Positions 1 through 64,000 of a stretch of DNA of 64,000 bases are shown one piece after another; position 1 is the stretch's first letter; every line of letters begins with the position of its first letter. Both the position numbers and the translations under genes were made by a program. The notes beneath the pieces are model-generated. The model did no database searches and was not told the origin of the DNA. It was given only the letters and a program-made list of their open reading frames with translations. Origin of the DNA: Chloroflexota bacterium (GTDB taxonomy: Bacteria; Chloroflexota; Anaerolineae; Anaerolineales; DRMV01); the NCBI GenBank assembly GCA_011322445.1, contig DRMV01000037.1:1-64000 (forward strand). The letters are read 5' to 3'.

Positions 1-138
1 GTCGTGGAGCGCACCCTAAGTTGGCTGGTGAAACGCCGGAGTGTACGCACCCGTTGGTGCAAAAAACCGGAAAACTATTTGGCCTTTGTGTTATTCGCTG
101 CTGCCTCCATTGTGCACGATTTGGCTTTTTTCGGATAG
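1..138 (+). CDS. Transposase, IS5-like, C-terminal end only (runs off the left edge)
   Basis: Reading frame 1 is open from the first base and ends in a TAG at 136-138, giving 45 residues. It begins VVERTLSWLVKRR, continues TRWCKKPENYLA and ends HDLAFFG. This is the usual C-terminal end of IS4/IS5-superfamily DDE transposases (VVERT is the conserved stretch around the catalytic Glu). The rest of the element lies left of the window, so intactness cannot be judged. The right end of the insertion sequence must lie between 139 and the glgA promoter, but its inverted repeat cannot be identified without the other end. Family assignment is by motif only. Confidence 0.75.
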   Translation, partial: VVERTLSWLVKRRSVRTRWCKKPENYLAFVLFAAASIVHDLAFFG

Positions 139-174
139 ACTCTTATTGCTCCTTCTCGGGCTGGCGGGTGATGC

Positions 175-180
175 TATAAT
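175..180 (+). promoter_or_regulatory. Likely -10 box for glgA (TATAAT with TGC extension)
   Basis: TGCTATAAT at 172-180 is a consensus extended -10. No TTGACA-like hexamer lies at 16-18 bp upstream. The predicted start site is near 187, giving a leader of about 20 nt that includes a GAGG Shine-Dalgarno at 198-201 before the ATG at 207. It lies only 37 bp after the transposase stop. Confidence 0.6.
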
Positions 181-206
181 CAAACAAACACCGCTGCGAG
201 GTTTTG

Positions 207-1655
207 ATGAACATCCTTTTTGTTGCTGCTGAGGCCGCGCCTTTTGCTAAAGTGGGTGGGTTAGGTGATGTGGTGGGGGCGTTGCCGTGGGCGTTGAAAA
301 CTGCTCACCCTGAATGGGACATCCGGCTGGTGCTGCCGTTGCACCCGACCGTGGATGTAGGCCGATGGGGGGCGCAGCCGCTGACAGCCTTTACGATTGC
401 CCACCGCAATGGGCCGATTACGGCAGAGATTTACCATACTGAGCATCGGGGCCTGGAGGTGTATTTCGTCACCGGCGGGCCGGTGTTGGCTGTGCCGGGG
501 GTGTATAGCCCAGACCCGCGAGCCGACGCTGTCAAGTATGCTTTTTTCTCGCTGGCGACGCTGGCGCTGGCGCGCTACCTGAACTGGCAGCCCGATATTT
601 TGCATGCCCACGACTGGCACACCGCCCTGGCCGTCCACGCTCTGGTTGCTCGCCGCCCCTACGATGCTTTCTTCGCTGCCACTCGCACGGTGTTGACGGT
701 TCACAACTTGCCCTACATGGGTGCGGCGTCGCCGTGGCTGCTGGAAGCCTTTGGGCTGCCGCCCGCCCCGCTGGAAAGCGGTTTGCCCCCTTGGGCGCAA
801 ACCATGCCGCTGCCGCTGGGGTTGGCCGCAGCCGATGCTATCACGACCGTTTCTCCTACCTATGCGCGCGAGATGCTTACGCCGGCCTTTGGGCGGGGGC
901 TGGAAGACTTCCTGAAGACCCGCCGCGAGCGCCTGTGGGGCATTCTCAATGGCCTCGACACCGACTTGTGGAATCCCTCGACCGACCCCGCGCTGGATGT
1001 GCGTTATACGGCCAGCACACTGGCTTTACGGGAGCGCAATGCCGAGGCTTTGCGTCAGGAAGTAGGCTTGCCGCAGCCGGAGGGGCGTATGCCTCTCGTT
1101 GGGTTGGTGAGCCGCCTGACCGAGCAGAAGGGCGTTGATGTGGTGGCTGAGGCGTTGAGGCTGCTGGCGGATTCTCCGTGGCAGGCGGTGCTGTTGGGCA
1201 CAGGAGAGCCGCAGTGGGAAGACGCCCTGCGGCAACTGGAAGTCGGGTTCCCCGACCGGGTGCGGGCGGTGCTGCGCTATGACGATGGGCTGGCCCGGCG
1301 CATTTACGCCAGCGCCGATGTGCTCATGGTGCCTTCCCGTTATGAGCCGTGTGGCCTTGCCCAGATGATTGCCATGCGCTACGGCGCGGTGCCGGTGGCT
1401 ACGGAAACCGGCGGCCTCGCAGATACCGTGCGCGACGTGGATCTCAGCCGCCGCAGCACCGGTTTCCTGCTGCCGGAAGCCACCCCCAAGGCTCTGGCTT
1501 TTGCCTTGCGGCGTGCCTTTGCCCGTTGGGCAGACCGCCGCCGATGGCAGGCCTTGCAACGCCGCGGCATGGCTGAAGATTTTTCGTGGGATAAACCCGC
1601 TCAGGCCTATGCTCGTCTTTATGCCCGTTTGCTTGCCCCTGCTCCTGACCCCTAA
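207..1655 (+). CDS. glgA: Glycogen synthase (ADP-glucose type, GT5)
   Basis: Transfers glucose from ADP-glucose to growing alpha-1,4-glucan chains in the cytoplasm. The 482-residue product has the family length and both GT-B halves. The N-terminal KVGGL motif (Lys15) binds ADP-glucose, followed by HAHDWHTAL near residue 135. The C-terminal domain shows GLVSRLTEQKG and the PSRYEPCGLAQM motif with the catalytic Glu. The ATG at 207 is preferred over a TTG three bases earlier because it fits the family N-terminus (MNILFVAAEAAPFAKVGG) and has GAGG upstream. glgC follows 40 bp downstream on the same strand and malQ overlaps glgC, so the three probably form one glycogen operon from the promoter near 175. 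Confidence 0.97.
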   Translation: MNILFVAAEAAPFAKVGGLGDVVGALPWALKTAHPEWDIRLVLPLHPTVDVGRWGAQPLTAFTIAHRNGPITAEIYHTEHRGLEVYFVTGGPVLAVPGVYSPDPRADAVKYAFFSLATLALARYLNWQPDILHAHDWHTALAVHALVARRPYDAFFAATRTVLTVHNLPYMGAASPWLLEAFGLPPAPLESGLPPWAQTMPLPLGLAAADAITTVSPTYAREMLTPAFGRGLEDFLKTRRERLWGILNGLDTDLWNPSTDPALDVRYTASTLALRERNAEALRQEVGLPQPEGRMPLVGLVSRLTEQKGVDVVAEALRLLADSPWQAVLLGTGEPQWEDALRQLEVGFPDRVRAVLRYDDGLARRIYASADVLMVPSRYEPCGLAQMIAMRYGAVPVATETGGLADTVRDVDLSRRSTGFLLPEATPKALAFALRRAFARWADRRRWQALQRRGMAEDFSWDKPAQAYARLYARLLAPAPDP

Positions 1656-1695
1656 CCCCTAATTCCTGATTTTCTTTCCCTTCCCGGAGGCGCCT

Positions 1696-2955
1696 ATGAA
1701 AACCCGTGTGGTCATTTTAGCCGGTGGTGAAGGGTCGCGGTTGAGCGTTTTGACCTCAAAACGCACCAAGCCGGCGGTACCCTTTGCCGGAAAGTACCGC
1801 ATTATTGATTTTGTGCTTTCCAACTGCGTCAACTCTGGTCTGTTCGATGTGATGGTGGTGGCGCAATATCGCCCGCATTCCCTCATCGAACACATCGGTT
1901 CAGGCGCCCCCTGGGACCTCAACCGCGACTGGACCGGCGGCGTGCGGATTTACACCCCTTATCGCGCCCGAAACGCGGCTGGCTGGTTTGTGGGTACTGC
2001 AGATGCTGTGCAGCAGAACTTCCGCTTTGTCAAGCACGCCAGCCCCGATTATGTGCTCATCCTCTCTGGCGATCACATTTATAAAATGGATTACGAGCCG
2101 ATGATTGCATTCCATCGGGAGCATCAGGCTGACCTCACCATGGCGGTTATCCGGGTGCCGCGGGAAGAGGCTTCCCGTTTTGGCATTGTGGGGGTGGAAG
2201 ACAACCTGCGGGTCAACGCGTTTGTCGAAAAGCCGCCTGAACCGCCTTCCGATTTGGCGAATATGGGGGTGTATCTTTTCAACCTCGACGTCCTCGATAA
2301 AGTGTTGCTGGAAGACCACCGTCGCACCGATTCCAGCCACGATTTTGGCAAAGATATTTTGCCCCGCATGGTGAAGGAAGGGTATCGTGTGTTTGCTTAC
2401 CCTTATGCGGATTATTGGCGCGATGTCGGCACGGTGCAATCGTATTGGGAAGCCCACATGGACTTGTTGGAAGTGCCGCCGCCGTTGAACCTTTATGACC
2501 GCCAGTGGGTGATCCACACCCGCACGGAAGAGCGTCCGCCGATGCGCATTGCTGCGGGGGCAGAGGTGCGCGAGAGCATGATTTCCGACGGCTGCATTAT
2601 CGAAAGCGGCGCCCTGGTCGAGCGCAGCGTGCTTTCGCCGGGGGTGGTGGTGCGATCAGGGGCTGTGGTGCGTGAGTCGGTGGTGTTGACCGATACGGAA
2701 ATCGGGGCCCAGGCCGTGCTGGAACGCGCCATTCTGGATAAGCGCATTCGCGTAGGGCGGGGGGCACGCCTGGGCGCGCTGACCGAGCCGGTCAACCTCA
2801 CGATGGTGGGGAAAGGGAGCGAAATTCCCGAAGAAGCGGTGCTGGAAGCGGGGGCGTGGGTTGGCACCGATGTGATTGCCGAAGATTTCCCCGCGGACTT
2901 GCGGGTGCGCGCTGGGGAGCACCTGGAAACCCGACGACGAGCGTATCAGGTATGA
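1696..2955 (+). CDS. glgC: Glucose-1-phosphate adenylyltransferase (ADP-glucose pyrophosphorylase)
   Basis: Makes ADP-glucose and pyrophosphate from glucose-1-phosphate and ATP, the committed step supplying GlgA. The 419 residues have the nucleotidyltransferase core (GGEGSRL, then KPAVPFAGKYRIIDF) and the sugar-phosphate site FVEKP. FGKDILP and DYWRDVGT follow. The C-terminal part (about 285-400) has the repeating hydrophobic pattern of a left-handed beta-helix, as expected for the allosteric domain. In the first loop SVLTSKRTKP replaces the commoner PLTxxRAKP. A GGAGG at 1686-1690 precedes the ATG. The stop overlaps the malQ start as ATGA, indicating translational coupling. Confidence 0.97.
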   Translation: MKTRVVILAGGEGSRLSVLTSKRTKPAVPFAGKYRIIDFVLSNCVNSGLFDVMVVAQYRPHSLIEHIGSGAPWDLNRDWTGGVRIYTPYRARNAAGWFVGTADAVQQNFRFVKHASPDYVLILSGDHIYKMDYEPMIAFHREHQADLTMAVIRVPREEASRFGIVGVEDNLRVNAFVEKPPEPPSDLANMGVYLFNLDVLDKVLLEDHRRTDSSHDFGKDILPRMVKEGYRVFAYPYADYWRDVGTVQSYWEAHMDLLEVPPPLNLYDRQWVIHTRTEERPPMRIAAGAEVRESMISDGCIIESGALVERSVLSPGVVVRSGAVVRESVVLTDTEIGAQAVLERAILDKRIRVGRGARLGALTEPVNLTMVGKGSEIPEEAVLEAGAWVGTDVIAEDFPADLRVRAGEHLETRRRAYQV

Positions 2956-4451
2956 ACATGCGGACACGCGCTTCAGGTTTGCTTTTGCACCCTACCAGCC
3001 TGCCGGGGCCTTATGGCATTGGCGATTTAGGGCCCGCAGCACGCGAGTTCGCGGCTGCTTTGGGGCAGGCGGGCTGCACGTTTTGGCAGGTGTTGCCCCT
3101 GGGGCCGACCGGCTACGGCGATTCGCCTTATCAGACCTTTTCGGCTTTTGCCGGCAATCCTTACCTTGTTAGCCCCGACGACTTGCTGGCCGAAGGTTTG
3201 CTGGTGCCGGAAGATTTGGCAGCGCGTCCCGCGTTCCCGGCGGGGCAGGTGGCCTATGGCACGGTCATTCCGTGGAAGCGCGCTTTGCTGCGCCGGGCGT
3301 TTGCACGCTTTCGGGAAGGCCGTTCCCCCCACCTGGAAGGCGCATGGGTGGCTTTCCGGCAGGCACATGCCGCCTGGCTGGAGGATTTTGCCCTTTTTAT
3401 GGCACTCAAGGAAGCCCAGGACGGCGCGCCCTGGACGGCGTGGCCGGAGCCGTTGCGCACCCGCCAGCCCGATGCATTGGCGCAGGCGGCACGGGAGCAT
3501 GCAGAGGCTGTGGAGCGGGTGGCTTTTGAGCAATTTTTGTTCTTCCGGCAGTGGCAGGCGCTGCGAGAGGCGGCAACGGCGCACGGCATTCGGTTCATCG
3601 GCGATGCGCCCATTTTCGTAGCCCACGACAGCGCCGATGTGTGGGCGCACCCCGAATTGTTTTGCCTTGACAAGGCTGGGCAGCCCACCGTGGTGGCCGG
3701 GGTGCCGCCCGATTATTTCTCGGCCACGGGCCAGCGTTGGGGTAATCCCCTTTACTGTTGGGAAACCCACCGGCAGCAGGGTTATGCCTGGTGGTTGGCG
3801 CGCTTGCGGACGCTGCTGGATTTGGTGGACGTGGTGCGCCTGGACCATTTCCGCGGTTTTGCGGCTTATTGGGAGGTGCCTGCCGAGGCGCCCACCGCGG
3901 AAACCGGCCGCTGGGTGCCGGGGCCCGGCGCGGCGTTTTTTGCTGCGGTGCGCGACACGCTCGGCGACCCGCCGCTGATTGCTGAAGACCTGGGAGTGAT
4001 TACGCCCGATGTGGTGGCCCTGCGGGAGCAGTTTGGCTTCCCAGGGATGAAGGTGTTGGTGTTTGCCTTCGACAGTGGCCCCGACAATCCCTTTTTGCCG
4101 CACAATTACACCAGCCCTAACTTCGTGGTTTACACCGGCACCCACGACAACGACACCGCGATGGGGTGGTGGCAGCGGGCTTCCGAGGAAGAAAAGGACT
4201 TCTTGCGGCGCTACCTTGCCACCGATGGCCGTGATGTGGCCTGGGATTTGATTCGGATAGCGTGGCGCTCGGTGGCAAAGTGGGCGATTGCCCCGGTGCA
4301 GGATGTCCTCAGCCTGGACAACCGCGCCCGCATGAATTACCCTGGCCGCCTGGGCGGCAACTGGGCCTGGCGCATGGAAGGCCCCTTGCCCGAAGATGCC
4401 CTTGCCCGGCTGGCTGAGTTCAACGCGATCTATGGCCGGAAGGAAGGGTAA
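2952..4451 (+). CDS. malQ: 4-alpha-glucanotransferase (amylomaltase, GH77)
   Basis: Disproportionates maltodextrins by moving alpha-1,4-glucan segments between chains, releasing glucose. The 499-residue length fits bacterial GH77. Family motifs are clear: the N-terminal LLHPTSLPGPYGIGD, then LGPTGYGDSPYQ and FAGNPYLVSPDDL. The catalytic set is complete: nucleophile Asp298 in VRLDHFRGF, acid Glu345 in AEDLGVI, and Asp399 in GTHDNDT. The ATG at 2952 overlaps the glgC TGA by the ATGA arrangement. A second in-frame ATG two codons later is possible. It is the last gene of the glgA-glgC-malQ operon and is followed by a hairpin at 4527-4554. Confidence 0.96.
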   Translation: MNMRTRASGLLLHPTSLPGPYGIGDLGPAAREFAAALGQAGCTFWQVLPLGPTGYGDSPYQTFSAFAGNPYLVSPDDLLAEGLLVPEDLAARPAFPAGQVAYGTVIPWKRALLRRAFARFREGRSPHLEGAWVAFRQAHAAWLEDFALFMALKEAQDGAPWTAWPEPLRTRQPDALAQAAREHAEAVERVAFEQFLFFRQWQALREAATAHGIRFIGDAPIFVAHDSADVWAHPELFCLDKAGQPTVVAGVPPDYFSATGQRWGNPLYCWETHRQQGYAWWLARLRTLLDLVDVVRLDHFRGFAAYWEVPAEAPTAETGRWVPGPGAAFFAAVRDTLGDPPLIAEDLGVITPDVVALREQFGFPGMKVLVFAFDSGPDNPFLPHNYTSPNFVVYTGTHDNDTAMGWWQRASEEEKDFLRRYLATDGRDVAWDLIRIAWRSVAKWAIAPVQDVLSLDNRARMNYPGRLGGNWAWRMEGPLPEDALARLAEFNAIYGRKEG

Positions 4452-4526
4452 GCGCGAGGTTGGGTGGGCCGGGATGGGCCGCACCTGGCATCGAAGAGGG
4501 ACGCAATTGGAGTTTCGGGAAAACCC

Positions 4527-4554
4527 AAAGCGCAGGCCAACTGGCCTGCGCTTT
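4527..4554. terminator. Perfect 12-bp hairpin between convergent malQ and korB
   Basis: AAAGCGCAGGCC and its exact complement are separated by AACT (stem arms 4527-4538 and 4543-4554). It lies 75 bp after the malQ stop and 32 bp beyond the korB stop on the other strand, so it can serve both. On the minus strand it is followed by a T-rich stretch (gggttttccc). No long U tract follows on the plus strand. Confidence 0.7.
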
Positions 4555-4586
4555 AGGTATTGAGGAGGTGAAGGAGATGAGGTGAG

Positions 4587-5615
4587 TTAGAACATCAACT
4601 CGTTGACCGTTTGAATGGTTTCCGGCGCGGGGCGCAGCCGTTCTGCAGGCATGCGGTTGAAGGGCACATCCTCGGGCAATTCGTAGAGGTCGGGCAGCGA
4701 AGGCCGCTCGGTGTCTACATAGAGGAGGCCGGTGAGCAAGATGTGCTTTTGTTTGGATTCTTCCAATGCCCGAATGGCGGCAAAGCGGTCGGTGGGGTCG
4801 TAGTCGCGGTCGACCTGTTTGAGCACCAATACCGAGCCGTCGTGCATGGTGACTTCCCGCACTTCGCCGGGCTGCATTTCGCCCTGCAATTGGATTTCTT
4901 TGGCGTCGGGGAGGAATTGCATTTCATGCAGCAAGACTTCGTGCTGCTTGCCCCATTCGTAAGAGTGGGTGGCCGTGGGTTGGTTGTTGAACGAGACGCA
5001 GGGGCTGATGATGTCCAGAATGGCGATGCCTTTGTGGTGCATGGCGGCTTTGATGAGCGTCTTCACCTGCTTGGGGTCGCCGGCAAAGGTGCGGGCCACG
5101 AAGGTGGCGTTAGAGGCCAGGGCTTCCATGCAGATGTCAACCGGCTCGAAGGGGTTGACGCCCTGCTTTTTGAGTTTCAGGCCGCGGTCAGAGGTGGGGG
5201 AGAATTGCCCTTTGGTGAGGCCATACACGCCGTTGTTGGCGACGATGTAAACCAGGGGCATGTTGCGGCGGATGATGTGTTTGAATTGCCCCATGCCGAT
5301 GGCCGCGGAGTCGCCGTCGCCGCTCATGCCGATGCCGATGAGCGAGAGGTCGCCGAAGAGGGCGCCGGTGGCGAGGGAGGGCATGCGGCCGTGCAGGCCG
5401 TTGAAGCCGAAAGAGCGGCCCAGCATGTAGGTGGGGGCTTTGGAAGAGCAGCCAATACCGCTGAACTTGACGACCGCTTCCGGCGGCAGGTTTTCTTCGA
5501 AGACTGCGGAGATGATCTGGCTGATGATGGAGTTGTGGCCGCAGCCCTGGCACAGGGTGGTGGGGGCGCCTTTGTAATCGGCAATGCTCAATCCGAGGGC
5601 GTTTGTCTTCGCCAT
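4587..5615 (-). CDS. korB: 2-oxoacid:ferredoxin oxidoreductase, beta subunit (TPP and FeS)
   Basis: Beta subunit of a KorAB-type enzyme that oxidatively decarboxylates 2-oxoacids to acyl-CoA with reduction of ferredoxin. The 342-residue protein has CQGCGH (Cys22, Cys25), GIGCSS (Cys56) and SPCVSF (Cys206), four cysteines placed to hold a [4Fe-4S] cluster. The thiamine diphosphate motif GDGDSAAIG is followed by NNGVYGLTKGQFSPTSDRG. The C-terminal 100 residues extend beyond the minimal fold. It follows korA with a 4-bp gap on the same strand, so the two are co-transcribed. Substrate (2-oxoglutarate, pyruvate or other) cannot be read from sequence. No separate ferredoxin subunit gene is adjacent. 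Confidence 0.93.
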   Translation of the reverse strand: MAKTNALGLSIADYKGAPTTLCQGCGHNSIISQIISAVFEENLPPEAVVKFSGIGCSSKAPTYMLGRSFGFNGLHGRMPSLATGALFGDLSLIGIGMSGDGDSAAIGMGQFKHIIRRNMPLVYIVANNGVYGLTKGQFSPTSDRGLKLKKQGVNPFEPVDICMEALASNATFVARTFAGDPKQVKTLIKAAMHHKGIAILDIISPCVSFNNQPTATHSYEWGKQHEVLLHEMQFLPDAKEIQLQGEMQPGEVREVTMHDGSVLVLKQVDRDYDPTDRFAAIRALEESKQKHILLTGLLYVDTERPSLPDLYELPEDVPFNRMPAERLRPAPETIQTVNELMF

Positions 5616-5619
5616 GATA

Positions 5620-7452
5620 TTACTCCTCTTCCATTTCCAGGATGGTATTCATAATCCAGCGGGCGGTCAGGGGCAGGCCGTCGCCTTTGGCCACGGAATA
5701 CAGTTTGTCGGCCATGTCGGGCACGTCCAGTTGCAGCAGTTGGCGCATCTGGCCGTCGCGGTTCATTTCCACCACGTAGATTTTATCGTGGCTGGCGATG
5801 AAGTCTTTGACCGCTTGCGAGAAGGGGTAAGCCCGCAGGCGCAGATAGTCGGTGGCAATGCCCTTTTCTTCCTTGAGGTAGTGGCGGGCTTCCTGAATGG
5901 CAGGGTCGTTGGAGCCGAAGGAGATGATGCCGAAAGAAGCGCCTTCCATGGTGTGGACTTCGGGCTTGGGCAGCATTTCGCGGGCGTTTTCGATTTTCTT
6001 CTTGATGCGCTTGAGCACGCGGGTCCACACTTCGGGGTCTTCGCTGTAACGGGCGAATTCGTCGTGGCCGGTGCCGCGGGTGAAGTAAGCCGCTTTGGGG
6101 TGTTTGTTGCCGATGACGGTGCGGTAAGGAATGCCGTCGCCGTCCACGTCAAGATAGCGGCCCCAGGCCTTGCCTTCTTTCTCCCACTGTTCGAGATCTT
6201 CTTCCCAGAGAATTTTGCCGCGGTCCATCGGCTCGGTGGGGTATTCAAAGGGCTTGACCATCCACTGATTTTGGCCGATGTCCAGGTCACTCATCACGAA
6301 GATGGGGGTCTGCAAGCGCTCGGCGTAGTCGAAAGCGCGCCAGCCGAACTCGAAGGCTTCCTGGGCATCTTTGGGGAAGAGCATGATGTTATCGGTATCG
6401 CCCTGGCTGATGAAGGCCACCTGGGTAATATCGCCCTGCATCACGCGGGTGGGAAGGCCGGTGCTGGGGGCGCCGCGCTGCACATCCCAAACCACAATCG
6501 GCACTTCGGCGTAGTAAGCCAGGCCAAGGAATTCGCCCATCAGGCTGATGCCGGCCCCGGAGGTGGAGGTCATGGAACGCAAGCCAGCCCATCCGGCACC
6601 GATGGTCATGCCCACGGCCGCGAGTTCGTCTTCGGCCTGAACCACCACCACGGTATTCTTGCCGGTCTTGGGGTCTTTGCGCAGTTTGGGGATGTACTGG
6701 TTCATGGTTTCCACCAGGCTGGAAGCCGGGGTGATGGGGTACCAGCCCACAAATTGCACGCCGCCGTAAAGGGCGCCCAACGCAGCCGCGGTGTTGCCAT
6801 CGGCCATGATGTAGCCGTCGGTGGCGTTCATCGGTTCCAGGCGGTAGGGGTCTTTCTTTTCCAGGTTTTCTTTTGCCCATGCCGCCGCGGCTTCGATGAT
6901 GCCGTAGTTCAGGTTGATGGGGCTTTCTTTGCCTTTGAAGTGGAAGTCCAGCGCGGCGTGGATGTTATCCATGTCAATGCCGATAATTTCAGCCAGCACA
7001 CCGACATACACCATGTTGGCAACATAGTCGCGCAGTTTGGCGGGGGCGCCCGATTCGCGCGCCAGTTTCTTCACCGGCATGGGGTACATGGCGATGTCGT
7101 CGCGCTGGATGGGCAGTTTCAGGTGGTCGGCATAGAAAAGAACGCCGCCGGGCATCACGTCTTCAATATCGTCTTTGATGGTGGCGGGGTTCATCGCAAT
7201 GACGATTTCGTGCTCTTCGCGCCGGGCCAGGAAGCCATCTTTGCTGATGCGGATGGTGTACCACGTGGGCATCCCCTGGATGTTGGAAGGGAAAATGTTT
7301 TTCCCCTGCACGGGAATGCCCATCTTGAAGATGGCCCGCATGATGGTCAGGTTGGAAGTCTGGCTTCCTGTGCCGTTGATGGTGCTGACGGTGATCGAGA
7401 AATCGTTCACCACAGCACCCTTTTGGGAGGCTGGTTGCGTTTGTTTGGCCAT
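5620..7452 (-). CDS. korA: 2-oxoacid:ferredoxin oxidoreductase, fused gamma-alpha subunit
   Basis: Partner of korB. The 610 residues join a gamma domain (about 15-190, beginning DFSITVSTINGTGSQTS) to the alpha pyrimidine-binding domain. The latter starts near 215 with GGVQFVGWYPITPASS, the YPITP motif of this family. Further conserved stretches are VVQAEDELAAVGM and STSGAGISLMGEFLG. The ATG at 7452 is chosen over an upstream extension because an AAGGAGAGA Shine-Dalgarno sits 8 nt before it and homologous gamma domains start here. The gene lies 44 bp downstream of a GntR/FCD regulator on the same strand, which suggests local control of the operon. Confidence 0.93.
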   Translation of the reverse strand: MAKQTQPASQKGAVVNDFSITVSTINGTGSQTSNLTIMRAIFKMGIPVQGKNIFPSNIQGMPTWYTIRISKDGFLARREEHEIVIAMNPATIKDDIEDVMPGGVLFYADHLKLPIQRDDIAMYPMPVKKLARESGAPAKLRDYVANMVYVGVLAEIIGIDMDNIHAALDFHFKGKESPINLNYGIIEAAAAWAKENLEKKDPYRLEPMNATDGYIMADGNTAAALGALYGGVQFVGWYPITPASSLVETMNQYIPKLRKDPKTGKNTVVVVQAEDELAAVGMTIGAGWAGLRSMTSTSGAGISLMGEFLGLAYYAEVPIVVWDVQRGAPSTGLPTRVMQGDITQVAFISQGDTDNIMLFPKDAQEAFEFGWRAFDYAERLQTPIFVMSDLDIGQNQWMVKPFEYPTEPMDRGKILWEEDLEQWEKEGKAWGRYLDVDGDGIPYRTVIGNKHPKAAYFTRGTGHDEFARYSEDPEVWTRVLKRIKKKIENAREMLPKPEVHTMEGASFGIISFGSNDPAIQEARHYLKEEKGIATDYLRLRAYPFSQAVKDFIASHDKIYVVEMNRDGQMRQLLQLDVPDMADKLYSVAKGDGLPLTARWIMNTILEMEEE

Positions 7453-7496
7453 AACCTCATCTCTCCTTGAATTTTTTACCGGCAGAGCCGGATGTT

Positions 7497-8189
7497 CTAC
7501 GCAGTGGGTGTGATTCCCTCGAGAGGGCGGTGGTAGAGCAATTCGGTGTGCTCCAGCAAGGCCTGGTAGCCTTCGTCGTATTTCCCGGCGCAGATGGCCT
7601 CGACCATGCGCTCGTGGTATTGCCACACTTTGCTCAGGTAGGTATAGTCGGTATAACGGTTGTAGCCGATGGCTTCGTAGGCTTCCCAGTAGGCTTCCAG
7701 AATGCCTTGAACGAAGGCATTGTTCAAGCGGCGGTAAATGGTGAGGTGCAGGTCGCGATGCTCGGCATGGGGAATATGGATGGGGTTGCCGCGCAACTGT
7801 TCCCACGCCGTGGCGACCAGGGTTTTGAGGTATTCTTTGTCTTCGTCGGTGAGCAAACGGGCTGCTTTATGGAAATACGCGGCTTCGATTTTCTTCCGCA
7901 GGTCGGCGAATTGCTGGAAGTATTTTTCCTGATCCAGATGTAGGGCATAGTGCAGGCTGAGCGAGACGGCCGGGGTGAAGGTGTAGGGCAGACGGCGTAG
8001 CCCGACCCGCGGGCGAGCCTCGACGAACCCCAACGCCTTCGCGACGGCCAGTTCTTCCCGCACGCGGGTAATGCTCCATCCTAATGCTTTCCCCGCTTCT
8101 TTTAGGGGTGGCAGATGGTGGCCGTTGCCGTTTTGAGCGGCCTGGTTGGCAAGATATTCCAGAAACGGGAATTGCTCCCAGATGGTCAC
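7497..8189 (-). CDS. GntR-family transcriptional regulator with FCD domain
   Basis: A 230-residue DNA-binding protein. The N-terminal 75 residues form a winged helix (PLKEAGKALGWSITRVREEL, then an EARPRVGLRRL wing). The C-terminal part (about 85-225) is an all-helical FCD ligand domain, seen in EHRDLHLTIYRRLNN and the terminal YHERMVEAICAGKYDEG. FCD domains usually bind organic acids, often with a metal. The start is a GTG at 8189 with AGGA upstream; no in-frame ATG is well placed. It is the first gene of the unit leading into korAB and is divergent from the SPFH-like genes. An inverted repeat at 8201-8229, immediately upstream, may be its operator. Ligand unknown. Confidence 0.85.
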   Translation of the reverse strand: MTIWEQFPFLEYLANQAAQNGNGHHLPPLKEAGKALGWSITRVREELAVAKALGFVEARPRVGLRRLPYTFTPAVSLSLHYALHLDQEKYFQQFADLRKKIEAAYFHKAARLLTDEDKEYLKTLVATAWEQLRGNPIHIPHAEHRDLHLTIYRRLNNAFVQGILEAYWEAYEAIGYNRYTDYTYLSKVWQYHERMVEAICAGKYDEGYQALLEHTELLYHRPLEGITPTA

Positions 8190-8200
8190 GTGGAATTCCT

Positions 8201-8229
8201 CATATCAATTGAATTATTCGTATGATATG
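8201..8229. promoter_or_regulatory. Inverted repeat CATATCA-N15-TGATATG, candidate operator
   Basis: CATATCA at 8201-8207 is the exact complement of TGATATG at 8223-8229. The dyad starts 12 bp upstream of the GntR-family gene's GTG and lies in an AT-rich island within GC-rich surroundings. It sits in the divergent region between the regulator and the SPFH-like pair. It does not show the TNGTNNNACNA pattern of FadR-type sites, so the link to this regulator is inference from position. Confidence 0.45.
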
Positions 8230-8363
8230 CATTGATTGTACCGCTGGGGCAGGGTGGGCGTCAAGGTTTGGGAAACAGCATATCGCGGAAAAGGCTACCT
8301 TTATCGCTCGTTTTGTTATACAATGAAACCGTCGTGTTCGCGCGAAGGCTTCCGTCGAGAGGC

Positions 8364-9902
8364 ATGCCGGTGATTTCACGGATTTGGCGCTACTACAATC
8401 ATCCATACCGCCGTTGGCTTTTGCCGGTAAGCGTGGGCGTGGGGGTGTATTTCTACTTGTTGTGGGGGCAGTATCATCCTCTGGCACGACTGCTGGCGGG
8501 GCCCAAGGTGTGGGGGTTGCAGGGGGTGGTGGATTGGATGCTGGGCTCGTTGTTTTACCTGCCGTTGTGGAAGTTTGTGGGGTGGTCGGCGGTCTTTTGG
8601 GCGATGGTGGCTTTCTGGCTTTTCTTTTTTGCTCAGTTCGCGCTGCCGGTGCAAACCCTCGAAGAGCGCCGGGCGATTTTTGTGCGTTTGCTGTATTACG
8701 TCGCGGGGCTGCATGGGCCGGCGATTTTCATTCAAGATGGTGAGAAAATTGAAAGCAAGGCGGAGAGGTTGCGGCGTGGGCCGGGCGTGATTGTGTTGGA
8801 TAGCGCCAGCGCCGCGGTGTTGCAAACGGAAGGCGGCTTTACGCGGGCCGTGGGGCCAGGTGTGGTGTTTACCAAGGCGGGGGAAACAGCCCGGCCGGGC
8901 GCAACGGTAAACTTGCGGAAACATTCCGCCAGCCTGGGGCCCCAAGGGGACGAAAACCCCTTTGCCCCTCGCAGCCCTGACGAAACCGATGAGATGTATG
9001 ACCAGCGTATGAACCACCGCTGGCAAACCAGCGCCAAGACGCGCGACGGCACCGAGGTGGTGCCCCGCCTGGTGGTGGTTTTTGCTCTTGATAAGCACCC
9101 CGATGGTCTTTCGGAGGAGGCGTGGGAAGCGGGCCGCTTCCGTACCCGCTTTTTCGGCCATAAGGTTTCGGTGTGGCGAGCAGTGACCCATCGCCCGGTG
9201 GATGCCGCGAAGGCTGCCCTTGGCACGGGGAAAACCCCGGATGATCGTTTGCTGCAGTGGGATTGGCTACCAGCGCGCCTGGCGGTGGACGTTTGGCGGG
9301 AATATTTGCAGCGTTTCCGCTTGACCACGCTGTTCCAGGTTTCCCCCGATGGCACGCCCATGCTGGATTTCATCGCCGCGGCCATTCGCGAGCGATTGAC
9401 CCAGCCCCAGTATCGTGAACTTGGCCTGGATGGGCAGCGGACGGGTGAAATGCTCTCCAGCCGGGAATACGCTTTGCTGCAAGAGCGGGGCATTCGGGTC
9501 ATCGCGGTGGCTTTGCCCGCGATTTTCCTGCCGCCGGAGGTGGAAGAGGAACTCGTCGCGCGTTGGACGGCCAACTGGCTGGTGCGAGCCCGTAAAGAGC
9601 GTGAACTTGTGGAACAGCGGCGCAATCTCGCGAAAAAGCAGGGCGAACAGGAAGCCGCCGATGCGTGGGCCAGGATCATTGTGGAAGAGGCGTGCACCTC
9701 TGATGAGGATGTTTCCCCAGCAACGTGTTTAGACCGTTTGTTGGCTGCGTTGAGCCGGGCGGTGCAGCGCGATCCGGCCCTTTACCTGGCGCACAGAAGC
9801 GAGTTTGATGCGCTCGAAATGTTGTGGGCCTGGGTGCACAACCGCCGCATTGAGGCTAATGGCACAGATTTGACGGGGACAGGGGGAGACGACCATGCGT
9901 GA
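8364..9902 (+). CDS. Membrane protein with SPFH/Band-7-like domain (first of a pair)
   Basis: Function unknown. The 512-residue product has a hydrophobic segment near residues 18-35 and one or two more between 55 and 97. A soluble region follows with an SPFH-like pattern: RGPGVIVLDSASAAVLQ near 138-154, AVGPGVVFT after it, and KTRDGTEVVPRLVVVFALD near 225-243. In SPFH proteins the last stretch is the beta-strand after the TxDG turn. The C-terminal 130 residues are mostly helical and charged (VRARKERELVEQRRNLAKK). The ATG at 8364 has GAGAGG just upstream. The next gene overlaps by 8 bp and has the same architecture, so the two are probably co-translated partners. A TATACAAT sequence at 8317-8324 may be the -10 region. 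Confidence 0.75.
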   Translation: MPVISRIWRYYNHPYRRWLLPVSVGVGVYFYLLWGQYHPLARLLAGPKVWGLQGVVDWMLGSLFYLPLWKFVGWSAVFWAMVAFWLFFFAQFALPVQTLEERRAIFVRLLYYVAGLHGPAIFIQDGEKIESKAERLRRGPGVIVLDSASAAVLQTEGGFTRAVGPGVVFTKAGETARPGATVNLRKHSASLGPQGDENPFAPRSPDETDEMYDQRMNHRWQTSAKTRDGTEVVPRLVVVFALDKHPDGLSEEAWEAGRFRTRFFGHKVSVWRAVTHRPVDAAKAALGTGKTPDDRLLQWDWLPARLAVDVWREYLQRFRLTTLFQVSPDGTPMLDFIAAAIRERLTQPQYRELGLDGQRTGEMLSSREYALLQERGIRVIAVALPAIFLPPEVEEELVARWTANWLVRARKERELVEQRRNLAKKQGEQEAADAWARIIVEEACTSDEDVSPATCLDRLLAALSRAVQRDPALYLAHRSEFDALEMLWAWVHNRRIEANGTDLTGTGGDDHA

Positions 9903-11727
9903 GATGTTGAGCCGCCTCTGGCATGATTTTGTCCTCTTCAACGAGTGGTTGAAAGCCCTTCCCAAGCGCAGCATGGAAGGCCTCTTGAATCGCTTGTTTG
10001 TGATTAACAAGCCGGCCGGTCTGAAGCGCGTTTATGCCCGTGATTTGTTTTTCTTTGCCGTGGTTGCATGGATTTTAGCCGCGCACTGGGAAACCGTTTC
10101 GCACACAGGCTTTCTTGAAATTTGGCATGCAGTGCAGGGCTCGGTGTTGGCGAAGATTTTGGGGGAACTTATCTTCGGCGTTCCCTTTTACGTGCGCAAA
10201 CTGATTATCATTTTCCTGCTTCCCGATAGCCTGCGGGTGTGGCTTCCCGTGTTGTTGCCTTATTTGCTGGGTTGGTATGTCGCGGCGCGCTATGTGGAAG
10301 ACGTTTTCGAGGTCAGTGATGCCTTGAAAGACCGTGCAGAAGGGTTGAAGGTCGCGCAGGAATTCTTGTTGCGGGCAGCGTTTGCACACAGTTACGGGCG
10401 GGTCAAGGAACGCAAGACCTTCGCGTGCCGTTTGCTGGGGCGGCTGCGGCCGATGGTGTGCCCTACCGAAGAGGAATGTCTTTCGTGGGGGCGCAGCCGT
10501 CAGTATGGGGTCAAGGTGCCCTTCTTGCGGCGGGTGTGGGATTTCCTGCGTGGTGCCCCCGTGGGGTGCCCTCATACCCTGGCAATTGTGAATGGCGAGG
10601 TCAAAGAGATGCGCTCGCCGCTCTTGCTCATTGGCGGGCCGGGTTATGTGTTCATGAGCACCGATAGCGCGGCTTTGTTTGAGCGGGTGGATGGCACCCC
10701 CCACGTGGTTGCCCCGACCACCCGCCGCCTGGAACTGATTGAAGGCTTTGAGCGCCTGCGCCGCATTGTCAGCCTGCGCGAGCACCAGATGACCTTGAGC
10801 GCCAGCGCGCGCAGCCGCGACGGCATCCCTATCGAAGTAAAAGACGTCCAATTGCTGTTCAGCATCTATCGCGGCGGGCGCAAACCGACCGAAAAAGAGC
10901 CTTTCCCGTTCTACCCGCCGGCATTAGAGCAACTGGTGTATGGCGAAATGGCTTCGCCAGTGGTTGACCGGCAGGAAGCCTTAGCCAGTAGTCGGTTGCT
11001 GACCAATGCCATGCGGGTGATGGCACGCTCGGAACTCACGCGCTTCATCCGCTCGCAGACCGTGGTGGAATTCCTCGCCAGCGTGGCGCCGATGGATATG
11101 GAAACGCTGCAGACCTTTTATCGGGAACTGGCGCAGGAAACCGTGGCCCCGCATGACCAAAGCGCGCCAATTTTGCCCACTTTGCCGCGGGCGCCGCATT
11201 TTGTGCCTCGCCCCCGCATCGCCGAGCGGTTCGACGTGCTGGCTAATGGCCCCGAAGGCGAGCGCGCCCGCCAGCGCGGTGTCGGCCTGCAGTGGATTGG
11301 CCTGGGCGCCTGGCACACCCCGGTGGACAAGGTCATTGATCAGCACCTGGAGGCCTGGCGGTTGAGCGTGACCAATGTGTTGCGTTCCAGCGAGGCGGCG
11401 CTGAGCCAGCTGCGCCGCCAGCGACACCTCTCCGCGTTTACGGAATATGTGCGCGAGTTGCTGGCCTGGTTCCAGAGCACGGAAGGTGAAACCCCGCAAA
11501 CTCGCGAGGTTGTCCTGTTGCGTTACTTTGTCCGTCGTCTGGAAGTGGCAGCCCTGGGCCGGTATGGCAGCGTTGCCCTGGCGCCTTCGGAATGGCGGCG
11601 CACCATCGCTTACCTTCAGTCGCTTCTTCCGCGCGAGGTAGACCGCGAAGAGGAAGGCCTCCGCGAAGGCGGCGATGGCGACGGCGAAGATCATTCTGCT
11701 CGCGCTTTGCCCGACGAAGAGAGGTAG
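9895..11727 (+). CDS. Membrane protein with SPFH-like domain (second of a pair)
   Basis: Function unknown. The 610-residue product has hydrophobic segments near 50-66, 82-105 and 110-130. A cytosolic domain follows with GGPGYVFMSTDSAALFERV near 248-266 and SRDGIPIEVKDVQLLFSIY near 306-324. The order and spacing match the preceding protein's SPFH-like core, so they appear to be distant paralogs forming a heteromer. The C-terminal half is helical, and the last 25 residues are very acidic (EEGLREGGDGDGEDHS). The start overlaps the upstream gene by 8 bp. The stop is 2 bp before the sugar-kinase start, so the pair is transcribed with the psuK/psuG-like genes, though a functional connection is not evident. 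Confidence 0.75.
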   Translation: MREMLSRLWHDFVLFNEWLKALPKRSMEGLLNRLFVINKPAGLKRVYARDLFFFAVVAWILAAHWETVSHTGFLEIWHAVQGSVLAKILGELIFGVPFYVRKLIIIFLLPDSLRVWLPVLLPYLLGWYVAARYVEDVFEVSDALKDRAEGLKVAQEFLLRAAFAHSYGRVKERKTFACRLLGRLRPMVCPTEEECLSWGRSRQYGVKVPFLRRVWDFLRGAPVGCPHTLAIVNGEVKEMRSPLLLIGGPGYVFMSTDSAALFERVDGTPHVVAPTTRRLELIEGFERLRRIVSLREHQMTLSASARSRDGIPIEVKDVQLLFSIYRGGRKPTEKEPFPFYPPALEQLVYGEMASPVVDRQEALASSRLLTNAMRVMARSELTRFIRSQTVVEFLASVAPMDMETLQTFYRELAQETVAPHDQSAPILPTLPRAPHFVPRPRIAERFDVLANGPEGERARQRGVGLQWIGLGAWHTPVDKVIDQHLEAWRLSVTNVLRSSEAALSQLRRQRHLSAFTEYVRELLAWFQSTEGETPQTREVVLLRYFVRRLEVAALGRYGSVALAPSEWRRTIAYLQSLLPREVDREEEGLREGGDGDGEDHSARALPDEER

Positions 11728-11729
11728 CC

Positions 11730-12683
11730 ATGACCGTTTGGGAGAATATTGACCCCGACCGCCCCGTGCTGGTGCTTGGCAGCGCCGCAGTAGATACGGT
11801 AGCCTACCCCCAAACGCCGCTGGAAGAGGGCGCAGCCGTGCCGGCGCACATGCGCACGGCCAGCGGTGGCGTGGCGCGCAATATTGCGGAGAACCTGGCG
11901 CGATTGGGGCAGCCGGTGGTTTTCCTTTCGGCCGTGGGGCGCGACGCGGCAGGCGACCGCTTGCTGGAAGAACTGGCCGCGCTGGGGGTAGACGTGCACG
12001 CGGTGCTGCGGGTGACCGATTACCCCACCGGACGCTATGTGGGGGTGCTGCGGCCGGAGGGTGGCCTTTACCACGGCTTTTACGATATGCGCATTAGCCG
12101 CTCGCTGACGGCCGACTATTTGCGCCATCATGCCAACCTTTTCATGGATGCTGCCGCGCTGGTGATGGATGCTAACCTGCCCAAGGCGACTTTGCGCACG
12201 GCTTTTGCTTTGGCCCGCAAAGCCGGTTTGCCGGTGACTGCCGACCCAACCTCGCCGCAACTGGCGCGCAACCTGCGCCGCTACCTGCCCCGCCTGGCGC
12301 TCATCACACCCAACCATCAGGAAGCCGCTGCATTGTTGGAGCGCCCGCTTGACCCCACCGATTTTGAGGAGGTGACGCGCGCGGCTAAGGACCTGGTAGC
12401 CCAGGGCGTTGGGCTGGCTGTGGTGACCCTGGCCGAGTTTGGGCTTTGCTACGCCACTTCCGATGGGCAAGGGCACCTGCCGGCCCTGCGTACCGAAATC
12501 CTCGACCCCACCGGCGCGGGCGATGCCCTGACCGCCGTGGTGCTTTACGGCTTGCTGCATGGCTTCCCGGTGGATGATGCGATACAATTGGGCATCTCGG
12601 CGGCATCCCTCGCTTTGAATGCCGAGGGCAATGTGCCTGCCGACCTTTCGCTGGAACGACTCTACGATCAACTGGTGGTGTAA
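11730..12683 (+). CDS. PfkB-family carbohydrate kinase, probable pseudouridine kinase
   Basis: A 317-residue ribokinase-fold enzyme that phosphorylates a sugar or nucleoside. It has the N-terminal VLVLGSAAVDTVAYP strand, the substrate-binding GGVARNIAENLARLG (PfkB signature 1) and DPTGAGDALTAVVLYG, the signature-2 anion hole with the catalytic Asp. The gene directly downstream, 10 bp away, encodes pseudouridine-5'-phosphate glycosidase, which makes pseudouridine the most likely substrate. This is inference from context; ribokinase or another specificity is possible. The ATG at 11730 has GAGAGG upstream and starts 2 bp after the preceding stop. Confidence 0.85.
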   Translation: MTVWENIDPDRPVLVLGSAAVDTVAYPQTPLEEGAAVPAHMRTASGGVARNIAENLARLGQPVVFLSAVGRDAAGDRLLEELAALGVDVHAVLRVTDYPTGRYVGVLRPEGGLYHGFYDMRISRSLTADYLRHHANLFMDAAALVMDANLPKATLRTAFALARKAGLPVTADPTSPQLARNLRRYLPRLALITPNHQEAAALLERPLDPTDFEEVTRAAKDLVAQGVGLAVVTLAEFGLCYATSDGQGHLPALRTEILDPTGAGDALTAVVLYGLLHGFPVDDAIQLGISAASLALNAEGNVPADLSLERLYDQLVV

Positions 12684-12693
12684 CGAGGAGTCT

Positions 12694-13632
12694 ATGGAAA
12701 ACCGTCAACTTCCCCCTGGAGTTCAAATCGCCCCGCATGTTGCGCGGGCGCTTTCGTTAAAGATGCCTGTGGTGGCGCTGGAATCGACCGTCATCACCCA
12801 CGGCTTGCCCAAACCCGACAACCTTTCACTGGCGCATGATATGGAAACTGCCGTGCAGAATGCCGGGGCGACGCCAGCCACGGTAGGGGTGTTGGGCGGG
12901 AAGGTCATTGTGGGGCTGGACGATGCCGAACTGGCGCGGCTTGCTGGTGTGGCTTCCCCTTGCAAAATCAGCGTGCGCGATTTTGGCCCGGCCATTGCCC
13001 AGAAAGCCGATGGCGGCACTACGGTGGCGGGCACGCTCTTGGCGGCGCGGCTGGCGGGCATTCGCGTGTTTGCCACCGGCGGTATTGGCGGCGTGCATCG
13101 CTGGCCGCCCCACGATGTTTCGGCTGACCTGCCTGTCCTGGCGAACAGCCCCGTCATTGTGGTTTGCGCAGGGGCAAAGGCCATTCTTGATCTGCCTGCT
13201 ACGCTGGAAATGCTGGAAACTCTCGCCGTGCCGGTGGTGGGCTATCAGACGGATGAATTTCCTGCCTTCTACTCACGGGAAAGCGGGTTGAAAACGCCGC
13301 ATCGCGCCGACACGCCCAAGGAGGTTGCCCAAATTGCCAAAGCCCACTGGGCCTTGGGGTTGCAAAGTGCGGTACTGGTGGTGGTGCCGCCCCCTGCTGA
13401 AGCAGCGCTGCCGCGTGAGCAGGTTGATGCGGCGATTGAGCAGGCGTTGCAGGAGGCCGAAGCCCGCGGGGTGCGCGGTCAGGCCAGTACACCTTTCTTG
13501 CTGGAACGGGTCAGCGAACTGACCGGCCACGCCAGTTTGCAGGCCAACCTGGCCTTGCTCAAGAACAACGCTGTCGTGGCGGCGCAAATTGCCCGGGCGC
13601 TCTTCCCTGCGCCGATGGCCTACATGGTGTGA
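12694..13632 (+). CDS. psuG: Pseudouridine-5'-phosphate glycosidase
   Basis: Reversibly cleaves pseudouridine 5'-phosphate to uracil and ribose-5-phosphate. The 312-residue protein matches the family from end to end: VVALESTVITHGLP near 24-37, then ADGGTTVAGTL and FATGGIGGVHR. CAGAKAILDLPATLE (active-site Lys) and VPVVGYQTDEFPAFY follow, and the C-terminal stretch is SLQANLALLKNNA. GAGGAG lies 5 nt before the ATG. With the upstream PfkB kinase it forms the standard two-step route for salvaging pseudouridine from RNA turnover. The next gene begins 7 bp downstream. Confidence 0.95.
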   Translation: MENRQLPPGVQIAPHVARALSLKMPVVALESTVITHGLPKPDNLSLAHDMETAVQNAGATPATVGVLGGKVIVGLDDAELARLAGVASPCKISVRDFGPAIAQKADGGTTVAGTLLAARLAGIRVFATGGIGGVHRWPPHDVSADLPVLANSPVIVVCAGAKAILDLPATLEMLETLAVPVVGYQTDEFPAFYSRESGLKTPHRADTPKEVAQIAKAHWALGLQSAVLVVVPPPAEAALPREQVDAAIEQALQEAEARGVRGQASTPFLLERVSELTGHASLQANLALLKNNAVVAAQIARALFPAPMAYMV

Positions 13633-13639
13633 GGCGGCG

Positions 13640-14446
13640 ATGGCGGGCGAGCGTCTGACCCTTGCACTGGCCCAAATGGCAGTGGACGAGGATGCGCGCG
13701 AGGTCAACTTCCGGCGGGCAGCCGAAATGGTGGCGTCCGCGGCGCGTGCGGGGGCGGCGTTGGTGCTGTTGCCGGAACTTTGGGGGTGTGGGTACAGCGC
13801 AGCGCATTTCCCTGCCTGTGCCGAGGCGCTGGATGAGGGCCTCTTTGCCCGTATGGCGGCGCTGGCGGCGGCTTATCGCATCGCGGTGGGAGGCTCGCAT
13901 GTAGAGCGCCACGGCGAGCATCTTTACAACACCTTCGCGCTCTACGGCCCCGATGGCCGCCGTTGGGGCATATATCGCAAGGTTCACCGCTTTTTGCCTT
14001 TGGGTGAGGGTGTGTTGACCGCAGGCGATGCTGTGGGGTTGGTGGAAACCCCCTGGGGTGCGGCTGGGCTGGCGGTGTGCTACGACCTCCGTTTCCCGGA
14101 AATGTTTCGGGTGCAGCGAAGCGCCGGCGTGCCATGGTTGTTGCTGGTGGCTGCGTGGCCGCTTTCCCGCGTGGCCCACTGGAATGCCCTCTTGCGCGCC
14201 CGTGCCGTGGAAAATCAGGCCTTCGTCGTCGCCGTCAACCGGGCGGGAAGGCAGGGCGAGACGCGCTTCGGCGGGCATAGTGTGGTGCTGACGCCGCGGG
14301 GTGAAGTGGTGGCGCAGGCGGGGGAAGATGAAGCGCTGGTGCTTGCCGGGGTGGATTTGTCGCAGGCTGGGGCGTATCGGGAGGCCTTCCCGGTGTGGGC
14401 GCATCGCCGCCCGGAGGCTTATCGTTTGCCGGAGGGCCAGGCGTGA
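13640..14446 (+). CDS. Carbon-nitrogen hydrolase (nitrilase superfamily)
   Basis: A 268-residue cytoplasmic C-N hydrolase, probably an omega-amidase-like enzyme. The Glu-Lys-Cys triad is visible: Glu in LLPELWGCGY near 44, Lys in YRKVHRF near 114, and Cys in AVCYDLRFPE near 150. Length and motifs fit the short amidases of the superfamily. The natural substrate cannot be told from sequence. The ATG at 13640 follows psuG by 7 bp, and the stop overlaps the next GTG start as GTGA, so it is part of the same long operon. Whether it acts in the pseudouridine pathway, for example on a ureido or amide product, is speculative. Confidence 0.9.
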   Translation: MAGERLTLALAQMAVDEDAREVNFRRAAEMVASAARAGAALVLLPELWGCGYSAAHFPACAEALDEGLFARMAALAAAYRIAVGGSHVERHGEHLYNTFALYGPDGRRWGIYRKVHRFLPLGEGVLTAGDAVGLVETPWGAAGLAVCYDLRFPEMFRVQRSAGVPWLLLVAAWPLSRVAHWNALLRARAVENQAFVVAVNRAGRQGETRFGGHSVVLTPRGEVVAQAGEDEALVLAGVDLSQAGAYREAFPVWAHRRPEAYRLPEGQA

Positions 14447-15981
14447 ACTGGAAGCAAGACCGCCGCTGGTCTTGGGGGTTGACCGCTTTGGTTTTGGTGG
14501 TCGCCGCGGCGCCGTACCTTGCCCTGTGGCTGCGGGCTGGCAAAGACTTTGTTTTCAGTGGCCTGGTTTACAACCCTTACGATGGCTACACGTATCTTGC
14601 CAAGATGCGCGAAGGCTGGATGGGCGCGTGGCGTTTCACGTTGCCATATACGCCGCGGCCGGGGCCAGGCGCGTATTTGTACCTCTTTTACCTCGCGCTG
14701 GGGCATTTGGCGCGGCTGGTGGGCCTTTCGCTGCCATTGGTCTATAACCTTGCTCGCCTGGCGGGAGACGTGGCGCTGGTGTGGGCGCTGGGGTGGTTTT
14801 TCGGCGGGCTGTTCCCCGAAGATGCCTTTGCCCGGCGGACAGCGTGGGTGGTTGCGCTGTTTACTCTGGGGATGGGGTGGGTGGTGTTGCCTTGGACGAG
14901 CGGCATGCCGCCGGCCGATTTCTGGTTGACCGATGCCTATCCATTCCTGGCGTTGCTTACGAATGCCCATTTCCCCTGGGCTCTGGCGGGAGTAGTCGCC
15001 TTGCTGCGGCCAGGCAGGCCACGGTGGTGGGATGCATTGATCGCCCTCGGCGTGGCACTGCTCTCGCCTTTTGGCGTGGTGTTGGTGGGGTTGGTGCTGG
15101 CGGTGCAGTTTGCGGTGGAGTACACTTTCCCGCGAGGGGAAGGACGCCGATGTGGGGTTTTTCGTTTTCCAGGGGCTGAGGTGTGGTGCCGCGGCCTGTG
15201 GGTGGCGTTAGGGGGGGCACCTTATACGGCTTACGTCTATTGGGCAACTCACCATGACCCGGTTTTGGCGCAGTGGACGGCGCAAAATCGCACGCCCTTG
15301 CCGCGAGGGTGGAATTTGTTGGCGGCTTTTGCACCGTGGGCGCTGGTCGCTGTGGCGGGGCTGTGGCGGCGGCACCCGGCAAAGCGCAGGCTGGCATTGT
15401 GGGCTGGGATGGCGTTGGGACTGGCGGTGCTGCCGTTGGCTGTGCAACGGCGTTTTCTGTTGGGGTTTGAAGTGCCGTTGGTAGGGCTTGCTGCCCTGTG
15501 GCTGACTCAACGTCGCCGGCGTGGGTGGTGGGTGGGTGTGTTGAGCGCGGCGGTGGTGCCAAGCCTGATCGCGGTGTGGGTTGTTTTTCCGTGGCAGGCG
15601 AGCCAGCCGCGGGCTTCGTTGTGGTTCCTGACCCGCGATGAACAGCAGGCGATGGTGTGGTTGCGGGAACACACGCCACCGGAGACGGTGGTGTTGGCTG
15701 CCCCGCAGACCGGCGCGATCATTCCGGCGTGGAGCGGGCGGCGAGTGGTGTATGGGCATCTCATGGAAACCATTGATGGCCCGCGCTATCGGGAACTGGT
15801 CGGCGATTTCTTCCGCCGGTGCATGAAGGGACGCGCGGCATGGGCCTTCCTGCACGAAGAGGGAGTGGACTACATTTTCCTGGGGCCGCGCGAGCGTGCT
15901 TTGGGCGGGCTGCCGATTTATCTGCTGCCCAGCGCGGTAGCCGCGCGCTTTGGAGAGGTGGTGGTTTACCGTGTGCCGTGA
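14443..15981 (+). CDS. Polytopic membrane protein, module copy 1 protein A
   Basis: Function unknown. The 512-residue protein is rich in Trp, Leu and Ala and has about ten hydrophobic segments, starting near residues 14-32. Signature stretches are YDGYTYLAKMREGW near 45-58 and, close to the C-terminus, DYIFLGPRERALGG. The same two stretches occur in the protein at 18081-19676 (EDGNSYLAKM, WVFWGPAERALGG), so these are paralogs. The architecture (membrane core, then a short extracytoplasmic C-terminal domain) resembles lipid-linked-sugar glycosyltransferases, which is an inference. The GTG start at 14443 overlaps the previous stop and has GGAGGG 10 nt upstream. Confidence 0.75.
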   Translation: MNWKQDRRWSWGLTALVLVVAAAPYLALWLRAGKDFVFSGLVYNPYDGYTYLAKMREGWMGAWRFTLPYTPRPGPGAYLYLFYLALGHLARLVGLSLPLVYNLARLAGDVALVWALGWFFGGLFPEDAFARRTAWVVALFTLGMGWVVLPWTSGMPPADFWLTDAYPFLALLTNAHFPWALAGVVALLRPGRPRWWDALIALGVALLSPFGVVLVGLVLAVQFAVEYTFPRGEGRRCGVFRFPGAEVWCRGLWVALGGAPYTAYVYWATHHDPVLAQWTAQNRTPLPRGWNLLAAFAPWALVAVAGLWRRHPAKRRLALWAGMALGLAVLPLAVQRRFLLGFEVPLVGLAALWLTQRRRRGWWVGVLSAAVVPSLIAVWVVFPWQASQPRASLWFLTRDEQQAMVWLREHTPPETVVLAAPQTGAIIPAWSGRRVVYGHLMETIDGPRYRELVGDFFRRCMKGRAAWAFLHEEGVDYIFLGPRERALGGLPIYLLPSAVAARFGEVVVYRVP

Positions 15982-18073
15982 AGCGGTGCCCTCCCTCACG
16001 AGCGGCAGCCAACTTTCCTGGCGGGCGCTGAAGCCGCGCCGGTGGATGTGGGCGGCGTGGGCAGGTTGGTTGGCGGTTTTGTTGGTGCCCAAAGCCGGGG
16101 GATTTCCCTACCCGCCGCTGGCGGTGATTTCCGACATTGTGGTGGCTCATGTGCCGCAAATCCTTTACCTGCGGCGGGCACTCACGGCATGGCATACTTT
16201 GCCTTTGTGGGCGCCGACTTATTACAGCGGTTATCCCTTTTACGCCGACCCGTTGGCGGGGCTTTGGTATCCGCCGGGGTGGCTGGCGGTGGTTTTGCCC
16301 TTGCCGTGGGGGCTAAGCCTGACGGTGGGTTTGCACTGGCTTTTGAGCGCCGTCGGTATGTATGCGTTCTTGCGCGTGTTGGGGCGTCGAGAGACGGGCG
16401 CGTTTCTGGGGGCGTTGGCCTGGTTGGGCTTCGGGAAAGTCTGGGCGCATTGGGGCGGCGGGCATCTCACCTTGGTCTATGCCGTGGCATGGACGCCCTG
16501 GCTGTTGCTGGCTTCGTGCCGCCGCGGGCGGTGGTTGCGGCCTGGCGTGGTGCTGGCGTTGATCTTTTTGGCCGACCCGCGCTGGGCGGCTTACGCGGGA
16601 GGGCTTTGGGCGGCGTGGGAACTGGTGGGCGTTGCGGCGAGGCAACGTTCTTGGGCTCGCCGGGTGCTGGCCCTGGCGGTGGAAGGGGGCCTGGGCGCTT
16701 TGCTGGCAGCGCCGCTTTGGCTGCCGCTGCTGCGTTTTACCCGTTTGAGTACGCGCGCACATTTGACGCCTCACGATGTTTTGGTTTTTTCGTTGCCTTG
16801 GGAACGCTTGCTGGGGCTTTTGGCCCCCGCGGGTGGCATGACGGAGTGGGTGGCTTACGCAGGAGCAGGCGTCATTTTGCTGGCCGTGGCAGCGTGGGCG
16901 GCTGGCCGGGCGCGCTTTTGGGGTGGCGTCGCGCTGGTGGCGCTGCTCTGGGCCTTGGGCAGTCACTTGCCGGGGGAAGCATGGCTGGCGCTCTTGCCAG
17001 GGGTGAGTTTGCTGCGTGTGCCGCCGCGCGGGTTGTTTTTGTTGGGGTTTGCGATGGCCGCCGCGACGGCTGCTGGCTGGGAAACCCTGGCCGAAATGGG
17101 GCAATCTTCGGCTCGTCGCCGCAATTTGCTGTGGTTTGGGGCGATTACCCTTGGCATGGTGGTCTCGCTGGTGCTCGGCTGGGCATTGGGAGCGTTCTGG
17201 GTAGGGCTGCATGGTCTCTTGGCCTGGGGTGTGGCGGCTTTGCTGGCGTGGGCGATGTCCCGGCCAGGTGCTGCCGCCAGGGGGCACTGGCGCTATTGGG
17301 CTGCTTTCCTGGCGCTGGATTTGCTGTGGATGGCGTCGTCGCAGGTGATGGCGGTGCCGCCGCAACGTGCCTTCTCTACGCCTGCGGTGCTGGAAGCCGC
17401 GACTGCCTCTTCCCCCGCGCTTTTTCGCTTTTACACGCCCTCGTATAGCATCCCTCAGCAGGTGGCTGCTGCCCACGGTTGGGAACTCGCCAACGGCGTG
17501 GACCCGTTGGTGCTGGAGGCTTATGCGCGCTTTATGGCCCGGGCCAGCGGCGTGCCCCTGGAAGGTTATAGCGTCGTGGTGCCCCCTTTGCCAAACAGTG
17601 ACCTGGAAGCCGACCGCAACGCGCAGCCCGATGCGGCGTTGTTGGGGCTGTTGAATGTCACGGTGGTGGCTGCTGCGTATCCGGTGGAGGCGGCGGGGCT
17701 GGTGCCGCTGGCGCACGGTGATGGCTTGTGGGTTTACCGCAACACCCTCGCGCGACCGCGAGCGTGGGTGGAAACGGCGGCGGGGTGGCACCCGGCTGTG
17801 GCCGTGGCCTGGCAGCCCAACCGGGTATCGGTGACGGCTGAGGGCGCGGGCAGGCTGGTGCTTTCCGAAATCGCTTACCCGGGCTGGCGGGTAACGGTTG
17901 ATGGCCGCCCGGCATCTGCAACCACGGCTTATGGCGTCTTGCGCGCGATCACGCTGCCCGCCGGCAGGCATGAGGTCGTGTGGCGCTTCGTGCCGTGGGA
18001 TCTCTACGTGGGTTTGGCGCTGGCGTTGTTGGGGGTGTTGCTGGCGTGGCGGCTTCCGAGGTTTGGGCTATAA
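15971..18073 (+). CDS. YfhO-like polytopic membrane protein, module copy 1 protein B
   Basis: A roughly 700-residue protein with about a dozen transmembrane segments and a C-terminal extracytoplasmic beta domain. The early stretch WAPTYYSGYPFYADPLAGLWYP is the YfhO-type region. The C-terminal YPGWRVTVDGRPA followed by LPAGRHEVVWRF is typical of the YfhO family, whose Bacillus member takes part in lipoteichoic-acid glycosylation from an undecaprenyl-phosphate sugar. The start is uncertain: the GTG at 15971, with GGAGAGG before it, is preferred, but an in-frame TTG lies at 15950. It overlaps the upstream gene by 11 bp and pairs with protein A in a module repeated directly downstream. Confidence 0.8.
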   Translation: MCREAVPSLTSGSQLSWRALKPRRWMWAAWAGWLAVLLVPKAGGFPYPPLAVISDIVVAHVPQILYLRRALTAWHTLPLWAPTYYSGYPFYADPLAGLWYPPGWLAVVLPLPWGLSLTVGLHWLLSAVGMYAFLRVLGRRETGAFLGALAWLGFGKVWAHWGGGHLTLVYAVAWTPWLLLASCRRGRWLRPGVVLALIFLADPRWAAYAGGLWAAWELVGVAARQRSWARRVLALAVEGGLGALLAAPLWLPLLRFTRLSTRAHLTPHDVLVFSLPWERLLGLLAPAGGMTEWVAYAGAGVILLAVAAWAAGRARFWGGVALVALLWALGSHLPGEAWLALLPGVSLLRVPPRGLFLLGFAMAAATAAGWETLAEMGQSSARRRNLLWFGAITLGMVVSLVLGWALGAFWVGLHGLLAWGVAALLAWAMSRPGAAARGHWRYWAAFLALDLLWMASSQVMAVPPQRAFSTPAVLEAATASSPALFRFYTPSYSIPQQVAAAHGWELANGVDPLVLEAYARFMARASGVPLEGYSVVVPPLPNSDLEADRNAQPDAALLGLLNVTVVAAAYPVEAAGLVPLAHGDGLWVYRNTLARPRAWVETAAGWHPAVAVAWQPNRVSVTAEGAGRLVLSEIAYPGWRVTVDGRPASATTAYGVLRAITLPAGRHEVVWRFVPWDLYVGLALALLGVLLAWRLPRFGL

Positions 18074-18074
18074 T
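18069..18074 (+). promoter_or_regulatory. TATAAT exactly 6 nt before the ATG of the next gene
   Basis: TATAAT at 18069-18074 is followed by CGGGGC and the ATG at 18081. The TAA stop of the preceding gene (18071-18073) lies inside the hexamer. A start site about 7 nt after the -10 would coincide with the A of the ATG, giving a leaderless mRNA. No -35 hexamer is apparent. The same spacing occurs at 30048, 48384 and 54834. Confidence 0.5.
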
Positions 18075-18080
18075 CGGGGC

Positions 18081-19676
18081 ATGAAGGCTTACCTGCGTTC
18101 TCGCCGCTGGGCTTTGGGGTACGGGCTTGTGCTGGCTGTGCTGGTGGCGTTGCCTTACGCCGCAGCATGGCAGGCGCAGGGGCAGGCGTGGCGGTTCAGC
18201 GGCTTTTTGATGGGGGTGGAAGACGGCAATTCTTACCTTGCCAAGATGCTTTTGGGGGCGCGAGGAGCGTGGCTCTTTCGGCTACCTTATACCACCTGGC
18301 GCCTCGCGCCTTTGCCGGTGTTTTTGCCCTATCTCTGGTTGGGGAAATTGGCCGCCGGCGCAGGATTGCACTTGCAATTGGCGGTGCTTTTCCATTGGGC
18401 GCGCCTTGCAGGAGTGGTGGCGTGGGTATTGGCGACCTATGATTTTGCCGCGCTTTTCCTGCCCGCGGAACGCTGGCGCCGTTGGGCGGTAGTGCTTGCC
18501 ACGGCGGGGGCAGGGCTGGGTTGGTTGCTTGCCCCCTGGGCGCGTTTGAGTTGGGCCGGACCGTTGTGCTTTTATTCCCCCGAAACTTATGGCTTTTTGG
18601 CGGCGCTGTTGCTGCCGCATTTGCTCTGGGCGCGGGCTTTGCTGTTGTGGATTTTGCGCCGCGTGTTGCTTGCTTCGCCCCGCAGGATGGAATGGCAGGC
18701 CGCGGCGTTGGCGGCGTTGCTGGCCTGGCTGCACCCGTTGGAATTGCTGCCGTTGGTGGCGGTGTTGGGCGGCTGGGGTGGCGGCACAGTGCTTTGGGCG
18801 TGGTGGCGGCAAGGAAAGCCAGAGGCCATCCGCCAGGCGCGTCAGATAGCCCCTCGGGCAGGCCCAGCGTTGGCCGTAGCCAGCCTGGCGGCGGGGGGGT
18901 ACGCCTGGCTTGCGCGTGTCAACCCGTATTTGCGCGTTTGGACGGCGCAAAATTTGCTCCCTTCACCGCCGTGGTGGCAGTACGGGTTGGCGTATGGCTG
19001 GCTGCTGCCTTTCGCGTGGTGGGGCAGGTGGCGGTGGCGGCGCGGAGGGTGGCGCACGGTTTTGCCGCTGGTGTGGGTGGCGATTTTCCCTGCCCTGGTT
19101 TACGCCCCTCTCACCGTCCAGCGCCGCCTGGCCGATGGCGTTTGGGTGGCGTGGGCAGTATTGGCCGCGGCTGGCTTGGCCGAAGCCGCTCGCCGCTGGG
19201 GGCATTCCCGCATCCGCAAACTGGCTTGGGGCGTGTTAGGGATGGCTGTGGTCCCCAATGTGCTGGTGTTGGTGGGGGTGATGGGCATGGCCTTTCGGCA
19301 CGCACCGCCGGCTTTTCTGCCTGAGCGTGAGGTGGCTGCTTTTCAGGCGCTGGGGGCGCAGGTGGCCTCCGGCGACGGTGTTTTGGCCGCTTATGCAACC
19401 GGCAACGCCTTGCCTGCCTGGGCGCCGGTGCGGGTCGTTGCGGGGCTGGGGCCGGAAAGCCCCCACCTGGCAGTGCAGGAAGCCGCGTTGCGGCAGTTCT
19501 TCTCGCCCGCAACGCCCGACAGTTGGCGGCGTGCCTTCCTGCAGGAAAACCACCTGCGTTGGGTGTTTTGGGGGCCTGCCGAACGCGCCCTCGGTGGCTG
19601 GGACCCGCACCAAAGCGCCTGGCTTTGCCTGCGCTATGAGCAGGATGGCTATGCCTTCTGGGAGGTATGCCGGTGA
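18081..19676 (+). CDS. Polytopic membrane protein, module copy 2 protein A
   Basis: Function unknown; paralog of the protein at 14443-15981. The 531 residues contain about ten hydrophobic segments. The shared N-terminal stretch is VEDGNSYLAKMLLGARGAW, followed by LPYTTW. The shared C-terminal stretch is RWVFWGPAERALGG. Middle regions are diverged, consistent with an old duplication. It starts 7 bp after the YfhO-like gene and its 3' end overlaps the second YfhO-like gene by 10 bp. A TATAAT immediately upstream may start a second transcript here. Confidence 0.75.
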   Translation: MKAYLRSRRWALGYGLVLAVLVALPYAAAWQAQGQAWRFSGFLMGVEDGNSYLAKMLLGARGAWLFRLPYTTWRLAPLPVFLPYLWLGKLAAGAGLHLQLAVLFHWARLAGVVAWVLATYDFAALFLPAERWRRWAVVLATAGAGLGWLLAPWARLSWAGPLCFYSPETYGFLAALLLPHLLWARALLLWILRRVLLASPRRMEWQAAALAALLAWLHPLELLPLVAVLGGWGGGTVLWAWWRQGKPEAIRQARQIAPRAGPALAVASLAAGGYAWLARVNPYLRVWTAQNLLPSPPWWQYGLAYGWLLPFAWWGRWRWRRGGWRTVLPLVWVAIFPALVYAPLTVQRRLADGVWVAWAVLAAAGLAEAARRWGHSRIRKLAWGVLGMAVVPNVLVLVGVMGMAFRHAPPAFLPEREVAAFQALGAQVASGDGVLAAYATGNALPAWAPVRVVAGLGPESPHLAVQEAALRQFFSPATPDSWRRAFLQENHLRWVFWGPAERALGGWDPHQSAWLCLRYEQDGYAFWEVCR

Positions 19677-21964
19677 ACCGCTTGCGCCGCCTTTCGCCGC
19701 GCGTGTTGCTTTGGCTGGCCCCGTTCTTCTTGCTTGCGCCTGCGCTACGGCCGGGGTACGCCCTCTTTTGGGGAACGCCCGCGTTGCAGTTTGTGCCGTG
19801 GCATTGGTGGGCGTGGGATGTGCTGCGCCACGGCCATCTGCCGCTTTGGAATCCGCTTTTGGGCGCGGGGGCGCCGTTGGCGGCGAATGATCAGAGCGCG
19901 TTGTTCTACCCTCTGAACTGGCTACTGGTGCCGTTTGCTGCCCTGGGGGGGCGGGTGGGGCTGGCATGGGCGCATGGCTTGTTGGCTGCGTTGCACCTGG
20001 CGTTGGCCGGGTGGGGAATGGCGAAGGTGTTGGACGATTTTGATGCCCCCGAGCCTGCACCTACCGTGGCCGGGTTGGCGTATGCCCTTTCGGGCTATCT
20101 GGTGGCGCGGCTGGGCTTTTTCAGTATCAACGCGGCCGCGGCGTGGATTCCGTGGCTGTTATGGGCTGCGCGACGGGTGGCTGAGAGGCCTACCCGCCGT
20201 CGGGTGGCGGGCCTGGCGGGGCTGTGGGGCTTGCAACTTTTGGCCGGCCACACCCAAACGGCCTGGTACACGGCGTTGTTGGTGGGGGTATGGGTGCTCT
20301 TCTGGCTGCGCAAGCCGCTGAAGAAACGGGTGGCGGCGCTGGCTGCGGCGGCTTTCCTGGGCCTGGCTTTGGCCGCGGTGCAGTGGTTGCCCACCGCGGT
20401 GTATTTGTGGCAATCGCAGCGGGCGGGCGGCGCGCCGGCCTGGGCGCTGGATTATTCCTTCTGGCCGTGGCATTTTCTCACGCTGCTCATGCCCGATGCG
20501 TTTGGCAACCCGGCGCACGGCAATTATTGGGGCTACGGCGCGTTTTGGGAAGATGCCGTGTATCTCGGGATGTTGCCGTTATTGTTGGCCGGGCTGGCCT
20601 TGCGCTGGGGAAAACCGCGGCGCGCCGTGGTGTGGGGCGGGATTGTGGTTGTGGGCGGTTTTGTGCTGGCTTTGGGCAAGTTCACGCCGGTTTTCATGGT
20701 GCTGTATCGCCATGTGCCGACGTTTGCCATGTTCAAAGCCCCGGCGCGTTGGCTGATTTGGCCGGAAACCGCGCTGGCGCTCTTGGGTGGCCTGGGGGTG
20801 GCATCATGGCGGCGCCCGCGGGGACGGGCGCTTTACTGGACGCGTCTGGGCACGGCAGGGGCGTTGGCGGTGGCGTTAGGCGCGGGGTTGGCGTGGGTGC
20901 TGGCCGGGGATGTCCGGCTGACGATGGTGCGCTCGGCGGCGTTGGCAGGCTTTTGGGCGCTGGGGGTGGGGCTTTTGGCCTTGCGAGCGCCCCAGGCTGC
21001 GAGCTCCTCTGAGAAGGCAGCGGGGGTTGGGCTGTGGCCGTGGGCAGTGGCGCTCTGGGTCTTGGCCGATTTGCTGGTGGCAGGCGGGGGGTTGAATCCT
21101 GCCGCGCGGGCGCAACCCCTTTACGGCGCGACGCCACCGGAGGTTCGGAGGGTTGAGACCCTGGCGGCAGGCGGACGGGTTTACCTGCCGCCCAACGATG
21201 AGGAACGCCTGAAGTTTAAGCGGTTCTTCCGCTTTGATGATTTTTCCCCGCCACCGGGTGGATGGGAAAGTTTGCGCCCCGCGCTGTTGCCCAACCTGAG
21301 CCTGCTGGATGGCCTTGCTTCGGCCAATAATTTTGACCCCTTGCTCCCGGCGCGCTATGTGTGGTACACGATGGCCAGTGCGGCTCAACCGCCTGTTGCC
21401 CGGCAACGCCTGTGGGAACGCCTGGGCGTGGGCGCGGTGGGGCATGTCGCAGCCGGGCCGCCTTACAGCGTGCAGTGGGAAGCCCTGGCGGCTGAGCCGC
21501 AGGCGCGATGGGTGCCGCGCGCGGTGTGGGTGAACGCCGCCGGGGCCGCGTGGGGTGAACTCGCCCGTCGGGCGCGGCAGGGGGGGGCGGCGTGGCAATG
21601 TGTGGTGGTGCTGGAAGGCCCTCCGCAACCGCCTGAGCCTGCTTGCAGCACCCAGTGGTCGGTGCAGCGCGTCGCGGGGACGCCGCAGCGTGAGGTGTGG
21701 GAAGTGCAGGCGCCGCAAGATGGCGGCTTTGTGGTGTTTTCCGAAACCTGGTATCCGGGTTGGCAGGCGTGGGTGGATGGTCAGCAGGTGCCGCTGTACC
21801 GCGCCGATTACCTCTTTCGGGCGGTGCCGGTGCCGGCGGGGAAGCATCAGATTATGCTGGAGTATCGCCCGTGGTGGTGGCCGGTGGGGGCGGCGGGCAG
21901 CCTGTTGGCCGTGCTGGCGCTGTTTGTGTTGTGGTGGCGCCGGCGGGCAAAGGGTTTCGTATAG
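19667..21964 (+). CDS. YfhO-like polytopic membrane protein, module copy 2 protein B
   Basis: A 765-residue YfhO-family membrane protein. The N-terminal LPLWNPLLGAGAPLAANDQS and LFYPLNWL are classic for the family. About twelve transmembrane segments run to residue 480. The C-terminal extracytoplasmic domain ends in ETWYPGWQAWVDGQQVP and PVPAGKHQIMLEYRP before a last membrane helix. It is likely a membrane glycosyltransferase using a polyprenyl-phosphate sugar, although the acceptor is unknown. It is paralogous to the gene at 15971-18073. The ATG at 19667 overlaps the upstream gene. The final codons and the stop (KGFV, TAG) fall inside the first copy of a short repeat (21956-21967), so the original C-terminus may have been altered by that repeat. 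Confidence 0.85.
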   Translation: MPVNRLRRLSPRVLLWLAPFFLLAPALRPGYALFWGTPALQFVPWHWWAWDVLRHGHLPLWNPLLGAGAPLAANDQSALFYPLNWLLVPFAALGGRVGLAWAHGLLAALHLALAGWGMAKVLDDFDAPEPAPTVAGLAYALSGYLVARLGFFSINAAAAWIPWLLWAARRVAERPTRRRVAGLAGLWGLQLLAGHTQTAWYTALLVGVWVLFWLRKPLKKRVAALAAAAFLGLALAAVQWLPTAVYLWQSQRAGGAPAWALDYSFWPWHFLTLLMPDAFGNPAHGNYWGYGAFWEDAVYLGMLPLLLAGLALRWGKPRRAVVWGGIVVVGGFVLALGKFTPVFMVLYRHVPTFAMFKAPARWLIWPETALALLGGLGVASWRRPRGRALYWTRLGTAGALAVALGAGLAWVLAGDVRLTMVRSAALAGFWALGVGLLALRAPQAASSSEKAAGVGLWPWAVALWVLADLLVAGGGLNPAARAQPLYGATPPEVRRVETLAAGGRVYLPPNDEERLKFKRFFRFDDFSPPPGGWESLRPALLPNLSLLDGLASANNFDPLLPARYVWYTMASAAQPPVARQRLWERLGVGAVGHVAAGPPYSVQWEALAAEPQARWVPRAVWVNAAGAAWGELARRARQGGAAWQCVVVLEGPPQPPEPACSTQWSVQRVAGTPQREVWEVQAPQDGGFVVFSETWYPGWQAWVDGQQVPLYRADYLFRAVPVPAGKHQIMLEYRPWWWPVGAAGSLLAVLALFVLWWRRRAKGFV

Positions 21965-22012
21965 CCAAGAAAAACGGGGAGGGGCTTCGCTGTCGTGGGC
22001 TTCGTATAGCCA
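21956..22012. repeat. Two copies of TTCGTATAGCCA, 45 bp apart
   Basis: TTCGTATAGCCA occurs at 21956-21967 and 22001-22012; a third copy lies at 56305-56316. The second and third copies also share the following bases, [T/G]GTTA. A 12-mer is not expected three times by chance in 64 kb. The first copy supplies the stop codon of the YfhO-like gene. The rest of the gap before the hairpin at 22062 holds nothing recognisable. Confidence 0.6.
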
Positions 22013-22061
22013 TGTTATTGCGGTTGGGTAAGGGGGGGGATTTCCTGGCAGGAAAACGCAA

Positions 22062-22096
22062 ACGCCCCGCCACGGGGGAAGGTGTGGGCGGGGCGT
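22062..22096. terminator. Hairpin between convergent YfhO-like and anti-sigma-like genes
   Basis: ACGCCCCGCC at 22062-22071 is complementary to GGCGGGGCGT at 22087-22096, with a 15-nt loop. It lies about 100 bp after the plus-strand stop and 57 bp beyond the minus-strand stop. On the minus strand it is followed by ttgcgttttcc. No long U tract is present on either side. Confidence 0.6.
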
Positions 22097-22152
22097 AAGG
22101 CGCAGACGCTTTACGACTTGCGTTGAGGCGAGGCGAGCGAAAAGCCGGCGGC

Positions 22153-23025
22153 TCATTCTTCGTCGTTGGGGGTGTTGGTGTCTTCTGCTTCGGGCTCTTT
22201 TTTCGCGCGCACCACCTTCTTGGCCCCCGCGGCGGCTGTGCCGAGCACTTCTGCGCTGGCCTTGGCCGTTTGGGCAGCGCCTTTCGCGGCTGCCACTGTG
22301 GTTTTCAGCCCACTTTTGGCCACTTCGGCAGCGCTTTTGGCGCTTTCGGCGGCAACCTTGGCGCCGGTTTGTGCCATTTTTGCCCCGGTTTTCGCCGCAC
22401 CGTGGGCGGCTTGCAGGCCCGCTTTGGCAACTTTGGATGCCACTTTCGGCGGTGCGGTGAGCGCGCCTTTGAGGGGCTTCTCGGCGATGTCTTCCAACAC
22501 TTCGCCGGTTTCGGCGAGGGTTGCGGCAGCGTCGGCGGTGGCTTGCAGGCCGGTTTGCAGGGCTTCGGTGCTGCCTTTGAGGGCAGTTTTGCCGGCTTGC
22601 CCCATTTGTCGGGCAGCCTGAGAGGCACTTTGGGCCGCGGTTTGGGCGGTGGCTGCGCCGGCTCGGGCCGCGGTTTGGGCTGCATTGGCGCTGGCCGAGG
22701 CAACCTCGGTCGCGGCTTTCCCTGCCGCAATGGCTTTGGCCTTGGCTAACGCCAGCAGTTCCTGCGGAATGCGCAGCAAAGGCTCGCCACGGCGGGCGCG
22801 CTCGGCGTTCATGCGCTCGTAAAGCCGCAGTTTGGCCTCCGGCGACAGCGTGCTGGCGGTGGCTTCCCGCGCTTTCTCGCGTAAGGCACGCATTTCTTCC
22901 ACAGCCTTCCGCAGCGTGGGCGAGTTTTTGAGCCGCGCTTCAAAACTGGCCCGCACTTTGGGGGGCAGCAGGCCGTCCAGGTAGTCGGCAATCAGTTTTT
23001 CGTCCGAAGGATTTTTAGGGGTCAT
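22153..23025 (-). CDS. Anti-sigma-like N-terminus joined to LEA-like Ala/Lys-rich helix
   Basis: Gene directly downstream (21 bp) of the ECF sigma factor. The first 55 residues (DEKLIADYLDGLLPPKVRASF, then RLKNSPTLRKAVEEMRALRE) have the look of an anti-sigma domain but lack the zinc-binding His/Cys set. From about residue 100 to 270 the protein is nearly all Ala, Lys, Thr, Gly, Gln and Ser, in amphipathic repeats such as AAKTGAKMAQTGAKVAAESAK. This is typical of LEA-like or apolipoprotein-like helices. No transmembrane segment is visible, unlike most anti-sigma factors. The tail is acidic. The 290-residue product starts at the ATG at 23025 with GGAG upstream; a GTG nine bases earlier is less well placed. 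Role as anti-sigma is inference from position. Confidence 0.7.
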   Translation of the reverse strand: MTPKNPSDEKLIADYLDGLLPPKVRASFEARLKNSPTLRKAVEEMRALREKAREATASTLSPEAKLRLYERMNAERARRGEPLLRIPQELLALAKAKAIAAGKAATEVASASANAAQTAARAGAATAQTAAQSASQAARQMGQAGKTALKGSTEALQTGLQATADAAATLAETGEVLEDIAEKPLKGALTAPPKVASKVAKAGLQAAHGAAKTGAKMAQTGAKVAAESAKSAAEVAKSGLKTTVAAAKGAAQTAKASAEVLGTAAAGAKKVVRAKKEPEAEDTNTPNDEE

Positions 23026-23046
23026 GGGGCACACTCCAGAGGGGGG

Positions 23047-23637
23047 TCAGGCGGCTGTCAAATGGTTGCTAAGGAAGGCGCGCAGGGCATTGCGGGCGCG
23101 ATGCACCCGGACCTTGGCGGCGGAAACGGAAATTTCCAGCGCGTCGGCGACTTCTTCCATACTCAGGTCTTCCATCTCGAAAAGCACAAAGGCCGCCCGC
23201 AGTGTGGGGGAAAGGGTTTCCAGCCCGGCGTTGATGAGGGCGTTGATTTCCTGGCGGTCCAGCCAATCTTCGGGCAGCACCGCTTGTGTATCGGGGAGCA
23301 GTTCGGCGGCGTCTTCACTCAGGTCTTCCAGTGAGTCGGTGGCGGCATCGGTTTTGCGTTGGCGTTTGCGCAGTATATCCAGCGCTTTGTTGGTGACGAT
23401 GCGGTAGAGCCACGAACTGAGGCGGGCCTGGCCCTGGAAATCGCCGATGCGAAGGTACACTGTCAGGAAGGCTTCCTGCATCGCGTCTTCGGCGTCGTGT
23501 GGGTTTTGCAGCAGACGGTAGGCGGTGCGGTAAACACCGTCGGCGTATTGCTCGATGAGCTGTTCGTAGGCGTCGGCTTCACCGCGACGCAGGGCGGCGA
23601 CCAGGGTAATTTCGTCAGGGTAAGGGAAAACGCTCAT
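23047..23637 (-). CDS. ECF-type RNA polymerase sigma factor
   Basis: A 196-residue sigma-70-family extracytoplasmic-function factor. Region 2 is visible at about 20-90 (YRLLQNPHDAEDAMQEAF, then LSSWLYRIVTNKALDILRK). Region 4 covers 125-185 (LSPTLRAAFVLFEMEDLSMEEVADAL, helix-turn-helix at VSAAKVRVHRAR). The linker of about 45 residues is acidic. Upstream is a promoter of ECF type (TGTAAC-N17-CGTC), which suggests that it transcribes its own gene. It is followed by the anti-sigma-like gene and preceded, after a terminator, by the MMPL transporter. The stress signal is unknown. Confidence 0.95.
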   Translation of the reverse strand: MSVFPYPDEITLVAALRRGEADAYEQLIEQYADGVYRTAYRLLQNPHDAEDAMQEAFLTVYLRIGDFQGQARLSSWLYRIVTNKALDILRKRQRKTDAATDSLEDLSEDAAELLPDTQAVLPEDWLDRQEINALINAGLETLSPTLRAAFVLFEMEDLSMEEVADALEISVSAAKVRVHRARNALRAFLSNHLTAA

Positions 23638-23680
23638 GGTGACATGCTCCGGCTGGGGGAAACCCCTGTGGTATTTCTTA

Positions 23681-23726
23681 GACGCATTCCGGGGGATGTT
23701 GGTTACATGTTATTGGTTACATGTTA
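23681..23726 (-). promoter_or_regulatory. ECF-type promoter TGTAAC-N17-CGTC with tandem 14-bp repeat
   Basis: On the minus strand the -35 TGTAAC is the complement of 23702-23707, and CGTC is the complement of 23681-23684, with exactly 17 bp between. This matches known ECF consensus promoters such as those of Bacillus sigma-X and sigma-M. The -35 lies in a perfect tandem 14-bp repeat (TTGGTTACATGTTA at 23699-23712 and 23713-23726), so a second TGTAAC sits 14 bp upstream. The predicted leader is about 35 nt before the sigma ATG at 23637. Confidence 0.7.
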
Positions 23727-23730
23727 CCAG

Positions 23731-23771
23731 AAAAAAACACCGCCGGGGCGGGAAAGCCGCGCCCCGGCGGT
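23731..23771 (-). terminator. Rho-independent terminator of the MMPL gene
   Basis: A perfect 12-bp stem (23739-23750 and 23760-23771, ACCGCCGGGGCG) with a 9-nt loop is followed, on the minus strand, by seven T residues (complement of 23731-23737). It starts 15 bp after the MMPL stop and separates that gene from the sigma-factor promoter. Confidence 0.9.
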
Positions 23772-23786
23772 CGAAGCCCTGAAGGG

Positions 23787-26700
23787 TTATGCTTTGTGCC
23801 TGACCCGCTCGGCCAGCAGGCGGAACAGCCCGCCGTGGCCGATGGGGTGTTTGGCCGGCCACCAGTTCCAGCGGCCGAGCACGGCGGCAATGGAAGGCAC
23901 CAGCACGGCGCGCACGATGAAGGTATCTAACAGCACGCCCATAGCAATGGCAGCCCCGATCTGGAAAAGGCTGGTGATGGATGAGGTCATCAACGCGCCG
24001 AACGTGCCTGCCAGGATGATGCCCGCGGAGGTGATGACCCCGCCGGTATAGGCCGAAGCACGCAGCACGCCTTCCCGCACGCTGCCGCGCTTTTCTGCTT
24101 CTTCCCACAGGCGGGAAGTCAGGAAGATGTTGTAATCGGCGCCCAGGGCCACCAGCAGGGTGAAAATCACCACCGGGATGGAGTAGTTCACCCCCGGCGC
24201 ACCCATCAATTTCTGGAACACAAGCACGCTCAGCCCCATCGTGCTGCCGTAGGAAAGGAGCACGGTGAGGATGAGGTAGAGCGGCGCAACCAGACTGCCC
24301 AGCAGGATGATGAACACGAGAAGCACGCCCACGGTGGTCGCAGCCATCACTTTGGGAAAGTCTTCGCTTACGATGGTGCGGATGTCGTACACCTGCATGA
24401 TGGGGCCGGTGACGTGGGCCTGCAAGCCTTGGGCTTGGGCGGCTTCCTGGGCGGCGGTGCGAATGCGCCCGGCGGTTTCAAGGGCCTGCTCGCCATAGGG
24501 GTCGCCTTTGACCAGCACTTGAATTTGCGCTGCGCGGTCATCTTGGCTCAGGAAGGTGCTGAGCAGGGTGCCTGCTTCGGGTTGCTGCTCGACGAGCGCG
24601 TTGGGGAGGAAGTAGGCATTGGCGGGCAGCGCATCGGCTAAGGCGTTGAGGTCGTGGGTGAGCGCTTTGACGTCCGTTTCCAGCGCGGCGATGGCCTGCT
24701 GGGCTGCTGCGGTATCCATGCCGGGCAGCGCAGGCGGCACAAAGCGGGCATCGCGCCCCTCAAAGCGCTTTGCCAGCGTCTGGATGCCGGTTTTCAGAGC
24801 CGTGGTGGCTTGTTGCAGTGCCTCGGCTTGTTGCTGCGCCGCGGGAAGTTGCATCAACGGCGGGTAGGAGAACGGCGCAGGCTGCCCGGCGAAGGTTTGA
24901 GCCAGTGTGCTGAGGTCCTGGCTCAGACCCTGTAAGGCCGTTTGCAGTGAAGCCACTGCTTGCTGGACCTGTTGGGCTGAGGCTTCGTTGCCTTCCGCCT
25001 GGGCCTGCTGCAAGGTTTGCTGGATGACCTGGATGGCCTGCAGGCGGGTGAGGGCATCGGCGTAAGCAGGCTGAGCCTGAATTTGCGGGTAAGCCTTGCC
25101 CAGGGCGACGAGATAGCCACCCACCACCGTGAGCGGGCTTTCCGCCTGTTGCCCCTGGGGGGTGAACAGGGTTTGCAGGGCCGCGGGGTTGTTGAGTTGG
25201 GCTGCCGTTTTGTCGAGGGCCTGGGCGAGCATTGCCAGTTGAGCATCCGCCTGTTGCATTTTCTCGGCCTGCGCCATGCCCTGCTGAAGCGTGGCGAGGG
25301 CGCGTAAGGCTTGCTGGTAGCCGGGGGCGTTTTTGACTTCGGGGTAAGCCTGCGCCAGGGCTTGCAGATAGGCCTCGAGCCCTTGTAGCCCTTCGGCGGC
25401 GTTCGCGGAGGGGGCGCCCGGCTTCAGGCTGTCCATGTTTTGGGCGAGCAGGTTCAATTGGGTGCTGACTTGCAACCCTTGCATCAAGTTATCCAGCCGG
25501 GTGCGCAGGTCCTTGAGCCGTTGGCGGGCGTCGGCGTATTCCGGCTGTTGAGCGGCTTTGGGGAAGGCCTTTCCGAAGTCATCGAGATAGGCTTCCAGGG
25601 TGTGCAAGGCCGCGGTGGGGTCGCCTTTGGCCTGGGCCAGCGCGTGCGGGTCGGCCTGGAGCCCTTTTTGCAGGCCCGAAGCCAGGGTGCGGAGCTGGTC
25701 GGGGGCAAGGAGGGCCTGTTCCAGTTGAGGCTGTTCGCCGCCGGTGGGATGTACCACGCTGCGCACTTTGGCAACACCATCAACTTGCGCCAGGGCCTGG
25801 TTCACCGCAGCGATGCGTTCCAGCCCCTGCGGCGAGCGCAGGTCGTGGTCGCCATCCAGCACCACGATGATCGGCATCATCTCGCCGGTGTTGAAGTGGG
25901 CTTTGATGAGTTCGAAGCCCTGCCGCGAATCGGCGCTGGCGGGAATTTCGTTCAAGATGTCGAAGGAGCGGTGCATTTGTGGCAGCAGGATGTAAGGCAG
26001 CAACAGTACCACGGTGGTGACCACGGCAATCAGGCCGGGTTTGGCGGTGATGGCATGGGCCACGCGTTCCCAGAAGGGGGAGCGATGCTCGCTTTGCTGG
26101 TCGCGAATTTTCCGGTGGAAGGGCCAGAAGAGGTAGGGCCCCAGCAGCGAAAGCAATGCCGGGGTGAGGGTGATGGAGGCCAACCACGCCATAGCCACCG
26201 CGAGCGCCATTGCAGGGCCCTGGGCGCGGGTCATCCCGAAGCGGGCGACCATCATGCTCAAAGTGCCGATGACCACGGTGGCGGCGCTGGCCGTGAGTAC
26301 TGGGGCAATGCGGGTCACGGTTTCGCGGTCGGCTTCCTCACGATCCTGGTTGGGGCGGCGGGAAACTTCCTCGCGGTAGCGCGAAATGAGGAAGAGGGCG
26401 TAATCGGTGCCGACTCCGAAAATGAGCACCACCAGGAAGGCGTCCATCATGGTGGAAACTTTCATGATGTTGGCCTTGGCAAGATAGCCCAAAATGCCGC
26501 GACTGGTGAGGTAAGCCACCCCAATGGTGACCAGCGGCACCCCTGCGGCAATCGGCGCACGATAGACTAACAAAAGCACCACAATCACCAGCAGGATGGT
26601 TGCCCAGGTGGTGCTGTCGACGCTTTTGAGGATATGGTGCATCAAGTCGCGCCCGATGGGCGTTTGCCCCGTGAGATGAACGGTGAGGTTTTGGGGGCGA

Positions 26701-27167
26701 GTTTGCTGGATGTGGGTGCGAATTCGGTCAACGGTCAGGTTGGCTTCATCGCTGTAAGGCTGCGACTTCAAGTCCACCTGCATGAGCATGGCCTGGCCGT
26801 CGCTGCTGAGCAAGATGGGCTTCATTTCTGGATGGTTGAACACGGTGGTCACTTGCTGGACGTCGGGGTCGCGCTGCAGCCAGGCGGCCAGTGCTTTGGC
26901 GTAGGCGCGATCCGCGTCGTCAAGGCCGTGGGGGTTGGCCAACACCACGAGGGTGTCGCTCCCCGAGGCCATTTTGGGGAATTCCCGTTCCAACACTTTT
27001 TGCGCGCGCAGCGAAGGGGAATCTTTTGGCAGGAAGTCGGATTCGTTGCTGATGCCGACTTTTGAAAGCGGTGGGGCCCACAGCACCATGGCTGCCGCCA
27101 CCGCCAGCCAAAAGACGACAATGCCGACTTTGTAGCGGGTGACGAAACGCGCAAGGGATTTGAACAT
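23787..27167 (-). CDS. MMPL/RND-family membrane transporter
   Basis: A 1126-residue export protein of the MMPL type. It has one N-terminal membrane helix (residues 10-30) and an extracytoplasmic domain. A first membrane bundle covers about 180-370 (GVGTDYALFLISRYREE, proton-relay-type motif). A second, long extracytoplasmic region runs from about 400 to 915, and a second bundle (920-1090) carries ALGADYNIFLTSRLWEE. The second extracytoplasmic region contains about 400 residues of Gln/Ala/Leu-rich helix (LAQAL, LQQG types), predicted to form long coiled hairpins. Such proteins usually export lipids or other hydrophobic compounds. The ATG at 27167 has AGGAGG six bases upstream. It follows a winged-helix regulator on the same strand by 90 bp, so it is probably under its control. 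Confidence 0.9.
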   Translation of the reverse strand: MFKSLARFVTRYKVGIVVFWLAVAAAMVLWAPPLSKVGISNESDFLPKDSPSLRAQKVLEREFPKMASGSDTLVVLANPHGLDDADRAYAKALAAWLQRDPDVQQVTTVFNHPEMKPILLSSDGQAMLMQVDLKSQPYSDEANLTVDRIRTHIQQTRPQNLTVHLTGQTPIGRDLMHHILKSVDSTTWATILLVIVVLLLVYRAPIAAGVPLVTIGVAYLTSRGILGYLAKANIMKVSTMMDAFLVVLIFGVGTDYALFLISRYREEVSRRPNQDREEADRETVTRIAPVLTASAATVVIGTLSMMVARFGMTRAQGPAMALAVAMAWLASITLTPALLSLLGPYLFWPFHRKIRDQQSEHRSPFWERVAHAITAKPGLIAVVTTVVLLLPYILLPQMHRSFDILNEIPASADSRQGFELIKAHFNTGEMMPIIVVLDGDHDLRSPQGLERIAAVNQALAQVDGVAKVRSVVHPTGGEQPQLEQALLAPDQLRTLASGLQKGLQADPHALAQAKGDPTAALHTLEAYLDDFGKAFPKAAQQPEYADARQRLKDLRTRLDNLMQGLQVSTQLNLLAQNMDSLKPGAPSANAAEGLQGLEAYLQALAQAYPEVKNAPGYQQALRALATLQQGMAQAEKMQQADAQLAMLAQALDKTAAQLNNPAALQTLFTPQGQQAESPLTVVGGYLVALGKAYPQIQAQPAYADALTRLQAIQVIQQTLQQAQAEGNEASAQQVQQAVASLQTALQGLSQDLSTLAQTFAGQPAPFSYPPLMQLPAAQQQAEALQQATTALKTGIQTLAKRFEGRDARFVPPALPGMDTAAAQQAIAALETDVKALTHDLNALADALPANAYFLPNALVEQQPEAGTLLSTFLSQDDRAAQIQVLVKGDPYGEQALETAGRIRTAAQEAAQAQGLQAHVTGPIMQVYDIRTIVSEDFPKVMAATTVGVLLVFIILLGSLVAPLYLILTVLLSYGSTMGLSVLVFQKLMGAPGVNYSIPVVIFTLLVALGADYNIFLTSRLWEEAEKRGSVREGVLRASAYTGGVITSAGIILAGTFGALMTSSITSLFQIGAAIAMGVLLDTFIVRAVLVPSIAAVLGRWNWWPAKHPIGHGGLFRLLAERVRHKA

Positions 27168-27257
27168 GGTCAACCTCCTTTGGGGGATGGGGGCATCCGA
27201 AAAAAACGAAAATAAGCGACAAAAAAAGGAAGCGGAAGAAAGACCGCTTCGATTTGT

Positions 27258-28043
27258 TTATTTGGCTGTTTGGTTGCTTTGGTGTGGCGTCGCGGTGGCC
27301 GGGTCGGGAGTTTCCTCGCTTTCACTGCAAATCTGCCGCACCACTTCGCGCGCGAAGGCCGCCAGCGAGCGCTGGTTTTCTTCCGAAAGCGTTTGCAATG
27401 TGCGTTGGTATCGGTCTGATTCGCGCAAAATGGCGCTGGCCAGGCGGCGGTTGACCCGCTCGGCGACTTCCAGCGCCAGGCTGAGGCCGGTCAGCGCGCT
27501 GAGGCCCGGCTCGCCAGGCAGCCCAATGCGCAAGAGGCGGCGGCGCAGGCGTTTGCCGCGAATCCCCTCCAGCCATGTGCGGAGGGCGAGCAGGATAGCG
27601 GTCGTGAGTTCCGCCATGTAGAGCAGCGGTCGGCGGCGCTCTGGCAGGCGCGCCAGCAGGTCGGCCAGCAGGTTTTCGTAATCGCTGGACTCACTGGCGC
27701 GCAACTGCGCGAGGATTTGCGCCTTGATGGCTTCCCAATCTTCGGTTTCGGCCGTGGGGCCGGCAAGTTTGGCTAACGCCTCGTCGGCTTGCGGTGTGGG
27801 GGCGAAAACCACGCTGGCGCGGCCGGGCCCGCGCTTGCCTTCCGGCAAGCGAAATTCCGAGCGTGCCAGACCGCGCTCTTCCAGCAGGCGGAGCATTTCG
27901 TAAGCCGTCACTTTGCCGATGCCCAAACGCCGGGCCACTTCGGTATAGTGAATGGGTTCCTGCGCCTCTTTGTAGAGGTCGAGGAAGCGGCTTAGAAATT
28001 CCTGCTGGCGGCGGGTCAGTGGGCGTTGGGTCTGGGAAGCCAT
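27258..28043 (-). CDS. Winged-helix transcriptional regulator
   Basis: A 261-residue regulator. The N-terminal domain (about 8-65) has the helix-turn-helix IHYTEVARRLGIGKVTAYEMLRLLEERGLA, followed by a basic wing EGKRGPGR. The remaining 190 residues are helical with no clear ligand-binding fold; a hydrophobic stretch (MAELTTAILLALRTWLEGI) could be a dimer helix. The gene is transcribed toward the MMPL transporter 90 bp downstream, the usual arrangement for a local repressor and its efflux target. Its promoter has a near-consensus sigma-70 sequence with repeated TCCGAA at the start site, suggesting autoregulation. The inducer is unknown. Confidence 0.8.
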   Translation of the reverse strand: MASQTQRPLTRRQQEFLSRFLDLYKEAQEPIHYTEVARRLGIGKVTAYEMLRLLEERGLARSEFRLPEGKRGPGRASVVFAPTPQADEALAKLAGPTAETEDWEAIKAQILAQLRASESSDYENLLADLLARLPERRRPLLYMAELTTAILLALRTWLEGIRGKRLRRRLLRIGLPGEPGLSALTGLSLALEVAERVNRRLASAILRESDRYQRTLQTLSEENQRSLAAFAREVVRQICSESEETPDPATATPHQSNQTAK

Positions 28044-28052
28044 GATATAAAC

Positions 28053-28099
28053 TCCGAAAATTCCGAATAAATTGTAAGTCCCCCTCACTGCAATGTCAA
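28053..28099 (-). promoter_or_regulatory. Sigma-70 promoter TTGACA-N17-TACAAT with operator-like repeats
   Basis: On the minus strand TTGACA (complement of 28094-28099) and TACAAT (complement of 28071-28076) are exactly 17 bp apart. The predicted start site is near 28064. TCCGAAAATTCCGAA at 28053-28067 overlaps it, with two TCCGAA units 9 bp apart. A repressor bound there would block initiation. The regulator's ATG is at 28043. Confidence 0.8.
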
Positions 28100-28150
28100 G
28101 TGTTTTGGGCGAGGTTGCCAGGGCGCTGGTTTGGGTTTTGCCCTTGGCAA

Positions 28151-28188
28151 AGCACGCCAAAGCCGTGCTTGTGGGGCTTTGGCGTGCT
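28151..28188 (-). terminator. Perfect 14-bp hairpin after tyrS
   Basis: AGCACGCCAAAGCC (28151-28164) and its complement (28175-28188) enclose a 10-nt loop, starting 26 bp past the tyrS stop. There is no U tract on the minus strand, so termination efficiency is uncertain. It lies about 50 bp upstream of the winged-helix regulator's promoter. Confidence 0.65.
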
Positions 28189-28214
28189 GAGAAGGTCAGA
28201 CCTGGGGGAAAGGT

Positions 28215-29447
28215 TTATGCCACCACGCGCATGAATTTGCGCTTGCCCACCCGGAGCACCCCCGGGCCAGGGAAAGGAGCGTGCGGGTCGGTCAGGATTT
28301 TGCCATCCAGCCGCACGGCGTTTTGCTGAATCAGACGGCGGCCTTCGCTGTTGCTGCTCACCAGCCCCGCGTTGCGGAGCACTTGCAGCACGGTTTCGCC
28401 TTCCTGCAGGCGATATTCGGGCATGTCTTCGGGAATGTCGTGTTTCTGGAAGACGCGCACGAAGTGCTCTTCCGCACGCTTGGCGGCTTCCGCACCGTGG
28501 TAGATTTCCACAATTTCGCGCGCCAGTTTCATCTTTACGTCGCGAGGGTTGAGCCGGCCCTCGGCCATGCCGCGCTCCAGTTCGGTGATTTCCGGCGGCG
28601 TCCAGCGGGTGAGCAGTCGCATGTACGCGCCCATGGCCTTGTCGGGCACGCTCATCAGTTTGCCGTACATGTCTTCAGGGGTGGAAAGCAGCGGGATGTG
28701 GTTGCCCAACGACTTGCTCATCTTGACTTCGCCGTCGGTGCCGGGCAAAATATCCAGAATGATGGCGATGTTGGGCTTGACGCCCATGAAGGTCATCAGT
28801 TTGCGCGCCGCGGTGACGATGTTGAAAAGCTGGTCGGTGCCGCCGATTTGCACGTCGGCGCGCAGGGCGTAAGCATCGTAGCCCTGCATGATGGCGTAGA
28901 AGGTTTCGTGCAGGTAGACCGGTTCGCCCTTATCCCAGCGTTTGCGGAAGTTTTCGCGGGTGAGGAATTGCTGCACGGTGAAGTTAGAAGCCAGTTTGAT
29001 CAGGTCGGCAAACGTCAGTTTGGAAAGCCACTTGGCGTTGTATTCGATGATGGTCTTTTCGGGGTCGAGGATTTTGAAAGCCTGCTCCGCGTAGGTGCGG
29101 GCGTTTTCCTCGACCTCTTCGGGGGTGAGTTGGGGGCGCAGTTTGTCTTTGTCGGAAGGGTCGCCGATGAGGGAGGTGAAGTTGCCGACCAGGAAGATCA
29201 CCTCGTGGCCGAGTTCCTGAAACTGGCGCAGTTTGCGCATGGGCACGGTGTGGCCGAGGTGCAGGTCAGAGGTGCGGGGGTCGAAACCGCAATAGACGCG
29301 CAGGGGGCGGCCTTCCTTTTGGGCTTCGATCAGCCGTTCCTTGAGTTCGTTTCGCATGGCTGTGGCAAGGGCTTCGTCGCCGTAGGCTGTGCCTTGCATC
29401 AGCAGGTCAACTTGTTCGTCGATGGGCATCTGGCGTAAGTCGGTCAT
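28215..29447 (-). CDS. tyrS: Tyrosyl-tRNA synthetase
   Basis: Charges tRNA-Tyr with tyrosine. The 410-residue class I synthetase has the HIGH-type motif DLHLGHTVPMRKL near residue 60 and KMSKS in [13 protein letters not shown] near 240. The C-terminal S4 RNA-binding domain (ALSSNSEGRRLIQQNAVRLDG type, 345-405) is present. AGGAGGCTGCC precedes the ATG. It is the last gene of a minus-strand run. A strong terminator hairpin with seven U residues lies only about 20 nt before its start, with an overlapping alternative hairpin, suggesting that expression is controlled by attenuation or that it has its own promoter. Confidence 0.96.
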   Translation of the reverse strand: MTDLRQMPIDEQVDLLMQGTAYGDEALATAMRNELKERLIEAQKEGRPLRVYCGFDPRTSDLHLGHTVPMRKLRQFQELGHEVIFLVGNFTSLIGDPSDKDKLRPQLTPEEVEENARTYAEQAFKILDPEKTIIEYNAKWLSKLTFADLIKLASNFTVQQFLTRENFRKRWDKGEPVYLHETFYAIMQGYDAYALRADVQIGGTDQLFNIVTAARKLMTFMGVKPNIAIILDILPGTDGEVKMSKSLGNHIPLLSTPEDMYGKLMSVPDKAMGAYMRLLTRWTPPEITELERGMAEGRLNPRDVKMKLAREIVEIYHGAEAAKRAEEHFVRVFQKHDIPEDMPEYRLQEGETVLQVLRNAGLVSSNSEGRRLIQQNAVRLDGKILTDPHAPFPGPGVLRVGKRKFMRVVA

Positions 29448-29466
29448 GGCAGCCTCCTGAAAGCAT

Positions 29467-29511
29467 AAAAAAACGCACCCTGCGGGGTGCGTGGTGGAAC
29501 ACCCGCAGGGT
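29467..29511 (-). promoter_or_regulatory. Overlapping hairpins upstream of tyrS: terminator and alternative fold
   Basis: On the minus strand a terminator hairpin (ACGCACCC and GGGTGCGT, 29492 to 29473) is followed by seven T residues. Just upstream, ACCCTGCGGGTG (complement of 29500-29511) can pair instead with CACCCCGCAGGGT (complement of 29477-29489) with one bulge. This pairing would destroy the terminator, so the two folds are mutually exclusive. The segment lies between the PH-like gene stop (29517) and the tyrS ATG (29447). It may simply terminate the upstream gene. No T-box AGGGTGGNACCGCG motif is present. Confidence 0.6.
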
Positions 29512-29516
29512 TGGAT

Positions 29517-30041
29517 TTATGAACGAGCGTAATAGGTTTCTTCGTCGCTGGCGCGTTGGGAGGTTAACCCCGCCTGCTGCACGATGGTCGCTGCAAGGGC
29601 TTCCCCTTCCTGGAAGCCGAACAGGCTTTGGGGTTTGCCTTCGTGAATTTCTACTTGCATCAGCGTGCGGAAGGCAAAGTGCTGGCCGTTTTCCCCTTGT
29701 ACTTGCACCCGCTGCCCCCAGCGGTCGCTGATAATGCGCACGCTTTGCACTTGCGGCCACGTGAGTGTTACATGCCGCAGGCCGTTGTGAAATTCCAGCC
29801 CATCGGCGTTCAAGGTGAGCACGGTGCGGCTATCAACCCAGTTGCCAAAGGAACTGAGGAGCGCCGAGCCGACGAAGAAGCCCAACAGCACCCACAGGAA
29901 CCACGGCACGGTGCCCAGCCGCCACGCAGTGATGGCTGTGACCACTAACATGGCCGCGGTCAGACCCCAGGCGTAGGCTTCCCCTCGGCGGGAACCCCGC
30001 AGGGGGCGAAAGGTGCCAGTCAGAGAAGACATTTTAGCCAT
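29517..30041 (-). CDS. Membrane protein with bacterial PH-like domain
   Basis: A 174-residue protein with two adjacent transmembrane helices (about 28-66) and a following beta-rich domain. The latter's pattern (VLTLNADGLEFHNGLRHVTLTWPQVQSVRI) is typical of small bacterial PH-like domains that follow a membrane hairpin. Specific function unknown. It starts 24 bp after the second DUF4491 gene. A TGCTATAAT lies 6 nt before the ATG and no Shine-Dalgarno is visible, so it probably has its own leaderless transcript. A later in-frame ATG, three codons downstream, is an alternative start. Confidence 0.8.
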   Translation of the reverse strand: MAKMSSLTGTFRPLRGSRRGEAYAWGLTAAMLVVTAITAWRLGTVPWFLWVLLGFFVGSALLSSFGNWVDSRTVLTLNADGLEFHNGLRHVTLTWPQVQSVRIISDRWGQRVQVQGENGQHFAFRTLMQVEIHEGKPQSLFGFQEGEALAATIVQQAGLTSQRASDEETYYARS

Positions 30042-30047
30042 GCCCGA

Positions 30048-30053
30048 ATTATA
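30048..30053 (-). promoter_or_regulatory. Extended -10 TGCTATAAT, 6 nt before an ATG
   Basis: On the minus strand TATAAT (complement of 30048-30053), preceded by TGC, is followed by TCGGGC and the ATG at 30041. The transcription start would fall on the ATG. There is no purine-rich ribosome site in between. It lies in the 24-bp gap after the DUF4491 gene. Confidence 0.65.
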
Positions 30054-30065
30054 GCATAAACGGCT

Positions 30066-30332
30066 TTATTTGCTGTGGCGCATTCGCTTTTCCTGGCGGA
30101 AGATTTCCACGCCATCCCAGAACAGAGTGATGGCTGTAATGCCGAAAACGGCTGAGAGCAGGTCGCTGGCGCTGGCAAAAGCCGCTGCCAACACGACAAC
30201 GCTTAAAGCGAAAAAGGGAATGGCTGGCCGCGTGCCCCATTGGGCATGGAAGCGCCGCACCATGACGTGCCCCAGCCCAATGGTCACGAACGTGACCAGC
30301 GCGAGCACAACACCGGCCCATTGCAGGTTCAT
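30066..30332 (-). CDS. Small membrane protein, DUF4491-like (second copy)
   Basis: An 88-residue protein of three hydrophobic helices, beginning MNLQWAGVVLALVTFVTIGLGH and ending in a charged tail (FRQEKRMRHSK). It has the DUF4491 layout but is diverged from the copy immediately upstream, with the end of the family motif lost. The ATG overlaps the upstream stop as ATGA, so the two are translationally coupled. Function of the family is unknown. Confidence 0.7.
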   Translation of the reverse strand: MNLQWAGVVLALVTFVTIGLGHVMVRRFHAQWGTRPAIPFFALSVVVLAAAFASASDLLSAVFGITAITLFWDGVEIFRQEKRMRHSK

Positions 30333-30625
30333 GAGCGCACCTTTTTCCGTCGAGGGTTGGCTGGGAACAGCCCTTGCTCTACCCGCCTGGCCTGGTCGGG
30401 GAGTTCGGTGCTGCCCCAAATAACCGAACCGGCGAAGATCCCCAGCAGCGCCGAACCCCAAAAGGAGGGGATGAAAAGGGAGGCTGCCGCCATCAGTGCT
30501 CCTACAGCCAGCACCACCGGCCAGATGTGCGCACCGAGATGGTATTCCAGTTTGATGACCCAAAAGAAGCCGAAGCCGATGGCAAACAGCATGAAAAGCC
30601 CTAAAATCAGGCCGGTAAAGTTCAC
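30329..30625 (-). CDS. Small membrane protein, DUF4491 family
   Basis: A 98-residue membrane protein with three hydrophobic helices, beginning VNFTGLILGLFMLFAIGFGFFW. The typical DUF4491 stretch VIKLEYHLGAHIWPVVL follows. The C-terminal cytosolic tail has the family motif: ELPDQARRVEQGLFPANPRRK. The start is taken as the GTG at 30625 because AGGAGG lies just 5 nt before it; an upstream TTG has no such site. It overlaps the second DUF4491-like gene by 4 bp. Function unknown. Confidence 0.8.
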   Translation of the reverse strand: MNFTGLILGLFMLFAIGFGFFWVIKLEYHLGAHIWPVVLAVGALMAAASLFIPSFWGSALLGIFAGSVIWGSTELPDQARRVEQGLFPANPRRKKVRS

Positions 30626-30748
30626 GGCGACCTCCTGCAAAGTGTGTTGATGTGGGGAAGGGGTTTCCCAGGCGGTTCTTCAGCGGTTCTTCCGTCTCAG
30701 GCGGTGCGGGCGCGGTGTTGGGCGTGTGTTGCCCTGCCATCGCGCCGC

Positions 30749-30781
30749 AAGCCCCCTCAGCATAACGCCTGTTGGGGGCTT
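30749..30781. terminator. Hairpin between pcm and the DUF4491 genes
   Basis: AAGCCCCC (30749-30756) pairs with GGGGGCTT (30774-30781) across a 17-nt loop, in the 195-bp gap after the pcm stop. On the plus strand it is followed by T residues, but there is no plus-strand gene upstream. On the minus strand there is no U tract. It may be a weak pcm terminator. The rest of the gap shows nothing clear. Confidence 0.4.
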
Positions 30782-30820
30782 TTGCCAGTCAGTTTTTGGC
30801 AATCTTGGGCTAAAGTGAGA

Positions 30821-31471
30821 TTAAGAAGCCGGCCAGCCGTGTTCCCCCACAAGCGGCACGAAAGCCACGGCATCGAGGGTTTCCCGTTCCAGACGTCCCT
30901 CGCGGCGGGTCCAGCGTTCCAGGTGCTGGTAACCCCGGTCGCCCACCGGTGCTACCAGCCGACCGCCTTCGGCCAGTTGTGCCAGCAGGGGGGCGGGTAC
31001 TTCGGGCGCTGCGGCGGTGATGAGGATGGCGTCGTAAGGCGCATATTCCGGCAAGCCCAGCGTGCCGTCGCCGACGTGGACGTGCACGTTGTCCAGCCCC
31101 AGGGCTTTCAGCCGTGCCTGGGCCTGGGCGGCCAACTGCGGCAGCCGTTCCACCGTGTGTACCTCTCGCGCCAGGTGCGCCAACACGGCGGCCTGATAGC
31201 CCGAGCCGGTTCCGATTTCCAGCACTTTCTCGTCGCCTTGCAGGTTGAGCAGCGCCGTCATGTAGGCCACGATGAAGGGCTGAGAGATGGTCTGCCCCTG
31301 GCCGATGGGCAGGGGATGGTCGCCGTAGGCTTCTGTGCGATAGGCTTCGGGCACGAAAAGATGGCGTGGCACCTGGCGCATGGCGGTCAGCACCCGCGGG
31401 TTACGGATGCCGCGGGCGGTGATTTGTTCGGCAACCATTTTTTCGGCTTCGCGATGCCAATCGGCGGGCAT
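30821..31471 (-). CDS. pcm: Protein-L-isoaspartate O-methyltransferase
   Basis: Repairs damaged proteins by methylating L-isoaspartyl residues with S-adenosylmethionine. The 216-residue length is normal. The family motif DHPLPIGQGQTISQPFIVA near 51-69 and the SAM-binding VLEIGTGSGYQAAVLAHLA near 85-103 are intact. The ATG at 31471 is preceded by GGAG. It lies 23 bp after the HD-domain gene on the same strand. Confidence 0.95.
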   Translation of the reverse strand: MPADWHREAEKMVAEQITARGIRNPRVLTAMRQVPRHLFVPEAYRTEAYGDHPLPIGQGQTISQPFIVAYMTALLNLQGDEKVLEIGTGSGYQAAVLAHLAREVHTVERLPQLAAQAQARLKALGLDNVHVHVGDGTLGLPEYAPYDAILITAAAPEVPAPLLAQLAEGGRLVAPVGDRGYQHLERWTRREGRLERETLDAVAFVPLVGEHGWPAS

Positions 31472-31494
31472 AGGAGCGCCTCCAAAGATGGGCG

Positions 31495-32028
31495 TTATTC
31501 TTCGTTGTCGGCGGCTTGCAAAGCGGCCAGGTGCGGGATGTCGGGCGGGGGGACGGTTTGGTGGTAGCGGATGAGCGCCACGGCCTCGGGGGAAGCCCCG
31601 GCCTCCGCGACGAGGCGTGCGCCCCATTCGGGGTGTTGGCGGGCGAGCACGAAAGGCCGCCGCCAGCCGCGCGGCTGGCCTTCCCCCAGGCGGAAAGCAC
31701 GCGTCGGGCAGCAGGCATAGGATATCACCACAGCGACGCGTTCCCACAGGCGGGGGCGCTGCAACGCTTTGCCGACATCGTGCAGCAGGGCCGCGGTGAG
31801 CAGGTCGCGGTCAGTATGCCCGCTCTGCCGCAGCCGTTGGAACACCCGCAGCGCGTGGGCTTGCTCGTTGGGGGGCATTCGCTGAAAGAGCGCCCACAGC
31901 GGTGGGCTGAGCAGCCGTTGGGCGGCTTCCAGCCCTTGCGGGTCTGGGCGCGCCCGCAGGGCTTCCCAGAACTGCCGCAGGCGGTAACTCAGCCTAAGAG
32001 CCACGCGCCCAGGACGCGGGTTGGCCAT
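31495..32028 (-). CDS. HD-domain phosphohydrolase
   Basis: A 177-residue metal-dependent HD-superfamily protein. The signature is HALRVFQRL (first His) and LLTAALLHDVGK (the His-Asp pair), followed by the last His/Asp region around QHPEWGARLVAEAG and YHQ. Substrate unknown; family members hydrolyse nucleotides or phosphorylated compounds. The start at 32028 overlaps the end of the M50 protease gene by 40 bp. A GTG at 32004 is an alternative. It is part of a minus-strand run with the M50 protease and pcm. Confidence 0.8.
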   Translation of the reverse strand: MANPRPGRVALRLSYRLRQFWEALRARPDPQGLEAAQRLLSPPLWALFQRMPPNEQAHALRVFQRLRQSGHTDRDLLTAALLHDVGKALQRPRLWERVAVVISYACCPTRAFRLGEGQPRGWRRPFVLARQHPEWGARLVAEAGASPEAVALIRYHQTVPPPDIPHLAALQAADNEE

Positions 32029-32621
32029 ATCACCACCCATTGCAGAATATCTAAGTGAAACAACGGCAGCACAAAAAGCACGACCAGCAGCAGAGGCATG
32101 GCGTAGGGCTGGAGTGGGGCGAGGTAAGTTTGCCACAGGCGGGGGAAGAGCCCTGCAATGACTTTGTCGCCATCCAGCGGCGGGATGGGAATCAGGTTGA
32201 AGAAGAAGAGCAGCAAGTCGAAGAAGACCACGCTGCCCAGAAAGCGCAGCAAAATGTTCGTGAGGCTGGTGTGGGGCAGGCTGAGCCAGAGGAAGCGGTA
32301 GAGCACCGCGACAACGATGGCGAGCAGCAGGTTGCTAAGCGGCCCGGCAAAGGCTACCCAAAAGTAGGCCCGGCGGCTGCGTAGCGCGCTGGGGGAAATC
32401 GGCACCGGCTTTGCCCATCCGAAGCCGGTGAAGAGGAAGAGCAGCGTGCCCCACATATCGAGGTGGGCGAGGGGGTTGAGGGTCAGGCGTCCGGCGCGCC
32501 GGGGGGTATCATCGCCAAAACGGGTGGCCGTCCAGGCGTGGGCAAATTCGTGGATGGGGAAAGCGACCATGAGGATCGCCAAGCGAAAAAGTGTGTCAAT
32601 GGTGTCGGGGAGGACGAGCAT
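31989..32621 (-). CDS. Site-2 protease family protein (peptidase M50)
   Basis: A 210-residue intramembrane metalloprotease. The zinc motif HEFAH is in the first membrane helix (near residue 24). The second ligand motif, NLIPIPPLDGDKV (near 142-154), lies in a later helix. About five to six hydrophobic segments are seen. It belongs to the small S2P group without PDZ domain. The substrate is unknown; an anti-sigma factor would be one option. A TATAAT on the minus strand at 32717-32712 is its likely promoter, divergent from that of DUF951. Confidence 0.9.
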   Translation of the reverse strand: MLVLPDTIDTLFRLAILMVAFPIHEFAHAWTATRFGDDTPRRAGRLTLNPLAHLDMWGTLLFLFTGFGWAKPVPISPSALRSRRAYFWVAFAGPLSNLLLAIVVAVLYRFLWLSLPHTSLTNILLRFLGSVVFFDLLLFFFNLIPIPPLDGDKVIAGLFPRLWQTYLAPLQPYAMPLLLVVLFVLPLFHLDILQWVVIWPTRVLGAWLLG

Positions 32622-32711
32622 GAGATGGCCTTTGGAGAGAGGAATGGGGGAAAGGGGCGGGATTCTTGAAGAGGGAAGCCGTGATGAAGTGCAACCCTGC
32701 CCGCCGCGCGG

Positions 32712-32743
32712 ATTATATCATGGGGGAGGCGCGATGGTATAAT
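32712..32743. promoter_or_regulatory. Divergent -10 boxes for M50 protease and DUF951 genes
   Basis: On the minus strand TATAAT is the complement of 32712-32717. On the plus strand TATAAT lies at 32738-32743. They are about 20 bp apart, so the two promoters overlap and may compete. The predicted plus-strand leader is about 55 nt before the ATG at 32804. Confidence 0.6.
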
Positions 32744-32803
32744 CGCGGTGAGGCCCTGAAGGTGCCTCTTGGCTTTCACATAACAGCACTGTGGATTTCC
32801 CTC

Positions 32804-33013
32804 ATGCTCCCTGATTTGCATCTTGGCGACCGAGTGCGTTTGCGTAAACCCCATGCCTGCGGCGGTTATGAATGGCGCGTCGTGCGGTTGGGGGCCGATA
32901 TTGGCCTGGAGTGCTTGACCTGCGGGCGGCGCATTCTGTTGACGCGCCGCAAACTGGCCCGGCGGCTGAAAGTCATTTTACCGCCCGACGATGGAGAACC
33001 TCCCGATGCTTAA
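32804..33013 (+). CDS. DUF951 family protein
   Basis: A 69-residue protein that matches the DUF951 pattern closely: LHLGDRVRLRKPHACGGYEW, then RLGADIGLECLTCGRRILL. The conserved Cys residues (HACGG and CLTCG) suggest a metal-binding or zinc-ribbon-like fold. The function of the family is not known; it is common in Firmicutes and Chloroflexota. The start was placed at 32804 because it matches the family N-terminus; the longer frame upstream covers the promoter. The downstream lipoprotein gene overlaps its end by 8 bp. Confidence 0.88.
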   Translation: MLPDLHLGDRVRLRKPHACGGYEWRVVRLGADIGLECLTCGRRILLTRRKLARRLKVILPPDDGEPPDA

Positions 33014-34019
33014 ACTCGCCCGTGGGCTCTTTTGGGTTCCCCTGGTGGTGGTGTTGGCGGGTTGCAATTTGCCCCAGGGGGGAGCACCAGTGCCCTCGGC
33101 CACGGTGGTGGAGGCAGCCCGCCCCTCGGCTACGGTGACTTTGGCCGCGACGCCTACCCCTGGGGTATCCCCTTTGCCGGGCACACGGACGCCCTCACCG
33201 CCTACCGCAACCCCTCGCCCGTGCACCAACCAGGCTGCCCCCGGCAGCCCCATCGATGTCACCGTGCCCGACGATACGGTGATGCGGCCAGGGCAGGTCT
33301 TTACCAAGGTGTGGCAGGTGGTCAACACCGGCACATGCACCTGGACACCGGCATATCGCCTGGTGTGGTTTTCGGGCGCGCGGTTGGGCACTTCGGCATC
33401 CTACCCCCTGGGGCGGGAAGTGCGTCCGGGCGAGGCGGTTGACCTGGCCGTGGATATGGTGGCGCCGCTTGCGCCGGGCGTGTATCAGAGTTATTGGAAA
33501 CTGCGCGCCCCTGAGGGTTCCCTGTTTGGCATTGGGCCGGGGGCAGGCACGCCGTTTTGGGTACGCATTGTGGTAGTTTCCTTGCGCCCCCCTTCGCCCA
33601 CGCCCACACCGACCATCACCCCACCGCCCACGGCTACCCCCACCCCCACGCCTTCCCCCACCCCCACGCCACCGGTGAAGACCACAGGCCAGCAAGACCT
33701 CATGCTGGGCGATGGGCTGGAGGTAGATGGAGAGAAAACCTCGGCCACCGATGTGCTCTACTTGCAGGTCAACGGCGCGCACGTGCTGCGCCCGCAAGAC
33801 GCCGCTCGCTGGGGCATTTTTGGCAGCGACCCACCCTCGCTGGGAACCTGTCGCCAGAGCAACCGCAGCGCGGCCGATATTCCGGTGGATAGCCTGGGCG
33901 TAGGCACTTACCTTTGCTATCGCAGCAGCGATGGGCATATCGGCTATGCCCGCCTGGAAGCCGTGGATCGGGCAACCTGGCGCATTACCCTCTCGTTCAT
34001 TACCTGGGCCGAGCCGTAA
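33006..34019 (+). CDS. Lipoprotein with NBR1-type Ig-like domain and Thr-Pro linkers
   Basis: A 337-residue exported lipoprotein. The signal peptide ends in a lipobox LAGC (Cys near residue 20). A Pro/Thr/Ser-rich linker follows, then an NBR1-like Ig domain (about 80-190) with VFTKVWQVVNTGTCTWTPAY and APEGSLFGIGPGAGTPFWVRI. A second Thr-Pro-rich linker is encoded by an imperfect CCCAC(A/C)CC repeat at 33595-33672. The C-terminal domain (about 230-337) has two Cys (LGTCRQSN and YLCYRSSDG) and no family recognised here. The ATG at 33006 overlaps DUF951 and has GGAG upstream. Such modular TP-rich lipoproteins are common on Anaerolineae cell surfaces. Confidence 0.85.
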   Translation: MLKLARGLFWVPLVVVLAGCNLPQGGAPVPSATVVEAARPSATVTLAATPTPGVSPLPGTRTPSPPTATPRPCTNQAAPGSPIDVTVPDDTVMRPGQVFTKVWQVVNTGTCTWTPAYRLVWFSGARLGTSASYPLGREVRPGEAVDLAVDMVAPLAPGVYQSYWKLRAPEGSLFGIGPGAGTPFWVRIVVVSLRPPSPTPTPTITPPPTATPTPTPSPTPTPPVKTTGQQDLMLGDGLEVDGEKTSATDVLYLQVNGAHVLRPQDAARWGIFGSDPPSLGTCRQSNRSAADIPVDSLGVGTYLCYRSSDGHIGYARLEAVDRATWRITLSFITWAEP

Positions 34020-34038
34020 CGACTGAAGGAGGTTTGTA

Positions 34039-35502
34039 GTGCCCCCTCGTCATGTGGTGTTGGTATTCATCGATGGGCTGCGGCCCGACGTGCTGGCAGA
34101 GGCCGTGCGCGCTGGCGAAGTGCCCCACCTTCAGCGGCTTTTGGGCGAAGAGGGGAATCATGGCTGGGTAACCTCGGTGCTTGCCCCTGCGCCCAGCATC
34201 ACGTTTGCTTCTCAGGCCAGTTTGGTGACGGGCGCGCATCCCAATCGTCACGACGTCCCTGGCAATCAGTTCTTCGATCGTTTTGGAATGCACCACGGGG
34301 GCAAAGCGCGGCATTATGCCTTTGATGTTGGCGACACGCTGGAAATTGACGACGCGATAGCGGTGTTTACCCAGGGGTTGGCAAGCCGCTGCCTGGGCGC
34401 GCGCACTCTTTACGAGCGGGCGGGTTCCCGCGGCCAGCGTTCTGTGGTGGTGGGGCACATGTATGCTAACGGTGCGGACCGCTGGCTTCCCCCGAAGGTG
34501 GATATGCTTGCCCGTTTGACCAGGGTGCCTGGCCCTTTGCGCGTTACCCCGGCGGCATTTGATCGCCATGTGCTCGATATGGCCCTGGAAGACCTGTGCG
34601 CGCATGGCTTACCCGATATTCTGACCGTGTATTTCATGGGGCTGGATGCTTACAGCCATGCCCACGGTCCGGAAGGCCAGCGAGCCTATTTGCGGGAAAC
34701 CCTCGACGCCCTGGTGGGGGAACTGCGCGCCGCGGTGGACGAACTGGCCCCGCGCGGCCATCCGCCGTTCTGGATGCTGGCTGCCGACCACGGACAACGG
34801 GCTGTGCCCGACGATGACGCCCACGCCGTTTCTTTGCGGTCGGTGGTACCGCTTTTCGCTGCTGAAGGGCGCGACTTGCTCGATTACCCGGGCGAGGGGC
34901 GGCATAGCGATGCGGTCATGGCTTTCAACGGCAGCATGGCTTTCGTGTACCTTCGCCGCCAGGGGGAAGCCTGGGCGCAGCCGCCCGATTTTCAGCGCGA
35001 GGTGTTGCCCCTGGCCCGCCGTTTTTGGGAAGCCCACCGCAGCGGTGCAGGGGCGCCGGCTTTGGAAGGAGCGGTGGCGGCGGTGTTGGTGCGCGACGTG
35101 GCCCACGCCGGTTGGCGCAGCGGCTACGTGGCCCTGACGCCCGACGGCGGGCTCGAAACGCTGGAAGCCTGGTTCCGGCGGCTGCCCGCGCACGACCACG
35201 TGGAAGCCCTGCCGCGCCTCGCGGGGATGACTTCGCCGCTCTCGGGTGACATGGTGGTGCTGCTTTCACCGGGGAGCGGGCGTTATTTTGGGCATCCGGT
35301 GAAGGGGCTGCACGGCGGCCTCTCGCCGGAAGTTTCTGAAGCCGCGCTGATGCTGGCCTGGCCGGGGGTGACGCCCGCGGCATGGCAGCAAGCGCGGCAG
35401 CAGTTCGAGCACGCCGTCAATGTGCGCTGCGAAACCGAAGGCGGACGTCGCCCCCAAACGGCCGATGTGCTCGTGGGGCTGGAAGCCGTGATGTTGGGCT
35501 AA
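34039..35502 (+). CDS. Alkaline-phosphatase-superfamily phosphodiesterase
   Basis: A 487-residue protein of the type I phosphodiesterase/nucleotide pyrophosphatase group. The metal-binding Asp is in VFIDGLRPD near residue 11, and the catalytic Ser/Thr region is APSITFASQASLVTGAHP near 51-68. GLDAYSHAHGPEG gives the second metal site (Asp and His), and LAADHGQ gives the third (near 254). No signal peptide is visible, so it is probably cytosolic. Substrate unknown. The start is a GTG at 34039 with GGAGG 7 nt upstream, 19 bp after the lipoprotein stop. Confidence 0.85.
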   Translation: MPPRHVVLVFIDGLRPDVLAEAVRAGEVPHLQRLLGEEGNHGWVTSVLAPAPSITFASQASLVTGAHPNRHDVPGNQFFDRFGMHHGGKARHYAFDVGDTLEIDDAIAVFTQGLASRCLGARTLYERAGSRGQRSVVVGHMYANGADRWLPPKVDMLARLTRVPGPLRVTPAAFDRHVLDMALEDLCAHGLPDILTVYFMGLDAYSHAHGPEGQRAYLRETLDALVGELRAAVDELAPRGHPPFWMLAADHGQRAVPDDDAHAVSLRSVVPLFAAEGRDLLDYPGEGRHSDAVMAFNGSMAFVYLRRQGEAWAQPPDFQREVLPLARRFWEAHRSGAGAPALEGAVAAVLVRDVAHAGWRSGYVALTPDGGLETLEAWFRRLPAHDHVEALPRLAGMTSPLSGDMVVLLSPGSGRYFGHPVKGLHGGLSPEVSEAALMLAWPGVTPAAWQQARQQFEHAVNVRCETEGGRRPQTADVLVGLEAVMLG

Positions 35503-35523
35503 ATGGAGGCGAGGGATGGGGCG

Positions 35524-36027
35524 CTAATCTTCGCTGGCCTGGGCTATGGTTTGCAGGGCGTCGTCTAAGGTTCCCCCTTCTTTTCGCACGCCGGGCGCGG
35601 GTGTGCCGCAGTAAGGGCAGATGTTCCACGAGAGTTCCATCAGTTTGCCGCAGTGATGGCACACTTTCTTGAGTTTGGTGTGGCAGTGAGGGCACACCAT
35701 CCAGTTTTCCTTGACACGGCGGCCGCAGCCGGGGCAGCGAGCGGCTTCTTCCACCGCCTGCAGCAGGGCTTCTTCTTCCAGCGTCCGCTGGTATTCTTCA
35801 TCCAAAGTGCGGCTGGGGCGTAGGATGAGGTACACCAGCAGGCCGGGAAGGGAAAGTACCGCCACGACCAACGCCGCTAAGATGGGCGCCAGGGGATCGC
35901 GGCCGCGGGCGCGCATGTCGCGATAAGTCCAGAACACCAGGCTGACCCACAGGGCGGCCAGGAAAGCCCCGCCCCACACGGTGGCAATGACCAGAAGGTT
36001 GCGCGTAAGCGTTGGATTGAAGCCCAT
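35524..36027 (-). CDS. Membrane protein with C-terminal double zinc ribbon
   Basis: A 167-residue protein. Two hydrophobic helices (about 10-33 and 45-70) are followed by a short coiled region (EEYQRTLEEEALLQAVEEA) and two zinc ribbons: CPGCGRR with CPHC, then CHHCGKL with CPYCG. Function unknown; such proteins are frequent in Chloroflexota. The ATG at 36027 has AAGGAG upstream and the extended -10 at 36055-36060. It is divergent from radC. Confidence 0.8.
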   Translation of the reverse strand: MGFNPTLTRNLLVIATVWGGAFLAALWVSLVFWTYRDMRARGRDPLAPILAALVVAVLSLPGLLVYLILRPSRTLDEEYQRTLEEEALLQAVEEAARCPGCGRRVKENWMVCPHCHTKLKKVCHHCGKLMELSWNICPYCGTPAPGVRKEGGTLDDALQTIAQASED

Positions 36028-36054
36028 CGGCTGCTCCTTTGCGGCGATGGGGAG

Positions 36055-36060
36055 ATTATA
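36055..36060 (-). promoter_or_regulatory. Extended -10 TGCTATAAT for the zinc-ribbon gene
   Basis: On the minus strand TATAAT is the complement of 36055-36060 and is preceded by TGC, giving TTATGCTATAAT. The same 12 bases occur at the promoter near 30048. A leader of about 21 nt with AAGGAG follows. Confidence 0.6.
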
Positions 36061-36174
36061 GCATAACCTCCGCGGGCGCATGAACGCCTCTCGGGCTGCG
36101 CAAGCGACGGAGGAGGGGGCCTGGCTTCCTTGGTTTTGAGCCGTTTTGTGGTAAAGTAAAAGCAGGAGCACGCG

Positions 36175-36852
36175 ATGTATACCATCCGCGAATGGGCAAA
36201 AGATGAGCGGCCGCGTGAGCGGCTGGAGCAGTTGGGGGCGCAGAGCCTGAGCACGGCCGAACTGCTGGCCATTCTTTTGCGAGTGGGGCGGGAAGGCGAA
36301 ACCGCCGTGGACTTGGCACGTCGCTTGCTGCAACAATTTGGCGGCCTGGCAGGCGTGCAACGGGCGTCTTTTGACGATCTGCGGGCGGTGCGCGGCGTGG
36401 GGCCGGCCAAGGCGGCGCAGATCAAAGCGGCGCTGGAACTGGGAAGGCGGTTGCAATGGACGCGCCTCGGCGATCGCCCCCGCATTACAGCACCTGAAGA
36501 TGCTGCCGCGTTGCTCCTCTATGAGATGAGCGGCCTGGAGCAGGAACATTTGCGGGCGCTGCTGTTGGATACGCGCCATCAGGTGCTCAAAATGCACGAT
36601 GTCGTGCGCGGCTCGGTCAACAGCGCCCAGGTGCGGATCGCCGAGATCTTTCGCGAGGCCGTGCGGGTCAATGCGGTCGCGCTGATTTTGGCGCACAACC
36701 ATCCCAGTGGTGACCCCACCCCCAGCGCCGACGATATTGCCCTCACCCGCCAGGCCCAGGAAGCCGGACGCCTGTTGGATATTGCTGTATTAGACCATTT
36801 GATCATTGCCGATAACCGCTTTGTTTCTCTCAAGGCGCGCGGGCTGTTCTAA
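36175..36852 (+). CDS. radC: RadC family protein (JAB/MPN domain)
   Basis: A 225-residue RadC protein. The N-terminal REWAKDERPRERL and helix-hairpin-helix DLRAVRGVGPAKAAQIKAAL (about 62-81) are followed by the JAB metallo-domain with HNHPSGDPTPSADD (about 179-192). Its role, first thought to be DNA repair, remains unsettled. AGGAG precedes the ATG. The downstream M23 gene begins 16 bp after its stop. Confidence 0.95.
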   Translation: MYTIREWAKDERPRERLEQLGAQSLSTAELLAILLRVGREGETAVDLARRLLQQFGGLAGVQRASFDDLRAVRGVGPAKAAQIKAALELGRRLQWTRLGDRPRITAPEDAAALLLYEMSGLEQEHLRALLLDTRHQVLKMHDVVRGSVNSAQVRIAEIFREAVRVNAVALILAHNHPSGDPTPSADDIALTRQAQEAGRLLDIAVLDHLIIADNRFVSLKARGLF

Positions 36853-36868
36853 CCCGCAGGAGGCACCG

Positions 36869-38494
36869 ATGCAAGAACGCCAGATTATGCTTGTGCCACG
36901 GGAGCACTTTTGGGATTGGGTGAAGGCTGCCCGCAATTACGTGCTCACTTTCGGAACGACCATTACGCCTGACCCCAACAACGCGGGACGCTACATGGCC
37001 CCAAACCAAACTATCACCATTGTGCTGCCGCCTAATGGCTACCCGGCCCAGGGCGATATCCGCGCCTGGTTTGTGCAGCATTACCCCGGTGTGCGGCTGG
37101 ATGTCATTGAAGTCAACACGCCGGAAGAATTGGAAAATGTGCTTGCCCAACGCATTGCTGCCCTTGACCGCTACGGCGATACTACCCGCCCCTTCCGGTT
37201 GCTCTGGCCGACGGATTACGCGGTCATTACCCAGCCTTTTGGAGCGCACCCCGAAATTTACAGCCAGTGGGGGCTTCCCGGCCATGAAGGGGTGGATTTT
37301 CGCGCGCCCACCGGCTCGAACGTGTACGCCGCGGCCGATGGCGTGGTGTATCGCACGGAACCCCAGCCCGTGGGCGCTTATGGACGGCAGGTGCGCGTGC
37401 GCCACCGCGCGGGTTACAAAACCGTGTATGCGCATCTTGATGAGGTGCTGGTAGCCAATGGCGATTTTGTCAAGGCGGGGCAGATTATTGGAAAGGCCGA
37501 CAATACCGGCAATTCCTATGGCTCTCACCTGCACCTGACTCTCAAAAAAGAAGGTGCGACCGAGCGCGGCGAGACGAACTACCCGTATGACATCATTGAC
37601 CCCACGCCGTTTCTGGTATGGCCGGGCACCGAAGAGGCTATTCGGCGGGCGCAATACGGCTGGGAACCCGGGCATGGTCTGGTGGGGGCCGCATGCCGCC
37701 CCGACGGCCAGTTTGGAGAGGCTGATTTCGCGGTGGTCAAGAACGCCCGCCTGGAAGCCGTGCGCATTACCCAGGCGACCCCCGACGAGGCTTTAGCGCG
37801 TTTGCGACGAATCAACCCTAACATTTTCCTCCTTGCCCGCATCACGGCCGATATGCGCACCCACAAACTCACAGGAGCCGAGTTTGCCGAGGCTTTGCGC
37901 CCCCAGGTTGCGCGCTTTTATGCGCAGGGAATTCGATATTTTGAAATCCACACGCAGCCTAACCTCCACGCCAATGGCTGGATGGTTTCCTGGACGGATG
38001 GGGCTTCTTTTGGGGCGTGGTTCCTGCAAGTGTTGAGCGCGTGGCGGCAGCAGTTCCCGGAAGCCAGGTTTGGCTTCCCGGCGCTTTCCCCCGGTGATGA
38101 CGTGCCCAATCAGCGCTTTGCCGCGGCGCGTTTCCTCGACCAGGCTGACCAGGCTGCCCTATCGGCCGACTGGCTGGGCGCGGCCTGTTACTGGTCGTTG
38201 TTCGCTGAAATGAATCGGCCTGAGGGCGGGCGATGCTACGAAACGCTGCGCTTGCGCTATCCCCACAAGTTGATTTTCGTGACCGATTTCGCCAATGTCA
38301 ACCGCGCTACCGACGATGATATCCGTGGTGACCAGTATGTTTCGTATTACCGCTACCTCTACGAGCGCCCGGGCATTGGAGCGGCTTTTGCTGACTATTT
38401 GACCCCTGGTGATGCCGCCTCTTACCTCGGTTGGAGCGATGCTGCCGGCCGCATGAGTGTCGTCGTGACCAAAGTCGCCAACCGCGGGTGGTGA
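36869..38494 (+). CDS. M23-type peptidase with TIM-barrel-like C-terminal region
   Basis: A 541-residue protein in three parts. Residues 1-105 are an unrecognised N-terminal domain. Residues 115-250 are a LytM/M23 domain with the zinc ligands in HEGVDFRAP and the active HLHLTL, plus NGDFVKAGQIIGKADNTGNSYGSHLH-type spacing. Residues 280-540 look like a glycoside-hydrolase-type barrel (FEIHTQPNLHANGW, LIFVTDFANVN). No signal peptide is seen, which is unusual for a cell-wall peptidase. The ATG at 36869 has GGAGG upstream. Whether it acts outside the cell is unclear. Confidence 0.8.
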   Translation: MQERQIMLVPREHFWDWVKAARNYVLTFGTTITPDPNNAGRYMAPNQTITIVLPPNGYPAQGDIRAWFVQHYPGVRLDVIEVNTPEELENVLAQRIAALDRYGDTTRPFRLLWPTDYAVITQPFGAHPEIYSQWGLPGHEGVDFRAPTGSNVYAAADGVVYRTEPQPVGAYGRQVRVRHRAGYKTVYAHLDEVLVANGDFVKAGQIIGKADNTGNSYGSHLHLTLKKEGATERGETNYPYDIIDPTPFLVWPGTEEAIRRAQYGWEPGHGLVGAACRPDGQFGEADFAVVKNARLEAVRITQATPDEALARLRRINPNIFLLARITADMRTHKLTGAEFAEALRPQVARFYAQGIRYFEIHTQPNLHANGWMVSWTDGASFGAWFLQVLSAWRQQFPEARFGFPALSPGDDVPNQRFAAARFLDQADQAALSADWLGAACYWSLFAEMNRPEGGRCYETLRLRYPHKLIFVTDFANVNRATDDDIRGDQYVSYYRYLYERPGIGAAFADYLTPGDAASYLGWSDAAGRMSVVVTKVANRGW

Positions 38495-38555
38495 CTTTTC
38501 CAAGACGTGTCCTCATTGGGTTGATAGGCCGCGTCAAGCCATACAAGAGACGCTT

Positions 38556-40574
38556 ATGGATCTTTCGCCTCATTTCAAGGAAAGCCGGTTCGTTGTTGCT
38601 CTTCAGGAAGCTTTAATTGCACTGGCGCCTTTTGCTATTTTGATGTCTTTCCTGACTTTGCTTGCCCAGATTCCTCTTTACGTTCACTGGGCGTTCCCCC
38701 CAAACCTCTTTCAAACCCTCAATTTTCTTTCCAGGGGGATGCAGCAGCTGATGTCTATCGCGACGGTTGTCTCCGTTTCGTATCATTTTGCGGTGCGATA
38801 CGATGCGGAACGCATGTTGGCGATGTTGTTGGGGTTGGCCGTTTTTCTGAGCACGCTTGTGCTTTCCGCGAGCCGCACTTCGCCCCTCCTGGTGTTGCCT
38901 TTTAGTCTTGATATTTGGCAAATTGTGATCCCCATTGCCTCGGTTTTCCTCATGAAGGCCCTGGCGCCTTATTTGGCAATTCCTCTGGATGAAGAAAAGT
39001 GTAGCACGTACGCGTGCCGGGTACTCCGGCATCTTTACACTTTCGCGCTGAGTTATAGCCTCTTGTTGGGCGTGTGGCTTGGGCTGAACAGGCCGATTGC
39101 CGTTTTCACGGAATATTCTCATCGCTTGCTCGCGTTTCTTCCCGCACATTTCTTGGTAGAGGTTCGCACGCTTCTGGCTCAATCCTTTTGGTTCATGGGG
39201 ATTCAGGGAAGTCGGGTTGCCAATGCGCTCATGGGACCGTCGCTCTTGCAGCAAGAGATTTTCCCCAATCTGTCGCTGGTGGAGTTTTATCGCCTGTTTG
39301 CTTCAGCGGGCGGCACGGGGATGGGTATTGCGCTCATTATTGCCCTTTACCTCAATCATAAAGACCGCCACGGCTTGCGCATTGCCCATATCTCGACGCC
39401 CTTTGTGATTTTCAATATCAACACTTTTGTCATTTATTGCTTCCCCGTGGTTTTGAATCGTTTTTTGCTCATTCCTTTCTTCCTGGTTCCTCTCTTGACC
39501 TCGCTTATCGCGTATGTGTTTCTCTCAATCTTCCCCACCACTTTCTACACTTCGCGGGTTCATTGGACCATGCCTGTTTTTGTCAATGCGTGGATTGTGG
39601 GGAAGGGAAATATCTGGCTGCTGCTGTTGCAGGCTTTCCTCGTCGCTGTGGGTGTGGCTGTTTATTTCCCCTTTGTCAAGCGTTTTTCCGCGACGCGTTC
39701 GCTCGACTATCACCTCAAAAACCTTTACCTCAACCTGGGGCTGCCGGAATCCCTTCATGTCCATCAGGGTTTAAGCCTGCATAAAGCGCAACATGAAATC
39801 ATTGAGGCCAACCTGCGCCTCAATGAGATTATTCACCTGCTTTCCACGAAGACACTTTTGGTGTATTATCAGCCGAAGATCGACGTCCGCAACCAGCGCT
39901 GTGTGGGGTTTGAGGCGCTTTTGCGCGTCAGGCTCTCCGATGGTACAGTGACCGGCCCTTTTTTCCTGCGAGATATTGAAAATGCCGGGCTTTCCCCTAC
40001 AATTGACTTGTGGGTGGCGCGTGAAGTCGAACGCCACCTTCGAGCGTGGAGAGCCAAAGGGTTTGCACCCCACATCAGCATCAATCTTCACCCCGATACC
40101 ATCAATAGCGTGGAGGTTGTGAGGCAACTTGTTTCGCTTCTGGAGGGCGAGCCGATCGAGTTTGAGATCATTGAACGCTCGTTTCTGGGAGGTAGCGACA
40201 TAGCCCACAATTTAGAGATGCTCAAGCAACACGGATTTCGTATAGCGATTGATGATTTTGGCCGAGGCTATTCGAGTTACCGCTTCCTCTCGGAAGTGGA
40301 TGTTGATACGGTGAAGACGGACAAGAGCCTGATTCCCCTTTTGCAACATGCGAAAGGGGTGATGATCTGGGAGCACATGATCGATTTGTGCCATCGCCTT
40401 CACCTTACGACCATTGCCGAAGGCGTCGAGACGGAAGAGCAGGCTCGCAGGTTGGCACAGATGGGCATTGACATTATTCAAGGATATTACTTTTCCAAGG
40501 CCATTCCCATGCAACTGGTGCCTCAATATGTGCCGTTGAGTGCTCAAACATTGGGCGCTAAGGCTGGTACCTGA
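38556..40574 (+). CDS. PTS EIIC-like membrane domain fused to EAL phosphodiesterase
   Basis: A 672-residue fusion. Residues 1-400 are a polytopic membrane domain resembling the lactose/cellobiose EIIC of the sugar phosphotransferase system (FWFMGIQGSRVANALMGP, then ASAGGTGMGIALIIALYL). Residues 433-665 are an EAL domain that hydrolyses cyclic-di-GMP. Its residues look intact: YYQPKI, FEALLRV, the Asn in SINLHP, EIIERSF, AIDDFGRGYSS, VKTDKS, IAEGVET and QGYYFSKA. A link between sugar sensing and c-di-GMP is likely. No EIIA or EIIB is nearby. The coding sequence is visibly richer in A and T at third positions than its neighbours, suggesting acquisition from elsewhere. RBS is weak: AAGAGACGCTT before the ATG. 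Confidence 0.9.
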   Translation: MDLSPHFKESRFVVALQEALIALAPFAILMSFLTLLAQIPLYVHWAFPPNLFQTLNFLSRGMQQLMSIATVVSVSYHFAVRYDAERMLAMLLGLAVFLSTLVLSASRTSPLLVLPFSLDIWQIVIPIASVFLMKALAPYLAIPLDEEKCSTYACRVLRHLYTFALSYSLLLGVWLGLNRPIAVFTEYSHRLLAFLPAHFLVEVRTLLAQSFWFMGIQGSRVANALMGPSLLQQEIFPNLSLVEFYRLFASAGGTGMGIALIIALYLNHKDRHGLRIAHISTPFVIFNINTFVIYCFPVVLNRFLLIPFFLVPLLTSLIAYVFLSIFPTTFYTSRVHWTMPVFVNAWIVGKGNIWLLLLQAFLVAVGVAVYFPFVKRFSATRSLDYHLKNLYLNLGLPESLHVHQGLSLHKAQHEIIEANLRLNEIIHLLSTKTLLVYYQPKIDVRNQRCVGFEALLRVRLSDGTVTGPFFLRDIENAGLSPTIDLWVAREVERHLRAWRAKGFAPHISINLHPDTINSVEVVRQLVSLLEGEPIEFEIIERSFLGGSDIAHNLEMLKQHGFRIAIDDFGRGYSSYRFLSEVDVDTVKTDKSLIPLLQHAKGVMIWEHMIDLCHRLHLTTIAEGVETEEQARRLAQMGIDIIQGYYFSKAIPMQLVPQYVPLSAQTLGAKAGT

Positions 40575-40670
40575 GAGCCTGCCCTGAGCGCAGCCGCTGT
40601 GGCGGTAGCGTTAAAGGGCGCTTGCAATGACATCGCCGGCAAGGTGGCCTGGGTCGATAGGAGATGCCCT

Positions 40671-41591
40671 ATGTATGTGATTATCATGGGCGGCACGGGT
40701 ATGCTGGGGAGAGCATTGACAGATGCTCTGCTGATGCGGCAGCATACCGTTTCTATTTTCACGCGTGAGCCAGAGCGCCGACGCGGCCTGCCCCCGACGG
40801 TGCGCTTGTTGCAGTGGACGCCTCAGTCCCCCGGCGCGATAGCAAAGCACCTGCGGGAAGCCGACGTGGTGGTCAACCTGATGGGAGAGAACATTGCTGC
40901 CAGCCGTTGGACACCTGCTCGCAAACGCGCCCTGGTTGCCAGCCGGGTGGAAACTGGCCGGGTGCTGGCATCGGCCATTCGCCTGGCCCAGCCGCGTCCC
41001 AAGGTGCTGCTGCAGGCTTCTGCGGTGGGATATTACGGCGACCGGGGCGATGACCTGGTGGGCGAAAGCACGCCGCCCGGCGATGATTTCCTCGCTCGGC
41101 TGTGTGTTGAGTGGGAAGCCAGCACCGCCACGGTGGAAGGTTTGGGTGTCCGGCGAGCAGTGCTGCGCACCGGGGTGGTACTGAGCCAGGAAGGTGGTGC
41201 TTTGCCCCGCTTGTTGTGGCCTCTCCGCCTGGGGTTGGGAGGCCCTCTGGGCACCGGTCGCCAGTGGGTGCCGTGGATTCACATTGCCGACCACGTTGGC
41301 GCAATGATTTTTCTAATGACCCACGAGAAGGCGGAAGGCGTCTTCAACCTTGTGGCGCCGACACCGGTGACAAATGCCGAACTGACCCGCGCGCTGGCGC
41401 AGCGCCTGCACCGCCCGGCGTTCTTCCGTGTGCCGGCTTTTATGTTACGCCTGCTTTTCGGCGAAATGAGCAGTGTGTTGCTCGCCAGCCAGCGCGTGCT
41501 GCCTAACCGTTTGCTCGATGCTGGTTATGCTTTTCGTTACCCTGTGCTCAATGCGGCGCTGGATAATTTGCTCGCGCCGCGTATGGCTTGA
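40671..41591 (+). CDS. TIGR01777-family epimerase-like protein
   Basis: A 306-residue Rossmann-fold protein of the extended SDR superfamily. The NAD(P)-binding motif IIMGGTGMLGRALTDALL is at residues 4-21. DVVVNLMGENIAASRW near 67-82 and LLQASAVGYYGDRG near 113-126 are family hallmarks, as is WVPWIHIADHVGA. The C-terminal RVPAFMLRLLFGEMSSVLLASQR stretch corresponds to the DUF1731 part. It is annotated in many genomes as a sugar-nucleotide epimerase, but the reaction is not established. TAGGAG lies 8 nt before the ATG. Confidence 0.92.
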   Translation: MYVIIMGGTGMLGRALTDALLMRQHTVSIFTREPERRRGLPPTVRLLQWTPQSPGAIAKHLREADVVVNLMGENIAASRWTPARKRALVASRVETGRVLASAIRLAQPRPKVLLQASAVGYYGDRGDDLVGESTPPGDDFLARLCVEWEASTATVEGLGVRRAVLRTGVVLSQEGGALPRLLWPLRLGLGGPLGTGRQWVPWIHIADHVGAMIFLMTHEKAEGVFNLVAPTPVTNAELTRALAQRLHRPAFFRVPAFMLRLLFGEMSSVLLASQRVLPNRLLDAGYAFRYPVLNAALDNLLAPRMA

Positions 41592-41612
41592 TTTCCCTTT
41601 GCTGAGGTGCTC

Positions 41613-42998
41613 ATGACCCTGCCTTATTGGCTTCCCGATGCCGTCTTTTACCAGATTTTCCCCGACCGTTTTGCCAACGGCGACCCCGACAACGACCCGC
41701 CCAACGTCGCCCTCTGGGGCAGCCAGCCGACAATCTGGAATTTTATGGGCGGCGATTTGCGGGGCATCCTTCAGCACCTGGATTACTTGCTTGACCTGGG
41801 CGTCAACGCGCTTTATTTCAACCCCATTTTCCATGCGACCAGCAACCATCGCTACAACACCACCGATTATTACCGCATTGACCCCAAATTGGGCACCCTG
41901 GCCGATTTCCATGCCTTGCTGGAAACCTGCCACGCGAACGGCATTCGTGTGATTCTGGACGGCGTTTTCAACCATACCGGCCGCGGCTTTTTTGCTTTCA
42001 ACGACATTTTGGAGAACGGCGAGCATTCCCCTTACAAGGACTGGTATCTCATCCACCGTTTCCCGGTGCAGGCTTACGGCGAAGGGAAAGCCGAGGATTA
42101 CGAGGCGTGGTGGGGTTTCCGGAGCCTGCCTAAGTTGAACACCACGAACCCCCAGGTGCGGGAATTCATCTTTGACGTCGCGCGTTACTGGCTGAAGCAG
42201 GGCATTGACGGTTGGCGGCTGGATGTGCCCAATGAAATTGATGATGATGCCTTTTGGCAGGAATTTCGCCACGTGGTGAAAACCGCTAATCCTGACGCTT
42301 GCCTGGTGGGAGAAATCTGGACGGCTGATGCCCGCTGGGTGCAGCATTTCGATGGACTGATGCATTACCCCCTGCGGGAAGCCATTTTGGGCTTCGTCGA
42401 AGGCAGCCTCGCGGCCCCTGCTTTTGCTTCCCGCTTGCAGGAATTCCTCACCCTTTACGGCGAACATGCCAGGGGCATGTATTTGCCGTTAGGTTCTCAC
42501 GATACTGAGCGGTTGATGACCGTGCTGGGCGGCGACGAAGAGAAGGTGCGGCTGGCGTTGGGGCTTCAGTTTGCTTACCCTGGGGCGCCGGCCGTTTACT
42601 ACGGCGATGAAATTGGCCTGGAAGGTGGCAAAGACCCTGACAACCGCCGCGCTTTCCCCTGGGATGAAGCGCAATGGCGGCAGGGGGTGCGCACCTGGGT
42701 GCAGCGGCTGATTGCGGTGCGCAAGCGCATCCCGGCGTTGCGGCGGGGGGATTTTCGGCTGGTGGAAGCGAAAGACGGTCGTCAGTGTGTGGCTTTTGGC
42801 CGCGTGTTAGGGGCCGAAGCCGTGCTGGTGGTTGCCAATGCCTCGTCGGTCAAACGACATTGCCATTTGCCAGTGGCTGCGTTGGGGTGGGAAGACGGGC
42901 GCATCGTGCACGATTTGTTGGGGCACGGCGAGGGTGTGGTGGCTGGTGACACGCTCCACTGGGATATTTTGCCGCGCCAGGTGGTGTGGTTGGCCTGA
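41613..42998 (+). CDS. GH13 alpha-amylase-family glycosidase (cyclomaltodextrinase-like)
   Basis: A 461-residue enzyme acting on alpha-glucans, probably a cytosolic maltodextrinase or neopullulanase. The catalytic residues are complete: DGVFNH (region I), nucleophile Asp204 in GWRLDVPNE, acid Glu234 in LVGEIWT and Asp297 in LGSHDTER. The VPNE variant in region II is typical of cyclomaltodextrinase/neopullulanase relatives. It lacks the N-terminal dimerisation domain of those enzymes, so it may differ in oligomeric state. No signal peptide is seen. It may recycle oligosaccharides from glycogen turnover together with MalQ. Confidence 0.92.
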   Translation: MTLPYWLPDAVFYQIFPDRFANGDPDNDPPNVALWGSQPTIWNFMGGDLRGILQHLDYLLDLGVNALYFNPIFHATSNHRYNTTDYYRIDPKLGTLADFHALLETCHANGIRVILDGVFNHTGRGFFAFNDILENGEHSPYKDWYLIHRFPVQAYGEGKAEDYEAWWGFRSLPKLNTTNPQVREFIFDVARYWLKQGIDGWRLDVPNEIDDDAFWQEFRHVVKTANPDACLVGEIWTADARWVQHFDGLMHYPLREAILGFVEGSLAAPAFASRLQEFLTLYGEHARGMYLPLGSHDTERLMTVLGGDEEKVRLALGLQFAYPGAPAVYYGDEIGLEGGKDPDNRRAFPWDEAQWRQGVRTWVQRLIAVRKRIPALRRGDFRLVEAKDGRQCVAFGRVLGAEAVLVVANASSVKRHCHLPVAALGWEDGRIVHDLLGHGEGVVAGDTLHWDILPRQVVWLA

Positions 42999-43024
42999 AC
43001 GACCCTGCCCGGCAGCGTAGCCCC

Positions 43025-43543
43025 CTATTTGCTTACCCGTAGTTCGTCTTTCAGCCGCCACCGCCGTGACCAGCGCACCAGCACCAGCCCCACGATGAGC
43101 ACGAAAATCAGGCCGCCGTGCACGACCATTTCGTGGAGTTGGAGGTTGACAACCTGTGGCGTCTGATGCTCGATGGACATCTGCGCCCCGATGAGCAGCA
43201 ACTTCCGCACGCTGGAAATGATGCCCACGAAAAGGAACGGTTCCAGCGGGACGGCGTGTTCCCGCAGGTAGGCCAACACCGTCCACAAAAGTTCCAGCAC
43301 GATCATGACCAGCAAGATGTCGTGGATGGCGCGCAGCACGGCATCCTGGTAACTTTCGGGGGCGAGCATCTCTCGGAAAACCAGCGCGCTGTGGTAAAGC
43401 AGCACAATGGCAACGCCTGCCAGCAGGAAGCCCGCGATGCACTGTAACACGTCGTCGAGGCTGGCGAGCAGGTTGAGCAGCCGGTGGCGGCGTGGCGATG
43501 TGGTTGTCGTGGGTGGGACGTTTGGGGGAGGCGGTGTGCTCAT
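43025..43543 (-). CDS. PsiE-like (phosphate-starvation-inducible) membrane protein
   Basis: A 172-residue protein with four hydrophobic helices. The stretch AIHDILLVMIVLELLWTVLAYL, followed by LEPFLFVGIISSVRKLLLIGAQ, is typical of the PsiE family. Its role is unknown. The N-terminus is Pro/Thr-rich (residues 1-15). It converges with the GH13 gene (26 bp between stops) and is divergent from the following gene. A symmetric TTATAATAA at 43575-43583 may serve both divergent genes. Confidence 0.8.
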   Translation of the reverse strand: MSTPPPPNVPPTTTTSPRRHRLLNLLASLDDVLQCIAGFLLAGVAIVLLYHSALVFREMLAPESYQDAVLRAIHDILLVMIVLELLWTVLAYLREHAVPLEPFLFVGIISSVRKLLLIGAQMSIEHQTPQVVNLQLHEMVVHGGLIFVLIVGLVLVRWSRRWRLKDELRVSK

Positions 43544-43573
43544 CGGAATCTCCTACCGGTGACAGGTGGGGGT

Positions 43574-43581
43574 ATTATAAT
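43574..43581. promoter_or_regulatory. Symmetric ATTATAAT: -10 box readable on both strands
   Basis: TATAAT on the plus strand lies at 43576-43581, and on the minus strand at 43579-43574. It sits 31 bp upstream of the PsiE-like ATG (43543) and about 40 bp upstream of the plus-strand ATG at 43621. Both genes could therefore use overlapping -10 elements. Confidence 0.5.
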
Positions 43582-43620
43582 AAATGGCACCACACCTTGC
43601 AAACTGAGGAGGCTGCCGCT

Positions 43621-44529
43621 ATGAAAACCCGTCACGCTGTCAGCATCAGTTTGGGAAGCTCCAAGCGCGACAAAAAAGTCACGGTGCAGTTTGGCGATAC
43701 TACCGTGGTGATCGAGCGCATTGGCACCGATGGTGATGTGGAAGCCGCCAAACGGCTTTATCGTGAACTGGATGGCAAAGTCGATGCCTTTGGGATGGGC
43801 GGCGTGGATATGTATCTGCGCGTCGACGGCCATAAATATCCTTTGCGGGCGGCTTTTAAACTCATCGAAGATGTGAAACAAACCCCTGTGGTGGATGGGC
43901 AGGGGTTGAAGCACACGCTGGAGCGGCGGGTGTTCGAACTGGCAGCCCCGCAATTACGAGAGCCGTTGCATTTCAAAACGGCCTTTATGCCTTTGGCGCT
44001 TGACCGCGTGGGTCTGGCCCAGGCAGTGGACGAGGTGGCCGATGAGGTTATCTTCGGCGATTTCATGGTGGGCCTGGGGTTGCCTATCCCCATCCGTGGG
44101 CTGAAAACTTACATTCGGTTGCTGAAGACTTTGCTGCCCGTGGTGGGCTTTTTCCCGATGAGCATGTTGTTTTACGGCAGCGACGGTGTGGAAAACGAGC
44201 CGAAATACGAGAAATACTGGCAGCAGGCCGACCTGATTGCCTGTGATTTTATGTTCATGAAGAAATATATGCCGCCTCACATGTTGAAAGGCAAAACGCT
44301 GGTGGCCAATACCACGACGGCAGAAAACGTGGCTTTTTTGAAAGAACACGGCGTGCGCTTGCTGATTACCACCACACCGCGCTATGATGGGCGCTCTTTT
44401 GGTACTAACATGATGGAAGCCGCTCTGACCGCCTACGCGGGCAAAGGCAGGCCGTTGACGTTGGAAGAACTCAATGCTCTGATCGATGAACTCGATTTGC
44501 GCCCCACGGTGTTGTATTTGAGCCCCTGA
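43621..44529 (+). CDS. Conserved protein of the family labelled quinate 5-dehydrogenase
   Basis: A 302-residue protein recognisable by ISLGSSKRDKKVTVQFGDT near the N-terminus and ERIGTDGDVEAAKRLYRELDG, then DAFGMGGVDMYL. Databases often label this family quinate 5-dehydrogenase. No Rossmann GxGxxG motif or shikimate-dehydrogenase signature is apparent, so the label looks doubtful. The C-terminal VANTTTAENVAFLKEHGVRLLITTTPRYDGRSFGTN suggests a nucleotide- or ligand-binding fold. AGGAGG is 9 nt upstream of the ATG. A clear terminator follows at 44569. Confidence 0.7.
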   Translation: MKTRHAVSISLGSSKRDKKVTVQFGDTTVVIERIGTDGDVEAAKRLYRELDGKVDAFGMGGVDMYLRVDGHKYPLRAAFKLIEDVKQTPVVDGQGLKHTLERRVFELAAPQLREPLHFKTAFMPLALDRVGLAQAVDEVADEVIFGDFMVGLGLPIPIRGLKTYIRLLKTLLPVVGFFPMSMLFYGSDGVENEPKYEKYWQQADLIACDFMFMKKYMPPHMLKGKTLVANTTTAENVAFLKEHGVRLLITTTPRYDGRSFGTNMMEAALTAYAGKGRPLTLEELNALIDELDLRPTVLYLSP

Positions 44530-44568
44530 GGGGCTTTGGCTAACATCCATGCACTGCCGCGTATGCAA

Positions 44569-44607
44569 CAGAGGCCCGGAGACGAGCGTTCCCGGGCCTC
44601 TGTTTTT
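44569..44607 (+). terminator. Rho-independent terminator
   Basis: CAGAGGCCCGG (44569-44579) and CCGGGCCTCTG (44592-44602) form an 11-bp stem with a 12-nt loop, followed by TTTTT at 44603-44607. It lies 40 bp after the stop of the preceding gene. Confidence 0.92.
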
Positions 44608-44727
44608 GGGCGCGCGACGTGGTGTGTTTGGGCTTGGATAACGGAGGGCGTATCTTTTGCGGTGTCTTTGCGTCATAAGAAGCGAAAGGTAGCCGTGTTG
44701 CCATTAAAGGCGGGATGGAGCAGGACG

Positions 44728-45624
44728 ATGAACAGGGAAAAGCGTTGGCAAAGTTCCCGTGAAGTTTATGCGACGTTTGCCGCAGCAGGGTTGGCCGACC
44801 GTGAGGAGCGGTGGGCGGCAAGCGGGCGCGAGGCTGTGGGAAGGCCGCCCTATCCCTTGTCTGCAAGGGGCGCGGCACCTGGAAGGTGGGGAGATCATGA
44901 GCCTCGCGCTGACCATCATTTGGGCGGATGGTGCCGGGTGCTATGCCAGCGCGACATGGCCACTTATGCCCATAGTGAGCGGGTAGCGCGATGGTCCGTA
45001 CGGCTGGGACGTGTTTTGGGCTTGCAGGGGAGTGCTTTGCGATATCTGCGCTGGGGCGCGCTGTTGCACGATATTGGCAAAATGCATGTGCCTGCAGCGA
45101 TTTTGAACAAGCGCGGCCCCTTGACGGTGGAAGAGTGGGGCGTTGTGCGCCAGCATCCTCGCTGGGGATATCAATTGCTGTCCGGAGTGCCAGGGATTCC
45201 TGATGAGGTGTTGGAAGTGGTGTTGTATCATCATGAGCACTGGGATGGGGGAGGGTATCCGCAGGGGCTGATCGGCCGGGATATTCCGCTGTTGGCCCGC
45301 ATTGTGGGCGTGGTTGATACGTGGGACGCTCTGGTTTCGGTGCGTTCTTATCATGCTCCTTTGCCCGTGGCGCAGGCGCGTGATTATTTGCTTGCGCAGG
45401 CGGGCACGTCGCTTGACCCGACGATCGCGGCGACGTTTGTCCGTCTTCTTGGCAGGGAAAGCCGCTTAGCGAGGGAAGAAAACCTCCGAATGCCCCCTGC
45501 GCTGCAACGAACCGGGCAGGGCTGGGGTGTGCTGCAATGGGCGCGGGCTCTGCAGCGGCGGGCGGCGCGGTGGTTTGCTCCTGCTTTTGGGGAAGGGGGA
45601 AAGTACGCTCAAGAAAATGCCTGA
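44728..45624 (+). CDS. HD-GYP domain protein (probable c-di-GMP phosphodiesterase)
   Basis: A 298-residue protein whose HD-GYP domain covers about 75-235. The His-Asp pair is in LLHDIGKMHVP near residue 114, and the GYP motif is in YHHEHWDGGGYPQGL near 167-181. ARIVGVVDTWDAL follows, and all the expected metal-binding residues appear present. It would break down cyclic-di-GMP to pGpG or GMP. The N-terminal 70 residues have no recognised sensor, and the C-terminal 60 are Arg-rich. The ATG at 44728 is preferred over a longer frame because GGAG lies upstream and the upstream frame overlaps the terminator. A 12-bp hairpin follows at 45685-45714. Confidence 0.88.
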   Translation: MNREKRWQSSREVYATFAAAGLADREERWAASGREAVGRPPYPLSARGAAPGRWGDHEPRADHHLGGWCRVLCQRDMATYAHSERVARWSVRLGRVLGLQGSALRYLRWGALLHDIGKMHVPAAILNKRGPLTVEEWGVVRQHPRWGYQLLSGVPGIPDEVLEVVLYHHEHWDGGGYPQGLIGRDIPLLARIVGVVDTWDALVSVRSYHAPLPVAQARDYLLAQAGTSLDPTIAATFVRLLGRESRLAREENLRMPPALQRTGQGWGVLQWARALQRRAARWFAPAFGEGGKYAQENA

Positions 45625-45684
45625 AGGCTGTAAACAGTTGGCATTGCAGGAAGTTTTTTTGCCTTTTAAAGCCCCCTTACGTCA

Positions 45685-45714
45685 CACGAGCGCAGCATTC
45701 GGGCTGCGCTCGTG
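45685..45714. terminator. Perfect 12-bp hairpin between convergent genes
   Basis: CACGAGCGCAGC (45685-45696) and its complement (45703-45714) with an ATTCGG loop. It lies between the HD-GYP stop (45624) and the DsbA-like stop (45744), so it may terminate from either side. No U tract is present. Confidence 0.7.
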
Positions 45715-45743
45715 AGGTTCGCGTGGAGAAAACGGCTTGAAGG

Positions 45744-46502
45744 TTATTTTGAAGGTTGCTTGGCCAGCGCGGCATCAATGGCTTCCTGGAAACGGGCGTA
45801 AGGCAAGGCGCCTTCGATGAACTGCTGGCTGCCGTCGGGGGCAATGATGACGAAGGAAGGCGTGCCTTTGACCCCTGCGGCTTTGCCATCTTGCAAATCT
45901 TGCATGGCCTGCTTTTGGTATTTGTGGCTGTCGAGGCATTGGTTGAACTGGTCCATATTCAGGCCCAGCATTTTAGCCATGGTTTCAATGCGCGGGCGGC
46001 TAAAGGCGCCCTCGTTTTCGCCGTGTTGGTTGTAGAAGAGAATGTCGTGGAAATCCCAGAACTTGCCCTGGTCGCCAGCGCAGTAGGCGGCTTCGGCGGC
46101 CAGCAGCGATTCGGGGCCAATCCAGTCGCCAAAGGTGCGATACACCAGGCGCACTTTGCCAGGCACCACGTAGTTTTGCAAGATGAGCGGTTCGGTTTCC
46201 CGGGCAAAACGGCCGCAGAAGGGGCACTGGAAGTCGGAATATTCGATGATGGTTACCGGTGCGTTGGGATCCCCCACGACATTCATGTTGGCGTGCGGGT
46301 GGGGGTGAGAGGGCGGCATCATGATGTCGGTGGCTGCCGGGGTGGGTGTGGCGGTGGACTTGGAAGAGGAGGTAAGCAGGAAAAGCCCACCGACGAGCAA
46401 GATAAGCCCGGCAATTACCACCATGGTGATGATGCGTTCGCGGCGCTGACGTTCCAGCCGCTGGCGGCGGCTTTTCGCGCGTTTTGAGCGTTTGGCAGCC
46501 AT
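45744..46502 (-). CDS. DsbA-family thiol-disulfide oxidoreductase, membrane-anchored
   Basis: A 252-residue extracytoplasmic protein. The N-terminus is very basic (residues 1-23), with a transmembrane anchor at 25-44. A Thr/Pro and His/Pro-rich linker (48-75) leads to a thioredoxin-fold domain with the active site CPFC (Cys93, Cys96) and the cis-Pro in VKGTPSFVI. Helical insert and length match DsbA-like (Thioredoxin_4) proteins. It would form or isomerise disulfides in exported proteins. GAGGAGG precedes the ATG, and a clear promoter lies at 46537-46566. Confidence 0.92.
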   Translation of the reverse strand: MAAKRSKRAKSRRQRLERQRRERIITMVVIAGLILLVGGLFLLTSSSKSTATPTPAATDIMMPPSHPHPHANMNVVGDPNAPVTIIEYSDFQCPFCGRFARETEPLILQNYVVPGKVRLVYRTFGDWIGPESLLAAEAAYCAGDQGKFWDFHDILFYNQHGENEGAFSRPRIETMAKMLGLNMDQFNQCLDSHKYQKQAMQDLQDGKAAGVKGTPSFVIIAPDGSQQFIEGALPYARFQEAIDAALAKQPSK

Positions 46503-46536
46503 GTGTTGGCCTCCTCGCAGGAATGGGTTTGCGTTG

Positions 46537-46566
46537 ATTATGCCATAGAAAGGGCTTTTTGTCCAA
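46537..46566 (-). promoter_or_regulatory. Sigma-70 promoter TTGGAC-N18-CATAAT
   Basis: On the minus strand TTGGAC (complement of 46561-46566) and CATAAT (complement of 46537-46542) are separated by 18 bp. The predicted leader before the DsbA-like ATG at 46502 is about 28 nt and includes GAGGAGG. Confidence 0.7.
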
Positions 46567-46626
46567 AAACGGCGTCGGGCGGCTTGGCCTGCCCGCCCGA
46601 CGGAAAAGATGGCTGTGTACCAGGTT

Positions 46627-47424
46627 TCAGCACGTGCCTTGGTAAGCGCCGCCATCCACGGTCAGCGCCACACCGGTAATGTATGAGGCCGCGGGGGAAA
46701 GCAGGAAGACCGCCGCTTTGGCAAACTCCTCTGGCTCGGCCATGCGCCCCAGCGGAATGCCTTTCACCACGGCTTGCAGTTCGTCGTTCAGCGTCCGGCC
46801 GTTTTGCTGGGCGCGGGCAGCCAGCAGTTCGGTGACCCGCTCGGTTTTCGTCCACCCCGGCAGGATGCTGTTGAAGCGGATGTTTTCTTTGGCCAGTTCC
46901 AGGGCTAAGGTTTTGGTCAGGTTGACTGTGGCAGCGCGAATGCTGTTGGAAAGCACCAGGTTGGGGATGGGTTGTTTGACCGAATAGGAAGTGAGCGTCA
47001 GCACGCTGGGGGCGGTCGATTGGCGCAAAAACGGCAACGCTGCCCGAATGAGCCGCACGTGCGCCAGCAGCAGGGTGTTGACCGCGCTTTCCCAGGCTGC
47101 ATCGTCGAAGGCCTCAAAAGCGCCTGCCGGCGGCCCGCCGGTGTTAGTGACGAGCAAATCCAGCCCTTGCAGGGCAGTGGCGGCCCGTTCGATGACCGTG
47201 CGCGGCGTTTCGGGGTCGGCCAGGTCGCCCGTGATGGGCACAATAGCCACCGCGTTGTGGCTGGCTTCCCGAATGCGTCGCTCGGCTTCTTTCAGGCGCT
47301 CGAAGTTGCGGCCGTTGATTGCCACAGCGCAGCCTTCTTGCGCCAATGCCGTGGCAATGGCCAGCCCCAGCCCTTTGCTGGAACCGGCGACGAAGGCTTT
47401 TTTACCTTTCAAGCCCAGGTCCAT
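46627..47424 (-). CDS. Short-chain dehydrogenase/reductase family protein, atypical active site
   Basis: A 265-residue SDR-fold protein. The cofactor-binding Gly-rich loop (GSSKGLGLAIATALAQEG) and NTGGPPAG (in place of NNAG) are present, and the C-terminal YITGVALTVDGGAYQGT is typical of 3-oxoacyl-ACP-reductase-like members. The catalytic Tyr-xxx-Lys is not at the expected place: the stretch aligned to YSASKAA reads LSNSIRAA. Ser is present in TLTSYSVKQ. It may be a non-canonical reductase or a diverged member. AGGAGG lies upstream of the ATG. Confidence 0.85.
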   Translation of the reverse strand: MDLGLKGKKAFVAGSSKGLGLAIATALAQEGCAVAINGRNFERLKEAERRIREASHNAVAIVPITGDLADPETPRTVIERAATALQGLDLLVTNTGGPPAGAFEAFDDAAWESAVNTLLLAHVRLIRAALPFLRQSTAPSVLTLTSYSVKQPIPNLVLSNSIRAATVNLTKTLALELAKENIRFNSILPGWTKTERVTELLAARAQQNGRTLNDELQAVVKGIPLGRMAEPEEFAKAAVFLLSPAASYITGVALTVDGGAYQGTC

Positions 47425-47472
47425 GAGTTCCTCCTGTGAGGGGCAAGCGTTGAGGTGCTTGCCAGGTGTGTT

Positions 47473-47501
47473 TTGACAATGTGCACCCTTTGCGTTACAC
47501 T
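47473..47501 (+). promoter_or_regulatory. Sigma-70 promoter TTGACA-N17-TACACT
   Basis: TTGACA at 47473-47478 and TACACT at 47496-47501, with exactly 17 bp between. The start site is predicted near 47508, about 32 nt upstream of the GTG at 47540. Confidence 0.8.
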
Positions 47502-47539
47502 GCCGGGGTCATCCGATACTCTTTGAGGAGTTTACCACA

Positions 47540-48178
47540 GTGAATGTAGGCCAGATGCTTCTCGTCGCGCTCAGCGTGGTGCTGATGTTGTGGTATTTTG
47601 GGGGAATGATCATCAACCGCAAGCGTGGTATTGCCACTTATTACTGGCTGCGGGAGGGCTTGCGGGAGGCGGTGGGGGAACTCACCGAGGCGCGTTGGCT
47701 CGGAGCCGGGGCGCGGCTGGTGGTGGGGGAAGCCCGCTCGCCTTTTCGGCGCATGGAAGTCGTGTTCCGCCTGGAGGCGCGCGACATTTTGCCGTGGTGG
47801 CTTTTCCAGCGGCTGCGCGGCCATCGCGATTACATGGTTTTGGAGGCGGCGTTGCGTACCCTCCCGCCAGCGTGGGAGGCGGCGCGGGCTGGCAGCCCGG
47901 AACTTCGCCAAATGCAGACGGAAGGCCGGGCGAAGGCGGTTGATGGGCCGCACGGCCTGACGCTTTTGTTGCGCGGTAAGACCCGGGAAGCCGATTTGAA
48001 GCCCTGGAAGGCTTTCCTGGAGCGTTATGGCGATGCGCTGATTTCGCTTTCGGTTTCTCGGCGGCAACCGCACGTCGTTCTGCGGCTCTCGTTGCCGCCG
48101 TTGCAGGCGAAAGAAGAGCCTGCCAGGGCCTTTTTTGAAGCCCTGGCTGCAGCCTGTGCCGCGGCTTCCCGCCGGTAG
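47540..48178 (+). CDS. Unknown protein with an N-terminal membrane helix
   Basis: Not recognised. The 212-residue product has one hydrophobic segment (about 5-24), then MIINRKRGIATYYWLREGL and a soluble domain of alternating strands and helices (RLVVGEARSPFRRMEVVFRLEARDI, LEAALRTLPPAWEA). The start is a GTG at 47540 with GAGGAG 9 nt upstream. It has a near-consensus promoter of its own. The gap to the next gene (217 bp) contains a weak hairpin (CTGGCGCG at 48195-48202 with CGCGCCAG at 48231-48238). Confidence 0.65.
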   Translation: MNVGQMLLVALSVVLMLWYFGGMIINRKRGIATYYWLREGLREAVGELTEARWLGAGARLVVGEARSPFRRMEVVFRLEARDILPWWLFQRLRGHRDYMVLEAALRTLPPAWEAARAGSPELRQMQTEGRAKAVDGPHGLTLLLRGKTREADLKPWKAFLERYGDALISLSVSRRQPHVVLRLSLPPLQAKEEPARAFFEALAAACAAASRR

Positions 48179-48383
48179 CAATGGGGTCTGAAATCTGGCG
48201 CGCTTGTTGCCGCGGCATGCGCTGGTGTGACGCGCCAGCCGTGCTTTAATTGTGGCCCGATTTTGGAGGATGTCAAGCACTTTGGGCGGTGAAATGGGGG
48301 AAAGGTGCGCCTTGGGAGGGAGAGTTGTGGAGGTGGCGGAAAGGCTGCCGCTGGCCGGGAAAGCCGTTGCCTCGAAAGGCTGA

Positions 48384-48389
48384 TAAAAT
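48384..48389 (+). promoter_or_regulatory. TGATAAAAT -10 box, 6 nt before the GH31 ATG
   Basis: TAAAAT at 48384-48389, preceded by TGA (extended -10 form), is followed by AGCCCT and the ATG at 48396. No Shine-Dalgarno lies in the usual window, so a leaderless mRNA is likely. Confidence 0.5.
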
Positions 48390-48395
48390 AGCCCT

Positions 48396-50786
48396 ATGGA
48401 TTGGAAAGAGACGCTTGCGGCTTTGCGGTTGGTCGGCCTGCGAAATGCCTGGCGGGCATGGACTTATCGCCGCCGCAAGGAAGCCCTCGATATGCCTCTG
48501 ATGCGTCAGCCTGCCCCCTTGCAAGGGGTGGGCGCGTTGCATACCGTGACGCAGACCAGGCACGGCGCGCGAGTGACCTTTGCCTTTGCCGCGCTGGAAA
48601 TTGCTTTCCTCGCCCCTGATGTCGTCCGGTTGACGTGGGAGCCCGGCGCACCGCCGCCGCCGTATGCCATACCTGAGCCTCCCGCCTGGCCGCTGCCAGA
48701 GGTGGCCTTCCGCCAGCGCGGCGACGCCTGGCGACTGCGCACCGATGCGTTGGAACTCGTCGTCACCACCGAGGGTTTGGCTTTTTACACGGCCCTGGGT
48801 GAACTGCTGCGCCGCGAAACCTGGCCTTCCCGCCGGGGCGAGGGCTGGCGGCAATCGGCTGCGCTGCACCCTGAAGCGGCGGTCTTCGGGCTGGGTGAGC
48901 GCGCCGCGGGCCCTAACCTGCGCCCTGGCACCTACCGTTTGTGGAATCAGGATCCCAACGGCCATTATGGCCCTGGTCGCGACCCGCTTTACATCACCAT
49001 GCCTGTGGCCTGGGTATTGCAGCCTGCGGGCGCGTATTTGATTTTTTACGACAACCCTGCCCCTGGCGAAGTGCGCCTTGACGATGGCTTCCATGTGCGT
49101 TTCGACCACGGCGCGCTGGTGGCCTATTTCATCACCGGCGACCCCGCCCACATTGCCCGCCGTTGGGCCGAACTGACCGGTTTCCCGGCCATGCCGCCTC
49201 GCTGGGCGTTGGGCTATCACCAATCTCGCTGGGGCTACCGCACGCAGGGGCAGGCCGCGGCGGTGCTCGACGGCTTTCGGGAACATGAGATGCCCCTCGC
49301 CGCTCTCCACCTGGATATTGACTACATGGCAGGCTACCGGGTTTTTACCGTGGATCGAAGCCGTTTCCCCGACCTGCAGGCGCTGGCGGCAAAAGCGCAT
49401 GGGCAGGGCGCGCACCTGGTCACGATTGTGGATGCAGGCGTCAAGCGCGACCCCCGTTGGGATATTTATCAGGAAGGCCGGGACGCGGGGGCTTTCTGCC
49501 GCCTGCCTGATGGGGAGGAGGTGAGCGCACCGGTTTGGCCGGGATGGTGCGCTTTCCCGGATTTCACCGATCCCGAAGCCCGGGCGTGGTGGGGCCGGCA
49601 CGTGGCTGAATTTGTCGACGCCTGGCACATTGACGGCTTGTGGTTGGATATGAACGAACCGGCCGCCTTTGTGGACGCGGGCGACCCCACGCTGCCGTTG
49701 CCAACGCGCCACGCGTTGGAAGGCGAGGGAGGCGACCACCGGCTGGTGCACAACGTCTATGGCCTGCAAATGGCGCGGGCCGCGCACGAAGCCCTGCGCA
49801 AAGCCCGCCCCGACCGCCGCCCCTGGGTGCTTAGCCGCTCTGGCTGGGTGGGGTTGCAGCGTTACGCCTGGGCGTGGACGGGGGATACCGAAAGCACATG
49901 GGAAACCCTGCGGCTTACGGTTGCTACCGTGTTGGGAATGGGCTTGAGTGGGGTGCCCTTTGTGGGTCCCGATGTAGGTGGCTTTGCGGGCGCGCCCGAT
50001 GGTGAACTTTACCTGCGCTGGCTGCAATTGGCCGCGTTGTTGCCTTTCTTCCGCACGCATTCGGCGGTGCATACCCCCGGCCGTGAACCGTGGTCTTTTG
50101 GCGAGCCGTGGACTTCGCATGCCCGCGAGGTGCTGCGTTTCCGCCGCCGTTTGTTGCCGTACCTCTACGCCCTGGCCTGGGAAGCCCATACTCGCGGGCA
50201 GCCGTTGGTGCGGCCTCTGTGGTGGCTGGCCCCGCAGGAGGCCGACTTTTGGGGTGTGGATGATGCTTTCCTGTTGGGTGATGCCTTGTTGGTGGCCCCT
50301 GCTTTGGCTCCGGGGCAGGAAGAGCGTTTCTTGCAACTGCCGTGGGGGGCGTGGTACGATTTTTGGGCGCCTGCTGAACCCCACTACGGCCCGGCGGAGG
50401 TGCTCTTGCCCACCCCTCTGGAGCATCCGGCCTTGTTGGTGCGCGCCGGGGCATTGCTGCCACTGGACGACGGCGAGGCCCTGACCCTGTGGCTGGGCTG
50501 GCCCCCGGAAGGCGAATATCACAGCCGCGTTTTCTTCGACGCGGGGGATGGCGAAGGCTCCTCTCGCGTGGAAGACTGGACCGTGCACCGGAGTGGCTCG
50601 GTGCTGACCCTGCACCGCACGGTGGAGGGCGAGTTTGCTTTCCCTTACCAGCGGTTGCGGTTGGTGGTGCATGGGGCTGCATCGCTGCGGGTGGAAGCCG
50701 ATGGGCACGACGTATCGCCCCGCGCCGATGGCGTTTTCTTCCTCCCTACGGCGACCCAAACCGTTACCTTGGCCTTCGCACCTTGA
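48396..50786 (+). CDS. GH31 alpha-glucosidase
   Basis: A 796-residue enzyme releasing glucose or related sugars from alpha-glucosides. The N-terminal beta-sandwich (to about 250, with FGLGERAAGPN) precedes the barrel. The nucleophile Asp418 is in LWLDMNEPAAF and the acid/base Asp497 in TGDTESTWE. SGVPFVGPDVGGF and FRTHSA follow in order. The C-terminal beta domains run to the end. No signal peptide is seen, so it is likely cytosolic. With MalQ and the GH13 enzymes it can complete breakdown of alpha-glucan fragments. The downstream TatC start is 53 bp away. Confidence 0.94.
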   Translation: MDWKETLAALRLVGLRNAWRAWTYRRRKEALDMPLMRQPAPLQGVGALHTVTQTRHGARVTFAFAALEIAFLAPDVVRLTWEPGAPPPPYAIPEPPAWPLPEVAFRQRGDAWRLRTDALELVVTTEGLAFYTALGELLRRETWPSRRGEGWRQSAALHPEAAVFGLGERAAGPNLRPGTYRLWNQDPNGHYGPGRDPLYITMPVAWVLQPAGAYLIFYDNPAPGEVRLDDGFHVRFDHGALVAYFITGDPAHIARRWAELTGFPAMPPRWALGYHQSRWGYRTQGQAAAVLDGFREHEMPLAALHLDIDYMAGYRVFTVDRSRFPDLQALAAKAHGQGAHLVTIVDAGVKRDPRWDIYQEGRDAGAFCRLPDGEEVSAPVWPGWCAFPDFTDPEARAWWGRHVAEFVDAWHIDGLWLDMNEPAAFVDAGDPTLPLPTRHALEGEGGDHRLVHNVYGLQMARAAHEALRKARPDRRPWVLSRSGWVGLQRYAWAWTGDTESTWETLRLTVATVLGMGLSGVPFVGPDVGGFAGAPDGELYLRWLQLAALLPFFRTHSAVHTPGREPWSFGEPWTSHAREVLRFRRRLLPYLYALAWEAHTRGQPLVRPLWWLAPQEADFWGVDDAFLLGDALLVAPALAPGQEERFLQLPWGAWYDFWAPAEPHYGPAEVLLPTPLEHPALLVRAGALLPLDDGEALTLWLGWPPEGEYHSRVFFDAGDGEGSSRVEDWTVHRSGSVLTLHRTVEGEFAFPYQRLRLVVHGAASLRVEADGHDVSPRADGVFFLPTATQTVTLAFAP

Positions 50787-50839
50787 CCCGCGAACCGCCA
50801 CTCGCTCATCGCTGATTCTCAATTGCAATAGCCAATCCC

Positions 50840-51730
50840 ATGTCCCTCTTTCGCCGCCTTTTCCGTTTTCTTACCGCCCCGTTCCGCGCCTGGCGATGGG
50901 CCGCGTTGCAACTGTATCGCGCCCGTCAGACGGTGGTGCGGTTTCTTACTGAGGAGCCGGAGGAGCGCCCGCTGGGCGATGCATTGGAAGAAGTTGTGCA
51001 ATCCCCCGCGGCGCTGTTGCCCCACATCGCGGCTTTGCGCCGCCATATTTTGCGGGCCTTTCTGGGCTTTTTGGTCGCCACGGTGGCGGCTTTTATCTAC
51101 ACCCCCCGCTTTCTCGACTTTCTGGCACGCCCGATTGGCGGCATGAGCCACTTGCAGGCCATCGAGGTCACCGAACCCATCGGGGTTTTCATGCGGGTGG
51201 CGTTGTTGCTGGGCTTTGCCGTTTCTTTGCCTTATACTTATCTGGAACTCTTTCTTTTCATTGCCCCTGGCTTGCGGCCGCGTGCGCGCCGTATCGGGCT
51301 GTTGGGCTTCCCGCTGGTGTTGTTGTTCTTTGTGGGCGGGATGGCGTTTGCTTACTATGCCATGCTGCCCACGGCACTGCCGTTTTTGCTCAACTTCATG
51401 GGCATTCACACCGTGCCGCGGCCCGATTCTTACATTCGCTTTGTGACCGCGCTGCTGTTTTGGACTGGCCTTTCGTTTGAATTTCCCCTTGTGATTTACT
51501 TGCTGGCAGCGTTTGGGGTGGTGCGCGCTTCGATGCTGTGGAAGCATTGGCGGGAAGCCGTGGTGGCGATTGCTGTGGTGGCTGCTGTCATCACACCCAC
51601 GGTAGACCCCATCAACATGCTGCTGGTGATGGCGCCGTTGACGGTGCTTTACTTCCTGGGTGCCGTTCTGGCGAAATTTGCCGAGCGCTCTCGCCCGCCT
51701 GTCCAAACGACCACCCGACCTGACGACTAA
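50840..51730 (+). CDS. tatC: Sec-independent protein translocase TatC
   Basis: A 296-residue TatC with six hydrophobic segments. Family motifs include LPHIAALRRHILRAFLG near 58-74 and VTEPIGVFMRVALLLG near 111-126. The conserved Pro/Glu stretch at LELFLFIAPGL and the C-terminal ITPTVDPINMLLVMAPL are also present. An N-terminal extension of about 50 residues (basic and amphipathic) precedes the usual start of the fold. No Shine-Dalgarno is evident before the ATG at 50840. tatA/tatB are not adjacent. Confidence 0.94.
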   Translation: MSLFRRLFRFLTAPFRAWRWAALQLYRARQTVVRFLTEEPEERPLGDALEEVVQSPAALLPHIAALRRHILRAFLGFLVATVAAFIYTPRFLDFLARPIGGMSHLQAIEVTEPIGVFMRVALLLGFAVSLPYTYLELFLFIAPGLRPRARRIGLLGFPLVLLFFVGGMAFAYYAMLPTALPFLLNFMGIHTVPRPDSYIRFVTALLFWTGLSFEFPLVIYLLAAFGVVRASMLWKHWREAVVAIAVVAAVITPTVDPINMLLVMAPLTVLYFLGAVLAKFAERSRPPVQTTTRPDD

Positions 51731-51788
51731 GCGACTGCGTCACCCCCTGACTACCCGCCCGCGACTATCCAACTCAACGATTGCCCCT

Positions 51789-54700
51789 ATGCCCTCTCTT
51801 TTGCTCCACCCTTCCTGGATGGGCCGCTTGTCTGACGCCGGAGAACCTGATGCCGACGGTCTCCCGCTCGACATTCGCTCGGCGCGCGCCCTGGCGGCGG
51901 CGCTGGCTCCCGATGCCGACCCTGCGGAACTTTATGCCCTGGGGCTGCTGCAAGATGCCTTCCGCCTGCTGCTGCGCCGTTATCGCCGGGCTCACCCTGC
52001 CGTTTTCCCCGGCCTGGAAGCCTACCTGCGCGCCGCACTGGGTGACGCCGCGGTGGATGGCCTGACCGCGACCTTTGGGGATGCCTGCACCCCGGCCCTC
52101 GGCAACAGGTTGTGGGAAAGCCTGCTCATCCTTTGGGCCACGGCCAACAACCCCGCGGCTGCCGTGTTTGCCCCCCTGTGCCCGGTCGAGGCCCTGGGGG
52201 AGGCCTTCCCGCGGGCGATGGCTGCTGCTAAAGCCTATTTCGCTACTCAGCCGCCCCTGCCCCCCGAAAACCTGCCCGTGCCCGAAGCCCTGCTCGCCCC
52301 TGCCCGCCGCTCCCCCCACAGCCTGGCCGCCCAACTGGCCTACGTGCTGGAAGCCTGGGGCGAGGCGTTGGGCGCAATGCGCGCCAACCTGCTGCGGGGA
52401 CTGGATTTCGCCCGCGAGGCCGAGCGCCGTGCCCCCGCTGCACCCCCGCCGCCCGACGAGACCGATTTTGCCGCCGTGCCCTTCGATGCCGACGCCCCCG
52501 AAGCCTATTCCCCCGATCGGGAATGGATGCCCCGCCTGGTGCTGGTCGCCAAACACGTTTATGTCTGGCTGGCGCAACTTTCCCGCCGCTTTGGGCGCGA
52601 CATTCACCGCCTTGACCAGATCCCCGATGAGGCTTTGGCCGAACTGGCCGAATGGGGCATCAACGGCCTGTGGCTTATCGGCGTGTGGGAACGCAGCCCC
52701 GCTTCGCAGAAAATCAAGCGCCTGATGGGCAATCCCGACGCCCTGGCCTCGGCCTATTCGGTGTACGATTACCGCGTGGCCGCCGACCTGGGCGGGGAAG
52801 ACGCCCTGCAAGCCCTCAAGGCGCAGGCCGCCCGCTTTGGCATCCGCCTGGGCGCGGATATGGTGCCCAACCACATGGGGCTGGATTCCCGCTGGGTGGT
52901 AGAGCATCCCGACTGGTTCATCCAGACCGACGCGCCCCCCTTCCCCAACTACCGCTTCACCGGCCCCAACCTTTCCTCGCACCCCACGGTGGAAATCCGC
53001 ATCGAAGACGGTTACTACGACCGCAGCGACGCGGCAGTGGTCTTCCAGATGCGCGACCACCGCGATGGGCGCACCCGTTACATCTACCACGGCAACGACG
53101 GCACGGCCATTCCCTGGAACGACACCGCCCAACTCAACCACCTGCTGCCCGAAGTGCGGGAAGCCCTCATCCGCACTATTCTGGAAGTCGCGCGGCGCTT
53201 TCCGGTCATTCGCTTCGACGCCGCGATGACCCTCACCCAAAAACATTACCAGCGGCTGTGGTTCCCCGCCCCGGGGGAAGGCGGCGCAATCCCCTCCCGC
53301 GCCGAGCAGGGCATGACCCGCGCCGAATTCCTGCGCCACATGCCGCGCGAATTCTGGCGCGAAGTGGTGGACCGCGTGGCCGCCGAAGCCCCCGACACTC
53401 TGCTGCTTGCCGAGGCGTTCTGGCTGCTGGAAGGCTACTTCGTGCGCACGTTGGGGATGCACCGGGTTTACAACAGCGCCTTCATGCACATGCTGCGAGA
53501 TGAGCGCAACGCGGCTTATCACAAACTGGTGCGGGAAACCCTGACCTTCGACCCGCGCATTTTGCAGCGCTATGTCAACTTCATGACCACCCCCGACGAG
53601 AAGCCCGCCGTGGAGCAATTCGGCAAGGGCGATAAATATTTCGGCGTGGCGACCCTGATGGCAACCCTCCCCGGCCTGCCCATGTTCGGCCACGGGCAAA
53701 TCGAAGGGCTGAAGGAGCAATACGGCCATGAATTCCGTGCCCCCCGCACCGACGAAAGCCGCGACGAGGGCTTCATCGCCGAGCACCGCCGCCGCCTCGG
53801 GCCGCTGCTCCATCGGCGGGCGCTGTTCGCGGGCGTGGAAGCCTTCCGCTGGTTCCTGCTGGAAACCGACGGCGGCGAAAACCCCGACGTCTTCGCCTAC
53901 ACCAACCGCCAGGGTGACGCGCGGGCGCTGGTGGTGTATCACAACCGTTATGCCGAAACCGCCGGGCGGCTGCACCACAGCGCGCCCTTCGTCAGCCCCC
54001 ACGCGCCGGATGCACCCCCGCGCACCGAAACCCTGGCCGAAGCGCTGGGACTGCCCAGCGACCCCGGCCTGTGGGTGCGCTTCCGCGATCTGGTGAGCGG
54101 CCTGTGGTATCTGCGGGAAGCCGCTGCGTTGCACCGCGAGGGGTTGCACGTGCACCTGCGGGCTTACCAGGCGCAGGTGTTCGTGGATTGGGAAGTCCTT
54201 CCCGACCCCGATGGCCGTTGGGCGCGGCTGGCCGAGGCGTTGGGCGGTGCGGGTGTGCCCGACCTGGAAGCCGCGTATCGCGAGCGTTTCCCGCCGTTGC
54301 AGGCCGCGGCGGAGCAACTGGCGGCGGTATGGGTGCGGCGCTTTCCTCTTTGCCAGCCGCTGGGCCCTCAGCCTTCGCCCGAGGATGCTGCCGCGGTGGT
54401 GGAGGCATTCCGGCAGGTGCTTGTGGCCGCTCAGGTGGAAAGCGCGGCGGCGGAAAAAGCCGCGGCAACTTTTGCCGCCCGGGTGGAGGCGTTGCGGCAG
54501 GCGCTTGACCGTTTGTGGGCGCCGTGCCCGGAGGAGCAGGAGCCACGGTGCGCCTGGCAGCGGCAGTGGCGCAAGCGGTTGTGCGCCGGCATGGCGGGTG
54601 GGGTTGTTTCCGGGAAGCAGGAAACGCCCGACCTTTCGCCTCCCTTGCTCACCCCGTTGCAGGTGCTGGCTGGCCTCGCGTTCCCTTGCCTGCCGACGGC

Positions 54701-54812
54701 GGTGCGCGCGGCTGTGGCCGCGGTGTGGCAAATCCCTGCGGAAGAGACGCCCGACGTGGCCGGCTTGTGGGCGGAAGCCGTTGAGGCAACCCGGCCGCGC
54801 GAACGCGGCTGA
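51789..54812 (+). CDS. Large GH13 alpha-amylase-family protein
   Basis: A 1007-residue protein with an unusual layout. The N-terminal 240 residues are helical and unrecognised. The barrel (about 245-660) carries GADMVPNHMG (region I), Asp477 in FPVIRFDAAMTL (region II) and Glu542 in LLLAEAFW (region III). Region IV reads FMTTPDEKP with Asp603; the usual His-Asp pair is altered to Pro-Asp. GLPMFGHGQIEGLKEQYG follows. The C-terminal 350 residues are helical, and the last 120 are Ala-rich. It lies 58 bp after tatC with no clear Shine-Dalgarno. Substrate unknown. Confidence 0.85.
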   Translation: MPSLLLHPSWMGRLSDAGEPDADGLPLDIRSARALAAALAPDADPAELYALGLLQDAFRLLLRRYRRAHPAVFPGLEAYLRAALGDAAVDGLTATFGDACTPALGNRLWESLLILWATANNPAAAVFAPLCPVEALGEAFPRAMAAAKAYFATQPPLPPENLPVPEALLAPARRSPHSLAAQLAYVLEAWGEALGAMRANLLRGLDFAREAERRAPAAPPPPDETDFAAVPFDADAPEAYSPDREWMPRLVLVAKHVYVWLAQLSRRFGRDIHRLDQIPDEALAELAEWGINGLWLIGVWERSPASQKIKRLMGNPDALASAYSVYDYRVAADLGGEDALQALKAQAARFGIRLGADMVPNHMGLDSRWVVEHPDWFIQTDAPPFPNYRFTGPNLSSHPTVEIRIEDGYYDRSDAAVVFQMRDHRDGRTRYIYHGNDGTAIPWNDTAQLNHLLPEVREALIRTILEVARRFPVIRFDAAMTLTQKHYQRLWFPAPGEGGAIPSRAEQGMTRAEFLRHMPREFWREVVDRVAAEAPDTLLLAEAFWLLEGYFVRTLGMHRVYNSAFMHMLRDERNAAYHKLVRETLTFDPRILQRYVNFMTTPDEKPAVEQFGKGDKYFGVATLMATLPGLPMFGHGQIEGLKEQYGHEFRAPRTDESRDEGFIAEHRRRLGPLLHRRALFAGVEAFRWFLLETDGGENPDVFAYTNRQGDARALVVYHNRYAETAGRLHHSAPFVSPHAPDAPPRTETLAEALGLPSDPGLWVRFRDLVSGLWYLREAAALHREGLHVHLRAYQAQVFVDWEVLPDPDGRWARLAEALGGAGVPDLEAAYRERFPPLQAAAEQLAAVWVRRFPLCQPLGPQPSPEDAAAVVEAFRQVLVAAQVESAAAEKAAATFAARVEALRQALDRLWAPCPEEQEPRCAWQRQWRKRLCAGMAGGVVSGKQETPDLSPPLLTPLQVLAGLAFPCLPTAVRAAVAAVWQIPAEETPDVAGLWAEAVEATRPRERG

Positions 54813-54833
54813 GGTAGTGGCGTGAATTGGGGG

Positions 54834-54839
54834 TAAAAT
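54834..54839 (+). promoter_or_regulatory. TAAAAT -10 box, 6 nt before the TlyA ATG
   Basis: TAAAAT at 54834-54839 is followed by GAACCC and the ATG at 54846. The short gap after the GH13 stop (33 bp) holds little else. A start site 7 nt downstream would give a leaderless transcript. Confidence 0.5.
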
Positions 54840-54845
54840 GAACCC

Positions 54846-55658
54846 ATGCCGAAGAAACCGCGTTTGGATGCTTTGCTCGTGACCCGTGGCCTGGTGGAAA
54901 GCCGCACCCAGGCCCAGCGCCTGATCATGGCCGGGCAGGTGCGGGTGAACGACCAAGTCGCCCTCAAGCCCGGCCAGCGGGTTGATGCCGATGCCCGTCT
55001 CGAGGTGGCCCAGCCGCCTCGTTTTGTCTCGCGTGGGGGGGAGAAACTGGCCGCCGCGCTGGAGGCTTTCCCCATTGCGGTGGGGGGAAAGGTGTGTGCC
55101 GATGTGGGGGCTTCGACGGGCGGCTTTACCGATTGCCTGTTGCAGCACGGCGCGGCGCGGGTGTATGCCCTCGATGTGGGGAAGGGCCAGTTGCACTGGA
55201 AACTGCGCAATGACCCGCGTGTGGTGGTGATGGAAGGGACCAACGCCCGCTATGTCGAACGCTTGCCTGAGCCGGTGGCGTTGGTTACCATTGATGCCTC
55301 GTTTATCTCTTTGCGGGTGCTGCTGCCGGTGGTGCGTGGCTGGTTCCCGGAAGCCGTACATGCTGAGGGAGGCGAGCGCGGCGACGTCGTGGCGCTCATC
55401 AAGCCCCAGTTCGAGGCGGGTCGGCAGGAAGCCGCGCGCGGCCGGGGGGTCATCCGGGACCCGGAGGTGCATCGCCGGGTGTTGCAGACCGTCCTGGCGT
55501 TTGCCCAAACACAGGGGTACGGGGTGCGCGGTTTGGCGCGTTCCCCTGTTCGCGGCCCTAAAGGGAATGTGGAATTTCTGGCCTGGCTGAAGGTTGGGGG
55601 GCTTCCCGCCACGGAAGATGCCCTCGCGGTGTGGATCGAAGCCTGCGTGAAGGGGTAA
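54846..55658 (+). CDS. tlyA: TlyA family RNA methyltransferase
   Basis: A 270-residue protein annotated as hemolysin A/TlyA, a 2'-O-methyltransferase of rRNA. The N-terminal S4-type RNA-binding domain (LDALLVTRGLVESRTQAQRLIMAGQVRVND) is followed by the Rossmann-fold methyltransferase with PRFVSRGGEKLAAAL and VCADVGASTGGFTDCLLQHGA (SAM binding near 80-100). The KDKE-type catalytic residues probably include Lys in VGKGQLHW, Asp in TIDASFISL, and Lys in IKPQFEAGR. Length is normal. Confidence 0.95.
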   Translation: MPKKPRLDALLVTRGLVESRTQAQRLIMAGQVRVNDQVALKPGQRVDADARLEVAQPPRFVSRGGEKLAAALEAFPIAVGGKVCADVGASTGGFTDCLLQHGAARVYALDVGKGQLHWKLRNDPRVVVMEGTNARYVERLPEPVALVTIDASFISLRVLLPVVRGWFPEAVHAEGGERGDVVALIKPQFEAGRQEAARGRGVIRDPEVHRRVLQTVLAFAQTQGYGVRGLARSPVRGPKGNVEFLAWLKVGGLPATEDALAVWIEACVKG

Positions 55659-55694
55659 CCGCAGCGTGGATTTCGCGCTTTTTGGGGGAATGCC

Positions 55695-55724
55695 TTGACG
55701 GCGGGGGAGCGATGGCGCTATAAT
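55695..55724 (+). promoter_or_regulatory. Sigma-70 promoter TTGACG-N18-TATAAT
   Basis: TTGACG at 55695-55700 and TATAAT at 55719-55724, separated by 18 bp, precede the Fur-family gene. The start site is predicted near 55731, just upstream of the Fur-type box. Confidence 0.85.
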
Positions 55725-55735
55725 CTTTGCGAAAC

Positions 55736-55750
55736 TGAAAATCGTTTTCA
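55736..55750. promoter_or_regulatory. Fur-family operator, TGAAAATCGTTTTCA
   Basis: TGAAAAT-C-GTTTTCA at 55736-55750 has the 7-1-7 dyad form of Fur/Zur/PerR boxes with one mismatch between the arms. It lies about 5-20 bp after the predicted start site. Binding there would repress the Fur-family gene and any read-through into the metal importer genes. Confidence 0.75.
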
Positions 55751-55797
55751 ATTGTTCCTCGCTGGCGAGGAGCAACCCAGATGGTGTGGAGACCTGC

Positions 55798-56295
55798 ATG
55801 AGCGCCTCTTCCGCTGAGGAACGGATTGCGCGCTGGCATTCAGCGCTTCAGGCGTGCGGTTATCGCCTGACACCCGCCCGCCAGGCTGTGCTGCGCGTGC
55901 TGGCCGAGAGCGACCGCGCGTTAGACGCTACCCAGATTTTCGACCTGGCCCGTCGGCAAGTGCCCAGGCTGGGGCTGGTCACCGTGTATCGCACGTTGGA
56001 GACCCTTCAGGCATTAGGGTTGGTGCAACGGGTGCATTGCAACGCGCAGTGCACTTCTTACGTGGCCGCTGAGCCGGGGCATCAGCATTTGCTGGTGTGC
56101 CATCGGTGTGGCCGGGTGTGGTATTTCAGCGGCGATGATTTGGGCGAGTTGATGCAAGCGGTGGCGGGTGAGAGTGGCTTTGTGGTTGAAGACCATTGGT
56201 TGCAGTTGGTAGGGTTGTGCGCCGATTGTCAGCGTGCTGTTCGGGCTGAAGAGGACGCACGAAAAACTTCCGTGTGTCGGGAGGCAAAGCAATGA
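55798..56295 (+). CDS. Fur-family metal-dependent regulator (Zur-like)
   Basis: A 165-residue repressor. The winged helix (about 15-75) includes YRLTPARQAVLRVLAES, then LGLVTVYRTLETLQALGLV. The metal-binding dimerisation domain has HQHLLVCHRCG (His95, His97, Cys101, Cys104) and a C-terminal LCADC pair, giving two CxxC motifs for the structural zinc. Because the next three genes encode a ZnuACB-type importer, it is probably Zur, but Fur or Mur function cannot be excluded. Its own promoter has a Fur-type box. The start at 55798 has GGAG 7 nt upstream. Confidence 0.93.
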   Translation: MSASSAEERIARWHSALQACGYRLTPARQAVLRVLAESDRALDATQIFDLARRQVPRLGLVTVYRTLETLQALGLVQRVHCNAQCTSYVAAEPGHQHLLVCHRCGRVWYFSGDDLGELMQAVAGESGFVVEDHWLQLVGLCADCQRAVRAEEDARKTSVCREAKQ

Positions 56296-56304
56296 GCAGG
56301 GTTT

Positions 56305-56316
56305 TTCGTATAGCCA
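56305..56316. repeat. Third copy of the TTCGTATAGCCA repeat
   Basis: TTCGTATAGCCA at 56305-56316, followed by GGTTA, matches the copies at 21956 and 22001. It lies between the Fur-type stop (56295) and the preferred ZnuA start at 56394. Confidence 0.6.
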
Positions 56317-56393
56317 GGTTAACTTGGGCAAAGGCAAAGGGGCAGCGTGGGCCTGAAAAGCAAGCCCGCCGGTGGCAGGGGCTTGGAGCCAAA

Positions 56394-57296
56394 ATGTTCC
56401 CCTGGAAGGGTGGTTTGCATTTTGTTGGAGGTGTGTTGTTGGTTGCCCTGCTGGCAGGGTGTGGCAGTGCTGCGACGCCTGCCACGTCGTCGGGCAAAAT
56501 GCTGGTAGCGGCATCCATTCCACCGATTGCCGATATGGTGCGCCAGGTGGGCGGCGACCAGGTTGAAGTGCTGACAATGGTGCCGCCCGGGGCCAGCCCG
56601 CACACTTACGAGCCCACGCCCGAGCAGATGCGTCGCCTGGCTTCGGCGCGCATCCTCTTCCTCAACGGCGTGGGGCTGGAATTTTGGGCCGATAAGGCCG
56701 TGCAGGCCGTCGGGAATCCCCGCCTGCAGGTGGTGGTGCTTTCCGAGGGCATGGAGATTCTTCAAAGCGGCCCCCATGCCACGGGGAACCCCCACCTCTG
56801 GCTCAGCCCCCAGCGGGTGATGAAATATGTGGCCCGGATTCGCGATGCGCTGATTGCCGCCGACCCCGCGCACGAGGCCGTCTATCGGGCCAACGCCAAA
56901 GCCTATCTGGCGCAGTTACAGCAACTCGACGCCGATATCCGCCGGGCCGTGGCGGGCTTCCACAGCCGCGAAATGGTCACTTTTCACGCTTCGTGGGTTT
57001 ACTTTATCCACGATTATGGCTTGCATCAGGCGGCGGTGCTGGAAGCCACGCCGGGCCAGGAGCCTTCTGCTGCCGAGGTGGCGAAAATTGTGGAAATTAT
57101 CAAGGCGACCGGCGCGCCAGCGGTATTTGCCGAGCCTCAGTTTTCTCCGCGGGCAGCCCAGGTCATTGCTCAGGAAGCCGGTGTGCCGGTGCTCACCCTT
57201 GACCCCCTGGGCGGTTTGCCTCCGCGTGAGACCTACATCAAACTCATGCGTTGGAATTTGCAGCAACTTCAAAAGGGGTTAGGAGGCACGCCGTGA
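56394..57296 (+). CDS. znuA: Metal ABC transporter, substrate-binding lipoprotein
   Basis: A 300-residue extracytoplasmic lipoprotein of the cluster A-I family, binding Zn or Mn. The signal peptide ends in lipobox LLAGCGS (Cys near residue 23). The metal-ligand regions are ASPHTYEPTP, GNPHLWLSP and VTFHASWVYFIHD, and EPQFSP near 250 may hold the acidic ligand. It lacks the His-rich loop of many ZnuA proteins. The start is placed at the ATG at 56394, preceded by TTGGAG, because the signal peptide then has normal length; an ATG at 56292 would add 34 residues derived from a repeat. The stop overlaps the next gene (GTGA). Confidence 0.9.
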   Translation: MFPWKGGLHFVGGVLLVALLAGCGSAATPATSSGKMLVAASIPPIADMVRQVGGDQVEVLTMVPPGASPHTYEPTPEQMRRLASARILFLNGVGLEFWADKAVQAVGNPRLQVVVLSEGMEILQSGPHATGNPHLWLSPQRVMKYVARIRDALIAADPAHEAVYRANAKAYLAQLQQLDADIRRAVAGFHSREMVTFHASWVYFIHDYGLHQAAVLEATPGQEPSAAEVAKIVEIIKATGAPAVFAEPQFSPRAAQVIAQEAGVPVLTLDPLGGLPPRETYIKLMRWNLQQLQKGLGGTP

Positions 57297-58084
57297 GCGA
57301 GAGGCCGCCGATTATTCAACTGAAAGGCGTGACGGTTGCTTATGGCGCGGTGCAGGCGCTGGAAGACGTCAACCTGACCGTGCCGGAGGGGGCTTTTCTG
57401 GCGATCATTGGCCCCAACGGCGCGGGAAAGACCACCCTGGTGCGGACGATTCTGGGGCTGGTCAAACCCGTGCGGGGGGAGGTGCTGGTGTTTGGCAGGC
57501 CGGCTACGGCTTTGGGGCGGTTGCGCCGCCAGATTGGCTATGTGCCGCAGATGCATGCGGTGGATTTGCGCTTCCCGGTGCGGGTGGAAGACGTGGTGAT
57601 GATGGGACGGTACGCGCGGCTCGGGCTGTTCCGGCGGCCGGGCAAGGCTGACCGCGCGGCCGTTGAGCGGGCGATGGCCCGCGTGGGGGTGGCCGACCTG
57701 CGTCACCGCCCCCTGGGTGATCTTTCCGGCGGGCAGCGGCAACGGGTTTTCCTGGCTCGCGCCCTGGCAACCGAACCGCGCCTTTTGGTGTTGGATGAGC
57801 CGACCACCGGGGTGGATGCGCATACCTCTCGCTCGCTGTACGAACTGCTGCGCGATTTTCAGCAAGAGGGCATCACCGTGTTGATGGTTTCTCATGATAT
57901 TGGGGTGGTTTCCCAGTATGTTGATGGCGTCGCGTGCGTCAACCGGCGGTTGGTGGCGCACGGGCGGCCTGAGGTGGTGTTGACAGATACCACCCTCAGC
58001 GAAATGTACGGTTGTCAGGCGATGTTTTTCCACCACGGCAAGGCGCCGCACATGGTGGTGCGCATGGAGGAGCAAGAGCGATGA
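57293..58084 (+). CDS. znuC: Metal ABC transporter, ATP-binding protein
   Basis: A 263-residue ATPase. The Walker A is GPNGAGKTT (near residue 40), signature LSGGQRQR, Walker B LLVLDEPTTGVD, and a switch His in VSHD. The Q-loop reads YVPQ. It starts at a GTG overlapping the ZnuA stop, with AGGAGG upstream. The stop overlaps the ZnuB start. Confidence 0.95.
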   Translation: MSERPPIIQLKGVTVAYGAVQALEDVNLTVPEGAFLAIIGPNGAGKTTLVRTILGLVKPVRGEVLVFGRPATALGRLRRQIGYVPQMHAVDLRFPVRVEDVVMMGRYARLGLFRRPGKADRAAVERAMARVGVADLRHRPLGDLSGGQRQRVFLARALATEPRLLVLDEPTTGVDAHTSRSLYELLRDFQQEGITVLMVSHDIGVVSQYVDGVACVNRRLVAHGRPEVVLTDTTLSEMYGCQAMFFHHGKAPHMVVRMEEQER

Positions 58085-58887
58085 TGGATTTCTGGCATTA
58101 TGCTTTTATGCAGCGGGCGTTGGTGGGCGGTGTGATGATTGGCCTGCTGACGGCTGTGATTGGGGTGTATGTGGTTTTGCGAGGGATGTCGTTCATCGGG
58201 GCAGGCGTGGCGCATGCCTCGTTTGGCGGTGTGGCGTTGGGGTTCCTGTTGGGCATTGACCCGTTATGGGCGGCCGTGGCTTTTTGTCTGGCCGTGGCAT
58301 GGGGCATTGGAGCGGTAACGCGGCGAGGCGGCATTAAGGAAGACACCGCGGTGGGCATCTTTTTTGCCTCTACCATGGCGTTTGGTGTGCTGTTGATTGG
58401 GTTGATGCAAGGGTATAACGTCGATTTGTTCTCTTACCTGTTTGGCAGCATTTTGGCGGTGACCGCGGCCGATCTGCGGATGGTGTTGGGGGTGGGTGGT
58501 TTGGTGTTGTTGACCGTCGCCTTGCTTTACAAAGAATTCCTTTTCATTACCTTCGATCCGGAAACCGCCCGTGTGAACGGTGTGCCCGAACCAGCGCTTT
58601 ATTATTTGCTGCTGGCGCTGGTGGCATTGACGATTGTGGTTTCCATCAAGGTGGTGGGCATTGTGCTGGTTTCGGCGTTGCTGGTGACTCCTGCTGCGGC
58701 GGCCTATCAGTTGAGCCGCAGTTTTGGCAAGATGATGGCGCTTTCGGCTTTCTTTGGGGTTTTGAGTGTGTTGGTGGGATTGGTGGCTTCCTATTACCTC
58801 AACACGGCCTCGGGTGCCACGGTCGTGCTGACGGCAACGCTCATTTTTGGCCTGGCAATGCTGTGGCGGCGGATTCGCCCCGCATGA
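58081..58887 (+). CDS. znuB: Metal ABC transporter, permease
   Basis: A 268-residue permease of the ABC-3 family with about eight transmembrane segments, starting MMDFWHYAFMQRALVGGVMIG. The family stretch GMSFIGAGVAHASFGGVALG and the long VVSIKVVGIVLVSALLVTPAAAAYQLS are clear. It overlaps znuC by 4 bp (ATGA). The three genes form a single importer unit, probably transcribed from the Fur-type promoter at 55695. Substrate is probably zinc. Confidence 0.95.
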   Translation: MMDFWHYAFMQRALVGGVMIGLLTAVIGVYVVLRGMSFIGAGVAHASFGGVALGFLLGIDPLWAAVAFCLAVAWGIGAVTRRGGIKEDTAVGIFFASTMAFGVLLIGLMQGYNVDLFSYLFGSILAVTAADLRMVLGVGGLVLLTVALLYKEFLFITFDPETARVNGVPEPALYYLLLALVALTIVVSIKVVGIVLVSALLVTPAAAAYQLSRSFGKMMALSAFFGVLSVLVGLVASYYLNTASGATVVLTATLIFGLAMLWRRIRPA

Positions 58888-59105
58888 ATTTCAGCATTTC
58901 TATTCAACTCGTTGGGGAAATATACGCAGGATAAGGTAAAATTAGTTCAGTGACGGGCTGATGCCGGCGGGCGTTGGCTCTTTTCCGCCGTTTTAGGGGG
59001 AAGACGGTGCAGGCCGTCGGGCAGTTTGACAACCGAACCCTTTATTTCCCTTTCATCCGTGACGTGTATGATTCGTTGTAAGCAATTATTCAGGAGGCTT
59101 TATCG
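58888..59105 (+). promoter_or_regulatory. Intergenic region before the PIN gene: possible promoter and hairpin leader
   Basis: Region of 218 bp without a gene. TAAAAT at 58937-58942 has a weak TTGGGG at 58912-58917 upstream and would give a leader of about 160 nt. A hairpin (CGGCGG 58965-58970 with CCGCCG 58985-58990) followed by TTTT at 58991-58994 resembles a terminator. A second small hairpin (GACGG at 59003-59007 with CCGTC at 59014-59018) follows. The first may end the znu transcript, or be a leader element. A Shine-Dalgarno AGGAGG lies at 59092-59097. Confidence 0.4.
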
Positions 59106-60173
59106 ATGAGTGCAGAATTTATTGTTCGCTTGCTTGGCATGGTCGCTTTTGGGCTGGGGGGAGTGTTTTGGGGTAAGGATTTGGCCTTGAGCATTGGGGG
59201 GCAGCCGGTGCAAACCGCGGTGGTGCTGGGATTGGTAGGGGCGCTGGCCGGGCTGGTTTTGACGCCTTATTTCACCACCCGCCCCTGGCGCGCTCTTCGC
59301 AGAGCGTTGATGCGGGTTTCGGGCCGCACCCTGTGGGCTGGCCTTTCGGGGCTGGTCGTAGGGTTGGGGTTGGCGGCTTTGCTCGCACTGCCGTTTTCGT
59401 TGTTGCCTTCCCCCTTCAAGGAAATTCTGACGTTCGTGGCCGTGGCCGTGTTTGGCTACTTCGGCGTGCTGGTGTTCGTTTCCCGCCAGGATGACCTGTT
59501 CGTCGTGCTGCGCAGCATTTTTGGCGGCTGGCGCGAGCACAGCGAGCGCCGTGGCGATGAGAGCCGCGTGATTTTGCTGGATTCCAGCGTGCTCATCGAT
59601 GGCCGGGTGGTTGATATTGCCCGCACAGGTTTCCTTTCGGGCACGCTGGTCATTCCTCGCTTTGTGCTGCAAGAAATTCAATACGTGGCCGACTCTGCCG
59701 ATCCGCTGCGCCGCCAACGTGGCCGTCGTGGTTTGGCTGTGGTTTCCGAACTGCAACAGGACCCCAACATCACTGTGCAAATCAGCGATATGGATGTCGA
59801 AGGTGTCCGCAAGGTGGATGACAAACTGGTGGTGCTGGCGCGGCAACTGCGCTGTCCGATTTTGACCAACGATTACAACCTCAACCGCGTGGCAGAATTG
59901 CAGGGCGTGCCGGTGCTCAACATCAACGAACTGGCAAACGCGGTCAAGGCGCTTTACCTCCCTGGCGAGACCTTGCGCCTGAAGGTCATTCAGGCAGGGA
60001 AAGAGCCTGACCAGGGGGTAGGCTACCTGGACGACGGCACGATGGTGGTGGTGGAAGAAGGGCGCGACACCATCGGCAAAGAGGTAGAAGTCGTTGTGAC
60101 CAAGGCCTTGCAAACGGCTGCAGGGCGAATGCTTTTTGCCCGGCCGCGTGAGAAGATGGAACGCTCCTCGTAA
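59106..60173 (+). CDS. Membrane-anchored PIN-domain ribonuclease with TRAM domain (YacL-like)
   Basis: A 355-residue protein. Four hydrophobic segments (about 5-125) are followed by a PIN domain starting VILLDSSVLIDGRVVDI (near 157), with conserved acidic residues in LQEIQYVAD, DKLVVLAR and LTNDYNLNRVA. A C-terminal TRAM domain (about 290-345) includes GVGYLDDGTMVVVEEGRD. This is the architecture of YacL-type proteins of Firmicutes and Chloroflexota, presumed to act on RNA. GGAGG precedes the ATG. Confidence 0.93.
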   Translation: MSAEFIVRLLGMVAFGLGGVFWGKDLALSIGGQPVQTAVVLGLVGALAGLVLTPYFTTRPWRALRRALMRVSGRTLWAGLSGLVVGLGLAALLALPFSLLPSPFKEILTFVAVAVFGYFGVLVFVSRQDDLFVVLRSIFGGWREHSERRGDESRVILLDSSVLIDGRVVDIARTGFLSGTLVIPRFVLQEIQYVADSADPLRRQRGRRGLAVVSELQQDPNITVQISDMDVEGVRKVDDKLVVLARQLRCPILTNDYNLNRVAELQGVPVLNINELANAVKALYLPGETLRLKVIQAGKEPDQGVGYLDDGTMVVVEEGRDTIGKEVEVVVTKALQTAAGRMLFARPREKMERSS

Positions 60174-60212
60174 GTCGTCGAGTTTTTTTGAAACACTTCC
60201 TGGAGGCATTTC

Positions 60213-61622
60213 ATGGCACTGCGTGTTTACAACACGATGACCCGCAAGAAAGAGCCTTTTGAAACACTGGAACCCGGCGTGGTGAAAATGTACGTCTGCG
60301 GCCCCACGGTGTACGACAAAGCGCACGTCGGTCATGCCATGTCGGTGCTGGTTTTCGACATGGTGCGCCGTTACCTGGAACACAAAGGGTATCGCGTTCG
60401 CCATGTGATGAACTATACCGACGTGGATGACAAAATCATCCGGCGGGCGCACGAACTTGGGGAAGACCCCATCGCGCTGGCCGAGCGTTACATCCGCGAA
60501 TTTGATCAGCATCTGGAAGACCTGGGGGTGCTTCAGCCGCACGTCAAACCGCGCGTCACCCAGGAGATCGATTGGATCATCAAAATGGTCAAGGGGTTGG
60601 AAGACAAAGGCTATGCCTATGCCGTGGACGGCGATGTTTATTTTCGGGTGACGAAAGACGACGATTACGGCAAGCTTTCAGGCCGCAAATTGGATGAGAT
60701 GGTGGCGGGTGCGCGCATTGAGGTGGATGAGCGCAAAGAGCACCCGATGGATTTCGCGCTTTGGAAAGCAGCGAAGCCCGGCGAGCCTTCCTGGGAAAGC
60801 CCGTGGGGGCAGGGCCGCCCTGGCTGGCACATTGAGTGCTCGGCGATGAACCTGCATCACCTGGGCGAGCAACTGGATATTCACGGCGGCGGTGCCGACC
60901 TCATCTTCCCGCACCACGAAAACGAAATTGCTCAAAGCGAGAGTTACACCGGCAAGCCTTACGTGCGTTACTGGATGCACAACGGCATGTTGCAAATGGG
61001 CGGCGAGAAAATGTCCAAATCGCTGGGCAATCTCGTCACCATTGAAGATTTCCTGGCGGAACACGAAGCCGATGTGTTGCGTATGATGGTGTTGAGTTCG
61101 CACTACCGCAGCCCGCTCAAGTTCACCGAAGAGACCATTACCCAGGCCGAGAAGGCGCTGGAACGCCTGCGTGGTGGGATGCGTCCGGCACATGCAAACG
61201 CGCCGGGCACGTCAGAGGATGTGCTGGCAGCCCTCGACGAGCAGACCGAGAAAGCCCGTACTGGCTTCGAGACAGCGATGGACGACGACTTCAACGCCGC
61301 CGCGGCGCTGGGGCATCTTTTTGAACTGGTGCGCCTGATCAACCAGGCGCGCGACGCCGGGGCCACGGCCGGGCAGTTGCAGCCCGCCCAGCAAACGCTG
61401 CGGGACCTCGCAGGGGTGCTGGGGTTGGATTTGACGAAACAGCCGCCGCAAAAACAAGGCCATGCCGAGGCTGCGCCCTTCATTGACCTGCTGGTGGAAA
61501 TCCGCAGCGACCTGCGTGCCGCGAAGCAATGGGCGCTGGCGGATAAAATCCGCGACCGCCTGACCGAAATGGGCGTGCTGCTGGAAGACACCCCCGGCGG
61601 CACCCTCTGGCGCTGGAAGTAG
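60213..61622 (+). CDS. cysS: Cysteinyl-tRNA synthetase
   Basis: Charges tRNA-Cys. The 469-residue class I enzyme has Zn-binding Cys in [16 protein letters not shown] (HIGH variant HVGH), [10 protein letters not shown], and the [20 protein letters not shown] region. [11 protein letters not shown] follows. The C-terminal DALR-like domain is present, and GGAGGCATTTC precedes the ATG. The 39 bp gap after the PIN gene suggests co-transcription. cysS followed by an rlmB-type gene is a common arrangement. Confidence 0.97.
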
Positions 61623-61631
61623 GCGCGGTAT

Positions 61632-62372
61632 ATGCGCGAACGTCTTTACGGCCGGAATCCGGTTTACGAGGCCTTGCGCGCCGGCCGGCGGCGGTTTTAC
61701 CGCTTGTGGGTGGCCGAGGGGGCGCAAATCAAGGGCAATCTGCGGGTGGCTTTGCGGCTGGCCGAGAGCAAAGGCGTAGCCGTTGAGCGCGCACCGCGCC
61801 GCAGGCTTGAGGCGCTGGTGGGGCATGCCCATCATCAAGGCGTGGTGCTGGAAGCCTCGCCTTACCCCTACGCCGATTTAGGCGCGATGCTGGCGCTGGC
61901 CGAAAGGCGCGACGAACCGCCCTTTGTGCTGTTGTTAGATGCCCTGCAAGACCCTCAAAACCTGGCAACTTTGCTGCGTACGGCAGAGGCTGTGGGTATC
62001 CACGGGGTGTTGCTGCCGTTGCGCCGCACGGCCACGGTTACGCCCGCTGTCGTCAACGCTTCCTCTGGCGCGGCTGAGCACCTGCTGGTGGCGCAAAGCA
62101 ACCTTGCCCAGGCCATTGATGCCTTGCATGATGCTGGCGTGTGGGTCGTGGGGCTGGAAGGAAGCGCCGAGGCTGCCCTGCCCGACGCGGTCGACCTGAA
62201 AGGCGCGCTGGCCCTGGTGGTAGGCAGTGAAGGCCGTGGCCTGCGCCGCCTGACTCGTCGTCAATGTGATGCCCTCATGCGCTTGCCCATGCGCGGTAAA
62301 ATTGAATCGCTCAATGCTGCCGCGGCGGGTTCTATTGCGCTTTATCTTGCCTGGCACCAACGCGGTTGGTAG
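61632..62372 (+). CDS. rlmB: 23S rRNA 2'-O-methyltransferase, TrmH/RlmB type
   Basis: A 246-residue SpoU-family methyltransferase. The N-terminal RERLYGRNPVYEALRAGRR is the RlmB substrate-binding start. The SPOUT domain shows LLDALQDPQNLATLLRTAE (motif 1), VVGSEGRGLRRL (motif 2) and LPMRGKIESLNAAAAGSIAL (motif 3). It follows cysS after 9 bp. Specificity (Gm2251) is inferred from similarity to RlmB; other TrmH-type sites are possible. Confidence 0.93.
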   Translation: MRERLYGRNPVYEALRAGRRRFYRLWVAEGAQIKGNLRVALRLAESKGVAVERAPRRRLEALVGHAHHQGVVLEASPYPYADLGAMLALAERRDEPPFVLLLDALQDPQNLATLLRTAEAVGIHGVLLPLRRTATVTPAVVNASSGAAEHLLVAQSNLAQAIDALHDAGVWVVGLEGSAEAALPDAVDLKGALALVVGSEGRGLRRLTRRQCDALMRLPMRGKIESLNAAAAGSIALYLAWHQRGW

Positions 62373-62473
62373 TGAGCCGTCCTTCTTCCGAACTGTGGGG
62401 GCCGCTGGGGACACTTTTTGCCCGGCGGCGGAAGTGGGTGCTCGGAGGCAGATTTCCCGCGGAAGGAACGCTT

Positions 62474-63232
62474 ATGGCTGAATGGATTGTCCTTGGCTCG
62501 GCGCATGCCGTGCCCGATGCCCAACACGCCAACACCCATTTCGCCCTCACCGATGGCGAGCGCACGCTGTTGGTTGATGCGCCGTGTGAGGTCGTCTCTC
62601 GGCTGCGGCAGGCGGGCATTTCCCCGTGGCATCTCGACGAAATCATCTTGACGCATTTTCACCCCGACCACACGGCCGGCATGCCCATGTTGCTGATGGA
62701 TTCCTGGTTACAGGGCCGCACAGCACCGCTGCACATTTATGCCCTCGAAGACGTCATTGACCGGTTGCAGCGTTTGATGTCCCTCTACCGGTGGGAAAAC
62801 TGGCCGGATTTCTTCCCGGTGGTGTTTCACGCCATTCCGAGGGAGGCCATGACGCCGGTGTTGGAAGCACCTGCCTGGCGGGTGTGGGCTTCGCCGGTGG
62901 AACACATGGTGCCCGCCATCGGGTTGCGGATTGCCTTCCCCAACGGCGAAGTGTTGGCCTATTCGGGCGATACCGGCCCCTGTGAGGCTGTCGTGGGGCT
63001 GGCGCGGCATGCCGATTACCTTTTCCACGAGGCTACCGGAGCGATGGGCGGGCATACCTCGGCAGCGCAAGCCGGGGACATCGCGGCCCGTGCCGGCGCA
63101 AAGCGCCTTTACCTCGTGCATACGGCTACCGACCCGGCCACGCGCACTGCCCTGGCGACTGAGGCGAGTAAGGTTTTCGATGGCGAGGTCGTGGTGGCCG
63201 ACGACCTGTTGCGCGTGAGCGTGGGGGCATGA
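62474..63232 (+). CDS. Metallo-beta-lactamase-fold hydrolase (RNase Z-like)
   Basis: A 252-residue hydrolase. The metal motif is THFHPDHTAGMP near residue 60, with further ligands in VEHMVPAIG and SGDTGPCEAV (near 160) and HTATDP near 216. The layout resembles ribonuclease Z and related MBL hydrolases; the substrate is unknown. The preferred ATG at 62474 has GGAAGG upstream. The longer frame upstream does not add a known domain. The next gene overlaps its stop as ATGA. Confidence 0.88.
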   Translation: MAEWIVLGSAHAVPDAQHANTHFALTDGERTLLVDAPCEVVSRLRQAGISPWHLDEIILTHFHPDHTAGMPMLLMDSWLQGRTAPLHIYALEDVIDRLQRLMSLYRWENWPDFFPVVFHAIPREAMTPVLEAPAWRVWASPVEHMVPAIGLRIAFPNGEVLAYSGDTGPCEAVVGLARHADYLFHEATGAMGGHTSAAQAGDIAARAGAKRLYLVHTATDPATRTALATEASKVFDGEVVVADDLLRVSVGA

Positions 63233-64000
63233 TGCGACGCTCTCATGTGTTGGCTTTGTTGTGGGCGCTGACTGCCCTGTTTTATGCGCTGGGGCTGGCA
63301 ATTGCCCGTTATTTGGGCCTGTTCCGTCGGTGGGATGCTGCGCTCATGGGGCTGGTTTGGGTCGTTCTGCTGGTGGGCGGCGGCGAGGCGTTGGGGCGGG
63401 CTTTCGACCCCCATACCGAGGCTGCAGCCCGGCGGCGGGTGCTCAACCAGGCGTTTGTCTTTTTCGCCGTTGCCGCGTTGGAAGCCACTTTCCTTGCCGA
63501 ACAACATTTGCTTTCCCCCACGGCCATGTTGTTGCAACTGATGCTGGCCGTGGTCGCAGTGGCGTGGGGCGCACCGCCGGTTCACCTGGCGCTTAGCGGC
63601 TATGGCGAGGTGCCGCTGGCTGCTGCATTGAGTTTGCTTGTGCCCGCTTTGGCCTTCGCTTTACAGGCTGGCACATGGCATCGCTTGCTCGGCATGGTGG
63701 GCATGCCGTTGTTCGCGATGGCTTTGGCTGTCGCGCTGGCCTGGGATTTCCCGAATTATGCAACCCATTTGCGAGAGGAGCGCCGCACCCTGCTCATGCG
63801 CCTGGATTGGCGCACCGCTTTGCATTTCCATAACGTCGCCTGGCTGACCGGCTTCCTGCTGCTGGCCCTGGATGTGGCCTTGGGGTTGCCCTGGGAGATC
63901 GCCGCGCCTTGTGGCATTGCTTTCCTGGCGGCGCTCATGCAGGTGTGGATGATGTGGCGGATTGGGCAAGGCGCACGCCCACCGTGGAAATGGTTGCGCG
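63229..64000 (+). CDS. Polytopic membrane protein, C-terminus beyond the window
   Basis: An open frame starts at the ATG at 63229 (MMRRSHVLALLWALTALFYAL) and runs to the right edge without a stop, giving at least 257 residues. About eight hydrophobic segments are seen. It overlaps the MBL gene by 4 bp. There are no clear family motifs. Stretches such as EALGRAFDPHTEAAARRRVLNQ are loosely UbiA-like, but the identification is too weak to use. Confidence 0.6.
   Translation, partial: MMRRSHVLALLWALTALFYALGLAIARYLGLFRRWDAALMGLVWVVLLVGGGEALGRAFDPHTEAAARRRVLNQAFVFFAVAALEATFLAEQHLLSPTAMLLQLMLAVVAVAWGAPPVHLALSGYGEVPLAAALSLLVPALAFALQAGTWHRLLGMVGMPLFAMALAVALAWDFPNYATHLREERRTLLMRLDWRTALHFHNVAWLTGFLLLALDVALGLPWEIAAPCGIAFLAALMQVWMMWRIGQGARPPWKWLR

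Follow-up and report, generated by a model that had tools for sequence, protein, structure and literature searches.

The region of interest lies in a 64,000-nucleotide stretch of a Chloroflexota genome (contig DRMV01000037.1, positions 1 to 64,000; hereafter the window), and contains two neighboring genes read from the same strand. The product of the upstream gene matches Sigma70_r2 (3.2e-20), Sigma70_r4_2 (1.4e-12) and TIGR02937 sigma70-ECF (4.8e-31, above the cut-off). Sigma-70 regions 2 and 4 are its only domains, as found in the ECF class, and on this content the protein is an ordinary ECF sigma factor. The downstream gene can be read from two start codons. ATG 23025, which gives a product of 290 aa, is most likely the start because it leaves a gap of 21 bp after the sigma gene, has GGAG 8 bp upstream and agrees with the starts of the relatives; GTG 23034, the choice of the gene-caller, gives 293 aa and is possible but less likely. 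All features are collected in Table 1, where positions of the domain and tail residues are in the 293-aa numbering, as they are throughout the text. In 11 of the 18 relatives' loci the sigma and anti-sigma reading frames overlap by 4 bp, which suggests translational coupling of the two genes. Upstream of the sigma gene in the window, on the same strand, there is an MMPL transporter gene with a winged-helix (IclR/TrmB-like) regulator (23787-28160), neither of which is seen beside the pair in the relatives.

Table 1. Features of the sigma/anti-sigma locus and of its candidate target. Coordinates refer to the window unless a contig of the window's genome (G000) is named.
Feature	Coordinates	Strand	Remarks
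ECF sigma factor gene	23047..23637	minus	196 aa; Pfam and NCBIfam matches to sigma-70 region 2, region 4 and ECF
Anti-sigma factor gene	22153..23025	minus	ATG start; class I anti-sigma domain and long helical tail; from ORF, NF052375 match and orthologues
Class I anti-sigma domain	22780..23001	minus	residues 12-85; zinc ligands lost
Tail helix A (predicted)	22456..22764	minus	residues 91-193; AF2 helix in both runs
A-P-P helix break, tail center	22447..22455	minus	residues 194-196; between the predicted helices
Tail helix B (predicted)	22198..22449	minus	residues 196-279; AF2 helix; Lys/Arg stripe on narrow polar face
Acidic C-terminus, predicted unstructured	22156..22197	minus	residues 280-293; pLDDT ~40
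Putative ECF-type promoter TGTAAC-N17-CGTC	23681..23707	minus	70 bp before sigma ATG
Same motif before exported-protein gene	G000:C31:24313-24342	minus	also in most relatives
Exported heptad-repeat protein gene	G000:C31:23677-24255 (= L146:2672-3256, minus)		unlinked to the pair; same promoter type

The N-terminal 83 aa of the downstream product match the NCBIfam anti-sigma model NF052375 at 5.2e-6, below its curated cut-off. The match to zf-HC2 is weak (0.0093), while the N-terminal domains of 19 of the 23 family members match that family. Used as a query, the family profile matches the solved chains 3hug_B (4e-7), RsiW (9e-4) and DdvA (1.1e-3), the first of which we take to be an anti-sigma factor, RslA. 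The AF2 model places helices at residues 9-19, 25-37, 39-60 and 65-82, so that the protein has the N-terminal helical domain, encoded next to a sigma gene, of the class I anti-sigma factors (ASDI). It contains neither HxxxCxxC nor CxxC, and is thus not a ZAS. Nor is there a transmembrane helix; Kyte-Doolittle means over 19 residues peak at 0.96, and the peak stays below 1 in each of the 10 members checked, so these are not proteins of the RskA/RsiW type. A preliminary description of the window had placed a sigma gene here, followed after 21 bp by an anti-sigma candidate free of zinc ligands and transmembrane segments and carrying an unusual tail rich in Ala, Lys and Thr, and it was right in each of these particulars.

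The zinc ligands have a varied history within the tailed family. HxxxCxxC is kept in 14 proteins, four lack only the His, and the window protein and two close relatives retain no ligand at all. From this pattern, the ancestral domain is of the HxxxCxxC zinc type and the window protein has lost its ligands recently. Ligand loss in the family thus reads as recent and recurrent, and no part of the design; since both the window protein and relatives have lost ligands, the zinc site is dispensable while the tail is retained.

Approximately 20 orthologues whose tails are complete or almost so are found in genomes of the Anaerolineae, and the anti-sigma frame is therefore not a chance ORF. Tailed orthologues occur in 10 of the 18 genomes of the same taxonomic family, in one genome (G006) from a different family of the order and in about 10 further genomes among 346 drawn from the class. 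In a sample of 400 genomes from the phylum the window genome alone gave a tailed match at 1e-12, but few genomes of the carrying class were in that sample and absence elsewhere is only indicative. A contig scan returned one relative, the contig of G096. An ECF sigma gene lies immediately upstream of the tailed gene wherever the contig reaches far enough. The preliminary description had named conservation of the pair in other Chloroflexota as a check, which these orthologues satisfy, and persistence of the tail without the sigma gene as a finding that would speak against it; no such case is seen where the contig extends that far. The tail is not seen detached from the anti-sigma domain except at contig ends. 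At one locus (L131:6169-6516, on G052:C103) there is an orphan anti-sigma domain lacking both a tail and a neighboring sigma gene.

The nearest sigma factors with other partners (~42% identical) adjoin soluble proteins of 82-100 aa, nearly all with a complete HxxxCxxC. These short partners span the residues up to ~85 of the window protein, and so the tail would have been joined to a soluble anti-sigma domain that was already complete. In a midpoint-rooted tree with some long branches, a single clade (100/99) holds the 19 sigma factors whose partners are tailed, apart from 20 with short (80-100-aa) partners. Membrane-anchored non-zinc anti-sigma factors of the RskA/RsiW type also occur in these genomes. 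Against profiles of anti-sigma factors the window protein scores weakly enough that one might regard it as a helical structural protein that shares the operon by accident and has no anti-sigma function. We consider this extremely improbable, given that in the relatives this domain bears complete ZAS signatures, that a sigma gene adjoins the tailed gene in every contig long enough, and that short ZAS proteins are the partners of related sigma factors.

The tail of the window protein comprises 189 residues, of which ~32% are Ala, 11% Lys and 9% Thr. It aligns with those of the relatives almost without gaps over ~180 residues, with a conserved center P-x-K-x-A-x-x-A-P-x-K-x-A-x-K in which A194 and P195 are nearly invariant in A1, as is P195 in A2. 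Full-length identity to the window protein is 31-67% among orthologues and ~31-38% for distant members. The similarity between distant tails exceeds that of plain shuffles by 11-19 s.d., that of block shuffles keeping 18-residue segments by 5-8 s.d., and that of shuffles preserving helical phase by 6-13 s.d. Because composition-, block- and phase-preserving shuffles are all exceeded, the likeness of the tails reflects homology and more than composition, and chance alignment of low-complexity sequence is ruled out.

The tail had been described initially as LEA-like, disordered and desiccation-responsive, and here we part from the preliminary description. The composition invites such a reading, being Ala/Lys/Thr-rich and of low complexity with a long stretch devoid of aromatic residues. 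Yet none of the 23 members matches an LEA family of Pfam even at E 0.1. The GRAVY is neutral (0.00 in the window tail and -0.41 to 0.02 in relatives), and in 10 of 10 members checked the tail falls on the folded side of the boundary in the charge-hydropathy plot. Helical periodicity and length are strictly conserved, the alignment is almost gap-free around a conserved central motif, and the period is 3.6 residues and not a clean 11/3. The protein does not classify as LEA, and we regard a disordered, desiccation-responsive tail as very improbable.

Hydrophobicity in helix A has a single sharp periodicity of 99.5° over 97 residues, a strength attained by none of 500 shuffles (0/500), and in helix B of 100° over 83 residues, again reached by none of 500. 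The same period is found separately in each of 20 members (99.0-101.5°). These data describe a tail of two straight helices. Along each runs a single unbroken apolar face, made up of small and aliphatic residues, and the charged face is narrow. In helix B two angular bins opposite the apolar center are 54-64% Lys/Arg, while helix A has acidic residues along one flank and basic residues along the opposite one. The mean hydrophobic moment is modest, at 0.24-0.39, and the Lys/Arg residues lie at the center of the polar face and not at its edges, which differs from the textbook class A lipid-binding pattern. The C-terminal end is acidic in most relatives too. Both AF2 runs give the same limits for the tail helices with low pTM (0.34 and 0.28), the second run, of two sequences, being the poorer (pLDDT 55).

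No specific relative of the tail emerged from sequence or fold searches. Foldseek against the PDB gave nothing at E <=0.001, and the PDB sequence matches of the tail are designed helical proteins. The VIA-align matches, with Z up to 10.6 and so below the level meaningful for long helices, were all to helical hairpins of a generic kind (chemoreceptors, Smc, PspA/Vipp1, F-BAR and flounder antifreeze). One could nevertheless view the tail as a self-zipping helical hairpin or an oligomerization rod that makes no contact with the membrane, and sets the stoichiometry of the anti-sigma factor or docks another protein. The conserved A-P-P break between helices of similar length is in keeping with this, as are the wide uncharged arc of small residues (Ala, Gly, Ser and Thr) and the opposed acidic and basic flanks of helix A; the model resembles the hairpins of chemoreceptors, Smc and the flounder antifreeze protein 4ke2, though no more closely than long helices do in general. 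However, the period is 3.6 residues and not the 3.5 of a heptad, with a power in helix A of 7.8 at the peak against 0.4 at the heptad angle of 102.9°, and pTM is low. A left-handed heptad coiled coil is rejected on the position of the peak (99.5-100° and not 102.9°), and a hairpin or rod free of membrane contact strikes us as doubtful, if a serious contender.

A second alternative makes of the tail a Lys/Ala-rich helix similar to histone H1, binding nucleic acid or another polyanion and tethering sigma close to DNA or to RNA polymerase. The Lys/Arg stripe along helix B would suit such a role, and the tail has a net positive charge in 10 of 10 members checked. But in the window protein the net charge is only ~+13 over 189 residues and is followed by the acidic end, and profile searches of the tailed family found no DNA-binding family with support. 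We think this improbable.

The conserved neighborhood points to what the pair may control. The sigma gene is directly preceded in 16 of 19 loci by a gene, normally the first of the operon, for an exported protein of ~190 residues. A signal peptide is seen by inspection, with a lipobox in some paralogues, and the protein has heptad repeats of the type DDIGxMADRIGEMADRILWTExQIGVMADRIVESEYLI for which no Pfam or NCBIfam family fits. In three genomes, those of the window (G000), G026 and G063, the gene is unlinked to the pair. Even so, every well-covered genome with the tailed anti-sigma has the exported-protein gene. In samples of the class (346 and 337 genomes) the tailed anti-sigma was counted in 12 genomes, once as a short version, and the exported protein in 11; 10 genomes have both. 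The corresponding p of ~1.6e-16 treats genomes as independent, and the association is partly phylogenetic. The exported coiled-coil protein is thus probably the target of the sigma/anti-sigma switch, as judged from linkage and shared promoter sequence. The tail is shortened to ~60 residues at L120 (on G279:C192), the sole locus with three copies of the exported protein joined in one 561-aa reading frame. At four loci of one family (L114, L115, L117 and L119; f29) a ferrochelatase-like gene, named by reading its sequence, is divergent from the operon.

Upstream of the sigma factor's own operon there is a motif with the AAC-type -35 element expected for an ECF sigma factor, and it is conserved in the relatives. 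[TC]GTRAC-N17-CGTCY is present in 18 of 19 regions upstream of the operon or of exported-protein genes, compared with 20 of 38,000 shuffled regions. Further loci bearing the motif are L111, L126 and L175, while it is absent upstream at L118 and L120. A loose pattern with a spacer of 16-18 matches twice in the window against 0.04 expected. The strict pattern TGTRAC-N16-18-CGTCYWA occurs exactly twice in the 2.63-Mb genome, before the sigma gene and before the exported-protein gene, but its reversed control also occurs twice, and the evidence for the promoter therefore lies in placement and conservation and not in the count. The motif is kept before both units in all three genomes with a split operon (G000, G026 and G063). 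From this phylogenetic footprinting we infer that the operon and the exported-protein gene share a regulon, and the window sigma factor would read TGTAAC-N17-CGTC, although a different ECF sigma factor may recognize this promoter. With two mismatches allowed the reversed control outnumbers the motif in the window's genome, and so the regulon cannot be extended safely. The -35 box upstream of the sigma gene is doubled, TGTAACC being found twice, 14 bp apart (23702-23721). TGTAAC-N18-CGTC also occurs at the start of a pseudouridine-5'-phosphate glycosidase-like gene, named by reading the sequence (12679-12706); its spacer differs and it overlaps coding sequence, and it is probably a chance match. 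So too, probably, is a third match in the genome (TGAAACC, C33:14234), 20 bp before a histidyl-tRNA-synthetase-like ATG.

Taken together, the data can be accommodated by a dedicated, autoregulated ECF switch, to which we give about an even chance of being correct. The N-terminal class I domain, derived from a soluble zinc-type anti-sigma, would hold the sigma factor inactive in the cytoplasm, as its family and the gene order suggest. The 190-residue tail, in place of the usual transmembrane segment and sensor domain, would be the sensing or localizing part; the zinc site has decayed repeatedly but the tail has not, and this speaks for the tail as the part that senses. It would most likely lie on the inner face of the membrane or on another anionic surface, or else be folded as a helical hairpin. 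Since the conserved target is exported, the signal is presumably one from the envelope, and such stress may alter through the tail the grip of the anti-sigma domain on the sigma factor. Freed sigma factor would then transcribe its own operon, giving autoregulation, and the gene for the exported heptad-repeat protein, both from TGTAAC-N17-CGTC, and the exported protein would act in the envelope. A more specific version is a three-component envelope-sensing module. In this the two straight tail helices of a soluble anti-sigma, each ~13-15 nm long, would bind the inner membrane surface and sense the state of lipid or envelope directly, with neither a transmembrane helix nor intramembrane proteolysis, and the freed sigma factor would be devoted mainly to one exported coiled-coil family, in the Anaerolineae only as far as searched. 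We advance this version tentatively, and consider it rather unlikely as it stands.

It had been supposed that the canonical partners of ECF sigma factors are membrane-bound. That is part of the story, but solubility is predicted for ~35% of class I anti-sigma factors and ~28% of the soluble ones lack a zinc motif (PMC7406223), and because of this a soluble protein without zinc is not new in itself. What differs is the conserved tail together with the three-gene module. With the soluble zinc-type class I proteins (RsrA, ChrR, RshA and the short 82-100-aa ZAS of Anaerolineales) the window protein shares the N-terminal helical domain, the adjacent sigma gene and the absence of a transmembrane helix, and most tailed relatives also keep HxxxCxxC. 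It differs in its 190-residue amphipathic tail, in the loss of ligands, and in having no cupin (as in ChrR) or other known sensor domain. With the RskA/RsiW type it shares the N-terminal class I domain and a C-terminal extension expected to sense, but without a transmembrane helix it offers no usual substrate for intramembrane proteolysis. SigX-CfrX of Pseudomonas aeruginosa likewise has a soluble anti-sigma proposed to report the state of the envelope or membrane; there the small protein CfrX works together with CmpX and OprF (PMC8999054), whereas in the tailed family the putative sensor is fused and no channel gene is conserved. The same review also lists among soluble ZAS partners of unknown mechanism those of ECF271, whose example is a Chloroflexi bacterium. 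ECF270 and ECF271 have in common with our pair a soluble ZAS partner and an occurrence in Chloroflexi, and the passages describing them there mention neither a tail nor an exported gene.

The tailed family provides a defined case for how soluble anti-sigma factors lacking a zinc switch may sense their signals. The promoter motif, the very small predicted regulon and the uncharacterized exported family make heterologous tests feasible for a phylum with few genetic models. The exported family also includes lipoprotein versions with Pro-rich linkers (L147, L149, L150 and L151), each preceded by the ECF-type promoter with a 17-nt spacer and CGTCTAA.
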